Assembly: GCF_000271485.2 (NCBI RefSeq)
Contig: NZ_AKVN02000001.1
Span: forward strand, 4,780,501-4,844,500
Direction: 5' to 3'
Length of the DNA: 64,000 nucleotides
From: Pelosinus fermentans DSM 17108
Lineage (GTDB): Bacteria; Bacillota; Negativicutes; DSM-13327
Shown here: piece after piece, positions 1 to 64,000 of the stretch
Numbering within the stretch: the first letter of the stretch is position 1
Layout: the number at the start of each line of letters is the position of its first letter
Made by a program: the position numbers and the translations under genes
Notes under the pieces: model-generated
Databases searched by the model: none
What the model saw: only the letters and a program-made list of their open reading frames with translations
What the model was told of the DNA's origin: nothing

Positions 1-4
1 AATC

Positions 5-64
5 CGCCGTTATACCCGATACACCTCAATGATGGTAGTTTTCTGCGTATCGGGTATAACGGCG
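5..64. repeat. 18-bp perfect inverted repeat
   Basis: Positions 5-22 and 47-64 are exact reverse complements separated by 24 bases. No T-run follows on either strand, so it does not look like an ordinary intrinsic terminator. It lies in the gene-free left edge together with the repeat at 162-224 and may belong to a REP-like family. Confidence 0.7.
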
Positions 65-161
65 AAATTTGTTTTACGTCAAATAAAGTAAGTCAATACT
101 GCCCTATTACTTCTCTCAAATGAACATCCCTTATCTTCTAGTACAGGGACAGGGATTAATG

Positions 162-224
162 GACACTGGGGACGTTCCTTTTTTGGCAACTTTATTGTGA
201 CAAAAAAGGAACGTCCCCAGTGTC
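162..224. repeat. REP-like 24-bp perfect inverted repeat
   Basis: Positions 162-185 and 201-224 form an exact 24-bp stem with a 15-base loop, containing GGGGACGTTCC and its complement. A GGGACAGGG motif lies just before it at 147-154 and recurs near 2162. Motifs of this kind usually flank REP-associated tyrosine (IS200-like) transposase genes, but no such gene is present here. I infer a solitary REP copy. Confidence 0.65.
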
Positions 225-506
225 TTTATTGCATAGTACGTAATCATATGACCGCATTTTTAGCTAACGACTAATATATCTGCATCATTAAGCCAATCAG
301 TAGGACTAGAACTGATATATATTGGGATTCTGTTGATTAAATGGACTAGAATCAACAATTCTATTTCTTATGGCTCTTATCCATGAACCCTATGCATAGC
401 ATGTATTTTACGTATTTTATTTTGTGAAGTACAATATTTGTGAAAGTATTTGTTTTATACTTCTATTTTTGCGAGAAAAATTTAATATTGGGCTGGTGAT
501 TTTTCT
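225..506. other. gene-free left-edge stretch
   Basis: I see no convincing coding region between the REP-like palindrome and the LysR start. The stretch is A+T-rich and should contain the LysR promoter. No clear operator palindrome of the T-N11-A type could be singled out. Confidence 0.4.
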
Positions 507-1439
507 GTGGAGATCATTCATTTAGTGTATTTTACTGAAGTAGCACGTCAAGGGAGTTTTACCAAAGCTTCTGAGGTCTTATATGTTTCACAATCTACGA
601 TCAGTAAGCTGATTAAAAACTTAGAAAATGAATTGGGAGTATCTTTATTCCATCGTGGTCCCAAAAAGATAGTTCTTACAGATGCAGGTATATTGCTTTT
701 TGATAAGGCAATTATTATCCTAGATACTTTAAACATTATTAATACAGAGTTATATAATTTAGCTGGTACCCCACAAGGCAATTTAAAGATAGGAATTCCT
801 CCCATGGTTCAAACGTTATTTTCGAAAACCATAGCTGAATTCAACTCTTTATATCCTCAAATTACCATCGATTTAGCAGAGGATGGTTCCAGAAAAGTTG
901 AACAGCAAATACATGAAGGCACTCTTGATGTAGGCATCGTTGTCTTGCCCACAAGGGCTACTGTAGATCTAGAAACTGTTACTTTCTTGAAAGATCCGTT
1001 AATGCTTATCGTTCATGCAAATCATCCTTTAGCTACTAAATCTATCGTTGATATGAGAGAGTTAAGTGATGAGTCCTTTGTATTGTATCGAGATGACTTT
1101 GCTTTGCGTGATCACATTTTGGAAAAGTGTAAAGAAATGGGCTTTATACCTAAGGTTGTATGTGAAACTGCTCAGTGGGATTTCATTGTTGATATTGTTG
1201 CTTCGAAATTGGCGATTGCATTTCTTCCTCAAACATTGTGCACCAAGTTAGATATGGAATTAATTCACTATTTACCCTTAAAAAATGAAATCAAGCCTTG
1301 GCATTTAGCAATTGCATGGAAGAAAAATACGTATTTATCCTATGCTACAAGAGCGTGGTTAGAATATAATTTTAAATCATTTGGTCTAAATAGGTCCGAT
1401 CATAAAAAAGAAGGGAAGGATAATGATGGAGAAAAATAG
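507..1439 (+). CDS. LysR-family transcriptional regulator
   Basis: A 310-residue protein of normal LysR length. Residues 1-60 form the winged helix-turn-helix (FTEVARQGSFTKASEVLYVS and SKLIKNLENELG), and residues about 90-295 form the periplasmic-binding-type effector domain. The start is GTG at 507, with GGTGAT just upstream as a weak ribosome site. A small membrane-protein gene begins inside its last codons at 1423, so the two are translationally coupled. LysR proteins usually control a neighbouring operon in response to a small molecule. The target here is unknown. It resembles CidR/YwbI-type regulators in length, but that sub-assignment is weak because the cidA/lrgA-like genes lie 37 kb away. 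Confidence 0.85.
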   Translation: MEIIHLVYFTEVARQGSFTKASEVLYVSQSTISKLIKNLENELGVSLFHRGPKKIVLTDAGILLFDKAIIILDTLNIINTELYNLAGTPQGNLKIGIPPMVQTLFSKTIAEFNSLYPQITIDLAEDGSRKVEQQIHEGTLDVGIVVLPTRATVDLETVTFLKDPLMLIVHANHPLATKSIVDMRELSDESFVLYRDDFALRDHILEKCKEMGFIPKVVCETAQWDFIVDIVASKLAIAFLPQTLCTKLDMELIHYLPLKNEIKPWHLAIAWKKNTYLSYATRAWLEYNFKSFGLNRSDHKKEGKDNDGEK

Positions 1440-1602
1440 TCAACTAGTTACTAATACTACTCAGCAGTTATCACAAAACGATGAAGTAGAAAGTAATAGT
1501 GGTAACGTAGCCCTAGCGATGGGAGCCTTCAGTATTGTACTCTTAATTATAATAAGCTTAGTATTATCAATATTTCACTCTTTATTTATTCGTTTACAAT
1601 AA
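1423..1602 (+). CDS. small single-pass membrane protein (59 aa), unknown
   Basis: ATG at 1423 (a second in-frame ATG at 1426) follows a strong AAGGGAAGGA site and reads 59 codons to TAA at 1602. It overlaps the last 17 bases of the LysR gene in another frame. The first 30 residues are polar (Gln, Asn, Ser, Glu). Residues about 31-56 form one hydrophobic helix (ALAMGAFSIVLLIIISLVL), ending in a short basic tail. No family is recognised. The overlap and good ribosome site suggest a real gene coexpressed with the regulator, perhaps its target or partner. Its stop lies inside the hairpin at 1589-1622. Confidence 0.6.
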   Translation: MMEKNSQLVTNTTQQLSQNDEVESNSGNVALAMGAFSIVLLIIISLVLSIFHSLFIRLQ

Positions 1603-1622
1603 AAAAATTTATTGTAAACGAA
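1589..1622. terminator. hairpin at end of the LysR/small-protein unit
   Basis: Positions 1589-1603 and 1608-1622 are a perfect 15-bp inverted repeat with an AAAA loop, overlapping the stop codon of the small membrane gene. No long T-run follows on the plus strand, so it may be a weak terminator or a 3'-end stabilising hairpin. Confidence 0.5.
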
Positions 1623-1787
1623 GTAAGAGGCTTTATAACCTTAATCCTTTTTTCTATAATCAGACATTAATCTTCTAATTGCATTTTTAAGACTATATCT
1701 TAGGCGCTAACTGAGAATTCAGATCTGTACAGGGAAACACAAGACCAGCTAACTAAAGTCAAGCCCCACGTCAAAAAATATTCCCTT

Positions 1788-2099
1788 TTAAAAAGTACAT
1801 GCGTCAACGGAGTCGGTTTTGACTTTTCTTACGAGGGAATTTTTGATAGAATGAGAAATGAGGGGATTGATGAGGAAGACTTCGAACCCCTGTTTTAAGA
1901 AAAAGTGGACGATACGTGCTGAGTAGTGACCCGTGGATTCTAGGGAGATGACCGGTTTACTACGAAACGTTTCTCCACTTTTTTTATTTGCTCCAGAGCA
2001 CAGAGAAGGCCTTGCTTGGTGTTTAGGGTTTTGAAGGGCTTCAAAAAGAATCCTCCCTGGGACAGGGACATTCATATCCTTCCATCCCATTATACACAA
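1788..2099 (-). pseudogene. IS110-family transposase remnant
   Basis: The minus-strand frame encodes about 100 residues resembling the N-terminal DEDD part of IS110/IS1111 transposases. Examples are PVISLESTGHYSARIVHFFL and the later KTDSVDA, where IS110 proteins carry conserved acidic residues. The intact family protein is about 400 residues. Here the frame stops right after KTDSVDA, and the catalytic remainder and C-terminal domain are missing. REP-like palindromes surround it, so this is a decayed mobile-element scar. Confidence 0.7.
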
Positions 2100-2161
2100 A
2101 AGCGGATTGTTCGGAGGTTTTCTAATCCCTTATGGATAACCCTTCTGTACTATATCTTACA

Positions 2162-2283
2162 GGGACAGGGAACTATGTTTCAAGTTTTCCAAACCCGTGT
2201 TGGCGATAGTCCCGCTATTCGAGCTATTTGGCGTATATTAGCACCATTTTGACTCTTTTGTGTTGAAACATTATCCCTGTCTC
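2162..2283. repeat. imperfect inverted repeat with GGGACAGGG ends
   Basis: Positions 2162-2182 and 2263-2283 are near-complementary (GGGACAGGGAA...GTTTCAA against TTGAAAC...CCCTGTCTC) and enclose about 80 bases without coding potential. The GGGACAGGG motif also occurs at 147-154 and near 2062. This is likely a non-autonomous MITE- or REP-type element next to the IS110 scar. Confidence 0.5.
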
Positions 2284-2414
2284 ATGTTTCCCCTAGCTAA
2301 GTTCAGCGGATTTGAGTGCTTATGCACTCATCCGCTTTCGTGGCGCACACCTGTCCCCTGTTTTTATCATTTGCAGTAAGTGAGTACCTGACCGAATATC
2401 CTCAATATATTGTC

Positions 2415-2441
2415 ACACTAATAGTAGAATTACATATTATA
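2415..2441 (+). promoter_or_regulatory. possible sigma-K-like promoter of the collagen-like gene
   Basis: CATATTATA at 2433-2441 matches the sigma-K -10 pattern CATANNNTA. An AC dinucleotide lies 16 bases upstream at 2415-2416. This would suit mother-cell expression of an exosporium-type protein. The pattern is short and could arise by chance. Confidence 0.3.
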
Positions 2442-2583
2442 TTACATAAGTATACTCTTATATAAAGAAGTTCACTGTCGCTGCTAATCCAGTACAGATT
2501 ATTGATAAGTATATGTTTTTTTTTTGCCGAAGGACTTGAAAGTCCAGTCCTTTAGCCCTATTGAAGCTTAATTAAGTTTGTGA

Positions 2584-5424
<2,841 letters not shown>

Positions 5425-5502
5425 TCAGAGATACACGCACTTAGCATAATACGATACTTCTCTGAATACCCTTCTGTCACACATTAATCGTAACTTCGAA
5501 TA

Positions 5503-5554
5503 AGAAAAAAAGCCAAGGCCTCAACCCCTCATTCTGGAAGGGTCGAGGCCTTGG
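5503..5554 (-). terminator. intrinsic terminator (minus strand)
   Basis: Positions 5513-5527 and 5540-5554 form a 15-bp stem with one mismatch. An A-run at 5504-5511 gives T7-8 on the minus strand. It serves the leftward gene ending at 5677. Confidence 0.7.
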
Positions 5555-5676
5555 TTCGCTGTTAAAGATGATACGGTTCTCCGTATCCAGTTAAACGGTG
5601 CAGAAAATGTAGTATATAATAGTTGGCGTCCCCATCATCCACCTATATTTGGCTACAGGGTAAGCCACAAGGCTTC

Positions 5677-5994
5677 CTAATATCCAGTACCAACAATTTC
5701 ACCAATTATAGATATTCTTGACACAGGATCTTTCCTGGGTTTGATTCCTTGCTCTAACAATTCCTTATCTAATCTTGCATAGGTAATGTCTCTATACTCT
5801 TCAAATGAAATTTCGTGAACTATTTCAGTGATTTTTCCAACCAGCGAAAGATGATATATAGCATCTTCTTTTTGCTTCTTGACCATCACATATTCTTTCC
5901 CATCCAAATCTATAATCAATGTAAGTGTAATATCAGCGTTCTCTATTTCCGCACCCATAATCGTGTCTTTCGTTGTTCTATAGGTTCTATACAT
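5677..5994 (-). CDS. hypothetical protein, 105 aa
   Basis: ATG at 5994 is preceded by GGGGA about ten bases upstream. An internal ATG at 5958 has a poorer site. The protein is acidic and soluble, with a short beta-rich N-terminal half (TLTLIIDLDGKEYVMVKKQ) and a helical middle. No signal peptide or membrane segment is seen, and I do not recognise a family. It has its own terminator at 5503-5554, so it is probably monocistronic. A plus-strand promoter-like sequence overlaps its 5' end. Confidence 0.6.
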   Translation of the reverse strand: MYRTYRTTKDTIMGAEIENADITLTLIIDLDGKEYVMVKKQKEDAIYHLSLVGKITEIVHEISFEEYRDITYARLDKELLEQGIKPRKDPVSRISIIGEIVGTGY

Positions 5995-6121
5995 TTACTG
6001 TATCCCCATTTTGCCAGAAATTGAGTGATGTCCCTCGTAAATGAAACGAATATCTCCCATTCGTTGTGGCGAGGAGGAGTCCCCGCCACACGCTGGTGCA
6101 GTGCTTTTGCCCCAGCTTTTT
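5973..6121 (+). ncRNA. candidate small RNA, three hairpins (unit A)
   Basis: A promoter-like TTGTTC (5973-5978), 17-base spacer and TACTGT (5996-6001) would start RNA near 6008. Three hairpins follow. One is AACGAAT/ATTCGTT at 6045-6065. The second is GTGGCG/CGCCAC at 6066-6089. The third is GCTGG/CCAGC at 6092-6116, with T5 at 6117-6121 as a terminator. There is no convincing reading frame. It matches no RNA family I can name. Confidence 0.4.
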
Positions 6122-6180
6122 ACTTTTCTCTTACCTTGGATTGCTACCAATTTATATCCCCCCATCTTCATCCTGTAGGA

Positions 6181-6216
6181 GGTTTCTTCTATCCGCAGTT
6201 CAGGATAGAAGAAACC
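6181..6216. repeat. 14-bp perfect inverted repeat
   Basis: GGTTTCTTCTATCC at 6181-6194 and its exact complement at 6203-6216 enclose an 8-base loop. No T-run follows on either side. It lies between candidate RNA units A and B. Confidence 0.55.
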
Positions 6217-6243
6217 AGCATACAGTTTGTTTCAGGGGAAATT

Positions 6244-6345
6244 AAAAAAACGCATATGCGAGGTCTTTTCAACCTACACATGCGCTTTGCTTCGTCTTGA
6301 CTGCGCGCAGACGCTAAGCCTCTGCCAAAACTCACAATATTACTA
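6244..6345 (-). ncRNA. candidate minus-strand RNA ending in a strong terminator (unit B)
   Basis: On the minus strand, 6284 to 6251 folds into a stem of about 13 bp with one bulge (CGCATGTGTAGGT against ACCTCGCATATGCG), followed by T7 at 6250-6244. Upstream is a second short stem (CGTCT/AGACG, 6292-6312). No minus-strand gene ends here: the nearest one upstream starts leftward near 7465 and ends at 6777. The terminator therefore probably closes an independent small RNA. The promoter is uncertain, so the 5' end is a guess. Confidence 0.35.
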
Positions 6346-6363
6346 TTCCGAACAATGCATCCC

Positions 6364-6392
6364 TTGTTTTCAAGGAAAGATCACGGTATAAT
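6364..6392 (+). promoter_or_regulatory. sigma-A-type promoter of the 6398 RNA
   Basis: TTGTTT at 6364-6369, a 17-base spacer, and a perfect TATAAT at 6387-6392. A start is expected at G6398, which is the first base of the closing stem of the RNA. Confidence 0.6.
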
Positions 6393-6397
6393 AAATT

Positions 6398-6491
6398 GTC
6401 GTCGTAGACAGCTAGCTGTTACGTGTAGGTGCTCAACCACCTGCTCGTGCCTGGGAGTGTTCCACCACTCTCAGGACACGGCGACTTTTTT
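6398..6491 (+). ncRNA. candidate structured small RNA, about 90 nt (unit C)
   Basis: The first seven predicted bases GTCGTCG (6398-6404) pair with CGGCGAC (6479-6485), immediately followed by T6, closing a four-way structure. Inside are three hairpins. ACAG/CTGT (6408-6419) has a CTAG loop. AGGTG/CACCT (6427-6442) has a CTCAAC loop, extended by ACG/CGT. A 10-bp stem (6450-6459 with 6466-6475) has a TTCCAC loop. Promoter, start, fold and terminator all agree, so an independent RNA gene is likely. It is not tRNA, 6S, SRP or tmRNA by motif, and no downstream gene makes it an obvious riboswitch. Confidence 0.6.
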
Positions 6492-6776
6492 AATTTCCAC
6501 CTATTCCTAATTATATTACTTTTTTTAGGGATTGCAAGCAAAAGTAAAGTGAAAAAATGAAATTTTTGCCTAGTCATACCCCTATTCATTTATAACTTCC
6601 CCTCTCACCAGCATAACTGGCAATGTCATCAATCTAAGAAAAAAAGAAAGAAAATTCATAAAAGCACTTGACAAGATATCAAAAAAAATGGAGCCTCGAA
6701 TTGATCACTATTTTTAATGCGAGGTGCTTTTTATGAACTCATGCCAAGTTATATCGTCAATTTTACAGGCCACCAA

Positions 6777-7465
6777 TCAACGAATTACTTCAATTTTTTT
6801 TTGGGGGAAGAACACCGTATCAGAGCCTATCGTTTTTTTCCCAAAAAGGAAAACATCTGTAGTGTTACTCCCATCTAGCTCTAAATAATCTTGCCGTATA
6901 CTACGAAAACGATCGATTCCATTCTCTTTAAGAAATTCTTCGATTTTAGTTTCTTGAAAATAATTAAAATATAGAGGCTGTGAAGAAAAACTGGTCGTCT
7001 CAAAACCAGGCTGCTTCCCTTCCATAAAGCTTAAATAAAGATAACCACCACTCCGCAACCATTTTACCGCATTAGCTAATACCCCATTTGCCTCGTCATC
7101 ATCCAAGTGAACAATACTAAAGGAAAGTACTACCGCATCAAAATATTCTGACGAAAAACTTGCTTTGCGAGAATCTTGAAGATGAAAAATTCCATCTGGA
7201 ACATTGACTCTAGCTATTTCCAACATTTCAGAAGAGAGATCGATTCCAGTAATCTTTAACCTTTTTACTGCACATAATTGTTTAGCCACGTTTCCAGGTC
7301 CACATCCAATATCCAATACTTTAAATCATCTTCTAATAAACCCGCAAATTCGATAACATGCATAGCATAAGGACTATAATTCATAAATTTATCAGTGTAA
7401 CCAGAAAAGTTTTTGTTATATGCATCAATTGTCAACTTTGTTTTATCTTGCAATTTACAAAACAC
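6777..7465 (-). pseudogene. class I SAM methyltransferase, frameshifted
   Basis: Two minus-strand frames join into one protein of about 230 residues. The first part ends ...FAGLLEDDLK and continues in another frame as VLDIGCGPGNVAKQLC, the glycine-rich SAM motif I. Later come GIDLSSEMLEIAR (motif II) and DAVVLSFSIVHL (motif IV). The switch needs one missing A in the short A-run near 7320, so this is a one-base deletion or sequencing error. The probable start is GTG at 7465 after GAGGAGTGAAG. The substrate is unknown; the fold resembles the Methyltransf_11/25 group. Confidence 0.75.
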
Positions 7466-7569
7466 CCCTTCACTCCTCATCAGTTTCCCAGAAAACGTAA
7501 GACTATCTATAAAGCTCCTACAAAGCTAAGATTATTTAACATCAACTACTTACCATAAAATACAAAATT

Positions 7570-7603
7570 CCTGCAAGAAATTCTTGTTCAAATTTCTTGC
7601 AGG
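7570..7603 (-). terminator. terminator downstream of rlmH
   Basis: A perfect 13-bp inverted repeat (7570-7582 and 7591-7603), with minus-strand AATTTTGTATTTT after the stem. It ends the yycJ-htrA-rlmH transcript. Confidence 0.75.
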
Positions 7604-7614
7604 AGTTTTCGCCA

Positions 7615-8094
7615 TTATAAGTGATACGGTTCTCCCCGATTAATCTTAAATGCCCTATATATCTGCTCGACTAATAGCAACCGTATCATTTGGTGAGTAA
7701 ATGTCATCTTGGAAAAAGATAATCTTTCGTTTGCAACTTTCAGCAGCTCGGGGGAAAGACCGAAGGCGCCTCCGATGATGAAGGTAATATCACTTTTTCC
7801 AGAAACGCCTAAATCACTTATTTTTTCTGCAAGTTCTTCTGAGGAAGCTTGCTTGCCAATAACGTCAAGGATGATAAGATAGCTGCTATCTTTAACATAT
7901 TTTAGGATACGTTCCCCTTCTTTGAGCAGTACTTTTGCTTTCTCAGCATCAGAAGGATGCTCAGGCATACGTTCTTCGTCAACTTCAATGATCGACAAGC
8001 GGCAATAAGGCGTGAGGCGCTTGACGAATTCCGCAATGCCCATGGTTAGATATTTTTCTTTAATTTTACCAACAGCAATAATTGTAATTTTCAT
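7615..8094 (-). CDS. rlmH: 23S rRNA (pseudouridine1915-N3)-methyltransferase RlmH
   Basis: 159 residues, the normal family length. It begins MKITIIAVGKIKEKYL and has the SPOUT trefoil-knot SAM site IIGGAFGLSPELL, with MTFTHQMIRLLLVEQIYRA near the C-terminus. RlmH methylates N3 of pseudouridine 1915 in helix 69 of 23S rRNA, acting on assembled 70S ribosomes. The htrA stop and the rlmH ATG abut (TAAATG), so translation is coupled. The yycJ-htrA-rlmH order is the usual Firmicutes arrangement, here without walRK immediately upstream. Confidence 0.95.
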   Translation of the reverse strand: MKITIIAVGKIKEKYLTMGIAEFVKRLTPYCRLSIIEVDEERMPEHPSDAEKAKVLLKEGERILKYVKDSSYLIILDVIGKQASSEELAEKISDLGVSGKSDITFIIGGAFGLSPELLKVANERLSFSKMTFTHQMIRLLLVEQIYRAFKINRGEPYHL

Positions 8095-9210
8095 TTACTG
8101 CTGAGTCGGCATTTCTTCTAAAAGTACGTTTACAGTCTGCTGATTGCCTTTACGAAGAATCGTAACACTAACAGTATTGCCAACTGCCTGCTCGTCAACC
8201 GCTCCTCTTAGATCAGCTACACTATTCACTTCAGTGTCTCCTATCTTCAAGATAACATCACCTTCTCTAAGACCAGCCTTATCTGCTGGTCCTCCTTTTG
8301 CGATTTGCAGCAAATAGACTCCTTTATCAATGGTAAGCTCATATCCATAACTCGCAGCTGTATTGCGATCAAGTATGCCTACGCCTAGGTAAGCTCTTAC
8401 TACACGTCCTTTTTCAATAAGAGATTGTAAAATAGGTCTGGCAGTATTAATCGGAATCGAAAAACCAATACCTTCTACACCTGCAACTGCTATTTTTGCA
8501 CTGTTAATCCCAATGACTACACCATCAGCATTTACCAATGCTCCACCCGAATTTCCCGGATTAATAGCAGCATCCGTTTGAATCAGTTTAAATTTTCGTT
8601 CTCCAATCTCAATAGAGCGATTCAGCGCACTAATAACCCCAGCAGTCACACTCCCCTTAAACTCCAAACCAAGGGGATTACCAATGGCAAGCGCCGGTTC
8701 ACCAACCAATAAACTGTCTGAGTCCCCAAGAACAGCTGTGGGTAAACCAGCAGCATCTACTTTTACGACGGCCAGGTCAGTAGCAGGATCAGCCCCTAAT
8801 ACTCGCCCGGCGAGCACCCGTCCATCTGCTAGGGATACTGTAATTTCCTGAGCATTTTCTACAACGTGATTATTCGTGGCAATATATCCATTCCCATCAA
8901 AAATAACTCCTGAACCTACACCTTGCTCTACAAGTTCTTTACGATTAAAAGAGTTTCGAGCATAAGCTTTATTCGTAATCCCCACAACTGCCGGACCGAC
9001 AGTCTGTGCAGCTCTGACTAAAGGCGTATTGCGTGCTTCAGACACTTGGGCTTGCGCCGCAGGTTCCTGCAGTAAATTTTGCATCGGCGTCATATTTTGC
9101 GGTGTAGATTTCGATAAAAACCTGCCGCCATAACCTAATACTAAACCACCGCCAATTAGTGCTCCGACAACAGCAATTAAAAATATCTGTCCAATTTTTC
9201 GATTCATCAT
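8095..9210 (-). CDS. htrA: HtrA/DegP-type membrane-anchored serine protease
   Basis: 371 residues. A single N-terminal membrane anchor (about residues 8-28) is followed by a trypsin-like domain with the triad His115 (ATNNHVV), Asp145 (DPATDLAVV) and Ser221 (NPGNSGG). One PDZ domain lies at about 275-365 (AYLGVGIL, GLREGDVIL). HtrA proteases degrade or refold misfolded envelope proteins outside the membrane. GGGGGCAGG precedes the ATG pair at 9210/9207. The gene lies 9 bp after yycJ and directly abuts rlmH, forming one operon. Confidence 0.93.
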   Translation of the reverse strand: MMNRKIGQIFLIAVVGALIGGGLVLGYGGRFLSKSTPQNMTPMQNLLQEPAAQAQVSEARNTPLVRAAQTVGPAVVGITNKAYARNSFNRKELVEQGVGSGVIFDGNGYIATNNHVVENAQEITVSLADGRVLAGRVLGADPATDLAVVKVDAAGLPTAVLGDSDSLLVGEPALAIGNPLGLEFKGSVTAGVISALNRSIEIGERKFKLIQTDAAINPGNSGGALVNADGVVIGINSAKIAVAGVEGIGFSIPINTARPILQSLIEKGRVVRAYLGVGILDRNTAASYGYELTIDKGVYLLQIAKGGPADKAGLREGDVILKIGDTEVNSVADLRGAVDEQAVGNTVSVTILRKGNQQTVNVLLEEMPTQQ

Positions 9211-9219
9211 CCTGCCCCC

Positions 9220-9996
9220 TTAGAAGTTACTACTCACTGTACGATCAGGATAGGTAATATGCAATTCAATTTCTGAGCCAATTTTTAAGCCCTGCTCTTC
9301 TAATATAGCACTTACGGTGCTTTTTGCCAATTCAGGATTATTATTTTCCTTACTCATGTGAGCTAAGAATACTTGCATATTCGGCTTCCTTTTTAACCGT
9401 GCTAACGTCCACGCAGCATCTACATTGGATAAATGCCCGCGATTGCTTTTGATGCGGCGCTTTAAATGCCAGGGATATGCCCCATTTTCCAGCATGTCTA
9501 AATCATGATTACATTCTAAAACTAATACATCACTTAATGCAATCGCTTCTTTCACTGCATCGGTAACAAAACCAATATCAGTAACCACACTACATTTACT
9601 GCTTCCATGATAAAAACGAAAGCCGACTGGGTCTGCTGCATCATGAGAAATACTAAATGGTTCCACCCGGACTTGTCCAATAGTAACGTTCTCCGATAAA
9701 TTCTGACAGCAAAGATCAGGTATAACATCACGGCAGTACATCGCCCGCCAAGTATAAGGGCTGGCATATACAGGTAAATTGTACTTTTTAGTCATAGTTG
9801 GCAAGCCGCTAATATGATCTCTATGCTCATGTGTAATAAATACTCCATCCAACTCTTCGATATCTGTACCTAATGCAGCTAAGCTTTGTTTAATACGCCT
9901 TGTGCTGATCCCTGCATCCACTAATATTTTAGTATGTGTAAAATCTAAAAAAATGGCATTGCCTGTACTGCCACTCGCTAAAACATGAACTTTCAT
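9220..9996 (-). CDS. walJ: metallo-beta-lactamase-fold hydrolase WalJ/YycJ
   Basis: 258 residues, starting MKVHVLASGSTGNA, typical of the family. The metal site HEHRDH is at residues 56-61, with further His/Asp ligands at SHDAADP and near the C-terminus (LAHMSKEN). YycJ/WalJ proteins are MBL-fold nucleases proposed to act in DNA mismatch repair or replication-linked processes. This is the first gene of the leftward yycJ-htrA-rlmH operon. Its 144-bp promoter region is shared with the divergent PAS kinase. Confidence 0.9.
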   Translation of the reverse strand: MKVHVLASGSTGNAIFLDFTHTKILVDAGISTRRIKQSLAALGTDIEELDGVFITHEHRDHISGLPTMTKKYNLPVYASPYTWRAMYCRDVIPDLCCQNLSENVTIGQVRVEPFSISHDAADPVGFRFYHGSSKCSVVTDIGFVTDAVKEAIALSDVLVLECNHDLDMLENGAYPWHLKRRIKSNRGHLSNVDAAWTLARLKRKPNMQVFLAHMSKENNNPELAKSTVSAILEEQGLKIGSEIELHITYPDRTVSSNF

Positions 9997-10140
9997 ATAT
10001 TCTCCTTTAGTTACACTTGATGTATATTCGAGTATTTTTACGACACTACTTGTAAAATTACATTAAAAACTATATAGTATTATATCAGAAAAGTTCTTAT
10101 GATTTAACCTTTAATTCTATATAAAGAGGGATTCTATATA

Positions 10141-11694
10141 ATGGAAGATCAACGTAAAGCTAAAAAACAGCTGATTGAGGAATTGATTTCATTACGCCAG
10201 CAGCTTGCAAAATGGAACGCTGCACCAACTCCCTCTTGCCCTCATCATAGTATGGATGAGCCACAGCATAGTTCTGCCCTTCTCCCAAAACCACATGCTT
10301 ATTTATGGGAAGGGGAGTTTAAATCCTTAGTAGAAAATTCTCCGGATGCGATTATTCGTTTTGATAAAGATTTGCGATTTTTATATGCAAACAAAGTGGC
10401 TCTTAAAGTAATGAGAATACCATTAGCATCCTGCCTAGGAAAAACTGTCTCTGAATTAAAATTTCCCAGAAAATATTATAAATTGTGGAAATCACAGGTT
10501 GAGACCATATTTCAAACTAAACAGCAGGCAAAATTTGAAGCGGAATTTACTAGTAGTAAAGAACATCACTTTTACTATCATGCTCGACTTGTTCCCGAAT
10601 TTTCTATAGATGGTTCTGTTGTTTCAGTTTTGTGCACCTTACGCAATATTGATGAACTAAAAAAAACGGAATTAGAATTACGAGCCAGTGAGTTTCGTAA
10701 TCACAAACTATTATCATCTCTGCCCGATTTTTTATTTTATCTCACCAATGAAGGAGTTTATTTAGATTATCACGTAACCAATCCCGATTTATTATATAAG
10801 CCTCACAACAGCCGCATCGGCAAACATTTAACAGAAGTGCTCCCGAGTAAACAAGCCCAGCAATTTATGTCTGAAATAAAATGCGCCATCAAAACCGGGA
10901 AAATCAAAAGTATTGAGTACCAGCTGCCCATTAATGATACGATCTGTTCAATGGAAGCGCGTATCATGACTTATGATAAAAGCAGTGTCCTGGTTATTGT
11001 CAGAGATATTACAGAACTCAAGCATCTGCGGCAAGAACTTACCCGTCTTGATCAGCTAAATCTAGTGGGAGAAATGGCAGCTACAATTGGTCATGAAGTA
11101 CGAAACCCAATGACAAGCGTCCGAGGATTTTTACAGTTTCTTAGTTATAAGGAAGAATGTCATAACTTTAAAAATTATTTTCAACTTATGATAGAAGAAT
11201 TAGATCGTGCAAATTCTATTATTAGTGATTTTTTATCTTTGGCAAAGAATAAACAAGTCAAATTAGAAATGCAGAATTTGAATACGATTATAAAGACCAT
11301 TGCTCCTTTACTGCAGTCCAATGCGATCATATCCAATAAATCCCTTCATCTGGATTTAAACCTCATACCGGATTTACCCCTTGACTCTAAGGAAATCCGT
11401 CAGCTTCTCTTAAATCTAGTGTATAATGCGTTAGATGCTATGCCGCCCCATCGAAATATTACTATAAAATCCTTCATGGAAAAAGGTCAAGTCATACTAG
11501 CCGTCCAGGATGAGGGCACCGGCATCCCGCCAGAATTGATCGAAAAGTTAGGAACCCCCTTTTTTACCACTAAAGAAAAAGGAACGGGCTTAGGATTAGC
11601 CGTCTGCTATCGAATTGTTGCCAGACACAAAGCAACCATTGAAATTGATACTTGCTCTCAGGGCACTACCTTTTTTATAAAATTTAATCAGTAA
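10141..11694 (+). CDS. PAS-domain sensor histidine kinase, sporulation-kinase-like
   Basis: 517 residues without membrane helices, so cytosolic. A short N-terminal coiled coil is followed by PAS domains at about 58-175 and 190-295. The HisKA dimerisation domain has phospho-acceptor His318 in GEMAATIGHEVRNP. The HATPase domain (about 400-517) has N-box LLLNLVYNALDAM, G1 DEGTGIPPE and G2 GTGLGLAV. The layout resembles Bacillus KinA/KinE-type kinases that feed Spo0A. That link is inference, since no response regulator is adjacent. ATG follows AAAGAGGGA. Its 3' end overlaps the convergent phosphohexomutase by 11 bp. Confidence 0.88.
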   Translation: MEDQRKAKKQLIEELISLRQQLAKWNAAPTPSCPHHSMDEPQHSSALLPKPHAYLWEGEFKSLVENSPDAIIRFDKDLRFLYANKVALKVMRIPLASCLGKTVSELKFPRKYYKLWKSQVETIFQTKQQAKFEAEFTSSKEHHFYYHARLVPEFSIDGSVVSVLCTLRNIDELKKTELELRASEFRNHKLLSSLPDFLFYLTNEGVYLDYHVTNPDLLYKPHNSRIGKHLTEVLPSKQAQQFMSEIKCAIKTGKIKSIEYQLPINDTICSMEARIMTYDKSSVLVIVRDITELKHLRQELTRLDQLNLVGEMAATIGHEVRNPMTSVRGFLQFLSYKEECHNFKNYFQLMIEELDRANSIISDFLSLAKNKQVKLEMQNLNTIIKTIAPLLQSNAIISNKSLHLDLNLIPDLPLDSKEIRQLLLNLVYNALDAMPPHRNITIKSFMEKGQVILAVQDEGTGIPPELIEKLGTPFFTTKEKGTGLGLAVCYRIVARHKATIEIDTCSQGTTFFIKFNQ

Positions 11695-13042
11695 CTACAT
11701 ATTGCGGTGGTAATGCATTCATTACCGCCACTCTTATATTTTCAGGCAAGGCGCATAACAATGTATCAATAATCTCCCGCAAGCGCTTTGTTGACTTAGA
11801 TTCGAAACGTAAAGTAAATAAGGGCTCTGTAACAGAGGCGCGAATCATCCCCCAACCATCTTGAAATTCAATTCGCACACCATCAATACGGTTCGGTTTA
11901 TACACTGCTAATTTTTCGGCTACAGCATCTAAAACTGCTTCTTTATCAGTTCCCTTATACGTAATCCGGATATCAGGGGTAAGAATATAATTAGGAATTT
12001 CATCCACAAGCTTCGCTAGGGAACCATGAGCAGCAACAAATTCACATACCTTTAACCCCGCAAACATGCCATCATCATAGCCCAGTTCACGAAAGAAGAA
12101 GTGCCCGCTGATTTCCCCGGCAAATAATGCCTTCTCTTGTATAAAAGCAGCTTTACTAAAGGTATGTCCGGCTCTTGCCATGACAGGCCTGCCACCAGCT
12201 TTACGAATTTCCTCAGGTGCGACCATGGAACATTTGGCATCATAAATAATCGTTCCTGGCTGTTTCTCAAGATAATATTGAGCGATCAGGACAATGATAT
12301 CATCATTATCAACGGCACGTCCGTTTTCATCAACAAAAGCAACTCGATCTCCATCACCATCAAAGGCTACACCTAGGTTTGCACGACTTTCCCGAACCTT
12401 TTCTCCAAGTCCCTGCAAATTTTCAGCCAAGGCTGGGTTAGGCGAACGATTGGGAAAATTTCCATCGGGCTGACAATATAATTCAATTACATCATAACCT
12501 AACTGCTTGAATAATTGCGGTGCAATCTGAGAGGTAGCTCCATTACCAGCATCAACCACCACTCGCAATTTACTTTTTTGAGCTAAGAGTGCAGTAGATG
12601 CGATATACTCATCCACAATGGGCAATGCGATCATTGTGCCTTCACCGACGACACTCACACCCTCTTCCACCATTTGTTTTATTTCTAAGATATCCTCTTC
12701 TGTTACAGGCTGATCACCAAATACCAGCTTAAAGCCATTGTAAGGAGCAGGATTATGAGAAGCAGTAACCATAACCCCTCCCATTGCCTGCATCACTTTT
12801 TGCGCATAATAAAAAACAGGAGTGGCTACCGTCCCAATATCAATGACTTCACAGCCTGATCCCACCAGCGCTTTAATTAAAATATCTTTTAAAATTGGCG
12901 TGGATAAGCGAACATCACCGCCTACTACTACTTTTTTGCCAGCTAATTTAACGCCTACTGCCAAGCCGATTTTGTATGCGATCTCCTCTGTCAATTCAAT
13001 ACCTGCAATTCCCCGAATATCACATGCATGGAAAATTTTCAT
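11684..13042 (-). CDS. phosphomannomutase/phosphoglucomutase
   Basis: 452 residues, alpha-D-phosphohexomutase superfamily. The phosphoserine loop TASHNPAPYNG has Ser95, the magnesium loop DGDGDR is at 228-233, and the sugar-binding GEISGHFF follows. The C-terminal phosphate-binding domain carries a variant ...RFESKSTKRL. It interconverts hexose 1- and 6-phosphates for cell-wall and surface polysaccharides. The start ATHACDIRG-type N-terminus (KIFHACDIRG) fits the AlgC/ManB-like subgroup. Mannose versus glucose preference cannot be told from sequence alone. Confidence 0.9.
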   Translation of the reverse strand: MKIFHACDIRGIAGIELTEEIAYKIGLAVGVKLAGKKVVVGGDVRLSTPILKDILIKALVGSGCEVIDIGTVATPVFYYAQKVMQAMGGVMVTASHNPAPYNGFKLVFGDQPVTEEDILEIKQMVEEGVSVVGEGTMIALPIVDEYIASTALLAQKSKLRVVVDAGNGATSQIAPQLFKQLGYDVIELYCQPDGNFPNRSPNPALAENLQGLGEKVRESRANLGVAFDGDGDRVAFVDENGRAVDNDDIIVLIAQYYLEKQPGTIIYDAKCSMVAPEEIRKAGGRPVMARAGHTFSKAAFIQEKALFAGEISGHFFFRELGYDDGMFAGLKVCEFVAAHGSLAKLVDEIPNYILTPDIRITYKGTDKEAVLDAVAEKLAVYKPNRIDGVRIEFQDGWGMIRASVTEPLFTLRFESKSTKRLREIIDTLLCALPENIRVAVMNALPPQYVVTD

Positions 13043-13187
13043 AAAATCAAGTATTCTCCCTTCAGAACATTATTATGGCTATTGTAGCATTTAAGGACAA
13101 GTAAGTACAATCTACAGTCACTTTTTTCTCTTCTTTAACATAAGATAATCTAAAGAAGATTTGACTAAAACAGTAGGGGGAATCAGA

Positions 13188-13373
13188 TTGGCTAGTCCTG
13201 AAAAGATGATTAAAATGTTACTAGAGGAAATTCATCAAATTACATTACCATTGGCTACCATCGTGAAGAATCAGGAAATCCTCATTATTCAAAATAAGCA
13301 GGTCATCGAATTATTAGAGCAAATTCGCATTTCTAGAAGCGAAGACGACGACGAAGACGACGACGACGAATAA
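13188..13373 (+). CDS. small protein with polyacidic tail (61 aa)
   Basis: A TTG start at 13188 lies seven bases after AGGGGG. The longer frame to 13161 lacks a ribosome site. The 61-residue product has an amphipathic helical body with leucine/isoleucine heptads (LLEEIHQITLPLATIVKNQ), consistent with a short coiled coil. It ends in about ten Asp/Glu residues. No membrane segment or known family. A strong bidirectional terminator follows. The acidic tail may bind cations or a basic partner, but this is speculation. Confidence 0.65.
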   Translation: MASPEKMIKMLLEEIHQITLPLATIVKNQEILIIQNKQVIELLEQIRISRSEDDDEDDDDE

Positions 13374-13400
13374 ACAATCGCCTTACAACTATAGAAATAG

Positions 13401-13444
13401 AAAAATAGCAAGCGATATCTTAATTCTAATCGCTTGCTATTTTT
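13401..13444. terminator. bidirectional intrinsic terminator
   Basis: A perfect 16-bp stem (13401-13416 and 13429-13444) with T-runs on both sides. It ends the rightward small acidic gene and the leftward peptidase-MA gene, whose stop codon at 13437-13439 lies inside the stem. Confidence 0.85.
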
Positions 13445-14312
13445 CTGTTTTTTTATTCATATGAACTTCAGCCCACTGCTTCCACGAATTTTCAAAGACA
13501 GCATAATCAATGCCTGCATTTTTACTGATAGCCTTATCTAAGCTATCGCCAGCTTTTAAACTCTTAATAACATCTTGCAGCGTATCCTCTCCATACACCT
13601 CGGCAATATAACGTACAGCAGCCAGTGATTGACGATATGCCAAAGATTGATTGGACAGTTCATCAAAGCTGTCCTCCAGCTCTCTCATGGTGTACATCCT
13701 ATTATCCAATACATTATCAGCAGTAATCCATTCATAATGATTTGCACGATACTCCACATACTGAGCCAGACCTTCTGTAAACCAGCGAGGATAATTCCCA
13801 TTGGTTATATGATCAAACACCAAATGAGTGTACTCATGCACCATCGGACCTGAATGAATAAATTCTTCCACGGATTCTCCATCATTTAGCCATACATGAG
13901 GTGATAGCAGTTGAATGGTTCCACCCCAGTACACTCCCATGGCACTTTCATTACCAGACCAGCCAAAAGCCTGACGCAGCTGGTTCTTATTCGAATGAAT
14001 AAGAATTAATGTTTTACCAGAAGGCGCATACTGCAGCGTTTCAATTACTGGCTGATATGCAGCCTCAGCAGCCTGTCCTATCATACTTACTGTGTCAGCA
14101 TCAACTGGAGCGTATTTAATCCTAAAATGCGCAGTTTCATAAGTTGCCATATCCCTTGCTTCATAATTAACCTTTATCTGTACCGCTTGACGCACCAGAG
14201 GATAAAGCCACATACGAGGTTTGGTAGGCATAGCAAAAACCAGCATTAGAATAAAGAGCAGTCCAGCAACCATTATAAAGGTATTCACTTCGCCTATTAG
14301 TACTTTACGCAT
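13437..14312 (-). CDS. membrane-anchored peptidase MA-like metalloprotease
   Basis: 291 residues. A hydrophobic anchor or signal spans about 9-28 (NTFIMVAGLLFILMLVFA). The zinc motif HEYTH is at 159-163, and a downstream glutamate is Glu180 in WFTEGLAQYVE. This is the gluzincin arrangement of the peptidase_MA-like family. The catalytic domain should face outside. The substrate is unknown. It stands alone, with a terminator at its 3' end. Confidence 0.85.
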   Translation of the reverse strand: MRKVLIGEVNTFIMVAGLLFILMLVFAMPTKPRMWLYPLVRQAVQIKVNYEARDMATYETAHFRIKYAPVDADTVSMIGQAAEAAYQPVIETLQYAPSGKTLILIHSNKNQLRQAFGWSGNESAMGVYWGGTIQLLSPHVWLNDGESVEEFIHSGPMVHEYTHLVFDHITNGNYPRWFTEGLAQYVEYRANHYEWITADNVLDNRMYTMRELEDSFDELSNQSLAYRQSLAAVRYIAEVYGEDTLQDVIKSLKAGDSLDKAISKNAGIDYAVFENSWKQWAEVHMNKKTEK

Positions 14313-14396
14313 AAGGCACCCTCCTCTCCTTCTAAGAGTTACAGGTGCTCATTATAGCATAGGCACAAAATAGTTTCTATCGGTATTTTATGTAAA

Positions 14397-15035
14397 CTAG
14401 CTTACAATTTCAATCCCTTTACTGGTTCCGATCCGCGTGGCTCCAGCAGCAATCATAGCTGCGGCCTCTTCAAAACTACGAATCCCACCTGATGCTTTAA
14501 TACCAATTCGATCTCCGATAATGGACTTAAATAACCTGATATCTGCAATAGTGGCACCGCCTCCTGCAAATCCTGTAGATGTTTTAATAAACTGAGCGCC
14601 GCTTTCCAAAACAATACGGCAAACCCGTTCCTTTTCTTCCTCTGCTAGCAGCCCGGTTTCTACAATGACCTTAACAATACGTCCTTGCCCTTCTGCTATG
14701 ACCTGTTGAATATCATACAGTACAGCCTCCCAGAGACCTAATTTGGCGGCACCAATATTAATCACCATATCTAATTCATCAGCACCATGCAAAACAGCTT
14801 GTTTAGCTTCAAAAGCCTTGACGATAGACAAATTTGATCCCAAGGGAAAACCAATAACTGTAGCCACCTTCACACCCGTACCCGCTAATAAACTGACCGC
14901 CAGATCTACATAACATGGATTAATACATACAGCAGCAAATTTATATTCTGCCGCTTCTTTACATAAGCAACGAATATCATGAGGCGTTGCATCTGGTTTT
15001 AAAAGCGTATGATCAATATAGGTATTCAATTTCAA
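14397..15035 (-). CDS. deoC: deoxyribose-phosphate aldolase
   Basis: 212 residues, a TIM-barrel class I aldolase. The Schiff-base lysine is Lys151 in FIKTSTGF, and the proton-relay Asp is about 89 in DELDMVINIG. C-terminal GIKASGGIR is the phosphate-binding loop with a second lysine. It cleaves 2-deoxyribose 5-phosphate to acetaldehyde and glyceraldehyde 3-phosphate in deoxynucleoside catabolism. ATG follows AAAGGAGAA. No other deo gene is adjacent. Confidence 0.95.
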   Translation of the reverse strand: MKLNTYIDHTLLKPDATPHDIRCLCKEAAEYKFAAVCINPCYVDLAVSLLAGTGVKVATVIGFPLGSNLSIVKAFEAKQAVLHGADELDMVINIGAAKLGLWEAVLYDIQQVIAEGQGRIVKVIVETGLLAEEEKERVCRIVLESGAQFIKTSTGFAGGGATIADIRLFKSIIGDRIGIKASGGIRSFEEAAAMIAAGATRIGTSKGIEIVS

Positions 15036-15130
15036 TTCTCCTTTATATGTGAATATGATTCTCTCATAATTTATACATATTTCGCATTACATCATCAAAT
15101 ACCTTTAAGCTGAAAATCATTTCAATATAA

Positions 15131-15163
15131 TATAAAAAAAGACTCAGCTTTCGCCAAGTCTTT
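15131..15163 (-). terminator. terminator after the Fur/PerR gene
   Basis: On the minus strand AAAGACT...AGTCTTT pairs (15138-15144 with 15157-15163) with additional TGGC/GCTG pairing inside, followed by T7. It ends the regulator transcript. Confidence 0.65.
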
Positions 15164-15184
15164 ACTATTTTTGCAAATTAGGAT

Positions 15185-15610
15185 TTAATTGCTATTTTTT
15201 CGTTGACAAGCAGGGCAGATTCCATGAAAATAAAACTGTTGTCCCATAATCTGATATTTAGTACCTCGAGAGACTTCACTGACGAATGCATCAATATTAA
15301 TATCAGGAACATCTTCGACTTGGCCGCATTCCGTGCATCTCACATGAGGATGATTCGTCATAACAGCATCATAACGAAAACTATCTTCACCTGCATTTAA
15401 TACTTGCACTAAACCGATTTCTTTAAGAATTTCCATCGTTTTATATACAGTAGCTAAGCTCATCGTTGGGTACATCGCCTGCAGTTCATTAAAAATCATC
15501 TCTGCATTAGGGTGAGACCGTGTAGAAGATAACATATTATAGATAGCCAACCGTTGAGGGGTAACCTTAAATCCTTTATCTCTCAGCAAAGACGTGATAC
15601 AGACTTCCAT
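15185..15610 (-). CDS. Fur-family metalloregulator, PerR-like
   Basis: 141 residues. The N-terminal winged helix (VTPQRLAIYNML, SLATVYKTMEIL) is followed by a dimer/metal domain. The structural zinc pairs are Cys92/Cys95 (CTEC) and Cys132/Cys135 (CPAC). His33, Asp81, His87 and His89 lie where PerR places its Fe/Mn regulatory ligands, so a peroxide sensor is the best guess. Fur or Zur cannot be excluded. An A+T palindrome at 15674-15691 over its own promoter suggests autoregulation. Confidence 0.85.
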   Translation of the reverse strand: MEVCITSLLRDKGFKVTPQRLAIYNMLSSTRSHPNAEMIFNELQAMYPTMSLATVYKTMEILKEIGLVQVLNAGEDSFRYDAVMTNHPHVRCTECGQVEDVPDINIDAFVSEVSRGTKYQIMGQQFYFHGICPACQRKNSN

Positions 15611-15673
15611 ATATTCACCACCAATTCCAATTTATTTTTTATAGAAAACGATTATCGAGTAGTTCTATCTCTA

Positions 15674-15702
15674 TTTTAATATATATTAAAAACTGTTGTC
15701 AA
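15674..15702 (-). promoter_or_regulatory. Fur/PerR gene promoter with 18-bp operator palindrome
   Basis: Minus-strand TTGACA at 15697-15702, a 17-base spacer, then TTAAAA at 15674-15679. The self-complementary TTTTAATATATATTAAAA (15674-15691) covers the -10 and part of the spacer. It resembles the A+T-rich PerR box in shape, not exactly in sequence. Confidence 0.5.
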
Positions 15703-15717
15703 GGAAAATCTCTATCG

Positions 15718-15765
15718 TAAATGGAAGAGCCTCTGGGATACTTCCCAGAGGCTCTTCCATTTACA
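15718..15765. terminator. strong 22-bp stem between regulator and coat genes
   Basis: Positions 15718-15739 and 15744-15765 are perfectly complementary with a four-base loop. It lies just after the coat gene stop (15782) on the minus strand. T-runs are poor, but the stem is very stable. Confidence 0.65.
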
Positions 15766-15781
15766 AAAAAGGCCGCTTACT

Positions 15782-16084
15782 TTAACTGCTAAATTTGCTT
15801 TGGGCTTTGTTGATCTGCTGAGCAGTTGCATTTTCCACATTGTAAAAGCCTTTTTGCTGCATCACATCAAAAATTTGTTTTTGCTGACTATATACATCCC
15901 CAAGAACATTCATGTAATCCTTGCGAAGCTGTTCATTGGCAGCTTCCAGAATGTATGAATTAATTGATTCTGCAAGATGTTTGCTTTCATTTAACGCCAA
16001 TTGCAGTATGTCCTGATCGGCAAACTGGCTGCCTTGTCCATTCAGTCCTTGCTGTTGTTGGTTCTGTTGACCTGCTTGTGCCAC
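15782..16084 (-). CDS. CotF-family spore coat protein
   Basis: 100 residues. A Gln/Gly-rich N-terminal tail (about 1-22) is followed by a ferritin-like helical hairpin of the coat F type (ILQLALNESKHLAESINSYI, QLRKDYMNVLGDVYSQQKQI). The GTG start at 16084 follows AGGGGTGAT. It is expressed with the upstream helical protein at 16102-16299. CotF proteins are packed into the spore coat late in sporulation, supporting a spore-forming host. Confidence 0.8.
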   Translation of the reverse strand: MAQAGQQNQQQQGLNGQGSQFADQDILQLALNESKHLAESINSYILEAANEQLRKDYMNVLGDVYSQQKQIFDVMQQKGFYNVENATAQQINKAQSKFSS

Positions 16085-16101
16085 AATATCACCCCTATTC
16101 T

Positions 16102-16299
16102 TTATTGTAATGTTTGACTCACATTCAAATGCTTACTTAGATTTTGAAAATGCTGTTGATTTTTTTGTGCCATTTGTTGAAAAAGCTGCTTTGTTTCCTT
16201 GCATTGAATGGTGCTGGCAAAGTGGTTTAGGCATTGCACTGAATTCTGCTCCATTCCTAGGAAATCTTCCAATTGCATTACTTCTTTGGATGATAACAT
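16102..16299 (-). CDS. small helical coat-associated protein
   Basis: 65 residues from ATG 16299, eight bases after AAAGGAGGG. An earlier in-frame ATG would overlap the ribosome site. It is entirely helical (VQCLNHFASTIQCKETKQLF), ferritin-like, with two cysteines. It is the partner often found directly before a CotF gene, 17 bp away. The exact role is unknown; inferred to be a spore coat component. Confidence 0.65.
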   Translation of the reverse strand: MLSSKEVMQLEDFLGMEQNSVQCLNHFASTIQCKETKQLFQQMAQKNQQHFQNLSKHLNVSQTLQ

Positions 16300-16410
16300 G
16301 ACCATCCCTCCTTTCTCCTATGTAAAATAAGTTGGCTATCGGCGAAATGTATAATTACACCTCACCCTCGCTGACTATAGCATGCACCATAAAAATACCA
16401 ACTATACCAA

Positions 16411-16457
16411 AAAAATAGTCTGACAGAAAAAGATGCCGGCAGCTCTTTCTATCAGAC
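16411..16457 (-). terminator. terminator after the LytTR regulator
   Basis: An interrupted stem (GTCTGA.AGAAA...GCCGGC..., 16419-16457) is followed by minus-strand T7 at 16417-16411. It ends the lytS-lytT operon. Confidence 0.75.
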
Positions 16458-16472
16458 CATAGCAGTATTCTA

Positions 16473-17225
16473 TTATTTTAATCCTAATATATCTTTGATC
16501 TCTCTAACTCGACTTTTGCTAATTGGTATTTCAACATCGCCTTCAACTTTTAACCAATAGGTTCCCTTAAACCAAGGCACTACCTCTTTTACCTTATCCA
16601 TGTTTACAATATAACTCTTATGCACACGCACCAGATTGGTCTGGGCCAAACGTTCCTCTAATTCCGTTAAAGTACTTGTATAACTAAATTCACCATAAAT
16701 TGTAACTACTGTAACAATACCTTTTTGGGTATACACATAAATCAGGTCATTATAGTGCACCATAATAATTTTACCATTTTTTTCTAGGGGAAGTTTTTGT
16801 ACAACAATTTTGGATTTATTTAATGCCGCATCCACGCGGCCAACCGCAGCCCGCCATTCGTCACCATGATAATTTTTCAGACGCTGGATTGTCATATGTA
16901 CACGTTCTCTTTCAAAAGGCTTTAAAAGATAATCTACTGCGCCAACTGTAAAAGCCTGGACAGCATATTCATCATAGGCAGTGGCAAATACCAGTAAGGT
17001 TTCCGGAACGATTGTACGAAGTATTGCCGCAGTTTCTAAACCATTCATGCCCCGCATTTGTACATCCATAAAAATAACATTCGCCTTTAATTGAGCTGCT
17101 AATCCAATCGCTGCCGCCCCACTATCCGCTTCTCCTACAATTTCCACTTCATTTTCCAAGGACAATAAATACTTTAGCTCATCACGCGCCGGACTCTCAT
17201 CATCTACAATTAAAATACTAAGCAC
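16473..17225 (-). CDS. lytT: LytTR-type response regulator
   Basis: GTG at 17225 sits six bases after AGGGGG and overlaps the kinase stop by 8 bp, giving 250 residues. The receiver domain (about 1-118) has the acidic pocket VDDE and phospho-Asp in IFMDVQMRG, with switch residues FATAYDE and LLKPFE. The C-terminal LytTR DNA-binding domain (about 145-250) includes VRVHKSYIVN and ISKSRVREI. It pairs with the adjacent LytS. In other Firmicutes this system controls lrgAB-type holin or pyruvate-uptake genes, and an lrgAB pair lies at 39-40 kb here. Confidence 0.92.
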   Translation of the reverse strand: MLSILIVDDESPARDELKYLLSLENEVEIVGEADSGAAAIGLAAQLKANVIFMDVQMRGMNGLETAAILRTIVPETLLVFATAYDEYAVQAFTVGAVDYLLKPFERERVHMTIQRLKNYHGDEWRAAVGRVDAALNKSKIVVQKLPLEKNGKIIMVHYNDLIYVYTQKGIVTVVTIYGEFSYTSTLTELEERLAQTNLVRVHKSYIVNMDKVKEVVPWFKGTYWLKVEGDVEIPISKSRVREIKDILGLK

Positions 17226-18915
17226 ATTCTTCCCCCTCATCATACACACGCTTTGGAATACGCAAGGTTACTGTAGTTCCACTGCCTGGGGCACTCAAAA
17301 GGGACAATCCATATCCTACGCCATATTGTCCTCGTAAACGTTCATGAACATTGGATAGACCAATGCATTCTGGAGCAGGCGCCGCCAAAGGACACCGCCC
17401 TTTGACATCCATGCCTACACCATCATCACGAATCGTAATTACAATATCCTGACCATCTTCCTTGGCGCTAATTATAATGCAGCCACCATTTTCCTTGGGC
17501 TGCAGTCCATGCTTTATCGCATTTTCTACTAAGGGCTGTATGGTTAATGTAGGAATCAAATATTTTTCTACTTCTTCAGATATCATCTCTTGAATTACTA
17601 ACTTCTCGCCATGTCTGGCTTGCTCAATGGTTAAATAAGCACGTACTTGGGATAGTTCCTCTTTGAGGGTGATATTACGCCCTGTTTTATGTAAGGTATG
17701 CCGAAACATAGCTCCCAACTTTAACAAAAGCTCCCTTGCTAAATCGGGTTTTGTACGTACTAAAGAAGTAATCGTGTTAAGAGTGTTGAATAAAAAATGA
17801 GGATTGATTTGTGCATAAAGCGCTTTTAGCTCTGCCCTAGAAACTAATTTAGCCTGACGATCAATTTCTGTTAATTCCAATTGGGTGGAAAATAAATGGG
17901 CGATACCGGAAGCAAAGACTCTGTCGCCATGCCCTACGGCATTTGCCCTTGTATAATATAACTTCAAAGTACCTATAACGCGATTTGCACGTTTTAAGGG
18001 CACGATGATAGCACTGGCCAATTTGCAATTTTTGCAGGAACAGCCAATCTCTAAAGCATTTTGTGCGATATACAGCTCTCCCTTAGAAAGCACTTGACTG
18101 GTAGCAAGGGTTAATCCTAAAGTATCCGCAGAATGATGTGTTGACTCCACGCCTACAAAAGCCAACACCTGCTCCGTATCCGTAATGGCAACTGCTTCAT
18201 AGCTTCCTGCATTAAAAATAATTTGAGCTGTTGCCTGAGCAGAGCTGCGATCTAAGCCATGCCGCAGATAGGGTAAGGTCTTGGTTGCAATATCAAGAGC
18301 TTTATGAGACTGTTCAGCTCCAACCTGTTCTTGGGTATACATCGCCGTCTTAATAATCAGCATAAAAATAGCAACGCCTAAGGAATTGACCAAAATCATC
18401 GGCATTCCAATCGCATCTACCAAATTCTTAGCCATCTCATAGGGATGAGCCGTAAGCAAAATAATAATCATCTGCAAGACTTCCCCTACAACACCGGCAA
18501 CAAAAGCGATCCACCAAGGAATGAGCTTCTCATGATAATAACGGCGGATTAAACCTGCCAGCAAGCCTTCAAAAATACTGGAAATTCCACAAGAAAATGC
18601 TGTAAAACCACCTAATAAATAGCGATGCCCGCCAGCAATAACTCCAGCGGCTGTCCCCATAATAGGACCGCCAATGAGACCCGCAGCCATTACACCAATA
18701 ACTCTGGAATTCGCCAATGCATCGCCTACGGGAATACCAGCATAGGTTCCTAAAATGCCGATAAAACCAAAAATAATAGTGATCGCAGCTTTTTCACTAA
18801 AATTACCTTGTCGATAAATCATCCGCCGAAATACTGAAAATTGAGATAATAAAAAAGCCAGCGTAGCGGCCACACTCATTCGTTCAATCATTTCCCATAA
18901 TAATAAGTCAGTCAA
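17218..18915 (-). CDS. lytS: LytS-type sensor histidine kinase
   Basis: 565 residues from TTG 18915, which lies just after GAGGTGAGGG. A GTG at 18924 has no ribosome site. Five to six membrane helices (5TM-5TMR_LYT, about 1-190) precede a GAF-like domain (about 215-345) containing two close Cys pairs (CSCKNC). The His_kinase domain has the acceptor in QINPHFLFNTLNTI. The HATPase has NAIKHGL and DDGVGMD. It probably senses membrane state or pyruvate. It overlaps the response regulator gene by 8 bp. Confidence 0.92.
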   Translation of the reverse strand: MTDLLLWEMIERMSVAATLAFLLSQFSVFRRMIYRQGNFSEKAAITIIFGFIGILGTYAGIPVGDALANSRVIGVMAAGLIGGPIMGTAAGVIAGGHRYLLGGFTAFSCGISSIFEGLLAGLIRRYYHEKLIPWWIAFVAGVVGEVLQMIIILLTAHPYEMAKNLVDAIGMPMILVNSLGVAIFMLIIKTAMYTQEQVGAEQSHKALDIATKTLPYLRHGLDRSSAQATAQIIFNAGSYEAVAITDTEQVLAFVGVESTHHSADTLGLTLATSQVLSKGELYIAQNALEIGCSCKNCKLASAIIVPLKRANRVIGTLKLYYTRANAVGHGDRVFASGIAHLFSTQLELTEIDRQAKLVSRAELKALYAQINPHFLFNTLNTITSLVRTKPDLARELLLKLGAMFRHTLHKTGRNITLKEELSQVRAYLTIEQARHGEKLVIQEMISEEVEKYLIPTLTIQPLVENAIKHGLQPKENGGCIIISAKEDGQDIVITIRDDGVGMDVKGRCPLAAPAPECIGLSNVHERLRGQYGVGYGLSLLSAPGSGTTVTLRIPKRVYDEGEECA

Positions 18916-19221
18916 AACCCTCACCTCATATAGTGCCGATTTTTATATTTCTCCAACGTACATAAGGTATGCCCCTTTAAATACTCTTAATTAAAGAATA
19001 ACATGTTTAAATATAGCAAGCAACTACAACATGGCTCGATTATCCGCCGCAGCATTACTGCTTTAGTCTATGCTTATTATCTAGATCTTCATGGTAACAG
19101 GGTCTAATTCCCCAGATTAATAGGACTATGGTACCTTATTCCTTCCTAAAAAATCCATTACAATAATATATACAATACTACAAAATATTACAGAAACGTT
19201 TTTATACTGGGAGTTGTTGTC
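18916..19221. other. divergent intergenic region, lytS / HD-GYP
   Basis: About 300 bp without coding potential between divergent genes. It must contain both promoters. I see no riboswitch signature, including the c-di-GMP type, and no clear terminator. Confidence 0.4.
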
Positions 19222-20244
19222 ATGATCATTGACTATGCTGAACCTGGAATGATATTAGGGCAGGACGTTATAGACGAGTATGGAAAGCTTTTACTTGAGC
19301 AAGGAATTACCCTAACTGAAAGTTATATTAAACGCTTAAAAAAATTTGGCATTCATACCATTCGCATCTTTGACCAAGAAGCAACGCTGCTAAAACAGCA
19401 GCAAGTAATTCCCTCTGAATTGCGTACCGAGCTGTCTCTTTGCTTTCAGGCTTTGTCTTCACTGCAAACCAGCTTTCTGGCAAATGAAAAGCTTACTTTT
19501 TTATATTTGGATCAAATTGGTAACCTTATTAATAACATTATCGATCAAGCATCACAGCAAGCAACCACAATGATTAATACACAAATTTATTATCCCAATC
19601 AGCAAGAACTCGTTCATTCCATCAATGTCTGTTTACTTTCATTAATAACAGGCTTTCAGTTGAATCTGTCTAAGGATGACCTTTATGAACTGGCTTTAGG
19701 AGCGTTATTACATGACATTGGAAAAGCCACCCTTCCCCGTATCAACGGGTTATTGTTTGATAGTGCCAAATTGCATACATTATATGGACGCAATTTATTA
19801 TTGCGCAACAAATTATCACCGAAAATTGCACGAATTGTGGCCGAACACCACGAAGCGTTAGATGGTTCGGGACTGCCCTTGGGTCTCACTAACAATAAAA
19901 TTCATTTGTTTTCAAAAATTGTAGCCATTGCTAATTATTTTGATAAAGCGATCACAAAAGCCGTTATTGAAAACACGTCTCAATTAGAGGTAATTGAAGG
20001 AATGTTAGCAAAAAGCAATACACTTTTTGATGTGCATCTTCTTACTATATTCATCCATACGATACCAATCTATCCTGTAGGCAGTCTAGTCCTATTAAAC
20101 ACGAAACAAGTGGCCCACGTGACGAAAAATCATCAAAGCCACCTGCTGCGCCCTGAAATTAAACTCAATACAAAACTAGGCAAAGTGGTTGTCAACCTAC
20201 GGCAAGAACCCAATCTGGCTATCAGCAAAGTGATTGAATACTAA
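19222..20244 (+). CDS. HD-GYP domain protein, probable c-di-GMP phosphodiesterase
   Basis: 340 residues. An N-terminal domain of about 130 residues (DUF3391-like) has the motif EPGMILGQDVIDEYGKLLL. The HD core follows with HSINVCLLS, LLHDIGKATLP (metal HD) and the GYP-region HHEALDGSGLPLGL. The usual HHE..DGxGYP reads DGSGLP, a mild deviation. HD-GYP enzymes hydrolyse c-di-GMP to pGpG or GMP. ATG follows GGGAG. It is monocistronic, with a dispersed repeat just downstream. Confidence 0.85.
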   Translation: MIIDYAEPGMILGQDVIDEYGKLLLEQGITLTESYIKRLKKFGIHTIRIFDQEATLLKQQQVIPSELRTELSLCFQALSSLQTSFLANEKLTFLYLDQIGNLINNIIDQASQQATTMINTQIYYPNQQELVHSINVCLLSLITGFQLNLSKDDLYELALGALLHDIGKATLPRINGLLFDSAKLHTLYGRNLLLRNKLSPKIARIVAEHHEALDGSGLPLGLTNNKIHLFSKIVAIANYFDKAITKAVIENTSQLEVIEGMLAKSNTLFDVHLLTIFIHTIPIYPVGSLVLLNTKQVAHVTKNHQSHLLRPEIKLNTKLGKVVVNLRQEPNLAISKVIEY

Positions 20245-20280
20245 ATAGCGCTACATGTCCTTTTTAAAAATACAACCTTT

Positions 20281-20443
20281 TGAATCGCGAAGACGCGAAG
20301 AATATGAAGAACACGAAGAGCTAAAATATTGATCACAGAACCATAGAGAAAGGATAAAAACATCCTCTCAGCGTACACTCTCTGAGTTCTCTCTCAAAAA
20401 AAATCTTCGTGTTCTTCGTATTTTTTCGCGTCTTCGCGGTTCA
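20281..20443. repeat. dispersed palindromic repeat, copy 1
   Basis: Arms TGAATCGCGAAGACGCGAAG (from 20281) and its near-complement ending CGTCTTCGCGGTTCA at 20443. The 163-bp element contains an inner CACAGAACCATAGAGA / TCTGAGTTCTCTCT pair, a second version of the same design. Confidence 0.85.
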
Positions 20444-20507
20444 TTACTTTTTTATATAACTTTATGGTATAATAAAAACCATCTAAAAATCATAAAGTTG
20501 GTGCAAT

Positions 20508-22694
20508 ATGTTATATACTGATATTCCTATCGTAATCGCCAGGGAGCTTGCTATCAAAGTTCCTCAGGTAATTGCTACTATTAATTTATTAGACGAAGGC
20601 AATACGGTTCCTTTTATCGCTCGCTACCGTAAAGAAGCGACTGGAGAACTGGATGAAGAGCAACTTCGCACTACAGAAGAACGCCTGCAATATTTGCGCA
20701 ATCTGGTAAAACGACAAGAAGACATCCTTGCTACTATTGAAGAACAGGGCAAGCTGACCCCTGAATTAAGTGCGGCCATTATTGCCGCTACCAAACTGCA
20801 AGAGTTAGAAGACTTATATCTGCCCTTTAAGCAAAAGAAACGTACTCGTGCCCAAGTTGCCCGGGAAAAAGGACTAGAACCTTTAGCCAATATTATTTTG
20901 TCCCAACAACTGACAACGGGTACACCTCTTACAGTTGCAGCAGATTTTGTATCCCCTGAAAATAAAGTGGATACTGCTGAAGATGCCCTAGCAGGGGCTC
21001 TTGATATTATTGCTGAAATAATCAGCGAAACAGCCGATATTAGGGCCAACATGAGAAAGCAGCTATGGAGAACAGCCGAAATTCGTACAGAGCTGGCAGT
21101 AGCAGAGGAACTAGGTAAAGAAGTTCTTACTTATAAAGAATACAAAGAACCCGTTAACCGTATCCCCTCTCACCGTATTTTAGCAGTCAATCGGGGAGAA
21201 GATAAAAAACTACTCAAAGTAACCCTAGAAGCTCCACATGATACCAATATAGAATTAATCAATCGTCAAATCAGTAAAGGCACTTCTATTTTCAGCGAAT
21301 GCATCTTATCAGCAGTCACTGATGGTTATAAACGGCTATTATTTCCTGCTCTTGATCGGGAAATTCGCTCTCTTCTAACAGAGAATGCGGAAAAGCAGGC
21401 AATCCGTGTCTTTAGCCTTAACCTGCGCCAATTACTTCTCCAGCCGCCTTTTGCTGGACATACCGTCATGGGACTTGATCCAGGTTATCGCACAGGCTGT
21501 AAAATGACCGTCGTTAGCCCTACAGGCTCTGTCCTCACCACAAATGTCCTTTATGTGACCATGGGAGAGGGGCAAAAAGAAAAATCAGCACAAATTGCTC
21601 TAGAGGCTATAAAACAATATGGTGTAACACTCATTGCAATTGGCAACGGTACAGCTTCCTATGAAACAGAAGAATTTACAGCCGGGCTGATTAACACCCA
21701 CCAACTGCCAGTAAATTATCTAATTACCAATGAAGCGGGTGCTTCTATCTATTCTGCTTCTAAACTGGCAAAAGACGAATTGCCTGATTTGGATGTCACC
21801 TTGCGAGGTGCCGTGTCCATTGCACGACGAGTGCAAGATCCCTTAGCTGAATTAGTAAAAATTGATCCTAAGTCAATTGGCGTTGGTCAATATCAGCATG
21901 ACGTAAACCAAAAAGAACTGGGTGAAACCCTCTCTAACGTAATCGAATCTGCTGTAAATCATGTTGGCGTCGAGTTAAATACCGCCTCCATTGAACTACT
22001 AAAACATGTATCGGGCATTAATGCTACAGTAGCCAAAAATATCGTAGCTTACCGAGAAGAAAACGGCACTTTTAAAAGTCGGGCGCAACTACTTAAGGTT
22101 GCCCGTCTAGGACAATCCACCTTTATCCAATGCGCCGGTTTCCTTCGTATTCAAGATGGAGAAACGCCTTTAGATAACACTCCTGTTCATCCAGAATCCT
22201 ATAAGTTAGCAGCAGCTATTTTAGCCAAACTTGGTTTCTCGCCAAAAGATTTAAAAGATAAAACGACTCTGCAAACCATTCAAGAAAAAGCACTAAAAGC
22301 AAACGCTGCTGCTTTGGCAGCCGAGCTGGAAGCAGGCGAACCTACCGTTCGTGATATTTTGGCAGCACTAGCCAAACCCGGTCGTGATCCTAGAGAAGAC
22401 ATGCCAGCCCCTATGACCCGAAAGAATATTGTTAAATTATCAGAACTGACTGCTGGAACGATTGTAAAAGGCACTGTACATAACGTAACTGATTTTGGCG
22501 TCTTTGTAGATATTGGCATTAAGACCAATGGTCTCATTCATCGCTCAGAACTGAGTTATAAACCCTTTCGCCATCCGTTAGATGTTATTTCGGTGGGAGA
22601 TATTGTCGATGTTATGATCTTAAACGTAGACGAAAACCGGAATCGTATTGGCCTGAGTCTAAAACAGGTGGCAGCAGCTGGAGATAAGAAATAG
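20508..22694 (+). CDS. tex: Tex-family S1 RNA-binding protein
   Basis: 728 residues, normal for Tex. The N-terminal Tex domain (FIARYRKEATGELDEEQLR) is followed by the YqgF-like RNase H fold (MGLDPGYRTGCKMTVVS, about 320-450). Helix-hairpin-helix repeats come next (LLKHVSGINATVAKNIVAYR). The C-terminal S1 domain (about 645-715) includes TVHNVTDFGVFVDIG. Tex binds nucleic acid, associates with transcription and is required for toxin expression in some pathogens. The ATG at 20508 has only a weak ribosome site (GTTGGTG). Confidence 0.93.
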   Translation: MLYTDIPIVIARELAIKVPQVIATINLLDEGNTVPFIARYRKEATGELDEEQLRTTEERLQYLRNLVKRQEDILATIEEQGKLTPELSAAIIAATKLQELEDLYLPFKQKKRTRAQVAREKGLEPLANIILSQQLTTGTPLTVAADFVSPENKVDTAEDALAGALDIIAEIISETADIRANMRKQLWRTAEIRTELAVAEELGKEVLTYKEYKEPVNRIPSHRILAVNRGEDKKLLKVTLEAPHDTNIELINRQISKGTSIFSECILSAVTDGYKRLLFPALDREIRSLLTENAEKQAIRVFSLNLRQLLLQPPFAGHTVMGLDPGYRTGCKMTVVSPTGSVLTTNVLYVTMGEGQKEKSAQIALEAIKQYGVTLIAIGNGTASYETEEFTAGLINTHQLPVNYLITNEAGASIYSASKLAKDELPDLDVTLRGAVSIARRVQDPLAELVKIDPKSIGVGQYQHDVNQKELGETLSNVIESAVNHVGVELNTASIELLKHVSGINATVAKNIVAYREENGTFKSRAQLLKVARLGQSTFIQCAGFLRIQDGETPLDNTPVHPESYKLAAAILAKLGFSPKDLKDKTTLQTIQEKALKANAAALAAELEAGEPTVRDILAALAKPGRDPREDMPAPMTRKNIVKLSELTAGTIVKGTVHNVTDFGVFVDIGIKTNGLIHRSELSYKPFRHPLDVISVGDIVDVMILNVDENRNRIGLSLKQVAAAGDKK

Positions 22695-22741
22695 ATATAA
22701 GCTGCAAATAAGAAAATAAATTTATTCTCTTGTACAAAATG

Positions 22742-22780
22742 GCACAGGAATCTTTCGATTAACCTGTGCTATTTTCTATT
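22742..22780 (+). terminator. tex terminator
   Basis: GCACAGG (22742-22748) pairs with CCTGTGC (22763-22769), followed by TATTTTCTATTTT. Confidence 0.7.
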
Positions 22781-22832
22781 TTAAGTTGTTTGCAGCATCA
22801 TTTCGTACTTTAAGCGTGTTAATCATAGTAAA

Positions 22833-24224
22833 TTAGTAAATGCTGTTTTTCATTATAAAATCATACAAACGCAGAACACTTTGGTGAATTTCATCAACAT
22901 GTAAATGCCCATATCCTAACATCAGTTTATCGGAATGATTTCCTTTTCTAATGCAATAGTGCTCTATAGGATACACACGAATCCCAAAAGCTTGGCTTTT
23001 CGCAATAAATCCTTCATTAAAACAGACTCCTGGAATTTGCAGGACGAGATGCAGTCCCGATGTATCACCGAGCAAACAGACTTCTTTCCCAAAACACTGC
23101 AAAATTGATTTTAACAATAGTTGACGCTTTTCGCCATACAGTTGGCAAATTTTCTGTACATATTTATCAAGCTTTCTTTGACTTAAAAATTCTGCCAATG
23201 CAGCTTGTTCAATAATTGGATTTTGTACATCAAAATACTTCCGCAAATGAAGCCACTGGGCATGAAGCGGAGGCGGCAGCACCACGAAACCAACTCTCAG
23301 TGCCGGATACATGGTTTTGCTGAACGTGCCCGCATAGAGAACAGATTCACAGTCCATAGAATAAAGTGGCGTTATCGGCGCGCCTCCATACCGGAATTCG
23401 CTGTCATAATCATCTTCGATAATATAAAAATTCTGCTTCCGTGCCAGACGAATCAGTTCTGCCCTGCGTTCTGCGGGAAGAATTCCTCCAAGAGGGAATT
23501 GATGTGAGGGGGTAACATACACTGTCGAGAAATCCCAATTCTCTAGTTGTTCCGTTCTAATGCCATTTTCATCTACAGGAATACCTAAAAAGGGAATTTT
23601 TCTGTTTTTCAGAATTTCTATAATTCCCAAATGGCATGGATCTTCCACTGCAAAGGGCAGTCCTTCTTTTGATAACATTTGAACGAAAAGGTTCAGTGCC
23701 TGTGTGGTTCCCGTAGTGATAAAAATATCTTGGGGTTTTGCCAATATACCCCGCGTACGAAATAACCACTGGCTTATTTCTTCCCTCAAGGGTTCATATC
23801 CCGCCGTTGTGAAGTATCCTAAATCTTTGTCTTGCAGCTTTTCACAGGATTTATAAAGTAATTGATTCCACAGATAACGAGGGAAACAACTTACATCAGG
23901 CTGTCCTGTTTTAAAATCCGTGGAGAAAGATGGTTGACTGGTTTCATTAGCAATTGCTTTCGTATGGTATTTCTCCAGATACAGTCCCTCTTTCACCTTC
24001 GTAGGTGCTCCCTGACGGCTGACAACAAAACCTTCTGTAATAAGCATATCATAGGCTTCGCAAACTGTACTTCGTGAAACAGACAAATTCTTGGCAAGAC
24101 CGCGACTGGAAGGCAAAGCTTCCCCTGCAGTGATTTTACCTTCCAGAATCAGTTTTTTTATGGAATAGAAAAGTTGCCGTGATAATGAAATCTCCTTTTC
24201 CCTTTTCAATATAATATTCCACAT
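22833..24224 (-). CDS. MocR/PdxR-type regulator (GntR plus aminotransferase)
   Basis: 463 residues from ATG 24224, just after GGGAGGGTGT. An N-terminal GntR winged helix (about 1-75: SLSRQLFYSIKKLILEGKI, LPSSRGLAKNLSVSRSTVCE) is joined to a type I aminotransferase-fold domain (about 110-460). The PLP lysine is in GTFSKTMYPALRVGF. MocR proteins bind PLP and regulate a divergent gene. Here that gene is the EamA transporter at 24335, and operator-like repeats lie between them. Confidence 0.9.
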   Translation of the reverse strand: MWNIILKREKEISLSRQLFYSIKKLILEGKITAGEALPSSRGLAKNLSVSRSTVCEAYDMLITEGFVVSRQGAPTKVKEGLYLEKYHTKAIANETSQPSFSTDFKTGQPDVSCFPRYLWNQLLYKSCEKLQDKDLGYFTTAGYEPLREEISQWLFRTRGILAKPQDIFITTGTTQALNLFVQMLSKEGLPFAVEDPCHLGIIEILKNRKIPFLGIPVDENGIRTEQLENWDFSTVYVTPSHQFPLGGILPAERRAELIRLARKQNFYIIEDDYDSEFRYGGAPITPLYSMDCESVLYAGTFSKTMYPALRVGFVVLPPPLHAQWLHLRKYFDVQNPIIEQAALAEFLSQRKLDKYVQKICQLYGEKRQLLLKSILQCFGKEVCLLGDTSGLHLVLQIPGVCFNEGFIAKSQAFGIRVYPIEHYCIRKGNHSDKLMLGYGHLHVDEIHQSVLRLYDFIMKNSIY

Positions 24225-24234
24225 ACACCCTCCC

Positions 24235-24298
24235 ACTGGTATGTAATATATTCGCCATACTGGATATTTCGTTATACCAGTCTCTATGCTAGTATAAT
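24235..24298. promoter_or_regulatory. MocR operator/promoter region
   Basis: ACTGGTAT (24235-24242) and its complement ATACCAGT (24274-24281) flank a third half-site CATACTGG (24256-24263). TATAAT at 24293-24298 is the likely -10 for the transporter. Direct plus inverted half-sites are the typical MocR operator layout. Confidence 0.6.
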
Positions 24299-24334
24299 AA
24301 CACAGTACTTTATAGAGGTAAAGGAGCGTGGATT

Positions 24335-25252
24335 ATGGAAAAATTAAAAGGGCGCATCTATTTAGCCATATCTTTTGTACTTGCAGGAACGGCAGTAATT
24401 GCTGCACGGTTTGTGTCTGATTCTCTGGGGACCTTTACGATAACCGCAGCAAGCCTTCTTGCAGTGCTTATCATATTGCTGCCATTTTACATGTTACGAA
24501 TCAAGCAAGGGATTCGTAACATGAGCAAAAATGACTGGATCATGATTTGCCTGCAGGCATTTTTCGGTATTTTTTTATTTAGAGCCTTCCTTCTATTCGG
24601 ATTGCAAAACACCAGTTCAACAGAAGCTGGCGTTTTGATTGGCGCTGCACCGGTATTGACAAGTATATTAGCACGCACCATGCTGAAAGAAAAATCAAAT
24701 GCAAAAACCACAGGTGGTATCATTTGTGCTGTTTTGGGAGTTCTACTGCTTCAAGGCGCACAACTATCGAACCTTACAGCAGAACATGTATTGGGAAATA
24801 TGCTGGTAGTGTGTGCAGCAGCAAGCGAATCTCTATTCAATATCCTATCGCGTATTCACAGTTTGAGCGAAATAACCGACAATAGGGGTAAGATAGAACC
24901 AACCGTTCAGTCTCTGCTCGTGTCCGCTATTGCTTTTCTCTTTTGCATCATTCCTGCATCATTTGAATATCCCGTTTCATCTTTGCTATCACTTGACTTA
25001 AAGGGATGGGTATCTATTTTGTGGTATGGTTTGATCGTTACCATGCTATCTTACGTTTTGTGGTATGCTGGAATCAAAAGATGTACAGCCCATACCGCTG
25101 CTGCTTTTTCTTGCTTGATGCCATTTACTTCTATGCTGTTAGCCTTTTTGATTTTAGAAGAATCCGTCGAGACAATGCAATGGATCGGAGGATTTCTAGT
25201 TATCCTTGGTGTTATATTGCTAACCTATTCTCAGGCAGCAGAAAAAGGTTAG
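24335..25252 (+). CDS. EamA/DMT-family transporter
   Basis: 305 residues with about ten predicted membrane helices in two five-helix EamA repeats (ISFVLAGTAVIAARFVSDSL; the second from about 150). DMT proteins export amino acids or metabolites, or take up small solutes. ATG follows AAGGAGCG. Pairing with a divergent MocR regulator suggests export or import of a PLP-related or amino compound. Substrate unknown. Confidence 0.88.
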   Translation: MEKLKGRIYLAISFVLAGTAVIAARFVSDSLGTFTITAASLLAVLIILLPFYMLRIKQGIRNMSKNDWIMICLQAFFGIFLFRAFLLFGLQNTSSTEAGVLIGAAPVLTSILARTMLKEKSNAKTTGGIICAVLGVLLLQGAQLSNLTAEHVLGNMLVVCAAASESLFNILSRIHSLSEITDNRGKIEPTVQSLLVSAIAFLFCIIPASFEYPVSSLLSLDLKGWVSILWYGLIVTMLSYVLWYAGIKRCTAHTAAAFSCLMPFTSMLLAFLILEESVETMQWIGGFLVILGVILLTYSQAAEKG

Positions 25253-25280
25253 AAACGATTGAATTCTTATTCGAAATAAG

Positions 25281-25330
25281 AAAGACAAATCCACGGACAC
25301 CTAGGTAGGTATTCGTGGATTTGTCTTTTA
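25281..25330 (+). terminator. EamA terminator
   Basis: A perfect 15-bp stem (25281-25295 with 25314-25328), ending in CTTTTA. Confidence 0.7.
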
Positions 25331-25464
25331 CTGATACTACTGTCATTCGCTCTGTTGCCTTAATTTTGGTGTTTCTTCCTTAGTCAAACATTTGGGGCTC
25401 GCTTTCCAAGGAGAAATGGCAACGGGTGGTGGGCATTCAAACTGAGGAGATGGAAATCACTTTA

Positions 25465-25935
25465 TTACCTGTATCGCCCTTTATCTTTGTTCTTATATTT
25501 ATCCCATACATTACGAACCAGCATAACGACTCCACCAATGACCAATAAATTGAGTAACATACTGAAGATTCCAGACATACCTCCCATATGTCCACCAAAC
25601 AGGCTGCCAAATAAGCTTCCCGCTAAAAATCCGCCTCCGATCATACTGGCATTTCGCCAGAAGCCGCCAGTGGACTGTGATGGATTGCTTTGTTGTACAT
25701 CAGGTGTTGTCTGTTTTGCAGGAGCTTTGTCACCAAAATTGTTGGCAGGTGCCGAGGGTTTATAAGTGCCTCCCGTATTTCCTGGTGCTGCCGATTTACT
25801 AGTCGAACTGCTGGATGACGGTGCAGAAAATGATTTCGAACCAGAAGATGACCTAGACCCTGAGCTGCTTACTGCAGCAAAACATACAGTACTAAGAAAA
25901 ACAAACAGTAACGTAAATACTATAATCTTTCTCAC
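25465..25935 (-). CDS. Ser-rich secreted/membrane protein of unknown function
   Basis: 156 residues from GTG 25935; GGAGGAG lies about 12 bases upstream. A signal peptide (1-20, cleavage near CFA-AV) is followed by a Ser/Pro/Gln low-complexity segment (about 22-90). A Gly-rich hydrophobic hairpin (GGGFLAGSLFGSLFGG), a membrane helix (about 125-145) and a basic tail follow. It resembles the N-terminal half of Tim44-like secreted proteins but lacks the Tim44 domain. The upstream 89-residue gene ends 8 bp before its start, so they form one operon with the EAL-HDOD gene. Confidence 0.65.
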   Translation of the reverse strand: MRKIIVFTLLFVFLSTVCFAAVSSSGSRSSSGSKSFSAPSSSSSTSKSAAPGNTGGTYKPSAPANNFGDKAPAKQTTPDVQQSNPSQSTGGFWRNASMIGGGFLAGSLFGSLFGGHMGGMSGIFSMLLNLLVIGGVVMLVRNVWDKYKNKDKGRYR

Positions 25936-25943
25936 TGAAATCT

Positions 25944-26213
25944 TTACTCCTCCTTATGAACTTTCACATCTCCTGGAAAAGCATAAATAGCTGACAAATT
26001 AGGCAATTCTCCGCTTAAATAACGATCAATATCATGAATATCAACAAAGAAGGAACAATTCACTTCTAAGTATCCCTGTTCTTTATTTTTTGTCAGCGTT
26101 TTTAAGTGTTCCCGCAACTTGTGACACTCCGCTTCCGAAGCAGTAATATCTAGTGTTACCAATGGCACGCCATATTCCCGCAGTACATCTTGTAAACTTA
26201 TTCTTTCAGACAT
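25944..26213 (-). CDS. hypothetical protein, 89 aa
   Basis: 89 residues, soluble, mixed alpha/beta (VPLVTLDITASEAECHKLRE, YLEVNCSFFVDIHDIDRYL). ATG at 26213 follows GAAAGGGG. No family recognised. It lies 23 bp after the EAL-HDOD gene and 8 bp before the secreted-protein gene, so all three are probably cotranscribed. Confidence 0.6.
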   Translation of the reverse strand: MSERISLQDVLREYGVPLVTLDITASEAECHKLREHLKTLTKNKEQGYLEVNCSFFVDIHDIDRYLSGELPNLSAIYAFPGDVKVHKEE

Positions 26214-26236
26214 AATGATCCCCTTTCTTTACCTTA

Positions 26237-27457
26237 CTATAATGAACAAACCTCATCAGCCCAAGCTACTGCCTTTTTATAATCATTAGGAATATGTTCT
26301 TCCCCGATACCTAAACTAGCAGCACAAGTCATAAAAGCTTCCCACTGCGCTCTTTCATAGAATAACACCAGATGATAGATCTTGCCCAAATCATTATATT
26401 CTCCTAATAACGCACCTTTAATCTCTTCACTAATAGGCAGCTCAGCCATAATATCTTTGAGAGGCCTGCCAATGAAGACGTCAATTAAGGAAAACATCCC
26501 CATCATAAACAATTCTGACTCCCGCCCTTTAAATCCTACTCGTTCGGCAAGTAATTCAGAAAATTTTGCCCGTACTAACGAGGTAACAAGAATACCGTCT
26601 GTTTTATTATCACCAACTGTCCGCATAACAATTAGAGATACCCATTTAACAATCTCATTTTTCCCCATTAACACTAATGCATGCTTCACAGAGGAAATTT
26701 CATTTGTTAAACAAAAAGCTGCAGAGTTAATAAATCGCAACAACTGATAAGATAAGGCTAAGTCATACATAATAAATTTTTCAATTGCGTTAAAGTTAAA
26801 ATTTTCTTTATCCAGCTCCTGTAGTACTCTAAGAACCCGCAACTGATTAATTTTACTACTCGGAGCCGCTTTTCCTCTCAGAACCAGAGGCTTACTAAAA
26901 AAATATCCCTGAAAATACGAGTACCCTAGTTTTACAGCTTGTTCAAAATCAGCTCGCGATTCTACTTTTTCGGCTAAAAATTTAATGTTTCGTTCACCAA
27001 CGCTGCTCATAATCCTTTTCCTATCATGCCCAGTGGTGGTTAAAAAATCAACTTTTATAATATCAGCAATATCCAGCAGAGGCATAAACTTAGGGTGAAA
27101 GACAAAATCATCTAATGCTACTATATATCCTGCTTGTTTTAATTTTTCACAAGCCTTGATTAATTCGGCAGTGGGTTCCACCGTCTCTAATATTTCAATT
27201 ACGACTAACTCTTTAGGCAATAACAGAGGTATTTCCTTTTTTATCAGATTCTCTGTAAAATTAACAAATGCGCGTTTACCGCCAGTAAGAACATCCATAC
27301 CAATTGCAAAAAAACTGTTGCAGATTACCTCAGATGTCGCTTGATCACCATCAGTGCAAGTGCATGTGTTTTCATAGCTGTCTCGAAATAACAGTTCATA
27401 AGCAAAAAGTTTTTGACTTTTTGTGAAAATAGGCTGCCTCGCTACAAAAACATCCAC
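26237..27457 (-). CDS. EAL-HDOD signalling protein (YuxH-like)
   Basis: 406 residues from GTG 27457, nine bases after GAGGAGG. A longer frame to 27481 has no ribosome site. The N-terminal EAL-like domain (about 1-200) begins VFVARQPIFTKSQKLFAYEL, where the EAL signature is degenerate (YELLFRD). The HDOD domain (about 200-400) includes LSYQLLRFINSA. Such CdgJ/YuxH-type proteins usually bind rather than hydrolyse c-di-GMP and influence motility. Catalysis is unlikely. Confidence 0.85.
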   Translation of the reverse strand: MDVFVARQPIFTKSQKLFAYELLFRDSYENTCTCTDGDQATSEVICNSFFAIGMDVLTGGKRAFVNFTENLIKKEIPLLLPKELVVIEILETVEPTAELIKACEKLKQAGYIVALDDFVFHPKFMPLLDIADIIKVDFLTTTGHDRKRIMSSVGERNIKFLAEKVESRADFEQAVKLGYSYFQGYFFSKPLVLRGKAAPSSKINQLRVLRVLQELDKENFNFNAIEKFIMYDLALSYQLLRFINSAAFCLTNEISSVKHALVLMGKNEIVKWVSLIVMRTVGDNKTDGILVTSLVRAKFSELLAERVGFKGRESELFMMGMFSLIDVFIGRPLKDIMAELPISEEIKGALLGEYNDLGKIYHLVLFYERAQWEAFMTCAASLGIGEEHIPNDYKKAVAWADEVCSL

Positions 27458-27483
27458 TTCGTATAGCCTCCTCTGCCGCATAT

Positions 27484-27527
27484 ACCTTTTAAAACAAACC
27501 TTCCTAGAGTATATCTAAGAAGGTTTG
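27484..27527 (-). terminator. fakA terminator
   Basis: A 14-bp stem with one wobble (27495-27508 and 27514-27527), followed on the minus strand by GTTTTAAAAGG. Confidence 0.6.
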
Positions 27528-27541
27528 CCAACTTAAATTCC

Positions 27542-29155
27542 TTATTCAATACTAATAATGAAATCATAATGCGGCTGGCCACCTAAATATAATTCAATCT
27601 GGACAGCAGGCAAGTGGACTGCCAGATCATCTGCCAATACCTGTGCCTCCCCTTTTGTCAGGCTGGCACCATAATACAAGCTAACTACCTCATCCTCATC
27701 ATCTAATAAAAATTCTACCATACTGCGTAGTGCAGCACCTACATCATCCGCATCAACAATCACTTTGTTATCCTGCACGCCAATGTATTTTCCAGCCGCT
27801 ACCGTATGGCCGTTTACGACACTATCACGAACCGCCCTTGTAACCGCTGCCGCCTTTACTTCTTTACTCCGTGCTGTCATGCGAACTATGTTATCTTGTA
27901 AGGAAAGATTGACATTAAAAGCCACTAATGCCGCCAAACCTTGGGGCACATTGGTAGTGGGTACAATTTCCACTCGATTACCCAATAGTTTTTGTGCTTG
28001 ACCTACTGCTAAAAGAATATTTTTATTGTTAGGCAGAATAATATATTTTTCGCTATTCCCCCGATGCACTGCACCAATAAAATCTTCTACAGGCGGATTC
28101 ATAGTCTGTCCGCCCATAATAACAGTTGCAGCTCCCATCTGTTTCATGATATCAGCCAATCCTTGGCCCGCAGCTACACTAATGATAGCCACTTGGCTAT
28201 GCCCTGGCACTTCATCCAAAAATTCATGACGCTGCTGATGCTGGTCAGCCATGTTATCAATTTTTATGTCATGCAGCGTTCCCCAGGACATCGCCGACTC
28301 TAGCACCACTCCTGGACGAGCTGTGTGAATATGCACCTTCATGACATCGCTGCCCGCTGCTACGACCAAAGAATCTCCCATAGGGAGCAGATGTTTTCTT
28401 ACCTCAGCTGTATTGATGCTGCAGTGTTTCACTAAAAATTCAGTACAGTAGGGATGTGTAATATCGACTCCTGTATATTCAAGAGAAGCAACTCGCAAAT
28501 TACTGTCAAAATTAGCTTCAGGACCTGAAGACTCTCCACTCAGACCTTCTAAGCAACCGGATAAAAATACGATAAGCCCTTTGCCGCCCGCATCTACAAC
28601 TCCGGCAGATTTTAGTATTGGTAACAGGTCTGGAGTTTTTTCTAATTCTACTTCACCAGCTTTAATAGCTTCCGATAAAACATCCATAAAATCTAAACCA
28701 TCCCTCACCGCTCGGTGAGCCCCCTTGGCAATTCCTTTAGCCACGGTAAGAATAGTCCCCTCTACAGGTTTTGACACAGCACGATACGCATACAATACAC
28801 CATATTGAAAAGCTTTACCAACTTCAGATGATGTCGCTTGATCCTTACCAGCTAATCCTCTAGCAATACCACGAAAAATCTGGGATAAAATTACCCCGGA
28901 ATTTCCTCGCGCACCCATAATCGCACTATCTGATGCCCGCTTGCTCAAAGGACCGATGCCAACCTCGGGAGCCTCTTTTACAGCCTGGGCCACTGCTCTT
29001 AATGTTAATAACATATTCGTGCCAGTGTCGCCATCAGGCACTGGAAAAACATTTAAACTATTAATATGTTCATGCTCTCGCATAAACGTTTGATATGCTC
29101 CAAGTATCATACGACGAAAATCATTACCTGTAAGCCATTCAGTCTTCCCCTGCAT
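27542..29155 (-). CDS. fakA: fatty acid kinase catalytic subunit FakA (DAK2 domain)
   Basis: 537 residues. The N-terminal DAK2/DhaL kinase domain (about 1-205) has NVFPVPDGDTGTNM, the Mg-ATP Asp motif, and MGARGNSGVILSQIFRG. A middle FakA domain and C-terminal DegV-like region follow. FakA phosphorylates fatty acids bound to FakB so that they enter phospholipid synthesis through PlsX/PlsY. A DegV/FakB gene lies immediately upstream (32 bp), a complete two-gene fatty acid kinase unit. ATG follows TAGGAGG. Confidence 0.92.
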   Translation of the reverse strand: MQGKTEWLTGNDFRRMILGAYQTFMREHEHINSLNVFPVPDGDTGTNMLLTLRAVAQAVKEAPEVGIGPLSKRASDSAIMGARGNSGVILSQIFRGIARGLAGKDQATSSEVGKAFQYGVLYAYRAVSKPVEGTILTVAKGIAKGAHRAVRDGLDFMDVLSEAIKAGEVELEKTPDLLPILKSAGVVDAGGKGLIVFLSGCLEGLSGESSGPEANFDSNLRVASLEYTGVDITHPYCTEFLVKHCSINTAEVRKHLLPMGDSLVVAAGSDVMKVHIHTARPGVVLESAMSWGTLHDIKIDNMADQHQQRHEFLDEVPGHSQVAIISVAAGQGLADIMKQMGAATVIMGGQTMNPPVEDFIGAVHRGNSEKYIILPNNKNILLAVGQAQKLLGNRVEIVPTTNVPQGLAALVAFNVNLSLQDNIVRMTARSKEVKAAAVTRAVRDSVVNGHTVAAGKYIGVQDNKVIVDADDVGAALRSMVEFLLDDEDEVVSLYYGASLTKGEAQVLADDLAVHLPAVQIELYLGGQPHYDFIISIE

Positions 29156-29187
29156 TATAAAATCCTCCTACATAGAAATATCGCGAT

Positions 29188-30027
29188 TTAGATTTTTTCC
29201 TGGAAAACTAAGCCTAACAAGCCTGGTCCCAAATGAGCGCCTAATACGGAGCCAATCTTTGCAGGTAATATAAGAGTTTCTGGATACATCTCTTGTATTC
29301 GTTTTCTCAACGCTTCCCCTTCTTCCGGAACATCAATGTGACCTACACCAATATATTCTAAATTCTGATACTTTTTCAGCTCATCCAACATGCGATTCAC
29401 GACTCGCTGTTTGGTACGAACCTTATCCATAACAGCAACTCTGCCGTCCACTAAATACAGTAAGGGTCTTATTTGCAGGATACTGCCAAATAAAGCAGAA
29501 GCACCGCCAATCCGTCCCCCTTTATATAAATACTCTAAGGTATCTGGAATCAAGAACGTATGCGTCGCTTTTACGATGGTTTCTAATCTTTCAACAATAT
29601 CTCTAGCAGAACAATTGACCAAAGCCATTTTCAGTGCGGTCTTAGCCATCTGCACCATACCAACTGACGCAGTACCTGAATCAATTACATGAATGTTTCC
29701 CCCGCCGATCATCTTTGCAACCGACCTGGCACCTTCTGCAGTACCGCTTAATCCCCCTGATACACTGATAATAATTATTTCTTTACCTGCTTTTATAAGA
29801 GGCTGACAAACTTCTATAAAATCACCTGGTGCCGGCTGTGATGTTTTAGGATGTTGTTTCGTCTCTTGAGAAATTTGAAACAACTCTTTTGTAGAAATCT
29901 CATTTTCCCGCCATTCCTGGTCACCAACCCGTACCTTGAGGGCTACTACATGTAAATTAGGATGCCCAGCAAGCATTTCATCAGGCACTTGCCCAATGCT
30001 ATCGACTACAATGTGTATTTGAGACAC
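29188..30027 (-). CDS. DegV-family fatty-acid-binding protein (FakB)
   Basis: 279 residues from GTG 30027 after GAGAGGAG. DegV signatures are IVVDSIGQVPDE near the N-terminus, QPAPGDFIE, ISVSGGLSGTAEGAR and VIDSGTASVGM. These line the fatty-acid carboxylate pocket. FakB carries the acyl chain while FakA phosphorylates it. It is the first gene of the fakB-fakA operon. Confidence 0.9.
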   Translation of the reverse strand: MSQIHIVVDSIGQVPDEMLAGHPNLHVVALKVRVGDQEWRENEISTKELFQISQETKQHPKTSQPAPGDFIEVCQPLIKAGKEIIIISVSGGLSGTAEGARSVAKMIGGGNIHVIDSGTASVGMVQMAKTALKMALVNCSARDIVERLETIVKATHTFLIPDTLEYLYKGGRIGGASALFGSILQIRPLLYLVDGRVAVMDKVRTKQRVVNRMLDELKKYQNLEYIGVGHIDVPEEGEALRKRIQEMYPETLILPAKIGSVLGAHLGPGLLGLVFQEKI

Positions 30028-30380
30028 AGATAAACTCCTCTCAATCTAAGCAGGCTATTGCCCCACCATATAAATATTTATACTTATGTTACATTTTATC
30101 AAAAAATGCGTTATAAATACATATTTTTTTTCCTGCTATGCCTTAAGTACAGCATCGACCCAGCCGTGTTTATACCTACCTTGGTACTTTACTAAAGCAA
30201 TTATTTCTTGCAAAAAGGAAATCCGCAGAAAAACGCGAAAGTAATACTTTTTATAGAGATATTTTATCTGTCTCGTCCCTAATCTCCGGAAAGATGAAAC
30301 TCTTGATCCTTCCTATTTTTATACAAACCAGGAATTCATATTCTGGTACAAATAAAACCATATATAAAAGGAGCACATTA
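30028..30380. other. divergent intergenic region, fakB / FtsA-like
   Basis: About 350 bp, A+T-rich, with no gene supported. The plus-strand frame starting at 30294 is only an upstream extension of the FtsA-like gene. No known riboswitch motif was seen. Confidence 0.4.
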
Positions 30381-32513
30381 ATGGAAAAAAATCTACTCTT
30401 TGCATTAGATATTGGAACACGCAGTGTAGTCGGCCTAGTGGGGGAAAAAGTAGATAATAGCATTCAGATCATTGCCTCTCATCGCCAAGAGCATCGTACC
30501 CGAGCGATGATGGATGGACAAATTCATGATGTTCCAGAAGTAGCAGCGATTATTGCAGAAGTAAAAAATGCATTAGAGACTTCTTGCGGTCCCTTGAAGA
30601 AAGTCTCAGTAGCCGCAGCTGGCCGAGCTTTATGCACCATTCAATCCAGGGCTGAGATTGAAATGTCAGATAGGGGTGTGCTCACATCCAGTGATGAACA
30701 CGCTCTAGAACTGGCAGCAATCCAATCGGCTCAGCATAAATTAGCTACATCCAATACCATATCCGACCCCACTTCTTATTATTGTGTAGGATATAGTGTC
30801 GTTAGCTTCATCCTGGATAAGACGCCGTTAAAGACCTTAGTGGGGCAGCGAGGTAAAAAAGCTACGGTTGAACTAATTGCAACCTTTCTGCCCAGACAAG
30901 TTATCGATTCTTTGCAGTCAGCTATCACCTCTGTGAATTTAGAAATAGCCACTCTCACCTTAGAGCCTATCGCAGCAATTAACGTCTTAATTCCTCAAAC
31001 CATGCGCCATTTGAATCTCGTGCTGGTTGATATCGGAGCAGGTACATCGGATGTGGCCATCACAAAAGATGGTTCGATTATTGCCTATGGTATGGTTCCC
31101 TGCGCCGGTGATAAAATTACGGAGGCTATTTCCCAGCAATATCTTTTGGACTTCAATGTGGCAGAGACGGTCAAACGCCAGCTTACGGGCAATGAATCCG
31201 CTACCATTACCCTCACCGATGTATTAGGTCTTCCCCAGGAAATAGCCGTAAGTGAGATTATTAAAAACATTGAACCCCATGTAGCTGAATTGGCACAATT
31301 AATTGCAACCCAGATCATATCCCTCAATGCTACGGCCCCTCAGGCGGTTCTCTTAGTTGGTGGTGGTTCCCTCACCCCGATGATTTCCGAAGCATTAGCC
31401 CAATCCCTTGACATGCCAGCACCGCGAGTAGCGGTTCGCCGTCCTGATATAATCGAAGGCATCAGCCAAATTCCCGCTGACCTTTGTACCCCTGATGCAG
31501 TCACCCCTCTTGGGATTTTAAAACTTTCTGCCAGCCGTACACTTAATTTTATGAATGTTACCTTAAACGAACAACCCCTGCATCTCTTTAATCTGGGCCA
31601 CTTAACCGTCGCAGATGCTCTATTGGCTGCAGGTATTGACACGCGGAGTCTCCATGGCAAACCAGGGCTTGGCATCACCATTGCTATTAACTCCCAAACC
31701 AACTTCTTTCCCGGCACCCATGGCACTCCTAGTCTCATTGAACTAAATGGTCATAAAGCGACCCTTTCTGAACTGCTGCAGGAAGATGATGTAATCAAAG
31801 TAACCAAAGGCACAAGTGGCACCATGCCCTCTCTTTGCCTTTCCGATATTTTTGATATTCTTCCCTCCTATCTTATTTTTATCAATGAAGAACCTTACGA
31901 AATATCTCCAATTATTACGATTAATGATGAATTAGCCCAACCAGATGCAGTACTGGCTGATAGAGATCAAGTACATTACCGTGTACCGAGTACCCTGGAA
32001 GAAGTTCTGGGCACAACTGGAAACCCTATGGATGTCCCGCCTTACCACTATATTATCAATGGCAGTGAACGAGAATATAGTATTTGGCGCAAATACACCA
32101 TAAACGGAAATGCCGCCACAGCTGCCAATCCCGTAAGTGCCAACGACCAGATCATGATTTCGCCCCTTTGCGAACCAACTCTGGGTGAACTATTAGGGCT
32201 CAATAACGATGAGGAACATTCCATCACCGTATTATTCAATAAAGTTAAGTGCTGTATCCCCCTTCGTCGCTATACGATCATCATGAATGATAAAGTCTCT
32301 CAAATCACAGATATTGCCCCTAATAAAAGTGTCATTCATTTTTCTTCTACCGAACAAGAACATCCCATGATTAGCGATGTGCTGCTGGCTGCCAATTTCA
32401 ATCCGAAAACGATTCCTCCTGGCAGTATTGTCAAGATTCTTTTAAATAATCAACCGACAGAATATACTACCCTTGTAAAAAATAGTGACGAGATTACTCT
32501 TGTGGTAACTTGA
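30381..32513 (+). CDS. FtsA-like actin-fold ATPase with extended C-terminus
   Basis: 710 residues from ATG 30381 after AAAAGGAGC. The frame opens at 30294 but has no ribosome site there. The N-terminal half (about 1-360) is actin-like: LFALDIGTRSVVGLVGE (phosphate 1), an SHS2/1C insertion, LVDIGAGTSDVA (phosphate 2) and VLLVGGGSLTPM (adenosine). The C-terminal 350 residues look like repeated beta-grasp units (SLIELNGHKATLSELLQEDD). FtsA is about 420 residues, so this is an enlarged paralogue. A division or cell-wall scaffold role is inferred. Confidence 0.85.
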   Translation: MEKNLLFALDIGTRSVVGLVGEKVDNSIQIIASHRQEHRTRAMMDGQIHDVPEVAAIIAEVKNALETSCGPLKKVSVAAAGRALCTIQSRAEIEMSDRGVLTSSDEHALELAAIQSAQHKLATSNTISDPTSYYCVGYSVVSFILDKTPLKTLVGQRGKKATVELIATFLPRQVIDSLQSAITSVNLEIATLTLEPIAAINVLIPQTMRHLNLVLVDIGAGTSDVAITKDGSIIAYGMVPCAGDKITEAISQQYLLDFNVAETVKRQLTGNESATITLTDVLGLPQEIAVSEIIKNIEPHVAELAQLIATQIISLNATAPQAVLLVGGGSLTPMISEALAQSLDMPAPRVAVRRPDIIEGISQIPADLCTPDAVTPLGILKLSASRTLNFMNVTLNEQPLHLFNLGHLTVADALLAAGIDTRSLHGKPGLGITIAINSQTNFFPGTHGTPSLIELNGHKATLSELLQEDDVIKVTKGTSGTMPSLCLSDIFDILPSYLIFINEEPYEISPIITINDELAQPDAVLADRDQVHYRVPSTLEEVLGTTGNPMDVPPYHYIINGSEREYSIWRKYTINGNAATAANPVSANDQIMISPLCEPTLGELLGLNNDEEHSITVLFNKVKCCIPLRRYTIIMNDKVSQITDIAPNKSVIHFSSTEQEHPMISDVLLAANFNPKTIPPGSIVKILLNNQPTEYTTLVKNSDEITLVVT

Positions 32514-32559
32514 TTCTTCTAAAACTATATTGATTCTTTTTAGCAAGTGGCTTGCAAAT

Positions 32560-32602
32560 TGTGACATACATCACATTTATTCTTTCTCAATACCATTATA
32601 AT
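32560..32602 (+). promoter_or_regulatory. CRP/FNR (HcpR)-type box and promoter of hcp
   Basis: TGTGA-CATACA-TCACA at 32560-32575 is a perfect CRP/FNR-like palindrome. TATAAT follows at 32597-32602. With a start near 32609, the box centre (32567.5) lies at about -41.5, the class II activator position. Confidence 0.75.
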
Positions 32603-32639
32603 GAATATGTAATAAAAAATGGTAAGGGGGATATGATTC

Positions 32640-33938
32640 ATGAGCATGTTTTGTCGTCAATGCGAGCAAACCGCTGGAGGTACAGGCTGTACCAAGGTAG
32701 GTGTCTGCGGTAAAAATGAGGATATTGCCAGTCTGCAAGATACACTTGTTTTTGGTCTAAAAGGAATTTCTGCATATGCCCACCATGCTAGAGAACTGGG
32801 TGCTAGAGATGAGCAAGTCGACGCTTTTATGCATGACGCTTTATTCTTTACTCTCACGAATGTTAACTTTAGCTTAGAACGCCATATTGAAATGGTATTA
32901 AAATGCGGTGAAATGAACCTTAGAATCATGGAAGTACTAGATAATGCCCATGTTACCCGTTTCGGCTCACCAGCCCCTGCACAGGTATTTACAGGCACTA
33001 AAGCCGGCCCTGGCATTGTGATCACAGGTCATGATCTTTTAGATCTTGAAGAATTATTAAAACAAACAGAAGGTACAGGCGTTAACGTTTATACGCATGG
33101 AGAAATGCTTCCTGCCCATTCCTATCCTGAACTTAGAAAATACAAACACTTAATTGGAAATTTCGGCACTGCATGGCAAAATCAGCGCACAGAATTCGAA
33201 AATTTCTCTGGTGCTATTTTGGTTACAACAAATTGCGTAATGCCGCTTACTGACAAATGTTCTTATGGAGATCGCATTTATATGCGTAATATTACAGGTC
33301 TACAAGGCGGCAAACAAATCCTTGACCGTGATTTCTCCGAAATTATTGCTCACGCAAAATCCTTACCAGCTTTGCCTGAAACAGCTGGCGACTATACAAT
33401 TGCTACAGGTTTCCATCATAGTGTTATCCTTAGCCTGGCTGATAAAGTGGTCGAAGCGGTTAAAGCCGGTAAAATCAAACGTTTCTTCTTAATTGGCGGT
33501 TGTGACGGTGCAAAACCTGGTCGTAACTATTATACTGAAATTGCACAAAAAGTTCCTAAAGATTGTGTAATCTTAACTGTAGCGTGTGGTAAATACCGCT
33601 TTAACAATTTGGACTTTGGTGATATCGACGGCATTCCTCGCCTCTTGGATCTAGGACAATGCAACAATGCATTCTCAGGTATTCAAGTAGCAGTAGCCTT
33701 GGCTAAAGCCTTTAACTGCGGCGTAAATGACCTGCCACTTTCCTTTGTTCTATCCTGGTATGAGCAAAAAGCAGTAGCGATTCTCTTAACTCTGCTGCAC
33801 TTAGGAGTTAAAAACATTCGCATTGGTCCTACACCACCGGCTTTCATCTCACCAAATGTATTCAAAGTATTAAATGAGTCCTTCGGTTTACAGCTCATTA
33901 CCACTCCTGATGAAGATCTAAAAGCCATTCTTGGCTAA
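32640..33938 (+). CDS. hcp: hybrid-cluster protein (Hcp)
   Basis: 432 residues. The N-terminal cubane motif is Cys5, Cys8, Cys17 and Cys23 (FCRQCEQT...GVCG). Hybrid-cluster ligands include TTNCVMP, GGCDGAKPGR and ILTVACGKYRFN. At 432 residues it is shorter than the classical ~550-residue Hcp, matching the class lacking a helical insertion. Hcp reduces nitric oxide or hydroxylamine and is linked to protein S-nitrosylation. ATG follows AAGGGGG. A CRP/FNR regulator is convergent 0.2 kb away. Confidence 0.95.
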   Translation: MSMFCRQCEQTAGGTGCTKVGVCGKNEDIASLQDTLVFGLKGISAYAHHARELGARDEQVDAFMHDALFFTLTNVNFSLERHIEMVLKCGEMNLRIMEVLDNAHVTRFGSPAPAQVFTGTKAGPGIVITGHDLLDLEELLKQTEGTGVNVYTHGEMLPAHSYPELRKYKHLIGNFGTAWQNQRTEFENFSGAILVTTNCVMPLTDKCSYGDRIYMRNITGLQGGKQILDRDFSEIIAHAKSLPALPETAGDYTIATGFHHSVILSLADKVVEAVKAGKIKRFFLIGGCDGAKPGRNYYTEIAQKVPKDCVILTVACGKYRFNNLDFGDIDGIPRLLDLGQCNNAFSGIQVAVALAKAFNCGVNDLPLSFVLSWYEQKAVAILLTLLHLGVKNIRIGPTPPAFISPNVFKVLNESFGLQLITTPDEDLKAILG

Positions 33939-33940
33939 AT

Positions 33941-33976
33941 AAAAAATCCTGGATGAAATTCATCCAGGATTTTTTT
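33941..33976 (+). terminator. hcp terminator
   Basis: A 17-bp near-perfect stem around 33941-33957 and 33959-33975, ending in T6-7. Confidence 0.8.
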
Positions 33977-34014
33977 ATGAATCAGAAAGTATACTTGGGG
34001 CTAAAAAAAAGCAC

Positions 34015-34103
34015 TGAAACGCGAAGACACAAAGATAAAACGAAGAAAATATTAATTACCCTTTCTTTTGTTTTCTTCATACTCTTTGCGTCTTCGCGTT
34101 TCA
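34015..34103. repeat. dispersed palindromic repeat, copy 2
   Basis: TGAAACGCGAAGACACAAAG (from 34015) pairs with CTTTGCGTCTTCGCGTTTCA ending at 34103. The 89-bp element lies between convergent hcp and the CRP/FNR gene. Confidence 0.85.
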
Positions 34104-34157
34104 AAAGTTTTTTTAAAACGATCTCTTTAGCGTCTTTTGTTTTGACTTTTCGTATAC

Positions 34158-34862
34158 TCAGGAAATTAAACGTCTTAAATATTCCACATCCAGAATTCTT
34201 ATTTTCTGACCGTCAAAATCGATAAATTTATCTTTTTTGAGAGAACTTAACGTCCTTGTTACCGTTTCCCTTGTTGTCCCTACTAGATTTGCTAAGTCTT
34301 GCCTCGATAAATCAAGAGCGAGTTCAATTACGCCATTGTCTTTGATATCACCCTGTTCCTGGCTTAAGCGCAATAAGACTTCTACGGTACGTGACATTAC
34401 ATCATTCAAAGCCAAGTTTTTAATCTTCTGCTGTGCATAGATTAATCGCTGACTTAGCGCTTTTATTAACTGCAATGCCAGCTCATTATTCGTAAGTACC
34501 AGCTGCTCTAAGTCTATATTACGTATCATACCAATACAAGAAGGCTCTACTGCCACAGCAGTCGCCGGATAAGGCCGGTTATTAAACATCAGCACCTCAG
34601 CGAAAATTTCTCCTGCCCCTAAAATCTTAATAATATGTTCCCGCCCATCATCAGAAGTTCTAAGAACCTTTACTTTGCCGCTTTTTACATAATGAAATCC
34701 TTCACCCGCATCACCTTCCAGAAAAATAATCATGCCTTTGCGAAAGCGCCTCTCAATTGTATGATTATGAATAATCTCCAGTTGCTTTTCCGGCAGCTTT
34801 GCAAAAACAGGTATCTCTCTTAGATATTCCCATCCCTCTTTATTGCTTTCCAAAATAGTCAT
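34158..34862 (-). CDS. CRP/FNR-family regulator, HcpR-like
   Basis: 234 residues from ATG 34862, directly after AAAGGTGG. A frame to 34868 exists but overlaps the ribosome site. A cyclic-nucleotide-binding beta-barrel (about 20-135: FLEGDAGEGFHYVKSGKVKV) precedes the helix-turn-helix LSRQDLANLVGTTRETVTRT (about 180-205). There is no N-terminal Cys cluster, so it is not an FeS FNR. Its ATG overlaps the stop of the M20 gene (ATGA). Facing hcp, which carries a CRP-type box, it is the likely nitrosative-stress activator. Confidence 0.85.
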   Translation of the reverse strand: MTILESNKEGWEYLREIPVFAKLPEKQLEIIHNHTIERRFRKGMIIFLEGDAGEGFHYVKSGKVKVLRTSDDGREHIIKILGAGEIFAEVLMFNNRPYPATAVAVEPSCIGMIRNIDLEQLVLTNNELALQLIKALSQRLIYAQQKIKNLALNDVMSRTVEVLLRLSQEQGDIKDNGVIELALDLSRQDLANLVGTTRETVTRTLSSLKKDKFIDFDGQKIRILDVEYLRRLIS

Positions 34863-36097
34863 CGCCACCTTTCACTACTTTCTTGTTCCTTTGTAAGCAA
34901 AAATTGACAAGCAATCGCCTGATAGCCCGCCGCTGCAGCTGTTAATTGATTTACTCTTAGATTCTCATCTGCAATATGCATATCCTTCTCACAGCCAGGA
35001 CCAAAACCGATAGTAGGAACGTTGGCTATCGCAGCAGAGTAACTAGCATTCGTGGAAATAGTATAAGTGGAAAGTGCAGGGGTAAAGCCAGCTTTGCCTA
35101 AAGCTTGTTGGACACCACTTACCAATTCATGTTCAGGGGATAGTATCCACCCAGGGAAAAACCGTTTTCCCGACAAATATTGTCCTGTATAGCATTCAAG
35201 ACCAGACTCAGCAATCCCTACCTCCGCGGTAAAATCAGCATCCTGGTGCTGCAATACAGCAATCGCTTTATGAATTGGCTGCAAGATATCTGTTTCTAAT
35301 TCATCCTGGACCATATACCGGTCAAATGTAGCCCAACATGTATGGGGCACTGTAGAACTCCCCGGACAGGGCGCTGAGGCGATACTTACTAGTTCTAGAC
35401 TCCCCTGCCCTAAGGAACTCATTGAAAAGGTTGTTTGCTTCTTAATTTCTGGTACTAAACTTAACATCATATCACTGGCGTTCTTCCCTGCTAAGGGAAC
35501 AGCAGAATGAGCGGCTTTTCCTCTCGTCACCACGATCACTTGAGCGCGCCCCCGCTGACCATAGCAAATCTCCAAATCAGAAGCTTCTCCAACAATCACA
35601 TAGTCTGGCTTTATTACTTGGATCACTTGACGAAAGGCCAATCCTTCAAACTGTTCCTTGCCAACTGTACCGGATACAAATACAGATCCAGATAGCTCAT
35701 CTTTATATTGGATCAAAGGTGCCAAGCCGCATATCATTGCGGACAAAGCTCCCTTCATGCTCACAACCCCACGGCCATAAATACGTCCATTCTCAACCAA
35801 TCCCTCAAAAGGATCATGAATCCATATTTCAGTACCACTCACAGGTATCGTATCGATATGACTATCAAACAACACTTTAGGACCCGGATGATGTCCGCGA
35901 ATCTCACCGATTACATTGCCCACGCCATCTATCCAAGCCGAGTCATACCCCAAAGCAAGCATCTTCTCTACCAACAGGTCCGCAATTTCTTGTTCTTGCC
36001 CTGTATAGCTGGGAATTTGCACTAACTCCTGACATGTCTTTATGATCAAGTCTTCATCAACTGGCCCAAGAGGTCCACAAATCTGTTGATTATCCAT
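34859..36097 (-). CDS. M20/ArgE-DapE-family peptidase homologue with altered active site
   Basis: 412 residues, closest in outline to YgeY-type M20 hydrolases. The first metal motif FDSHIDTIP (His80, Asp82) is intact. The usual bridging Asp of GRGxxDxKG is Ser113 (GRGVVSMKG), and the usual catalytic Glu-Glu reads Lys147-Glu148 (TVGKEQFEG). The C-terminal metal His region DMHIADENLRV remains. Peptidase or deacylase activity is therefore doubtful. It may have become a binding or regulatory protein. It is cotranscribed with the CRP/FNR gene through an ATGA overlap. Confidence 0.8.
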   Translation of the reverse strand: MDNQQICGPLGPVDEDLIIKTCQELVQIPSYTGQEQEIADLLVEKMLALGYDSAWIDGVGNVIGEIRGHHPGPKVLFDSHIDTIPVSGTEIWIHDPFEGLVENGRIYGRGVVSMKGALSAMICGLAPLIQYKDELSGSVFVSGTVGKEQFEGLAFRQVIQVIKPDYVIVGEASDLEICYGQRGRAQVIVVTRGKAAHSAVPLAGKNASDMMLSLVPEIKKQTTFSMSSLGQGSLELVSIASAPCPGSSTVPHTCWATFDRYMVQDELETDILQPIHKAIAVLQHQDADFTAEVGIAESGLECYTGQYLSGKRFFPGWILSPEHELVSGVQQALGKAGFTPALSTYTISTNASYSAAIANVPTIGFGPGCEKDMHIADENLRVNQLTAAAAGYQAIACQFLLTKEQESSERWR

Positions 36098-36250
36098 TCT
36101 ACTTCTCCCTTTTTTTACCTAACTTTCAATCTGCTATTAGCGTATTACAATTATATATAAAATTATCAATTTCGATTCCCTTCTCACTAAATCCTGCATA
36201 ATAAGAAGTATAATAAGAAAAACGCTGCACATCCTTAAAAAAACAAAACC

Positions 36251-36312
36251 TTTAAAACCACGAAGACATAAACAGGATCGAACCACAGAGGCGCAGAGGA
36301 CACAGAGAAAGA
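36251..36312. repeat. dispersed repeat, copy 3 (left arms only)
   Basis: AAAACCACGAAGACATAAA followed by GAACCACAGAGGCGCAGAGG. Both subtypes of left arm occur in tandem without right arms, a decayed copy. Confidence 0.7.
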
Positions 36313-36367
36313 GTAGATATAACGAAAACATAACTATATCGGATAAAACGGTCTCCGTATCCTATCT

Positions 36368-36439
36368 ATGGCAGGAAATCCTCAACCGGTCACGAAAATA
36401 AATAAATAGACTTATCTATTATCCGGTGACGACTGCCAT
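36368..36439 (+). promoter_or_regulatory. structured leader upstream of the phosphoesterase
   Basis: Three nested pairings: ATGGCAG/CTGCCAT (36368-36374 and 36433-36439), ACCGG/CCGGT (36385-36389 and 36423-36427), and AATAGA/TCTATT at the tip. It lies 63 bp before the start codon. It matches no riboswitch I know and could be a leader fold or an operator palindrome. Confidence 0.35.
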
Positions 36440-36502
36440 GTATCACATTGATTTGAAGCATATATAGCAACGTTGACTATATGAAGGAGCGCATACATTA
36501 TC

Positions 36503-37642
36503 ATGATCATCATTGTACTACTACTCTATAGTGCCATAAATTTTTATATTGGGATACGAGGCTGGCAATCCTTACGAAGAAAATCACCTCTTATTTTCTC
36601 CCTAAGCTATCTCTTTATTTTCGGTCTTTTTGCATTGAGTTACCCTCTGGGCAGTTTCATTCAAAAACTCTCTCCTTCAACCCTTGGTGATACCCTTCTT
36701 TTGACTGGTTCTTTTTGGCTCGGCATGATCTATTATTTATTTTTATTTACTCTTTTTATTGATATTCTGCGTTTCATCGATGCATACAATCCCTTTTTAC
36801 CGCTAACCTTAAAACAACATTCTTTGCGGGTGGCAGCCACGGTTTTTCTGGTCACAACCTGTCTGATTGCTTATGGTACGTGGAACGCTCGTCATCCAGT
36901 GACTATCAACTATGAGATCACAATACCCAAAACAGCAGGAACAAGTTCTTTAGAAACCTTACAAGTCGTCATGGTCTCTGACATTCATTTGGGACAGATT
37001 GTTGACAATCGTCGTTTAAAACGATTAGTCAATCGAATTAATCAACTAGAGCCTGATATTGTACTGATTCCTGGGGATATTATTGATAATGATATCAATG
37101 TTCTGCCAAATCAGAATATGATCGAGACATTTCGTAAACTTCGCCCTAAACTAGGTACCTATGCGGTATTAGGAAATCACGAATATTTCGATCAGCAAAC
37201 AGATCTTGCTATTGAATATCTAGAGCAAGGCAATATCCATATACTGCGGGATCAATGGACCCTAATTGATAATAGTTTCTATGTGGTAGGCCGGGATGAT
37301 CTTGCAAAAATGCGTTATACAGGGGCCTTGAGGCAAGACCTGAAAACTGTCATGGAAGGCATTGATCATAGGCTGCCGATTATCCTTCTTGATCATCAAC
37401 CCAAAGATTTACAAGATGCAGTCGATCAAGGAGTTGATTTACAGCTATCCGGGCACACTCACTTGGGGCAATTATTTCCAAATAGCCTGATCACAAAAAG
37501 ACTCTACGAATTAGACTGGGGATATCTGCAAAAAGAAAGTTTACAGGTAATCGTTTCTTGCGGCTTCGGTACATGGGGTCCCCCTGTCCGTATTGGCAAT
37601 TCGCCAGAAATTATTAACCTAACCATTCACTTTGAAAAGTAA
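36503..37642 (+). CDS. membrane-bound calcineurin-like metallophosphoesterase
   Basis: 379 residues. Three to four membrane helices (about 1-140) are followed by a phosphoesterase domain. Its metal motifs are DIHLG, PGDIIDN, LGNHEYF and GHTHLGQLFP, the full dinuclear set of the YkuE-like family. Substrates for this group include lipid-linked phosphates such as UDP-diacylglucosamine or other surface phosphoesters. Orientation and substrate are unproven. The ATG lies 13 bases after AAGGAG. Confidence 0.85.
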   Translation: MIIIVLLLYSAINFYIGIRGWQSLRRKSPLIFSLSYLFIFGLFALSYPLGSFIQKLSPSTLGDTLLLTGSFWLGMIYYLFLFTLFIDILRFIDAYNPFLPLTLKQHSLRVAATVFLVTTCLIAYGTWNARHPVTINYEITIPKTAGTSSLETLQVVMVSDIHLGQIVDNRRLKRLVNRINQLEPDIVLIPGDIIDNDINVLPNQNMIETFRKLRPKLGTYAVLGNHEYFDQQTDLAIEYLEQGNIHILRDQWTLIDNSFYVVGRDDLAKMRYTGALRQDLKTVMEGIDHRLPIILLDHQPKDLQDAVDQGVDLQLSGHTHLGQLFPNSLITKRLYELDWGYLQKESLQVIVSCGFGTWGPPVRIGNSPEIINLTIHFEK

Positions 37643-37684
37643 TTCTGGAAATACAAGCTTTCTTTTCTTAAAAAAGAATAATTA

Positions 37685-37713
37685 TTGACAATTATATAAC
37701 CTCATGTTATTAT
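37685..37713 (+). promoter_or_regulatory. promoter of the Mn riboswitch-htpX transcript
   Basis: TTGACA (37685-37690), 17-base spacer, TATTAT (37708-37713). The start is expected near 37720, just before the aptamer. Confidence 0.7.
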
Positions 37714-37740
37714 ATAGGCAAACAAAGATATAAATACCCT

Positions 37741-37860
37741 GCAAGGGGAGTAGCTGTACAGTATCTGCCGTCAACACGGATTCATCCCGGCTATACTGGC
37801 AATCATAATTGCAAGCAAGACCTTGCCTCATATCTAACAGTATGTGGGCAAGGTCTGTTT
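37741..37860 (+). promoter_or_regulatory. yybP-ykoY (Mn2+) riboswitch
   Basis: The signature loops CAAGGGGAGTAGC (37742-37754) and GCAAGACCTTG (37815-37825) are present and joined by a P1 stem (GCAAGG with CCTTGC). These match the manganese-sensing yybP-ykoY aptamer. GACCTTGCC (37819-37827) can instead pair with GGCAAGGTC (37847-37855), a terminator-like hairpin exclusive with P1. Mn2+ binding should favour P1 and read-through into htpX. Confidence 0.85.
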
Positions 37861-37912
37861 ACTATATCTTGATTTTTACTCAAAGAACAAATCAAAAGGA
37901 GGCTTTTTTATA

Positions 37913-38770
37913 ATGAACAATCTAAAAACAACCTTATTGTTAGCAGCCCTAACAGGTCTATTAATGGCAATTGGTGGTCTATTTGGCGGCAGATCCGGAG
38001 TAGGTATCATGCTGATAGTCTCCTTGGCTATGAATTTAGGAAGTTATTGGTTTAGTGATAAACTGGTTCTGCGTATGTATAGTGCCCGGGAAATTACATC
38101 TGAGCAAGGTCCTGACCTCTTCAAGCTGGTAGCCAATCTTGCCCATAGGGCAAACTTGCCGATGCCTAGAGTCTACGTAATTGATTCCGATGTCCCTAAC
38201 GCCTTTGCTACAGGACGCAGCCCTCAATATGGTGTTGTCGCAGTTACTACCGGGATTATGAAAACTCTATCGTATGACGAATTGTCAGGTGTTATCGCTC
38301 ATGAATTAGCTCATATTAAAAATCGCGATACACTCATTAGTACCGTTGTTGCTTCAATCGCAGGCGTTATTACCTGGATCGCCCACATGGCTCAATGGTC
38401 AGCTATCTTCGGTATGGGGCGCAGCAATGAAGACGATAATGGCGGTCTTCTAGGCACACTCTTTACTATCGTATTAGCTCCAATTGCTGCAACTCTTATC
38501 CAATTAGGAATTTCTCGCTCAAGAGAATATATGGCCGACGAAATTGGTGGTGCCATTTCAAACAATCCATTAGCATTAGCAAGCGCTTTAGAGAAAATTG
38601 ACTATTATGCCAAACATAAAGTGCTGCCTGCTTCCACACCATCTACCTCTCATTTATTCATCATTAACCCATTAAGCGGGACGGGACAATGGATGACGAA
38701 CTTATTTAGCACTCATCCAGCTACCGCTGAGCGTGTAGCACGTCTCAGAGAACAAGCCCGCGGCAGATAA
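37913..38770 (+). CDS. htpX: HtpX-type membrane zinc metalloprotease
   Basis: 286 residues from ATG 37913, about ten bases after AAAGGAGG. Two N-terminal membrane helices (about 5-50) are followed by the zinc motif HELAH (IAHELAHIKNRD), a second pair of helices, and the third ligand Glu in SREYMADEIG. HtpX degrades misfolded membrane proteins alongside FtsH. The Mn2+ riboswitch upstream is unusual for this family and suggests induction by manganese excess. Confidence 0.92.
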   Translation: MNNLKTTLLLAALTGLLMAIGGLFGGRSGVGIMLIVSLAMNLGSYWFSDKLVLRMYSAREITSEQGPDLFKLVANLAHRANLPMPRVYVIDSDVPNAFATGRSPQYGVVAVTTGIMKTLSYDELSGVIAHELAHIKNRDTLISTVVASIAGVITWIAHMAQWSAIFGMGRSNEDDNGGLLGTLFTIVLAPIAATLIQLGISRSREYMADEIGGAISNNPLALASALEKIDYYAKHKVLPASTPSTSHLFIINPLSGTGQWMTNLFSTHPATAERVARLREQARGR

Positions 38771-38780
38771 TATAAGGAAG

Positions 38781-38838
38781 AAGGAGGCTGCCCTCACCAT
38801 AGGTTTAAAAAACTTATGGTGAGGGCAGCCTCCTTTTT
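38781..38838 (+). terminator. htpX terminator
   Basis: A perfect 20-bp stem (38781-38800 and 38816-38835) followed by T5. Confidence 0.9.
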
Positions 38839-38880
38839 TATCGTATAAAATTTAAATGACCGATAGGTAAAGCAAAGCAG

Positions 38881-38903
38881 TTGAAACGCGAAGACACAAA
38901 GGA
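38881..38903. repeat. dispersed repeat, copy 4 (left arm only)
   Basis: TTGAAACGCGAAGACACAAA, an isolated left arm just before the lrgA promoter region. Confidence 0.6.
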
Positions 38904-39053
38904 GGATTTTATTTTTGCTCTGTGCATTGACAGCTTCTTATGTTTGAGTAGATTAACAATCATAGTCAAAACCAATAATTTTAATTGTTATTATGAATTT
39001 TACGCATGGTTAGTAATGCTATATACTACTTATATAACATGGAGGCGAATAAA

Positions 39054-39416
39054 ATGTACATTTTAAAATGTATTGCTCAAATTGGTGGATTACTGGGAAT
39101 TGCCCTATTGAGTAATAAAATAACGCAGGTATTTGATTTGCATTTTCCTGGCAGTATATTAGGAATCTTATTTATTTTTCTTTTATTAGAAGCAAAGATC
39201 ATTTCTTTAGAATGGGTCGAGACAGGTGCCAACCTTCTCATTGCAGAATTAATTCTATTTTTTATTCCATCAGCTGTCGGAGTGGTTCAGTATAAACAGT
39301 TAATCATAACCAATGGAGCAAGTTTTGGATTCGTTATTTTCCTCAGCACCGTAACGGTGATGATTTCTACAGGATTACTTGCCGAATTTTTGAATAAGAT
39401 AGGAAAGGGACGATAA
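39054..39416 (+). CDS. lrgA: LrgA/CidA-family holin-like membrane protein
   Basis: 120 residues from ATG 39054 after GGAGGCG. An upstream in-frame extension to 39006 has no ribosome site. Four membrane helices, with the family signature LHFPGSILGILFIFLLL. LrgA/CidA proteins influence murein hydrolase export and cell lysis. In several Firmicutes LrgAB-like pairs import pyruvate. The lrgB gene begins one base after its stop. Confidence 0.9.
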   Translation: MYILKCIAQIGGLLGIALLSNKITQVFDLHFPGSILGILFIFLLLEAKIISLEWVETGANLLIAELILFFIPSAVGVVQYKQLIITNGASFGFVIFLSTVTVMISTGLLAEFLNKIGKGR

Positions 39417-39417
39417 T

Positions 39418-40107
39418 ATGTTAGCAGGATTTAGCTTTATTATTACAATTCTTAGCTATGCAGGAGCAAAAATTTTATATAGAAAAAAGCAATCCGTTTT
39501 TTTATCACCATTAGTCATCTGCCCTTTTATATTAATCAGTTTGCTATTATCATTTCATGTTTCTTTAGAAACCTATTCTGCAGGTACACAATGGATTACG
39601 AATATGCTGCAGCCGGCAATCGTCGCTTTTGCAGTTCCCTTGTATAAATATCGAGCGTTATTAAAGAAATATGCATTAGAAATTGCCCTTGGTGTTCTCG
39701 GAGGTTCGATCATCGCAATCGTATCTTCCGTTATGTATGGTAAATTGTTTCACTTGACGCCGCAACTTCTTGATAGCTTGGCGCCACGCTCCATTACCAC
39801 TCCCATTGCAATGAATATTTCTCAAACCATTGGTGGCCTTCCTGCCATGACAGCTAGTTTTGTCATCGTAACAGGTATTGTAGGGATCTTTGCAGGTCCT
39901 TTTATTCTAAAATGGCTTCCCATTCATCATCAAGTTAGTAAAGGCATGCTTCTGGGAATGGGGGCACATGGAGCGGGAACAGCACAGGCATATGAAATAG
40001 GCTCTATTGAAGGGGCTATCGCAAGCTTAACGATGATTGTTGCCGGTATTATTACAATTATGGTAGCACCTATATTAGTACCGATACTAGTCCCCATCAT
40101 AATATAA
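39418..40107 (+). CDS. lrgB: LrgB/CidB-family membrane protein
   Basis: 229 residues with six to eight membrane helices. The LrgB signatures are LAPRSITTPIAM, IGGLPAMTASFVIVTGI and MGAHGAGTAQAYEIGSIEGA. It forms a complex with LrgA and is coupled to it by a one-base gap. LytS/LytT, the usual activators of lrgAB, are encoded at 16-19 kb. Confidence 0.92.
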   Translation: MLAGFSFIITILSYAGAKILYRKKQSVFLSPLVICPFILISLLLSFHVSLETYSAGTQWITNMLQPAIVAFAVPLYKYRALLKKYALEIALGVLGGSIIAIVSSVMYGKLFHLTPQLLDSLAPRSITTPIAMNISQTIGGLPAMTASFVIVTGIVGIFAGPFILKWLPIHHQVSKGMLLGMGAHGAGTAQAYEIGSIEGAIASLTMIVAGIITIMVAPILVPILVPIII

Positions 40108-40381
40108 AGGCAAGGTCTGCAAGACTTACGTAATGAAAACTGATGTTTTGGATAAAATAGAATGTATATAGTGGTGTAACCGAAGCTGCAAATAATAATT
40201 TTTAAGTTTTTTTAAAAATATCCTCCCATAATATATGCAGGAAAATAGTCATATATAGTATAATAAGGCTATACGATATGTAACTACTGAATCAATAGAA
40301 ATCATAAGTATGTAAATACTATATCAAACTAACAAATTCTTTAGTTAAAATGTATCATAATTATGGAAGGAGCTTATATTA

Positions 40382-41614
40382 ATGGCTTTAATTAACGAAA
40401 ACTATTTGAAACTCCCTGGCAGTTATTTGTTTGCAGAAATCGCAAAGAGAGTTACAACTTTTAAAACAGAATTTCCAGAAGCAAATATCATTCGATTGGG
40501 AATTGGTGATGTTACACAGCCTTTAACCCCTGCTGTCATTGAAGGCTTACACAAAGCCGTGGATGAAATGGCACACGCCGAAACATTTAGAGGCTATGGA
40601 CCAGAACAAGGTTATAACTTCCTCATCAAAAAGATCATTGAAACTGATTATCGTTCTAGAGGTATCGAACTTGAAGAAGATGAAGTCTTCGTCAGTGACG
40701 GTTCCAAAAGCGATGTAGGTAATATTCAAGAGATTTTTGGTGTACATAACAAAGTTGCGATTACTGATCCTGTATATCCTGTATATCTGGATACCAACGT
40801 AATGGCAGGTAGAACAGGTGATTTTTCTAATGGCATCTTTGAAAATGTCACCTATTTAATCTGCAATGCAGAAAATAATTTTGTTCCAGAGTTACCTACA
40901 GAAAAAGTAGACCTTATTTACTTATGTGTTCCTAATAATCCTACAGGCACCACACTTTCTAAAAAAGAATTGAAAAAATGGGTTGATTATGCAAGAGCAA
41001 ACAACTCCATTATCTTATTTGATTCTGCTTATGAAGCATATATCCAAGATCCAGAGCTTCCTCACAGCATCTATGAAATTGAAGGTGCCAAAGAAGTCGC
41101 TATTGAGTTTCGATCTTTCTCCAAAACAGCCGGTTTTACTGGTACTAGATGTGCCTATACCGTTGTACCTAAAACCGTTCTGGCTCTAACTGCTAATGGC
41201 GAGAAACACGCCTTAAATAAATTATGGAACCGCAGACAAACGACTAAATTCAACGGTACTCCTTATATTATCCAAAAAGGTGCGGAAGCGACTTATACTC
41301 CTGAAGGTCAAGCTGAAATCAAGAGTATCGTAAAATATTATATGGATAATGCAAGAATCATTAAGGAAGGTCTAGAAAGTATTGGCATACAAACCTTCGG
41401 TGGCGTAAATGCACCTTACATTTGGCTGAAAGTACCAAAAGGACTGGATTCTTGGTCTTTCTTCGACAAGCTGCTCCATGAAGTACATATTGTAGGTACT
41501 CCTGGTACTGGCTTTGGTCCATCTGGAGAAGGTTACTTCAGATTGACAGCCTTTGGCAACAAAGAAGCCACCATTGAAGCAATTGAAAGAATTAAAACCA
41601 AATTAAGTTTATAA
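40382..41614 (+). CDS. dapL: LL-diaminopimelate aminotransferase
   Basis: 410 residues. The PLP lysine is Lys248 in [13 protein letters not shown], with the DapL signatures [19 protein letters not shown] and VPNNPTG. It converts tetrahydrodipicolinate plus glutamate directly to LL-diaminopimelate, bypassing the acylated intermediates, for lysine and peptidoglycan. ATG follows GGAAGGAGC. It is monocistronic with a repeat and terminator downstream. Confidence 0.95.
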
Positions 41615-41648
41615 ATAAAACAATACTTCATTAAAAATAAAAACGTTT

Positions 41649-41789
41649 GAACCGCGAAGACGCAAAGGGACCTATTTATATTGTCATTGCGAGCGTAACG
41701 AAGCAATCCCCTGCCTGCCAAGAGATTGCTTCGCTATGTGCTCGCAATGACAAATTTACGCAATCTAAGAACATCCCCTTCGCGGTTCA
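41649..41789. repeat. dispersed palindromic repeat, copy 5, interrupted
   Basis: The left arm TGAACCGCGAAGACGCAAAG (41649 on) and right arm CCCCTTCGCGGTTCA (to 41789) belong to the common family. A different palindrome (41681-41753) occupies the middle. Confidence 0.85.
41681..41753. repeat. TTGTCATTGCGAGCG palindrome nested in copy 5
   Basis: TTGTCATTGCGAGCGTAACG...AGCAATC (41681-41708) and GATTGCTTCGCTATGTGCTC...TGACAA (to 41753) form a 73-bp hairpin of a second repeat family. It lies within the arms of the first. A half copy occurs at 63789-63816. Confidence 0.85.
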
Positions 41790-41820
41790 TTGTTGTTGAT
41801 ATCACATTGCACAATTTATA

Positions 41821-41864
41821 AAAAAATCAGGAAGCGGCGATTTATGCCGTTTCCTGATTTTTTT
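41821..41864. terminator. bidirectional terminator, dapL / FlxA-like
   Basis: An 18-bp stem with one G-U pair (41821-41838 and 41846-41863), with A- and T-runs on both sides. Confidence 0.85.
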
Positions 41865-41900
41865 ATAAATCGAAATGTTAAATGACTCCCTGAAATGAAC

Positions 41901-42269
41901 TTATGATTCAATTGTATTCTCAGTATCATCTTTTTCCGCTGTTACATTTGAGGAACTAAGATTCGCTTCCTTACTTTCCTGTGTAAGGCTCAGGTTGTAT
42001 GCAGGACCAACAGTTACATTGCTTGAAGCAGCTTGCTCACTATTTGAACTTTTCGATTGGGATTTTTGCTGCACTTGTTGGATCTGGAGCTGGATTTGCT
42101 GCATTTGCTGTTGAAGCAGCTGAATCTGCTTTGCGTTTTCGGCTGCATCGTCCTCTTGCAATTCTTGAATTTGCCTGGTAAGGCTTTGAATCTGCTTTTG
42201 TAGATCACTTACACTACTTTGGGTACTAGACTGACTGCTTTGGCTATTTCCGCTAATCGTCATAGACAT
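41901..42269 (-). CDS. FlxA-like coiled-coil protein
   Basis: 122 residues from ATG 42269, after AAAGGAGG. A Ser/Gln-rich N-terminus is followed by a coiled coil (about 25-75: LQKQIQSLTRQIQELQEDD, QLLQQQMQQIQLQIQ). A Ser/Asn-rich C-terminal tail completes it. It resembles the FlxA family, a sigma-28-dependent protein of unknown role in enterobacteria. It is downstream of the TPR glycosyltransferase and perhaps cotranscribed. Confidence 0.7.
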   Translation of the reverse strand: MSMTISGNSQSSQSSTQSSVSDLQKQIQSLTRQIQELQEDDAAENAKQIQLLQQQMQQIQLQIQQVQQKSQSKSSNSEQAASSNVTVGPAYNLSLTQESKEANLSSSNVTAEKDDTENTIES

Positions 42270-42374
42270 GATAACTACCTCCTTTATATACATCGACCTG
42301 CTTTGTATATCGGAGAATTATCTTTGAATTTCCTTTGAATTCTTTTAATTGTCTTTGATTTTGTTAAATTGTTA

Positions 42375-43715
42375 TTATTTTTTAAGTTTAACTTCCAGAT
42401 TTGTTTTTACCCGCACTAAAACGTCCTGCCAATCACCTCTATGAATTTGACGAAAAATTCGTATCGTTGGATACCAAAGACTCTCTTGTCCTTTTACCTG
42501 CCAGCGCCAATCAGGGTCAATAGGCAAAAGCAGCCATGTTTCTTTCCCCATAGCTCCTGCTAAATGCGCAACTGCCGTGTCTACCGTTATTATCAGATCC
42601 AGATTTTCAATCAGGCCTGCTGTTTCGGCAAAGTCACTGATATTCTCATGAAAATCAATTACTTGATGCGAAACTGTTTGTAGATCAGCAGCTTTTTCAT
42701 CCATCTGCAAACTTACCCAATTTACCTCCTGGAGAGAGAAAAGCTGTTTGAACACATGAAAAGGAATGGATCGATTTTTATCATTTTTATGATTTGGATT
42801 ACCGGCCCAAACAACACCAATGGTAAAAGACTGATCCTTTATTACCTTTTTCAGCATCTCACTCCACTTGTTTATCAGGTTAGAATCTGCTTTTATATAT
42901 GGAATGGGGCTAGGAATGGTATGTAGTGTAGTATGAAACATAAATGGCAAACTTGGTAATGGACAGGAAAATGTATACTCCCCCACCATCTTTTCGTCAG
43001 TCTGAATTGTACTATTTTTGAAAGAAGCAGACATTAACCGTTCTAGCTGTTTGGGCAGGAACAAAACTACCTCAGAAGCCACTTTTTCAATTTCTTGAGC
43101 ATATCTTACAAAATGAATCGTATCACCGAACCCTTGTTCATGAAACAATACTATTTTTTGTCCGATTAAATCCTCCAACTTCCAATTGTATCCAGAATCA
43201 CAGGCACTAAAGATTTTGCGACGCAGTTCATACCCTCTCCAGCCCTTCTCATACTGTCCCTGAAGTAAATATAAGACTCCTAATGCAAATTCAGCTTCTA
43301 TAAAGCCAGATCGCAGTCTAATAGCCAATTCAAGATGATGTTCAGCCTCATCTAAGCGCTCCATCTGCTTGAGCACCATTCCAAGGCGAAAATGTGCTTC
43401 TGGAAAACCAGGTTCGCAGCTTATCGTTTCGCGAAGGCAAATTTCGGCTTCCTCCAGAAGACTTGTTCTAGAAAATAGCGTTCCTAAATTAAATAAAGCT
43501 TCAGGATAATCCGCTTTTAATTCTAAAGCACGCTGAAGATAGAATTCTGCTTCATCTAGATTATTCATATTGATTAATAATGCACCTATACCATTATAAG
43601 CTTCAGCATAATCTGGTCTTAAAGAGATTGCTTGATGAAAAAGCTCTAATGCCTGCAACGCATCTCCTTTATGTGCCAGCTCAGCTCCCTGAGTGAAACA
43701 TAGCTCTGCATTCAT
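42375..43715 (-). CDS. TPR-repeat protein with glycosyltransferase-like domain
   Basis: 446 residues from ATG 43715 after AAGGAAAG. ATG 43757 is possible but has no ribosome site. Four to five tetratricopeptide repeats (about 1-170: HKGDALQALELFHQAI, EAYNGIGALLINMNNLDEAE) precede a GT-B/GT9-like domain. It has FHEQGFGDTIHFVRY, IGVVWAGNPNHKNDKNRS and ITVDTAVAHLAGAMG. Such fusions modify proteins or flagellin with sugars. The acceptor is unknown. Confidence 0.82.
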   Translation of the reverse strand: MNAELCFTQGAELAHKGDALQALELFHQAISLRPDYAEAYNGIGALLINMNNLDEAEFYLQRALELKADYPEALFNLGTLFSRTSLLEEAEICLRETISCEPGFPEAHFRLGMVLKQMERLDEAEHHLELAIRLRSGFIEAEFALGVLYLLQGQYEKGWRGYELRRKIFSACDSGYNWKLEDLIGQKIVLFHEQGFGDTIHFVRYAQEIEKVASEVVLFLPKQLERLMSASFKNSTIQTDEKMVGEYTFSCPLPSLPFMFHTTLHTIPSPIPYIKADSNLINKWSEMLKKVIKDQSFTIGVVWAGNPNHKNDKNRSIPFHVFKQLFSLQEVNWVSLQMDEKAADLQTVSHQVIDFHENISDFAETAGLIENLDLIITVDTAVAHLAGAMGKETWLLLPIDPDWRWQVKGQESLWYPTIRIFRQIHRGDWQDVLVRVKTNLEVKLKK

Positions 43716-43776
43716 ATGATTACTTTCCTTCACTTTTTTACCATTGTTGTCAAACATCGGCTCATCGCTAACTTGG

Positions 43777-44766
43777 TTAGAAAAGAGTATCTGGTTCTTT
43801 ATACTCTCTACTGCTTTTAACTGAAGATTTATATAGTTTTCGATTATTCAGCAGCCAAACTTTATCAGAGAAATGTCCGTCTTCTACCTTTTCTAAAGCT
43901 CGCCCCATATCATACATTCTCGCATCCATGATATCCAGATAATGCAGTATTTCAGCCTCGGGTATCATTGGTCGTTTAGGACTGCCAAACTCTGGCTCAT
44001 AATGATGGGACAAGACCATATGCTGCAAAAGCAGGGAGGCTTCCGGATCGGCTCCCACCTCTACAGCAGTCTGATCAATCATTTTTATTCCTTGGATGAT
44101 ATGCCCTAAGAGTTCTCCCTCTACCGTGTATTCAGAGACAATCCCTAATTCACTGGCATTCATCTCCGCTATTTTTGCAATATCATGAAGAATGATGCCT
44201 GCAAATAGTAAGTCCCGATTCAGACTTACGTACACCTCACTTACCTTTTCACCCATTTTCAACATAGTGGTTATATGATATAAAAGACCAGAACGAACAG
44301 CATGATGATTTTGTTTTGCTGCCGGATATAATAGCAGCTTCTCTTTATGAGCAGCAACTAAAGTACTGACAATTTTGGCAATATCAGCATTCTCAATCAT
44401 ACCTATATATTTTTCAATTTCCCCATACATCACTTCTGGGCTATAGGGAGCAACGGGCACGAAATCACCAATATCTAACGCATCTTCTTGTGTAGCCGTC
44501 CTGATTTTATCAATTTTAAGCTGCAGCCTGTTCTGCCATTCGGAAATGCTTCCCCGTATTCTGACTAACATATTTATAGTGTATTTCGGTTCTGTTTCTG
44601 TGCTATAATCCCAGAGCTTGGCATTAATTTCACCCGTGGGATCCACTAATGTTAGATCCAGATAACTTTTATTAGTACTGGTTGTCTTGTATTCAGCAGC
44701 CTTCACAAGAAAAAAGCTCTGAATTAGATCACCAGACTGAAAATCTCTAATTTTTTTAGTTTCCAT
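43777..44766 (-). CDS. yhaM: 3'-5' exoribonuclease YhaM
   Basis: 329 residues. An N-terminal OB-fold (about 15-95: SYLDLTLVDPTGEINAKLWD) is followed by an HD hydrolase domain (about 150-290: GLLYHITTMLK, AGIILHDIAKIAEM, HMVLSHHYEPE). YhaM trims RNA and single-stranded DNA 3' ends with Mn2+ or Co2+. ATG follows AAGGGAGAG and lies two bases after the TRIC gene stop. Confidence 0.92.
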   Translation of the reverse strand: METKKIRDFQSGDLIQSFFLVKAAEYKTTSTNKSYLDLTLVDPTGEINAKLWDYSTETEPKYTINMLVRIRGSISEWQNRLQLKIDKIRTATQEDALDIGDFVPVAPYSPEVMYGEIEKYIGMIENADIAKIVSTLVAAHKEKLLLYPAAKQNHHAVRSGLLYHITTMLKMGEKVSEVYVSLNRDLLFAGIILHDIAKIAEMNASELGIVSEYTVEGELLGHIIQGIKMIDQTAVEVGADPEASLLLQHMVLSHHYEPEFGSPKRPMIPEAEILHYLDIMDARMYDMGRALEKVEDGHFSDKVWLLNNRKLYKSSVKSSREYKEPDTLF

Positions 44767-44768
44767 CC

Positions 44769-45407
44769 TTACTCTCCCTTACTCTCATACTTTTCTTGCC
44801 CTTTTGCAGCAGGCACCGGAAAATTAATATCATATTTCATACAAACCATTCGGATGCTTACTGTAACAAAAAAACATAGATACATCGGACCATTTCCTAA
44901 TAAAAACGGCTTCGAATAAAAAAAACATATCGCTCCTGCAATAGAGGCTACTGCATATACTTCTTTTTGAAAAATAAACGGAATATCCCGCACAAATACG
45001 TCTCGAATCACACCGCCGCCTACACCGCTTAGTACGGCCATCATAACAGTGATAAACAACCGATGATACTCATATAAAAATGACATATTTGCACCAGCTG
45101 CCGTAAAGGCACCCAGCCCTACTGCATCACAGATCAAAATAACATTATTGAATTTATTAATCCACTGATAATTTATACTTACAATAATAGCTGTAATCAA
45201 ACTGATAATGGTAAAGAAGGGATAGACAAAGGCTGTAGGAGGATTAATCCCAATTAAAACATCCCGCACAATCCCTCCGCCAACTGCCGTAGTTAATGCT
45301 AACATAAACACGCCAAATAAATCCAATCGTTTGTGTATCCCAACTAAAGCTCCTGCCGCAGCAAAAGCAATGGTTCCAATCACTTCAAAAATATTTAATA
45401 CGTCCAT
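44769..45407 (-). CDS. TRIC-like cation channel family protein (YadS/UPF0126)
   Basis: 212 residues with six to seven membrane helices and two repeated glycine motifs (TTAVGGGIVRDVLIG, LSGVGGGVIRDVF) typical of the trimeric intracellular cation channel fold. A few bacterial members conduct K+ or export glycine-like solutes. The substrate here is unknown. It lies in an operon between tag and yhaM. Confidence 0.88.
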   Translation of the reverse strand: MDVLNIFEVIGTIAFAAAGALVGIHKRLDLFGVFMLALTTAVGGGIVRDVLIGINPPTAFVYPFFTIISLITAIIVSINYQWINKFNNVILICDAVGLGAFTAAGANMSFLYEYHRLFITVMMAVLSGVGGGVIRDVFVRDIPFIFQKEVYAVASIAGAICFFYSKPFLLGNGPMYLCFFVTVSIRMVCMKYDINFPVPAAKGQEKYESKGE

Positions 45408-45426
45408 TCATTTACTCCTTGCTTTG

Positions 45427-46029
45427 TTACTCCTTCAACAACTCTTTGTGACGATAACAATGTGTTATATGGTCATTGACCATACCAATTGCCTGCATAT
45501 AGGCATAACAAATCGTCGGCCCTACAAAAGAAAAGCCCTTTTTCTTCAAGGCCCTGCTCATTTCCTTTGATTCTAACGTCTCTGTGGGAACCTCATCCAG
45601 AGAAGACCAGCTGTTTTGTCTGGGCGCACCGCCAATAAATTGCCATATATACGTTGAAAAACTACCCATTTCCTGTTGTACTTGCAAAAATGCTCTGGCA
45701 TTTTTAACAAGAGCTGCCATCTTTAGAGAATTGCGAATCAATCTTGGGTCAGACATCAATTGTAACATTTTTTCCTCATCATAAACAGCAATTTTAGCTG
45801 GGGAAAATCCATCCAGCACTTCACGATAGGCTTCACGCCTTTTTAATATGGTAATCCAACTTAACCCTGCCTGCAAACCTTCTAAGAGCAGAAATTCAAA
45901 CAACTTATCATCATTATATTGAGGTACTCCCCATTCAGTGTCATGATATTTCTGATATAGAGCATCAGATGTTACCCAGCCGCACCGCTGTATTTCATGA
46001 GAAGCACATAACACATCATTCTTTTTCAT
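45427..46029 (-). CDS. tag: DNA-3-methyladenine glycosylase I
   Basis: 200 residues. It has CGWVTSDALYQKYHDTEWGVP at the N-terminus and FEFLLLEGLQAGLSWITIL, followed by FSFVGPTICYAYMQAIGMVN. The zinc-binding residues typical of Tag (Cys near the start, His/Cys near the end: HITHCYRH) are present. It excises 3-methyladenine from alkylated DNA. First gene of the tag-TRIC-yhaM operon; ATG follows GGGAG. Confidence 0.95.
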   Translation of the reverse strand: MKKNDVLCASHEIQRCGWVTSDALYQKYHDTEWGVPQYNDDKLFEFLLLEGLQAGLSWITILKRREAYREVLDGFSPAKIAVYDEEKMLQLMSDPRLIRNSLKMAALVKNARAFLQVQQEMGSFSTYIWQFIGGAPRQNSWSSLDEVPTETLESKEMSRALKKKGFSFVGPTICYAYMQAIGMVNDHITHCYRHKELLKE

Positions 46030-46149
46030 ATCATTACTCCCATTACTTTTTTTATCTTATTTTTCTACAAAATAGCCCTTCCCTACTTCCATACCAAATT
46101 CACAAATTCCTGCATAATAAAAAGCTACGCATCCTTTAAAACATAGCCG

Positions 46150-46239
46150 TTATGAACCACAAAGACGCAAAGGGTTTTAATTCTTTGTGCTCTCCTTAGT
46201 GTGCCGCGGGCAGCGGCATTGCGCCTTTGTGGTTCATAA
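46150..46239. repeat. dispersed palindromic repeat, copy 6
   Basis: TTATGAACCACAAAGACGCA (46150 on) pairs with GCGCCTTTGTGGTTCATAA ending at 46239. It contains an inner GC-rich hairpin. Confidence 0.8.
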
Positions 46240-46281
46240 CTTTTATATTTTTCCACCTACAAAACTTTTACTTTCCAGACG

Positions 46282-46328
46282 ATTAGAAAAAGCTCCAAGA
46301 CTCCTTGCATATCGCAAGTCGTCTTGGA
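46282..46328. terminator. terminator at the 3' end of the nif cluster
   Basis: CTCCAAGAC (46292-46300) pairs with GTCTTGGAG (46320-46328), with inner CTTGC/GCAAG. Minus-strand CTTTTTCTAAT follows. It ends the nif transcript after nifV(alpha). Confidence 0.8.
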
Positions 46329-46344
46329 GTTTTTGTTAATCACA

Positions 46345-47223
46345 CTAAGCTATTTTATTTGTATTATCGACAGTAAAAGCATTGCCGATAATTGGCTTAT
46401 AGTCAAACACATCCTTGTTGCCAGCCTGCATCACCAAATGGCTTAAATGGAGAAAATCATTTCTGTTAACATGGCATTTCATACCATATACGACCTGCCA
46501 CGCAGTCACCACTTCCTCTAATGCTGCATTTCCCGCCCGCTCGCCAATTCCCCCAATCGTTGTACTTGCCAGTTCAGCCCCGGCAGCAAGCGCTACCAAG
46601 GTATTGGCATTGGCTAAACCAAAATCATTGTGCATATGAACTTCTACCGGCAATGGACAGCGAGGAATCAATTCCTGAAAGATAGAATGCACCGCTAATG
46701 GATTTAGGCAGCCTACCGTATCCGCATAACGAATGCGAACTGCTCCCAATTCTGCCGCTATATTTGCAACTTCCAGGAAATACTCCCGATCCCCTCGTGA
46801 AGCATCTTCTGCTCCTACAGAAACCGTGCAGCCAAAGCTTTGTGCCAACAATATGGACTGCTTTAAATTCTCCAGTACCCATTCCCTGCTTTTTTTTAAT
46901 TTTTGTTCAATATGCAAATCAGAGACAGGAACTGAAATATGCAGATGGGAAAAGCCACAAGATACTGAAGACAGAATATCATTTTTAAGAGCACGATTCC
47001 AAGCAATCACCTTAGCTTGCAGCCCAGCAGACAAAATCATTTTCATCGCTTCTTGCTCTTCTTCTCCCATTACGGGAACCCCTGCTTCAATCCAGGTTAC
47101 TCCGGCCTTATCTAGTGCCGTAGCAATATTTAATTTATCCTGAGCAGAAAAAACAATGCTTGGGGACTGTTCTCCATCTCTTAGGGTAGTATCCACAATC
47201 TCAATTGTCCTTGCATCCTGCAT
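46345..47223 (-). CDS. nifV: homocitrate synthase, catalytic (alpha) subunit
   Basis: 292 residues. The TIM-barrel acyltransferase domain includes EIVDTTLRDGEQSPSIVFS, the conserved HMHNDFGLANANT metal motif and GGIGERAGNAALEEVV. It lacks the C-terminal LeuA-type region of one-piece NifV (about 380 residues). The adjacent omega gene supplies that region. It condenses acetyl-CoA with 2-oxoglutarate to make the homocitrate of FeMo-co. The split arrangement is the C. pasteurianum one. ATG follows AGGAAGGA, 6 bp after nifV(omega). Confidence 0.88.
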   Translation of the reverse strand: MQDARTIEIVDTTLRDGEQSPSIVFSAQDKLNIATALDKAGVTWIEAGVPVMGEEEQEAMKMILSAGLQAKVIAWNRALKNDILSSVSCGFSHLHISVPVSDLHIEQKLKKSREWVLENLKQSILLAQSFGCTVSVGAEDASRGDREYFLEVANIAAELGAVRIRYADTVGCLNPLAVHSIFQELIPRCPLPVEVHMHNDFGLANANTLVALAAGAELASTTIGGIGERAGNAALEEVVTAWQVVYGMKCHVNRNDFLHLSHLVMQAGNKDVFDYKPIIGNAFTVDNTNKIA

Positions 47224-47229
47224 AATGAT

Positions 47230-48294
47230 CTATCCTTCCTGTTTTACCTGTATAGCTTGATATAACTCCCATAATGCATGATCATCGACTTGCATTTTTT
47301 GCCTCACTGCTAAGCTGCGAACTTGTTTTAATAAAATTTGAGCGTGAGCGTCAGACATGCAAATATTCCACTGCCGAAACTTAGCTTGGATAGATGCATT
47401 TCCTGAATGTTTGCCAATTACCAGTTGTCTGGTCAACCCGACTTCTTCGGGAGAAAAAGCTTCATACATCTGAGGATTTTTGATCACTCCATCTACATGA
47501 ATCCCTGACTCATGAGCAAAAATATCCTGCCCAATAATCGCTTTTGTTTTCGGCAGGGTTAGCCCCATAGCAAACAATATTTGGGAACAAATCAACGCTA
47601 AATGCCCCGTTTCTTTACTTGTTTCCCCTAGTAACCGTTTTTGTGCCATGATAAGTTCTTCTACAGCAGCATGCCCCTGCAAACCAACACCAGCTACTGC
47701 TGCTGCAATTCGTTTCACACCAGCTTGTAAGGCAGCTAATGCATTACCGGTAGCCAAGCCATAGGCATTATGTCCATGAAATTCTAAACAAACAGGTATT
47801 TTAATCAATAATGAAGCCAAAATTCTTGAAGCTGCTACCGGTTCCAAAAGGCTCTCTTTATCCCCATATATAAATGAATCGATTCCATAAATGGGAATAT
47901 CCCGCCAGAGAAAACAAAGTTCTTCTATTGAAAACCGGGAAGCATTGTCTATACAAAAGCCAATATTCATACCTAACTGCTGGGCAGTAAAAAGGGCTGT
48001 ACAAACTGTACTCGTCAGGCCTTGCCCCAAATGTGGAGCGCAAGCAATGATAACATTTTTAAACCCTAACTTATCAGCCAATGCGACTTCCGTTAAAGTA
48101 CCATTAATTTTCCCGCGTATATGTTTTTGCTGAGACATATTCAACTTTGGCAGACCATGTTTTTCCCAATCAACTACTTTACAATCAATCACATCTACTG
48201 GAAGCTTTTGCAAAAGCTCTAGCAAGGGATTTATCTGTCCTTTGTCCATTCCTACCCGCAGACCTTCTTGTAACGTTTGATCTACCCAAATCAT
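47230..48294 (-). CDS. nifV: homocitrate synthase, omega subunit
   Basis: 354 residues. The N-terminal barrel is related but degenerate: it starts VDQTLQEGLRVGMD where active synthases have DTTLRDGEQ, though EFHGHNAYGLATGNA is kept. The C-terminal region HESGIHVDGVIKNPQMYEAF and LVIGKHSG is the typical NifV/LeuA linker part missing from the alpha subunit. ATG overlaps the anfO-like stop (ATGA). It probably works as a complex with the alpha subunit. Confidence 0.85.
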   Translation of the reverse strand: MIWVDQTLQEGLRVGMDKGQINPLLELLQKLPVDVIDCKVVDWEKHGLPKLNMSQQKHIRGKINGTLTEVALADKLGFKNVIIACAPHLGQGLTSTVCTALFTAQQLGMNIGFCIDNASRFSIEELCFLWRDIPIYGIDSFIYGDKESLLEPVAASRILASLLIKIPVCLEFHGHNAYGLATGNALAALQAGVKRIAAAVAGVGLQGHAAVEELIMAQKRLLGETSKETGHLALICSQILFAMGLTLPKTKAIIGQDIFAHESGIHVDGVIKNPQMYEAFSPEEVGLTRQLVIGKHSGNASIQAKFRQWNICMSDAHAQILLKQVRSLAVRQKMQVDDHALWELYQAIQVKQEG

Positions 48295-48926
48295 TTTTCA
48301 CAGACTCTTTTACTAATATAAACGTGAGTTTCAGCAGGTGCTGTCTTTTCTACTTCACCAACTAAATTGCCGCCTTTCAACTCTGCCTCCAGCCAAGGAG
48401 GAATGTGATTACAAAGGACTTCTAGACGATAGAATTTCCCTTGACGCAAGAATGGTAACAGCACTTGTTTGGAACTAATCCCACCAGTATTTTCCTGAAT
48501 CTCTTTAATGGATATATAATAATCGCCCTTTTCTCTTTCTATGGGTAAAGGAATTACATTATTGCTCTGGGATTGCTCCTCCTCTTCCTTGTCTTCTTCT
48601 TGCTTTAACACATAATCCAGAAAAGACAACGGTTTTTGCTTTCCTTCAAATTCCCAAATACTGCATTGAATTTTTTCCAATTCAAAGTAAGGTACACCAA
48701 CGACAGCGCAGCTTACAAAAATCTTACATTGGTCTAAAAACAAAATGATCTCAGCCATCTGCCGACGCAAGCCAACCAATCCAGCTTCCTTGTCTAATGA
48801 GAATTTTTGTTCTCTAATAACTGTCCAAGCTCCTTGTACTTTTTGATAAATGACAATGGCATTCGCCTCATCTAAAGAGCTGGTTACACCATCATCATTT
48901 ATACAGACTGCAATTTCTGGATACAC
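48291..48926 (-). CDS. AnfO-family nitrogenase accessory protein
   Basis: 211 residues from GTG 48926, just after GGGGGAGGGG. The longer frame begins upstream without a site. It resembles AnfO, the iron-only nitrogenase accessory protein: EIAVCINDDGVTSSLDEANA at the start, WTVIREQKFSLD, and VLLPFLRQGKFYRLEVLCNH followed by IPPWLE. A Glu-rich linker (about 115-130) divides the two halves. No anfDGK genes are present, so here it serves the Mo nitrogenase. Function unknown. Confidence 0.82.
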   Translation of the reverse strand: MYPEIAVCINDDGVTSSLDEANAIVIYQKVQGAWTVIREQKFSLDKEAGLVGLRRQMAEIILFLDQCKIFVSCAVVGVPYFELEKIQCSIWEFEGKQKPLSFLDYVLKQEEDKEEEEQSQSNNVIPLPIEREKGDYYISIKEIQENTGGISSKQVLLPFLRQGKFYRLEVLCNHIPPWLEAELKGGNLVGEVEKTAPAETHVYISKRVCEK

Positions 48927-48971
48927 AGCAACCCCTCCCCCTTTCCCATACACCTAAAATCCTATATTCTA

Positions 48972-49283
48972 TTAAAGTGCTAAACGCTCCACTATATTGC
49001 CGCCTTCAATATGCTCTTCCATAATAGTTTCTACATCATCAGGAGTAACCCCCTTATACCAGGTACCACCAGGATATATGACAACCACAGGTCCTTGCTC
49101 GCAGATACCAAAACAGCCTGTATTATTCACAAATACCTCACCGCCTAAATCCCGTTCCTCAATTTCCTCCATGAATTTTGCTACCAATTCCACGCCGCCC
49201 TTCGTATGGCAGTAACCTTTCTGTTGACCATTTGCTCTTGAACTGGTACAAACGAAAATATGAAACTTTGGTTTATTCATCAT
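48972..49283 (-). CDS. thioredoxin-fold [2Fe-2S] ferredoxin
   Basis: 103 residues. The cluster cysteines are Cys12, Cys25, Cys57 and Cys61 (VCTSS, YCHTKGG, GCFGICEQGP). This is the thioredoxin-like fold of the C. pasteurianum 2Fe ferredoxin and Azotobacter FeSI. That ferredoxin associates with the MoFe protein, and its place directly after nifB supports a nitrogenase-linked redox role. ATG follows GGAAGGG. Confidence 0.9.
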   Translation of the reverse strand: MMNKPKFHIFVCTSSRANGQQKGYCHTKGGVELVAKFMEEIEERDLGGEVFVNNTGCFGICEQGPVVVIYPGGTWYKGVTPDDVETIMEEHIEGGNIVERLAL

Positions 49284-49299
49284 GATTAGACCCTTCCTT

Positions 49300-50535
49300 T
49301 CAAATCGCTTTTTTCATCGTTAACTGTTCTACTGCATAGGCTAATCCCTCTTCCACGGTATAACAATACTCCACGCTCACAATGCCATGCTCTAATAATC
49401 TTTGTTGCCCATGATATCCAATACGCATGGTCAAAACGGCATCACAATCCTCGATCGCTTGAATTGCTGCGCTCTTTCGTCCCTCTTGCAAATCTGAATC
49501 ACATTCCGAAACACCAGAGCAGTACTGCTCAACTTTGCGTCTTTCCACAAGGGTAAAGGATTCATCATTTATTTGGTAAATTAAAAATTCTGTCGCATGC
49601 CCAAAATGTTGATCTACTAATTTGCCATGCTTAGAGGTAACCGCAATCCTATACTCTTTACCAATCTGCTTAGCCGGCAAAACGGATTTTTCTGGTTCTG
49701 GCTTGGTCATACGAAATTCATTTGACCTGTCATTGCCTAAGAGTCCAACGGCATCCGCCCGGCATTGCTTACAATGTCTCATCTGCTGCATTTCAAGCTG
49801 ACAAAGATCTCTCATTTCATTAATTTCTTTCATACTAGTTTGCGGAAATTTCTCAAATGCACTTCCGGGAGCAGGAATCAACGGCATGATATTCGTAATA
49901 AAAACTCCTAATTCTTTCATCTTCTTTACGACTTCCGGAATATGATGATCATTGATTCCTTTTACCATAACAATATTAATTTTAACCAGTACGCCATGTT
50001 CCACCAGATAGGCAATGCCTTTCAATTGATTTTGAATCATCAATTCAGCGCCAGCTACTCCGGTATAGCTTTTGCCCTCATAATTCACAACTTTATAAAG
50101 CCGCGCCCCAATGTTAGGATCAAGACAATTCACTGTAACGGTGATATGCTTTATACCCATTTCTACAAGTTCTGCTGCATAGTGAGGCAGCATTAAACCA
50201 TTGGTTGACAAGCAAAATATGATATCCTCGCCTTTAGCCTGAATTAATTCAATGGATTTTTTTGTAACATCCCAATTTGCCAAAGCGTCTCCAGGACCGG
50301 CAATCCCTACTACACTTAAATTTTCAATATTTTCTTTGACCCAGGAAAATTTTTGGCTGGCAAGCTCTGGTGTCAGCACTTCGCTCGTTACTCCTGGCCG
50401 GCTTTCGTTTACACAGTCAAATTTACGATTGCAATAATTACAGCTGATATTGCACTGGGGTGCCACTGGCAAATGCATCCGCGCATATTTATGATGAGCA
50501 TCCGCATTATAACAAGGATGTTTGCTCTCTTCCAT
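49300..50535 (-). CDS. nifB: FeMo-co biosynthesis radical SAM protein NifB with NifX-like domain
   Basis: 411 residues from ATG 50535 after GAGGTGAAGG. The radical SAM cluster is Cys28, Cys32 and Cys35 (CNISCNYC). Other NifB cysteines occur at FDCVNESRPG and HCKQCRADAVG. The C-terminal 110 residues form a NifX/NafY-type FeMo-cofactor-binding domain (VTSKHGKLVDQHFGHATEF). NifB makes NifB-co, the 8Fe-9S-C precursor, by inserting carbide from SAM. The next gene is the ferredoxin. Confidence 0.95.
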   Translation of the reverse strand: MEESKHPCYNADAHHKYARMHLPVAPQCNISCNYCNRKFDCVNESRPGVTSEVLTPELASQKFSWVKENIENLSVVGIAGPGDALANWDVTKKSIELIQAKGEDIIFCLSTNGLMLPHYAAELVEMGIKHITVTVNCLDPNIGARLYKVVNYEGKSYTGVAGAELMIQNQLKGIAYLVEHGVLVKINIVMVKGINDHHIPEVVKKMKELGVFITNIMPLIPAPGSAFEKFPQTSMKEINEMRDLCQLEMQQMRHCKQCRADAVGLLGNDRSNEFRMTKPEPEKSVLPAKQIGKEYRIAVTSKHGKLVDQHFGHATEFLIYQINDESFTLVERRKVEQYCSGVSECDSDLQEGRKSAAIQAIEDCDAVLTMRIGYHGQQRLLEHGIVSVEYCYTVEEGLAYAVEQLTMKKAI

Positions 50536-50594
50536 ACCCTTCACCTCAATTTCCCCTAGCATTGCAGGGTAATTTTTTTACTTACTACAGCCAG

Positions 50595-51974
50595 CTACCC
50601 TTGCTGGTAGAATTCTTCATACATGGAGCTTCGATATGATTTATATTTGTTTTCCAGCAGGGTATTGGTGATGCGATCTAACAACATCATTGTACCCGTA
50701 TAACCTACAGATAAAAGCCGCTGTCCTCCTACCCGATCATGAATGGGAAAACCCAGCCTCACGAGAGGAATATCACCTTTTTCTGTAAGGTATCGACCAT
50801 CGGAAGGACCAATTGCAATATTGACTTTTCCTTCCTTACTGGCAGCTAAAATATGAGAGAAATCCGTTTCAATTAAGATCTTACTTTCTTCTGGACACTC
50901 AGCTACTGCTGCTGTCACTAATTGATTGAACTTCCCGATTTGGCTGCCTGTAGCCACAACTGCTGGGAAAACGCCATTTTCTGCACAAATTTTGGTTACC
51001 CCATAGACCATTTCCGGCTCACCAAAAATAACACTTCTTCCTTGAAAATTATATTTATGAGAGTCAATCATCCCATCTAACAAACGTCCACGTTCTTGTT
51101 TAATACTTTCCGGAACCTTCTTACCGGTAATTTCTACTAAAGTATTGATAAATGCATCTGTACTTTCCACACCCATGGGTATGGCTATATTGTATAAAGG
51201 AACACCAAATTCTTCTTCCAGATATTTTCCTGGAGAAATCCCATCCTCTATGGTGATTCCCATTTGGATGGTCGCTGCAGCACCACCCATAGACCGTATC
51301 TCCGTTATTTTGGTCCCGCCATTGCTCATCTTGGTATAAGGTTTTGCGAAAGGGCGATCCAGAGTATCGGAGAAATCAGGATATAATACATATTCAATTT
51401 GCATGAGAGCTAACATACGCTTTATTTCACGAATGTCAGCAGGACTGATGTTGGGAATAATAATATTTATTTTGTTATTCTTTTCTGCAGCTTCCGTTAG
51501 CTGCATCAATATTCTTTTTAGAGTAAAAAAATAACCTTCAAAGTGACTGCCGCCATAGCCAGGCGTAGAAGCCGTAACAATCGGAAACTCTTCCATCTCA
51601 TTATCAATGAGATATTGACCCGTAATTCTCTCAATGTCTTCACCAATGGTTTCTGCTAAGCAAGTCGTTACAATACCAATCAAAGCAGGATGATATACCT
51701 TCCTAATATTGTCCAAAGCCTGTCTGAGATTCTTTTCTCCGCCGTATATGGTGCCTTTTTCATTTAAAGAAGAAGATCCTACATCAACAGGCTCGTTAAA
51801 ATGTTCAGCAATATGCCTGCGCATGTAGGTACTACAGCCTTGGGACCCATGAACAATAACCATAGACTGTTCGATTCCCTTCAATGCTAAGATGCCGCCC
51901 ATTGGCATGCACATATTACAGGGGTTTTCGTTTACATTTCGAAAAAATATATTCTCTTTGTTTTTTTCAGCCAT
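50595..51974 (-). CDS. nifN: FeMo-co scaffold subunit NifN
   Basis: 459 residues from ATG 51974, overlapping the nifE stop by 8 bp. It resembles NifK-type subunits: NPCNMCMPMGGILALKGIEQ, VHGSQGCSTYMRRH and TTCLAETIGEDIE. The NifK-type distribution of cysteines and the partner gene nifE identify it as NifN. With NifE it forms the tetramer that matures NifB-co to FeMo-co. Confidence 0.93.
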   Translation of the reverse strand: MAEKNKENIFFRNVNENPCNMCMPMGGILALKGIEQSMVIVHGSQGCSTYMRRHIAEHFNEPVDVGSSSLNEKGTIYGGEKNLRQALDNIRKVYHPALIGIVTTCLAETIGEDIERITGQYLIDNEMEEFPIVTASTPGYGGSHFEGYFFTLKRILMQLTEAAEKNNKINIIIPNISPADIREIKRMLALMQIEYVLYPDFSDTLDRPFAKPYTKMSNGGTKITEIRSMGGAAATIQMGITIEDGISPGKYLEEEFGVPLYNIAIPMGVESTDAFINTLVEITGKKVPESIKQERGRLLDGMIDSHKYNFQGRSVIFGEPEMVYGVTKICAENGVFPAVVATGSQIGKFNQLVTAAVAECPEESKILIETDFSHILAASKEGKVNIAIGPSDGRYLTEKGDIPLVRLGFPIHDRVGGQRLLSVGYTGTMMLLDRITNTLLENKYKSYRSSMYEEFYQQG

Positions 51975-53346
51975 GGTTCGCCACCCCGCTTTCCATTCCC
52001 AATGCATTAAGACTCTTCCATACAGGCGAACAAACGGTAGAATACACTTCTTCAGCAAAATTAACGGCACCCTCAAAACCGCTTAAAGGATGTTTGCGAT
52101 CATGATTATGATCAATAAAGGCAATCCCCAATTTATAGGCCAAAGGCCGCTCTTTGACTCCTCCTACTAGTAGATTAGCTCCCTTTTCCATCATAAATCT
52201 TTCCAGTTCAGCAGGATTCGCATCATCTAAAATCACCGTACCGTCATCCACTAACTCATTCATGATTTCATATTCTTCTTTTCTGCCGGTTTGCGTACCA
52301 ATCATCACTACATCAATACCAATTTCTCTAAACTGTTTAATCAGAGAAATGGCCTTAAATCCTCCACCAACAAAAATGGCAGCCTTCTTGCCTTCCAGCT
52401 TAGCCCGATAACCTTTAATAATACTGTCTACTCTGGCTGTTTCCTTAGCAATCAACTCCTCCGCCTTGACAATCATAGACTCTTCTCCTAAAGCAGCTGC
52501 AATATTGCGCAATGAGGCAGCCGTATCCTCAATACCTAAAAAGGATATTTGAATATAAGGAATCTGGTAGAGTTCTTCCATTTTCCCCGCAAGATAGATC
52601 ATCGATCCAGCGCACTGTATAATGTTCAGCTTAGCCTTAGGGGCTGATTTCAAGGCTGTATAATGAGAATCTCCTGTAAAAGTAACGTTTAATTCTACCC
52701 CCATCTGCCGTAAATAATTATGAATAATCCAAGCTTCACCAGCCAGATTAAAATCCCCTAAATAGTTAATACTATTGTTCTTTTCGATTACTGCAGACTC
52801 AGAGGGCTTTATCAAACGAAGCAACGCATCTCCTGCTGCCCTGTAACCCGCAGATTTATTGCCAATAAATCCGCTGGACTCTACCGGTATCACTTCAATA
52901 TTATGTCTTCGAGAGGCGGCGCTGCAAATGGCTTCTAAGTCATCACCAATTACGCCGACAATACAGGTTGAATATACAAATACTAGTTTTGCCTGATATT
53001 TTTCCACCAGTCCATCAATTGCTGCCGATAACTTTTTTGCGCCGCCAAAAATAATGTCCTGCTCTTTTAAATCGGTAGAAAAGCTATTGCGGTATAATTC
53101 CGCACCGCTGCTCAGGCTGCCGCGAATATCCCAGGTATAGGTGGCACAGCCAATTGGTCCATGTACCAAATGTATGGCATCTGTAATTGGATTGAGCACG
53201 ACTCTGGCTCCACAATACACACAAGCTCTTTGGCTTACACAGCCGGCAGAACTGTCCGTATCACATTTAAGCTGTTTCTTATTCTTACCTTTCGTAACAA
53301 TAAACTCATCTCGTTCTGTAATGCTTCCTGTAAGATCTTCAGCCAT
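51967..53346 (-). CDS. nifE: FeMo-co scaffold subunit NifE
   Basis: 459 residues from ATG 53346 after GGAG. The frame extends further upstream into the repeat element but has no site there. NifD-like cysteines occur at CVYCGARVVLNP, HGPIGCATYTWD and STCIVGVIGDD. The FeMo-co Cys position is kept in NIIQCAGSMIYLA, and HDRKHPLSGFEGA replaces the NifD His region. It is separated from nifK by a palindromic repeat. Confidence 0.93.
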   Translation of the reverse strand: MAEDLTGSITERDEFIVTKGKNKKQLKCDTDSSAGCVSQRACVYCGARVVLNPITDAIHLVHGPIGCATYTWDIRGSLSSGAELYRNSFSTDLKEQDIIFGGAKKLSAAIDGLVEKYQAKLVFVYSTCIVGVIGDDLEAICSAASRRHNIEVIPVESSGFIGNKSAGYRAAGDALLRLIKPSESAVIEKNNSINYLGDFNLAGEAWIIHNYLRQMGVELNVTFTGDSHYTALKSAPKAKLNIIQCAGSMIYLAGKMEELYQIPYIQISFLGIEDTAASLRNIAAALGEESMIVKAEELIAKETARVDSIIKGYRAKLEGKKAAIFVGGGFKAISLIKQFREIGIDVVMIGTQTGRKEEYEIMNELVDDGTVILDDANPAELERFMMEKGANLLVGGVKERPLAYKLGIAFIDHNHDRKHPLSGFEGAVNFAEEVYSTVCSPVWKSLNALGMESGVANHG

Positions 53347-53387
53347 AGTACATCTCACTCCTCTCCTAGAAATACCATAAAAAACGT

Positions 53388-53479
53388 TTGAACCGCGAAG
53401 ACGCGAAGATTTGAAGGATAAGAAATATCTATACATTTCTTCGTGTGCTTTGCATTTCTTCGCGACCTTCGCGTTTCAA
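53388..53479. repeat. dispersed palindromic repeat, copy 7, between nifK and nifE
   Basis: TTGAACCGCGAAGACGCGAA (53388 on) pairs with TTCTTCGCGACCTTCGCGTT up to 53479. It fills the 170-bp gap between nifK and nifE, the largest gap in the cluster. Confidence 0.85.
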
Positions 53480-53516
53480 CATCTTTTTTTAAACCTTACT
53501 ATTAAAAAATGTCTAT

Positions 53517-54905
53517 CTACATTACCAATTCAAAGTCTTCATCTTTGGCATCTCTGTCTGCTCTGTCTAACAGGGCGTTACTAATCATCTCAATCAGTCT
53601 CATGGCACCATGATACCCAACAATCGGCAAGTAAGAATGAACACTTCTGTCTAAAATCGGGAATCCAACTCGCATAAAAGGAACATCTTCCGCCCGGGCA
53701 ATATATTTTCCATAGGTATTGCCAATCAATAGATCTACAGGCTGATTTTTAATCCATTGGTGCAAGGTAAATAAATCTCCCGCACTCTTCACATTGGCCT
53801 CAATTCCAGCACCTTTCAGCATACTGTTAATATCATCTTCAAAGCTTCCTGCTGCAGAATTGGACGAACCGCCTGGCGTACCCGTCAGCACATGAAGAGG
53901 AACCATTCCTAAGCTTAATACAAACTCCGTTAAGCCCGTTACAATATCTGGATCACCAAAGATCGCTACGGTTTTTCCATGAAAATGGAAATGCGTGTCG
54001 GTCATAATATCAACCAGCTGACCTCTTTCTATTTCTAGTTCTTTTGGAATTTCCCGGGCAAAGCTATTACGCAAGGTCATTAATAATGCATCCGTAGCTT
54101 TGATTCCAATGGGAGTTTTAAGGGTAGCTACAGGAACTTTGTATTCTTTGTTTAAAAGATCAGCGGGATCACTAGAGGCAAATCGACCAAGGGCCAGGGT
54201 GATTTGGGAATTTCCTGTATCCTTTAACTGTTCTACTGTTGTACCGCCCTCAGGATACATCTCAAATTCTCCTGTCATCGGTGAATCCACAACCCCTGAT
54301 GTATCAGGGAACATAATATATTCAATGCCCATACTTTCTACCAGACGTTTTATTTCCCGCATATCTCCAGGATTCACGAAGCCAGGAATAATATTGGCTT
54401 GTTCTTTTTTCTCTGGCGACGTACTTTCTGCTAAATAGCTAACCATTGCTTTTGTCATATTGGAGAAACCTGTGATATGGGAGCCTACATAACTGGGAGT
54501 GTTCGCATGAATCACCAGTTTCCCCTCAGCCACTTCCGCTGTTTTAATAATACTGGAAACATCATCGCCAATGGTCTCCGTTAAACAAGTGGTGTGTATC
54601 GCCATAACATCCGGCTTATAGATGTGAAACACATTTTGTATGGATGCTTTTAAGTTAGCGCCGCCGCCAAAAACCGATGACCCTTCTGTAAAGCAGCTAG
54701 TGGAAGCCATAACCGGATCACGAAAATGACGGGTTAAATGCATCCGATGATAAGAGCAGCATCCTTGTGATCCATGACTATGGGGCAAGCATTTGTGAAT
54801 CCCCAGAGCAGCATACATAGCGCCAATTGGCTGACAAGTTTTCGCTGGGTTAATAATACCGCCGCTTTTGCGTTCGGTTATATCTTTTGGTGTACAATCT
54901 AACAT
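53517..54905 (-). CDS. nifK: nitrogenase MoFe protein beta subunit
   Basis: 462 residues, about 60 shorter at the N-terminus than Azotobacter NifK, as in C. pasteurianum. P-cluster cysteines are Cys24 (PAKTCQPIG), Cys49 or 50 (GSQGCCSYH) and Cys107 (HTTCLTETIGDD). ATG 54905 lies one base after the nifD stop. With NifD it forms the alpha2beta2 protein that reduces N2. Confidence 0.96.
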   Translation of the reverse strand: MLDCTPKDITERKSGGIINPAKTCQPIGAMYAALGIHKCLPHSHGSQGCCSYHRMHLTRHFRDPVMASTSCFTEGSSVFGGGANLKASIQNVFHIYKPDVMAIHTTCLTETIGDDVSSIIKTAEVAEGKLVIHANTPSYVGSHITGFSNMTKAMVSYLAESTSPEKKEQANIIPGFVNPGDMREIKRLVESMGIEYIMFPDTSGVVDSPMTGEFEMYPEGGTTVEQLKDTGNSQITLALGRFASSDPADLLNKEYKVPVATLKTPIGIKATDALLMTLRNSFAREIPKELEIERGQLVDIMTDTHFHFHGKTVAIFGDPDIVTGLTEFVLSLGMVPLHVLTGTPGGSSNSAAGSFEDDINSMLKGAGIEANVKSAGDLFTLHQWIKNQPVDLLIGNTYGKYIARAEDVPFMRVGFPILDRSVHSYLPIVGYHGAMRLIEMISNALLDRADRDAKDEDFELVM

Positions 54906-54906
54906 A

Positions 54907-56520
54907 CTATGCCACTCCTTCCTCAGTTACTGTTCCTTCTAGTAAAGGTTGATTTTTCCATGGTGGAGTTATAAAATTCCAAGTTGGTGAGGCAAATCCC
55001 ATGCTGATATCTTCAGCAAATTTAACAGCACCATTAAAACCAGCATACGGTCCGCTGTAATCATAGGAATGTAATTGCTTCGAGTTAATACCCATTTTTT
55101 GAATGACATATTTATCCTTGATTCCGGAAGTGAAAATATCTGGTTTCAGTACTTTTATAAATTCTTCTGTTTCAAAATGATTTAAGTCATCAACAATGAT
55201 GCTGCCATCTTTCATGTCAAAGCGCATGCCTTTATATTCACCTAAAGGTATTTTAGCTTTTAGTTCTTCCAATTTTTCTGGTGAAACTTTTAAACGGAAG
55301 CGTTTTTCATCAGCTTCTGCTGTATAGTGAGGAATGTTTTTACTATCTGCATCTGTTTTGATTGTAGGAATCACTTCCCGCCCTTCATAATCATCCCGGT
55401 GAGCAAACTCATATCCTGCTAATAAGGTCTCAATGCCTAGTTCACTAAATAAATTTTGGAAATGATGACCCCGGGATCCGCCAACAAAGCAAAAAGCTGT
55501 TTTTCCTTCACAAATCTTTTTATATTGGTCAAATATCGGCTCAATTCTTGCCAATTCGCTAGCAATTACCGCCTCTGTCTTCAAGGTCAGTTCTTTGTCA
55601 TCAAAATAAAGAGCCATGTTGCGCAAGGATTCGATTGTCCCTTGAATACCAATAAAGTTAACCTTAAGCCAAGGTGTACCATATTTGGTTTCTAACATCT
55701 CAGCAATATAGTTAATCGAACGGTGACATTGCACCAAGTTAAGTTCTGCAGTATGAGCATTTTTAATTGCTTCATAAGAGCCATCCCCTGTCATAACCGA
55801 TACTACATGGTAGCCGATTTCTTTTAAGATACGCTCTACTTCCCAGCCGTCGCCGCCAATGTTATATTCCCCGAGAAGATTAATCGGGAACTTCGCAGGA
55901 GCTTCTTCTTGGTCTCCGGTACCAATTACCTTTTCCATTAAAATGTTATTGGCAATATGATGACCTGCAGATTGGCTAACCCCTTTATAGCCTTCACAGC
56001 TAAAAGACAGTACTTGCACGCCATGCTTCGCTTCTGCCGCTTTAGCAACAGCGCCCATATCATCACCAATCAATCCTACAGGGCAGGTAGCAGAAAGGGT
56101 AATTGCCTTAGGATGAAAAATTTCCATAACTTCATCAATTACCTTGCTGAGCTTCTTTTCACCGCCAAAAACGATATCACTTTCTTGCATATCCGTAGAT
56201 ATGCAGTAATTGATAAAATTCTGTTTTGGATCGTCGGATTTTGCTTTATTTCGTCTTGTATTCCACGCATAATAGCCACAACCGATCGGTCCGTGAACAA
56301 TATGCACCATATCTTTAATCGGACCTAGAACAACGCCCTTACAACCAGCATACGCACAGCCTCGATTGGTAATAATACCAGGAATGGTCCGGGTATTGGC
56401 TTCGATTTGCTGACTTTCTACATCCGATCTTTTAATGAATATATGTTTTTTACGATTTTTCTGCACTTTAGCTGGATATTGGTCTAATATTTCCTGAAGT
56501 TTTGCTTCATTCATTCCCAT
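54907..56520 (-). CDS. nifD: nitrogenase MoFe protein alpha subunit
   Basis: 537 residues. P-cluster cysteines are Cys55, Cys81 and Cys146. The FeMo-co ligands are Cys265 (LVQCHRSINYI) and His484 (LHSYDYSGPY). A histidine near the cofactor is His187/188 (SAGHH). An insertion of about 50 residues (about 385-450, rich in Lys/Glu) is the hallmark of clostridial NifD. VnfD and AnfD are shorter and differ at these sites, so this is Mo-type. ATG follows TAAGGG. Confidence 0.96.
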   Translation of the reverse strand: MGMNEAKLQEILDQYPAKVQKNRKKHIFIKRSDVESQQIEANTRTIPGIITNRGCAYAGCKGVVLGPIKDMVHIVHGPIGCGYYAWNTRRNKAKSDDPKQNFINYCISTDMQESDIVFGGEKKLSKVIDEVMEIFHPKAITLSATCPVGLIGDDMGAVAKAAEAKHGVQVLSFSCEGYKGVSQSAGHHIANNILMEKVIGTGDQEEAPAKFPINLLGEYNIGGDGWEVERILKEIGYHVVSVMTGDGSYEAIKNAHTAELNLVQCHRSINYIAEMLETKYGTPWLKVNFIGIQGTIESLRNMALYFDDKELTLKTEAVIASELARIEPIFDQYKKICEGKTAFCFVGGSRGHHFQNLFSELGIETLLAGYEFAHRDDYEGREVIPTIKTDADSKNIPHYTAEADEKRFRLKVSPEKLEELKAKIPLGEYKGMRFDMKDGSIIVDDLNHFETEEFIKVLKPDIFTSGIKDKYVIQKMGINSKQLHSYDYSGPYAGFNGAVKFAEDISMGFASPTWNFITPPWKNQPLLEGTVTEEGVA

Positions 56521-56534
56521 GTTCCCTTACCCCC

Positions 56535-56945
56535 TTATACTGCACTTTCTCCTGTTTCTCCAGTACGAACCCGAATGGCATCCATTACTGGTAAAACAAA
56601 AATCTTACCGTCACCAACGTTATTACAAGTCTTATTCGCCTGAATGATTGCCTCTACAATCTTCGCCACATCCTCATCATGAGCAAGAATGGTAAATAAT
56701 CTTCGAGGGAACAAACTGGTACCCACTAAAAAATCAGTAATGAGTTTCTCTGCTTCCCCTGTTTGATCCTCTCCAGCCATAAGAAGGAGTTCTTTTTTTC
56801 TTTCCAAAATTAATGTTGGGTTGCTTACTATTTTACCGCGGCCTTCTACTTTAAAAGCAGTAAAACCAGCTACGCCAGCTTCCACTAAGGCTTTTTTAGT
56901 AGCGCCTGTTTTATTCATACGCACTATGGCGAGAATTTCTTTCAT
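56535..56945 (-). CDS. nifI2: nitrogenase regulator NifI2 (PII family)
   Basis: 136 residues from ATG 56945, after AAGGAGGGAGG. The upstream in-frame extension overlaps nifI1. PII fold: MKEILAIVRMNKTGATKKAL, the long T-loop region and the C-terminal NVGDGKIFVLPVMDAIRVRTGE. NifI1/NifI2 bind 2-oxoglutarate and ADP/ATP and block Fe protein docking after ammonium is added. They lie between nifH and nifD as in methanogens and clostridia. Confidence 0.93.
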   Translation of the reverse strand: MKEILAIVRMNKTGATKKALVEAGVAGFTAFKVEGRGKIVSNPTLILERKKELLLMAGEDQTGEAEKLITDFLVGTSLFPRRLFTILAHDEDVAKIVEAIIQANKTCNNVGDGKIFVLPVMDAIRVRTGETGESAV

Positions 56946-56964
56946 CCTGATCCCTCCCTCCTTC

Positions 56965-57291
56965 TTATAGACTTGGGATTCCACTAGAGATGGTATACGC
57001 TTCTTCAATGGAACTTATGAAAATTTTACCGTCACCATAAGCACCTTGCTCGCTGGTTTTTGCATATTTTAAGATCAACCGAACCATCTCTTCTTTATCT
57101 TCATCACGGATCGCCATCATTAGCAACGCTTTAGGAATTTCATCATAGATAATTCCTGATATTTTAATACCTTTTTGCTTGCCGCGACCGACTACATCCA
57201 CAACTGTTGCTGCATGGAAACCAGCTCTTGATAATTCTGCCAATACTTCATCCTTTTTCTCTGGTCTGATAATGGCTCTAATTAATAACAT
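56965..57291 (-). CDS. nifI1: nitrogenase regulator NifI1 (PII family)
   Basis: 108 residues, PII fold: MLLIRAIIRPEKKDEVLAEL, GRGKQKGIKI in the T-loop region and the C-terminal GAYGDGKIFISSIEEAYTI. It forms hetero-oligomers with NifI2, whose gene starts 19 bp downstream. It lies 39 bp after nifH. Confidence 0.93.
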   Translation of the reverse strand: MLLIRAIIRPEKKDEVLAELSRAGFHAATVVDVVGRGKQKGIKISGIIYDEIPKALLMMAIRDEDKEEMVRLILKYAKTSEQGAYGDGKIFISSIEEAYTISSGIPSL

Positions 57292-57330
57292 ATTGTTTCC
57301 TCCAATATATTTTTTTGTCTTTGAGGCTAA

Positions 57331-58215
<885 letters not shown>

Positions 58216-58230
58216 CTATTAACCATCTTT

Positions 58231-58283
58231 CCTAATCTTTATAGTTGAAAAGTGTATTTTTTTCACTTATAATAAAGATTAGG
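58231..58283. promoter_or_regulatory. 12-bp palindrome in the nifH leader, with overlapping promoters
   Basis: CCTAATCTTTAT (58231-58242) and ATAAAGATTAGG (58272-58283) are exact complements. The plus strand carries TTGAAA (58245-58250), 17 bases, TATAAT (58268-58273). The minus strand has a weaker promoter-like reading through the same bases (GTGAAA...TATAAA). An operator or an RNA hairpin in the nifH mRNA are both possible. Confidence 0.5.
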
Positions 58284-58372
58284 TACATCGAATAAGCCCT
58301 GGTGTCTGTTGGGGAATGTAAAGATTACCGCGCTTTATGGATACCGCAAATATCCATAAAGCATTTTTTATT
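58278..58372 (+). ncRNA. candidate antisense RNA opposite the nifH leader
   Basis: Downstream of the plus-strand TTGAAA-17-TATAAT promoter (58245-58273) the sequence runs about 90 bases to a perfect 12-bp stem (58332-58343 with 58351-58362). A T-rich tail ATTTTTTATTTT follows. Promoter plus terminator define a small transcript complementary to the nifH 5' leader. No coding potential seen. Confidence 0.4.
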
Positions 58373-58408
58373 TTGGGCAGCTGCGCATATACTATAGAAT
58401 CACCTCCT

Positions 58409-58454
58409 TAAAAAACACAGATGGGCTTATAAACGAAAGTGCGTTTATAAGCCC
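58409..58454 (-). terminator. leader terminator B upstream of nifH
   Basis: GGGCTTATAAACG (58423-58435) pairs with CGTTTATAAGCCC (58442-58454), a perfect 13-bp stem. Minus-strand TCTGTGTTTTTT follows. Confidence 0.65.
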
Positions 58455-58480
58455 CATTGCTCATGTACTTATTTTTTTCT

Positions 58481-58530
58481 GGTAAAAGGCAAAAAGCTCA
58501 CAAGGGTTTCTAAAAACCACTCGTAAGCTT
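58481..58530 (-). terminator. leader terminator A upstream of nifH
   Basis: Positions 58514-58530 pair with 58494-58509 (about 16 bp, one mismatch) around a four-base loop. Minus-strand GCTTTTTGCCTTTT follows. It lies about 25 bases from the predicted transcription start. Confidence 0.65.
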
Positions 58531-58558
58531 CATTGCTTCCTGCTATTAACTTGAGCTG

Positions 58559-58587
58559 AGTATAGCACATATTATTTAGCTGTGCAA
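58559..58587 (-). promoter_or_regulatory. sigma-A-type promoter reading into the nifH leader
   Basis: Minus strand TTGCAC (58587-58582), 17-base spacer, TATACT (58564-58559). Start near 58552, about 400 bases before the nifH ATG. Confidence 0.6.
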
Positions 58588-58645
58588 TACCCTTTTAAAA
58601 TAGTCGAAATATTAAATTTAAACCTTCCGCGTCCACTATACTAGG

Positions 58646-59593
58646 TTAAAAATAATACTGAAAAATCAACATATATACTGGAATTACCACAATGGACGCT
58701 ATCGTGGTTACCGTCGTCATGATCGCAGCATACTCTGCATCTCCCTGGTAGGATTTAGCCACAATAGAAGTCTGAGTCATAACCGGAAGCATGGCTTGAA
58801 TAATAAATACTTTCTTCATTAAGAGAGGAAGCGGCATTGCATAAGTAATTGCCATGACAATCAATGGTGAAATCACAAACCGTCCCAAAAGGATGGCAAT
58901 CATATCCTTGCTGACCTTTATATTACTCAGTTTTACACCATATATCGCAATGCCAATGAAAAGCATGGATAAAGGAGTTGTCATGCTCCCAAGATATTTA
59001 CAAGTATCGAGAATAAATTGAGGCAAACTGATATCACATAAGATAAGGGCCATAGCCAGCAAGAACCCTAAGAGAGGAGGAGAAAACACTTTTTTTATTA
59101 CCTCAATAGCAGAAACCTTATCTTTACCTGATGCACCATCGTTGCGAATGCCGCTTGCTCCAATAGTCCAAAATAAAGAAGTATTAGCAATATAATATAG
59201 CAAAACATAAGGAACACTTTGTTCGCCAAACAACGCCAAATTCACTGGCAGACCAATAAAAATAGTATTTGAAACAAAGAACATGGATCTGAATGTTCCC
59301 TGCCGGTTAGACTTTACTCGCAAAAGCTTAGACACTGCATATCCAACTGCATAACAGACCAACATGGAAGAATAAGGTACAATTAACCCAGTCGCCAAAT
59401 GCAGCAGCCCGTCCTTATTAAAAGTATTCATCAAATTCCATATCATATAAGTAGGCAATGCTACATTGGTAATGATACGGGAAAATAATTGAGAAGCCTC
59501 TTCATTAAACCATCCTTTACCTGTAAGAACATATCCTGTAATAATCATTAAAACAATGCTAAAGATACTTTCAATTGTGTGAAAAATAATCAT
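58646..59593 (-). CDS. AEC-family transporter
   Basis: 315 residues with about ten membrane helices in two inverted five-helix halves (auxin efflux carrier/malonate permease fold). Typical features are IITNVALPTYMIWNL and the second-half MLPVMTQTSIVAKSYQGD. Members transport malonate, malate or other organic acids. Substrate unproven. ATG follows TTAGGAG. No terminator is obvious before the nifH leader promoter. Confidence 0.88.
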   Translation of the reverse strand: MIIFHTIESIFSIVLMIITGYVLTGKGWFNEEASQLFSRIITNVALPTYMIWNLMNTFNKDGLLHLATGLIVPYSSMLVCYAVGYAVSKLLRVKSNRQGTFRSMFFVSNTIFIGLPVNLALFGEQSVPYVLLYYIANTSLFWTIGASGIRNDGASGKDKVSAIEVIKKVFSPPLLGFLLAMALILCDISLPQFILDTCKYLGSMTTPLSMLFIGIAIYGVKLSNIKVSKDMIAILLGRFVISPLIVMAITYAMPLPLLMKKVFIIQAMLPVMTQTSIVAKSYQGDAEYAAIMTTVTTIASIVVIPVYMLIFQYYF

Positions 59594-59666
59594 AAACTAT
59601 AAACTCCTAACCACCCTTGAAATACACCATAAGAAAAGCGCTGCGCGTTCTTTAAAAATTAAACCT

Positions 59667-59748
59667 TTTTAACCGCGATGACGCAGAGAATACGCATTTC
59701 TCTGTGTTCTCTGTGTTCTCTGCGGATCTCTGTGCCCTCTGCGTTTAA
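59667..59748. repeat. dispersed palindromic repeat, copy 8
   Basis: TTTTAACCGCGATGACGCAG (59667 on) with a right arm CTCTGCGTTTAA ending near 59748. The centre consists of TCTGTGTTCTCTGTGTTC direct repeats. Confidence 0.8.
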
Positions 59749-59778
59749 CGTTCTCTTTACTTTCTAGAATTAAGCGCC

Positions 59779-60225
59779 TTATGCTAAAGCTGCTAACGCC
59801 GCTTTTACTATGGCCTCTGCTTCTGAAGAATGACCAATTGAGGCAGCAATATCTCTACCGTCTTTTACAAAACTGCCGTAATATCGATTCTGCTCCTGCT
59901 CGAGTTTCTTTTCAGAAATATATGTATATCCCAAACCCTTCATATGCTCTACTACCTGCTGGGCAGCGTCTATTTCAGTAGAATAGTTCGGAACAGCTTC
60001 ATCAAAATTCTCTCGCAATTTCAAACTCACCATTTCGCTTTCTTTTACTAACGGGACATATACGCCACCAGATTGTTCCACATCAGCTGTTGTCCCTAAC
60101 CATTTCACAGCAAGTTCTGCACTAAATTGCAGCAGGTGTTTTAACCAGATAAAACCCATCACCTTTACTGCTACTTCAATATCCAAATCCCTTCCTGGCT
60201 TCATGCCAATACCATTATCCTTCAT
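59779..60225 (-). CDS. phage ABA-sandwich-domain-like protein
   Basis: 148 residues. The order of motifs (DIEVAVKVMGF..., VPLVKESEMVSLKLRENFDE, VPNYSTEIDAAQQVVEHMKG, SIGHSSEAEAIVKAALAAL) resembles the ABA-sandwich domain of small phage-derived proteins (BC1872-like). ATG follows GGAGGAA. It is 13 bp after the RNase H gene, with no other phage genes nearby. Function unknown. Confidence 0.65.
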   Translation of the reverse strand: MKDNGIGMKPGRDLDIEVAVKVMGFIWLKHLLQFSAELAVKWLGTTADVEQSGGVYVPLVKESEMVSLKLRENFDEAVPNYSTEIDAAQQVVEHMKGLGYTYISEKKLEQEQNRYYGSFVKDGRDIAASIGHSSEAEAIVKAALAALA

Positions 60226-60238
60226 TGTAATTCCTCCA

Positions 60239-60862
60239 TTATATTAATTGTAGCGCAGCCTTTGCTAGTTGGTCCGCCTGTTCATTATATTTGTCACCGG
60301 AATGAGCTTTTACCTTTACGAATACAACCTCCAACTGCTTTGCGACCTGATCATAATATTGTTTATATTTCTTAGTTCCTTCCTGCTTGGCCTCCCATGC
60401 ATTGGTACACCATTTTTCGATTCCTTCGTAATCATGATAAATAACAACGGTGCGCACCCCTTGCTCTAACGCATAAGTCATAGCAATTTTGGCACCCATG
60501 GTTTCTCCCGCTACATTGCGCATACCAGCAAGTTCCGGATCATTGTCTTTCTGACTAAACGTAATCTCTGCTCCTTTCCACAATATTACGACCCCAGCAG
60601 AATATTCTTTGGTTGCAGTATTGTAACTGCCGTCAACATAGGCAAGCATCATATCATCAGGAGGCTGCTCGATCACCAAGGGCGGCACTGTGACCTTTAC
60701 TCCTCCTGCTACATATGCTCTTGCCTCTTCCTCTGTTTTAAAACTCTTATATTCAGCTCCCGAATACCCTTTGATTTGTTCCTGGCACTGAGGCCAGGAA
60801 TAAAATAAACCAACTTTGCGTCCTTTCCTGACAGCATATACTTTTTTTTGTTTATCTGACAT
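60239..60862 (-). CDS. RNase HI with N-terminal viroplasmin-like domain
   Basis: 207 residues. The N-terminal hybrid-binding (caulimovirus viroplasmin) domain (5-50) includes YAVRKGRKVGLFYSWPQC. The RNase H catalytic residues are Asp77 (YVDGSYN), Glu120 (AGETMGA), Asp144 (YHDYEG) and Asp197 (NEQADQLA), with His187. It cleaves RNA in RNA/DNA hybrids. ATG follows AGAGAGGAT. Confidence 0.93.
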   Translation of the reverse strand: MSDKQKKVYAVRKGRKVGLFYSWPQCQEQIKGYSGAEYKSFKTEEEARAYVAGGVKVTVPPLVIEQPPDDMMLAYVDGSYNTATKEYSAGVVILWKGAEITFSQKDNDPELAGMRNVAGETMGAKIAMTYALEQGVRTVVIYHDYEGIEKWCTNAWEAKQEGTKKYKQYYDQVAKQLEVVFVKVKAHSGDKYNEQADQLAKAALQLI

Positions 60863-61031
60863 ATCCTCTCTTTAACCATCCTTACATTTTTATTAACAAA
60901 AAATATCACCTTGGCCAGCAATCTTGTCCCAAAACACACTACAGTGCCGCCAGAGCTATAAACTCATTCATTATCTTTCTATTTTATGCCTTTCTATTTA
61001 GAAAAAGCAAGCAATAATCACAAAATAGATT

Positions 61032-61077
61032 GTGCCCAGATACTATATAACAACATTGTTATATAGTATCTGGGCAC
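61032..61077. terminator. 22-bp stem between RNase H and unknown gene
   Basis: Positions 61032-61053 and 61056-61077 are exactly complementary. It lies 32 bp after the minus-strand gene ending at 61109. T-runs are weak; it probably still terminates. Confidence 0.65.
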
Positions 61078-61108
61078 TCTATTATGAATAACTATCCCAA
61101 GCATTCTC

Positions 61109-61609
61109 TTACTCAGTACGAGTAGAGCACATGGGAGCAGTTAGCTGGGTGAATACATTCAGATTGGGCTGCCCTAAGCTGATTCCATTCGTTAGGCGAT
61201 TGGAATGAAACGAAATGATGACACTTGTAATCTTTGCCAAGCCGCTAGGTGTTGGAATCCCTCGCAGAGGATTATAATCCAGTGGAGCAACATAATAACT
61301 CAGCGTTCCATTACTATTTACAATTAAGCGATTGGGATCAAAACCATCGGAAGTATACACCACTCCTAAAGGAGCCGCAGGCCAGACACCTCGATCCGTA
61401 ACAAAGAACACCGTATATACGCCAAGGGGGATTAAACCTTGGGCCGCTATTTGAATATGCCCTTCATTTCCTCTGCCACAAATTTCACCTGTAGCGGTGG
61501 CCTGCAGCCAAAATGACAAAGCAATCGCAGGCGGTCGATTGGCTGACAATGTTTCAAATATGAGATCACAGCAGCCATCGCAATATTTTGATTTTCTATC
61601 CTCTTCCAC
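61109..61609 (-). CDS. hypothetical protein with Cys-rich N-terminus, 166 aa
   Basis: GTG 61609 follows AAGGAGGGA. The N-terminal 15 residues hold three close cysteines (YCDGCCDLI) and two more Cys occur later (EICGRG, PMCSTRTE). The body is beta-rich, without signal peptide or membrane segment (GVYTVFFVTDRGVWPAAPLG, LSYYVAPLDYNPLRG). I do not recognise a family. A 20-bp palindrome lies just upstream. A surface or spore-associated protein is possible but unproven. Confidence 0.6.
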   Translation of the reverse strand: MEEDRKSKYCDGCCDLIFETLSANRPPAIALSFWLQATATGEICGRGNEGHIQIAAQGLIPLGVYTVFFVTDRGVWPAAPLGVVYTSDGFDPNRLIVNSNGTLSYYVAPLDYNPLRGIPTPSGLAKITSVIISFHSNRLTNGISLGQPNLNVFTQLTAPMCSTRTE

Positions 61610-61638
61610 ACTATCCCTCCTTATGAAAATACTATATA

Positions 61639-61658
61639 AAGTTTAATCGATTAAACTT
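61639..61658. promoter_or_regulatory. 20-bp perfect palindrome upstream of the 61609 gene
   Basis: AAGTTTAATCGATTAAACTT is fully self-complementary and lies 30 bp before the GTG start. Likely an operator. Confidence 0.5.
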
Positions 61659-61743
61659 CTTCCTTTTATATCTTTTATATATGGTATGCCTCCAATAGAG
61701 GAAATGTGAAAAAAGCAGAATTATTTTTATACATCCTTAATTG

Positions 61744-61777
61744 AAAAAAGACCATGCTATCAATGCATGATCTTTTT
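61744..61777 (-). terminator. terminator of the binding-protein gene
   Basis: AAAAAGATCATGC...GCATGGTCTTTTTT on the minus strand, a near-perfect stem with T6. Confidence 0.8.
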
Positions 61778-61831
61778 CCAGTTCTTAGACAATCTTAAAT
61801 TACGATGGTGAAATTATAATAAATTGATTTA

Positions 61832-62998
61832 CTAAGGTTTAACAGTTGCTTTAAACACTTGTTTGCCATCTTTCATTTCAATAATTACAACACTTTTTAC
61901 TGCATCATGAGTAGCATTTAATGTTGTGCTCCCTGTTATTGCTGGATAGTCTTTTGTCCCAGCCAAGGCTTCACGAATTTTTTCTGGATCAAGGCTATTG
62001 GCGCGTTTAATGGCATCAATAATGATATTTGCCGCATCATAGCCTAGTACAGCCATCGCATCCGGCACTTGGCCATATTGTTTTTTATATGCTTCTACAA
62101 AAGCTTGCGAAGTAGCACTGGTATCATCCACCGAATAATGGTTGGTAAAATAGGTATTATTTAGTGCTGCGCTAGTTCCAACCTCCACTAGTTTTGGTGA
62201 GTCCCAGCCGTCTCCCCCTAGTATTGGCACCGTAATACCAATTTCTCGGGCTTGCTTCACAATTTTTCCTACTTCTTCATAATAGCCGGGAATATAAATA
62301 ATTTCAGCATTTATCGCTTTTATTTTGGTTAAGATGGTCTTGAAATCCTGATCTTTCTGCAAATACGCTTCTTCCGCTAAAATACTCCCGCCGCCTTTTA
62401 TATAGGCCTCTTTGAAGAAGGTAGATAATCCTTTGCTATAATCACTGCTGTTATCTACTAATATGACAGCCTTATTCAAATGCAGCGTGTTCAACGCAAA
62501 ATTGGCACCCACTGTGCCTTGAAAGGGATCGATAAAACACACGCGGAAAGTATAATTTTTAACTTTACCACTTGCTTCATCCACTGTTACCTTAGGGTTT
62601 GTCGCACCTACAGCAACAAAGGGAACTTTAGTCGCCTCTGCCACACTAGAGGTGGCAATTGCGTTAGAGCTCGCAAAAATACCCGTTACTGCTACAACTT
62701 TATCCTGAGATGCAAGCTTGGTCATCGCGTTGGCTGACTCAGAAGGTTCACTTTTATTATCAGCAATCACAGCCTGAATTTGCTTTCCAAGAATACCGCC
62801 TTTCTCATTGGCCTCTTTAATTGCCATTTTGGCACCATTGGCAGATGAGGTACCCATGGTAGCATTACCGCCAGTCATTTCATTCAAAACACCAATTTTA
62901 ATATCCTTGGAAGCAGAATCACCACAACCTGTCAACATTCCTGCTAATACTAAAACCACTAGAGATACCACCACAAGTTTAAAACCCGATTTTCTCAT
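61832..62998 (-). CDS. LivK-like ABC substrate-binding lipoprotein
   Basis: 388 residues from ATG 62998 after GGGAG. The frame extends to 63034 without a site. The lipoprotein signal ends at LTGC with Cys25. The mature protein has the type I periplasmic-binding fold of branched-chain amino-acid receptors (IGVLNEMTGGNATMGTSSAN, GVTGIFASSNAIATSS, ILGGDGWDSPKLVE). No permease or ATPase genes lie in this window. Control by a tandem glycine riboswitch suggests a small amino acid such as glycine, although the fold group usually binds Leu/Ile/Val. Confidence 0.9.
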   Translation of the reverse strand: MRKSGFKLVVVSLVVLVLAGMLTGCGDSASKDIKIGVLNEMTGGNATMGTSSANGAKMAIKEANEKGGILGKQIQAVIADNKSEPSESANAMTKLASQDKVVAVTGIFASSNAIATSSVAEATKVPFVAVGATNPKVTVDEASGKVKNYTFRVCFIDPFQGTVGANFALNTLHLNKAVILVDNSSDYSKGLSTFFKEAYIKGGGSILAEEAYLQKDQDFKTILTKIKAINAEIIYIPGYYEEVGKIVKQAREIGITVPILGGDGWDSPKLVEVGTSAALNNTYFTNHYSVDDTSATSQAFVEAYKKQYGQVPDAMAVLGYDAANIIIDAIKRANSLDPEKIREALAGTKDYPAITGSTTLNATHDAVKSVVIIEMKDGKQVFKATVKP

Positions 62999-63101
62999 AT
63001 CATCGTCTCCCTTTTTAATCATGTAACTGCACAAAATACACCTTTAATGCACTCTGGATGCTTCCTACGGCAAAGACACGTCAGACTAGGTGAGAGTGAT
63101 T

Positions 63102-63175
63102 CTTTTGCTGCTTATTTATCAATGAAAAAATAAGCAGCAAAAAACAAAGAGTCAAATCACTAAGTGATTTGACTC
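63102..63175 (-). terminator. riboswitch expression-platform hairpins
   Basis: GAGTCAAATCAC (63149-63160) pairs with GTGATTTGACTC (63164-63175), followed on the minus strand by TTTGTTTTTT, an intrinsic terminator. A second stem (TTTTGCTGCTTATTT type, 63102-63140) follows immediately. Confidence 0.75.
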
Positions 63176-63257
63176 TGGATAAACAAATGAATACGCTAAA
63201 AGCGTTTTCAGCATCACAATATAAAGAGATCTAAATCATCCCCGTATATTACGAATT

Positions 63258-63426
63258 TGTCTCTGTCCTTTTGCCTGAGAGATTTGTCAGCAATATAATT
63301 GCTGTGTTTCACCTTCGGCGCCCTGTATAAGAGTCTCTCCAGAGTCCCGTCCATTTACGGTTCTACTCGGTGGTCCGAGTGCCTGAGAGTTTTACTCCTT
63401 CGGCGGGCTATTAAGCCACTCTCCCG
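63258..63426 (-). promoter_or_regulatory. tandem glycine riboswitch
   Basis: Two gcvT-type aptamers on the minus strand. The first, about 63426-63370, has GCGGGAGAGTG, GCCGAAGGAGTAAAACTCTC and AGGCA. The second, about 63350-63258, has GGACTCTGGAGAGAC, GCCGAAGGTGAAAC and AATCTCTCAGGCAAAAGGAC. The short linker between them is normal for the cooperative form. The downstream terminator at 63149-63175 is the switch, so glycine should turn the binding-protein gene on. Confidence 0.92.
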
Positions 63427-63582
63427 CAAACTTCATCCGGAAAACATATGTAGTTGTAGCAAGTACATTTGCTGTAAGTATTATTATAAAACAACACATC
63501 AAATAATTCAATAGTAAATAAGTAAGTTTTTTCAGCATCTTTGTCTTTTTATTCTATTCTGGCTGAACATATAAAACAAAAT

Positions 63583-63768
63583 CGAACCACACCAGGAGCA
63601 GAGAACACAGAAATAGACGGGAGAAATAAAACATTTTTGAAACGCGAAGATGCGAAGAGAAAGAAGAACACGAAGTAAAGATGCCGAACCGCAGAGGCAC
63701 AGAGGACACAGAGAAAAGATAGATAAGGTTAAAAATCCCCCTCAGCGTCCTCTGCGTCTCTGCGGTTA
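63583..63768. repeat. dispersed palindromic repeat cluster, copies 9a-c
   Basis: Two isolated left arms, GAACCACACCAGGAGCAGAG (63583) and TGAAACGCGAAGATGCGAAG (63638), precede a full copy. The full copy runs from GAACCGCAGAGGCACAGAGG at 63686 to CTGCGTCTCTGCGGTT at 63768. Confidence 0.8.
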
Positions 63769-63788
63769 AATCGTTCTTCCCGTCCTTT

Positions 63789-63816
63789 GTCAATTGCGAG
63801 CGTCAGCGAAGCAATC
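63789..63816. repeat. half copy of the CATTGCGAGCG element
   Basis: GTCAATTGCGAGCGTCAGCG...GCAATC matches the left arm of the 41681 palindrome. It abuts the stop codon of the GarR-like gene. Confidence 0.65.
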
Positions 63817-64000
63817 CTAGCGTTTTACTTCAACTTTAGCCATCTTTTCGTAATATTTTACTAAACTGCTATGATCCCCATCGCCCATGCCATCTACTTT
63901 AAGAGCCTGCATCATTTCCATAACCGCTGCAGTCAGAGGCAGCGGAACACCCATATCATGGGATGTTTCCAATACGTTCGCTAAATCTTTAATATGAAGG
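63817..64000 (-). CDS. garR: 2-hydroxy-3-oxopropionate reductase, C-terminal part (cut by window edge)
   Basis: The minus strand from the right edge to TAG at 63819-63817 reads 60 residues. It contains HIKDLANVLETSHDMGVPLP, TAAVMEMMQALKVDGMGDGD and a final SLVKYYEKMAKVEVKR. This is the helical C-terminal domain of the beta-hydroxyacid dehydrogenase family and fits tartronate semialdehyde reductase best. 3-hydroxyisobutyrate dehydrogenase is the alternative. The N-terminal Rossmann domain lies outside the window. Confidence 0.8.
   Translation of the reverse strand, partial: LHIKDLANVLETSHDMGVPLPLTAAVMEMMQALKVDGMGDGDHSSLVKYYEKMAKVEVKR

Follow-up and report, generated by a model that had tools for sequence, protein, structure and literature searches.

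A dispersed family of chromosomal small RNAs antisense to small-protein leaders, with the features of a transcription attenuator

Introduction

Between positions 6364 and 6491 of the DNA analysed here, an earlier note described a complete small-RNA gene belonging to no known family: a TTGTTT-17-TATAAT promoter, a start at G6398, seven terminal base pairs closing in front of a T6 tract, and three internal hairpins. What does such an RNA do, and does it act alone? We followed up this locus in the window (the whole 64,000-nucleotide stretch of Pelosinus fermentans DSM 17108) and compared it with related copies across Negativicutes and beyond.

Results

A structured small RNA with its own promoter and terminator

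The small-RNA promoter spans 6364-6392 (+), with the -35 element TTGTTT at 6364-6369, a 17-nt spacer and the -10 element TATAAT at 6387-6392. A simple promoter scan missed it because the -35 element agrees with the consensus at only three of six positions. The CTTGT of the -35 region is almost invariant across copies, and 147 of 149 have TATAAT without a mismatch, 5-7 nt 5′ of the first stem base. The small RNA, which occupies 6398-6491 (+), has an 88-nt body that starts at G6398, folds into three hairpins closed by an 8-bp stem (6398-6405 with 6478-6485), and ends in the T6 at 6486-6491. The promoter and start proposed in the earlier note are correct to the base and the hairpins lie where it placed them, while the closing stem is one pair longer than it claimed. 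Its view that start, fold and terminator agree beyond chance is borne out by the minimum free energy, which at −45.4 kcal/mol lies below that of every one of 200 dinucleotide-shuffled sequences (−26.3 ± 3.4; z = −5.57). The lack of a known family also holds, an Rfam 15 covariance-model search having returned no match at the gathering thresholds and none at E ≤ 10. We searched for a toxin ORF encoded on the small RNA itself and found none that was plausible. Taking the fold statistics together with the covariation and strand energies given below, we regard it as virtually certain that the window holds a real structured RNA.

A dispersed family whose structure is conserved on the plus strand

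The window's genome carries five copies of the small RNA, and eight Pelosinus genomes carry 37. A covariance-model search of the class placed the RNA in 33 of 380 genomes and 17 of 102 genera, with at most 11 matches per genome; a handful of weak hits on the reverse strand are part of these counts. When 299 genomes were sampled from the wider phylum, the window's own genome was the sole carrier. A pattern scan added Sporomusa, Propionispira, Massilibacillus and several Desulfosporosinus. Since Desulfosporosinus falls outside Negativicutes, horizontal transfer of the family is likely. BLAST of the locus against plasmid and phage collections gave no DNA match, and viral contigs held no exact match to the pattern. 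For comparison we extracted 149 copies from Pelosinus (the 37 above), other Negativicutes and Desulfosporosinus.

A lack of compensatory changes among homologues had been named beforehand as grounds for rejecting the RNA, and such changes are present. In a set of 101 more divergent copies, pairing is kept in 98.1% of pair cells, both sides have changed in 12 pairs, and cells with double changes number 164 versus 50 in shuffles; when the structures were slid as a control, only 29-46% of cells paired. Wobble pairs, retained in 94-100% of the small RNAs, become A·C mismatches in the opposite transcript, so that the mirror fold of the leader described below is weaker (−33.3 versus −46.1 kcal/mol), and the plus-strand RNA folds tighter than its complement in 148 of 149 copies. 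The conserved structure is thus on the plus strand, and the small RNA is real and previously unlisted.

A predicted opposing promoter ahead of small-protein genes

On the minus strand, a promoter for a leader and mRNA (TTGCAA-16-TATAAT, 6510-6537) sits just past the small-RNA terminator, as in the other intact copies. A stricter pattern, CTTGCAW-N14-20-TANNNT, matches this promoter in 119 of 149 copies, and it is visible in most others. The two promoters face each other across ~110 bp. The minus transcript comprises, in order, the complement of the small RNA (6398-6485, the antisense target), an intrinsic terminator and one or more small-protein genes, an arrangement that is constant across Negativicutes and Desulfosporosinus. 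The plus-strand RNA is therefore very probably antisense to the leader of a small-protein operon. The earlier description of a complete small-RNA gene stands as far as start, fold and terminator are concerned, and was incomplete in picturing it as free-standing; it missed the five copies in the genome, the class-wide family, and the conserved minus-strand promoter, terminator and antiterminator.

Behind the leader, 119 of 149 copies carry at least one of nine recurrent small-protein clusters, among them DUF6809-like proteins, SymE_toxin homologues, a Sporomusa family and the MYRTYRTTKDT family. One DUF6809-like protein scored 85.8 bits against PF20648 while the others fell under the cut-off, and the model of such a protein is alpha-helical (pLDDT 76, pTM 0.43). 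SymE-type genes follow 17 copies, and two representatives scored 43.8 and 49.0 bits against PF08845 (cut-off 29). One protein, searched as its N-terminal 110 residues and then in full as a homologue, matched no family. The controlled small proteins that were searched showed no rep domain, and the locus is chromosomal.

In the window, the first gene, ORF1 (5995-6171, −; 58 aa, MKMGGY...), stops immediately 5′ of the start codon (ATG) of ORF2, to which it is presumably coupled in translation, and shares its N-terminus with proteins of 139-161 aa in other copies. ORF2 (5677-5994, −; 105 aa, MYRTYRTTKDT...) is the presumed controlled gene of the window copy and has 20 homologues behind the same type of leader; it showed no Pfam or NCBIfam match and no SymE_toxin domain, and its AlphaFold model (pLDDT 48) is not interpretable. 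Its similarity to paralogues ends at the last codons (~5733), from where the ORF continues into the adjoining sequence; the left end of the window element (5677-5733) is accordingly rearranged. A terminator at 5513-5554 (−) closes the unit, and a long collagen-like protein with GAT/GDV triplet repeats (2602-5424, +) adjoins the element. Far from it, tandem glycine riboswitch aptamers lie at 63253-63436 (−).

Five copies (L098, L158, L164, L281 and L291) are degenerate, with losses that affect either promoter, a stretch of the small RNA or the terminator of the leader; L158, from Desulfosporosinus lacus, has a HicA-like ORF further downstream, as judged by eye. On a 5396-base contig of Sporomusa ovata (L276), two attenuator copies lie ~4.1 kb apart.

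The leader terminator and a candidate antiterminator

The intrinsic terminator of the leader, a putative attenuator at 6244-6285 (−), precedes the start codon. Its 5′ arm contains GUGUAGG, whose complement CCUACAC lies in hairpin 2 as it appears in the leader. In the window, ACCTACAC (6423-6430, −) would form the 5′ strand of the proposed antiterminator, and GTGTAGGT (6272-6279, −) serves both as the 5′ arm of the terminator and as the predicted 3′ strand of the antiterminator, with a pairing probability of 0.97 in the truncated leader. A scan blind to the motif found a leader-strand intrinsic terminator in 131 copies, 128 of which have GTGTAGG in the hairpin. Across 141 motif-bearing terminators (102 distinct hairpins), a set selected by GTGTAGG itself, none of the seven bases changes, in contrast to the variable stem on either side. 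CCTACAC is present in the antisense region of all copies with a leader terminator except two (L201 and L203), and the distance from the small-RNA complement to GTGTAGG ranges from 46 to 273 nt, most often ~120 or 210-245 nt. The idea that UGU is unpaired in all terminators proved wrong: only the fourth base (U) of GUGUAGG is often unpaired, in 43% of predicted terminators.

When leaders were folded to just past GUGUAGG, before the 3′ arm of the terminator, the antiterminator had a median probability of 0.86, exceeding 0.5 in 100 of 137 truncated leaders and staying below it in 37. Once the terminator was complete, this probability fell to ~0 in equilibrium folding. Because the complete terminator always wins at equilibrium, the switch must be kinetic, as would be expected for such switches. 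In step-wise minimum-free-energy folding, the window leader adopts the antiterminator when 230-242 nt long and has moved to the terminator by 248. In silico, the antisense-target region thus takes part in an antiterminator that is mutually exclusive with the terminator; its segments barely vary, which makes covariation impossible to show for this pairing.

These elements suggest that the plus-strand RNA is probably a cis-encoded countertranscribed RNA that would repress the minus-strand small-protein operon through transcription attenuation. Without the small RNA, CACCUACAC in the nascent leader would pair with GUGUAGGU, the 5′ arm of the terminator, and with this antiterminator formed RNA polymerase would proceed into the ORFs. 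The small RNA, when present, would make a kissing contact with the leader by way of variable loops 2 and 3; the ensuing duplex would occupy CACCUACAC and release GUGUAGGU to fold the terminator, so that covering CACCUACAC would remove the antiterminator, favour termination and halt transcription 5′ of the ORFs.

An RNA antisense to this leader might instead act mainly by RNase III cleavage, a translation block or promoter interference, with the terminator setting only basal read-through. Full complementarity to the leader and the closely facing promoters would suit such modes, as would the precedent of E. coli SymR, which works on mRNA stability and translation rather than attenuation (PMC1891008). 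They leave unexplained, however, why the terminator arm holds an invariant GUGUAGG complement and why the fold switches exactly within the decision window, and they sit poorly with an antisense target that lies more than 200 nt 5′ of the ORFs, distant from any RBS. We therefore consider them unlikely as the main mode of action.

Hypervariable loops

Under transcription attenuation, recognition would fall to two loops. Loop 2 (CTCAAC, 6432-6437, +), the presumed recognition loop, has 100 distinct sequences in 137 copies, and loop 3 (TTCCAC, 6460-6465, +) has 59 in the same number. In close pairs of Pelosinus copies (less than 8% different outside the loops), loop 2 differs at 45% and loop 3 at 42% of sites, versus 5.7% elsewhere, so the loops change ~8 times faster than the rest. 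Averaged over all pairs, loops 2 and 3 reach 0.60 and 0.49, versus 0.23-0.37 for putatively neutral spacers. One Pelosinus copy, L008, is orthologous by its flank (94%) to L009 and L010 and differs from them at four of seven loop-2 columns, against 2% elsewhere.

Among co-resident copies, 385 of 386 pairs differ; the two members of the remaining pair, identical in both loops, are close to the ends of contigs and might represent a single locus. Shuffling copies among genomes revealed no significant extra avoidance of shared loops, because the loops are so diverse overall; diversifying selection on the loops is thus supported by their rate of change, not by the genome-shuffle test. In antisense control systems, specificity is set by loop changes (PMC10724649, PMC3753616), and loop diversity would here keep co-resident copies from silencing each other. 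A YUNR U-turn motif is modestly enriched among distinct loops (18 versus 9.5 ± 2.7, leader loop 3), an enrichment that we keep out of the evidence.

This rate of change also bears on whether the RNA could be a free-standing trans-acting or structural RNA next to which the opposing promoter and ORFs are incidental. Its very stable, covarying fold and its own strong promoter and terminator are what such an RNA would have, but a role in trans should conserve the loops, which are the fastest-changing part, and almost every copy, in whichever genus, comes with the minus promoter, the GTGTAGG terminator and a small ORF. A free-standing RNA is accordingly very unlikely.

Further leader elements and mobility

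The leader that is the presumed target of attenuation holds other conserved parts. GCTnAGCG..CTGCATGCA and CGAAGCA are kept in the stretch that separates the antisense region from the terminator, and a hairpin with a variable loop, GGTTTCTTCTATCC..GGATAGAAGAAACC (6181-6216, −), precedes the first ORF and is retained in many Pelosinus copies. The 5′ end of the leader (AGGTGGAAATTAAAAAA, 6486-6502, −; GGnGGAAATTAAAAA) pairs with a segment just past the leader terminator (a U-tract followed by AATTTCCCC, 6235-6250, −), that is, with the U-tract and AATTTCC. At least 10 contiguous pairs form in 125 of 139 copies (mean 11.6 versus 10.8 with partners shuffled), and compensatory sets occur: AATTAAAA/TTTTAATT, AATTGAAA/TTTCAATT, AATCGAAA/TTTCGATT and GGGAATTTAAA/TTTAAATTCCC. 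This long-range helix can form only in read-through RNA. Candidate roles for it are protection of the mRNA 5′ end, a lock on the ON state, or a terminal repeat at the DNA level.

Extra conserved elements of this kind might suggest that the leader is a riboswitch-like sensor of a metabolite or protein and the plus-strand RNA its by-product. The wobble pairs and fold energies place the structure on the plus strand, though, and that strand's own TATAAT is kept in nearly every copy, which makes a leader sensor highly improbable.

Among the right flanks of the 37 Pelosinus copies, orthology was limited to three groups, and one further flank, that of an intron, was shared; the copies thus mostly occupy different sites. 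An invertible element can be rejected, as the order of parts is identical in every copy examined. L024 and L038, from P. fermentans JBW45, share an identical 1.3-kb right flank that begins ~25 nt past the small-RNA terminator with GTGCGCAC, replaces the -10 of the minus promoter and encodes a product judged by eye to resemble a group II intron maturase/RT; some group II introns insert behind terminators. Multiple copies at mostly non-orthologous sites, with similar GGnGGAAATTAAAAA sequences inverted at both leader ends, recall a dispersed MITE-like repeat, in which the RNA features would serve the mobile element as signals and no host gene would be regulated, but behind the leader stand conserved genes for proteins of several families, the small-RNA stems and promoters are strongly constrained whereas the flanks are not, and no transposase or target duplication was found at the copies, so that we give this reading next to no weight.

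Discussion

Antisense attenuation of a small-protein operon is the reading that we favour. Sequence and comparison show the two promoters, the fold of the small RNA, the leader terminator, the invariant complementary segments, the covarying 5′ helix and the hypervariable loops; from these we infer that the pairings form in the cell and that repression is their effect. The controlled proteins may be toxins in some copies, such as those that carry SymE homologues. A toxin-antitoxin role for at least some copies is somewhat less likely than not, and we put it forward tentatively. About as likely is a broader proposal, in which the family would provide the chromosome with antisense attenuators that are orthogonal by nature, one design serving many unrelated small and partly toxin-like proteins, with loops under diversifying selection so that copies do not silence each other, as in plasmid incompatibility. 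Such a platform might even constitute a toxin-antitoxin class akin to type I, whose antitoxin RNA acts by transcription attenuation.

To our knowledge, transcription attenuation by antisense RNA has been seen mainly in plasmid copy control and in a few single genes. Those who build RNA circuits have remarked on a "dearth of natural transcriptional attenuators" (PMC3753616). A family with well over 100 members on one scaffold, among them ~100 distinct loop-2 sequences, would supply a natural library ready for use. The family would also allow a direct test of how RNA-RNA specificity evolves among paralogues, and it would bring several uncharacterised small-protein families, and SymE-type genes with them, under the control of one antisense switch. 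The open-access literature yielded no description of such a chromosomal family, which is weak evidence of absence.

Several known systems resemble parts of this design. In ColE1/IncK RNAI, the loop sequence sets specificity and a single loop change confers compatibility (PMC10724649); these RNAs govern plasmid replication by other mechanisms, so the likeness is confined to loop specificity. SymE/SymR also has a cis-encoded antisense RNA, and SymE-type genes recur here. SymR, however, spans the 5′ end of the symE mRNA and affects its translation and stability (PMC1891008), whereas the RNA described here lies more than 200 nt 5′ of the ORFs, at an attenuator, with no overlap of RBS or ORF start; the window copy moreover encodes a non-SymE protein. 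Shigella RnaG/icsA combines a kissing complex and an antisense-induced intrinsic terminator with a gene unrelated to replication (PMC5394118). RnaG differs in that it is one RNA of 450 nt, encoded on a virulence plasmid and made from within icsA, and has no dispersed family.

Closest in design are the antisense-RNA attenuators of plasmids pT181 (RNAI/RepC) and pIP501 (antisense RNA/RepR) (PMC8383071, PMC3753616). Here as there, each antisense RNA has its own promoter and is countertranscribed over a 5′ leader, with putative kissing hairpins, a terminator 5′ of the start codon and mutually exclusive leader folds. The plasmid systems control a replication initiator, whereas the present family would control small proteins without a rep domain; it is also chromosomal, with up to ~11 copies per genome, a four-way-junction antisense RNA, and loops diversified among copies. 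On the best reading, the family would work like pT181/pIP501 and RnaG/icsA, yet would not be a member of the plasmid attenuator families, because the gene under its presumed control is no replication initiator.
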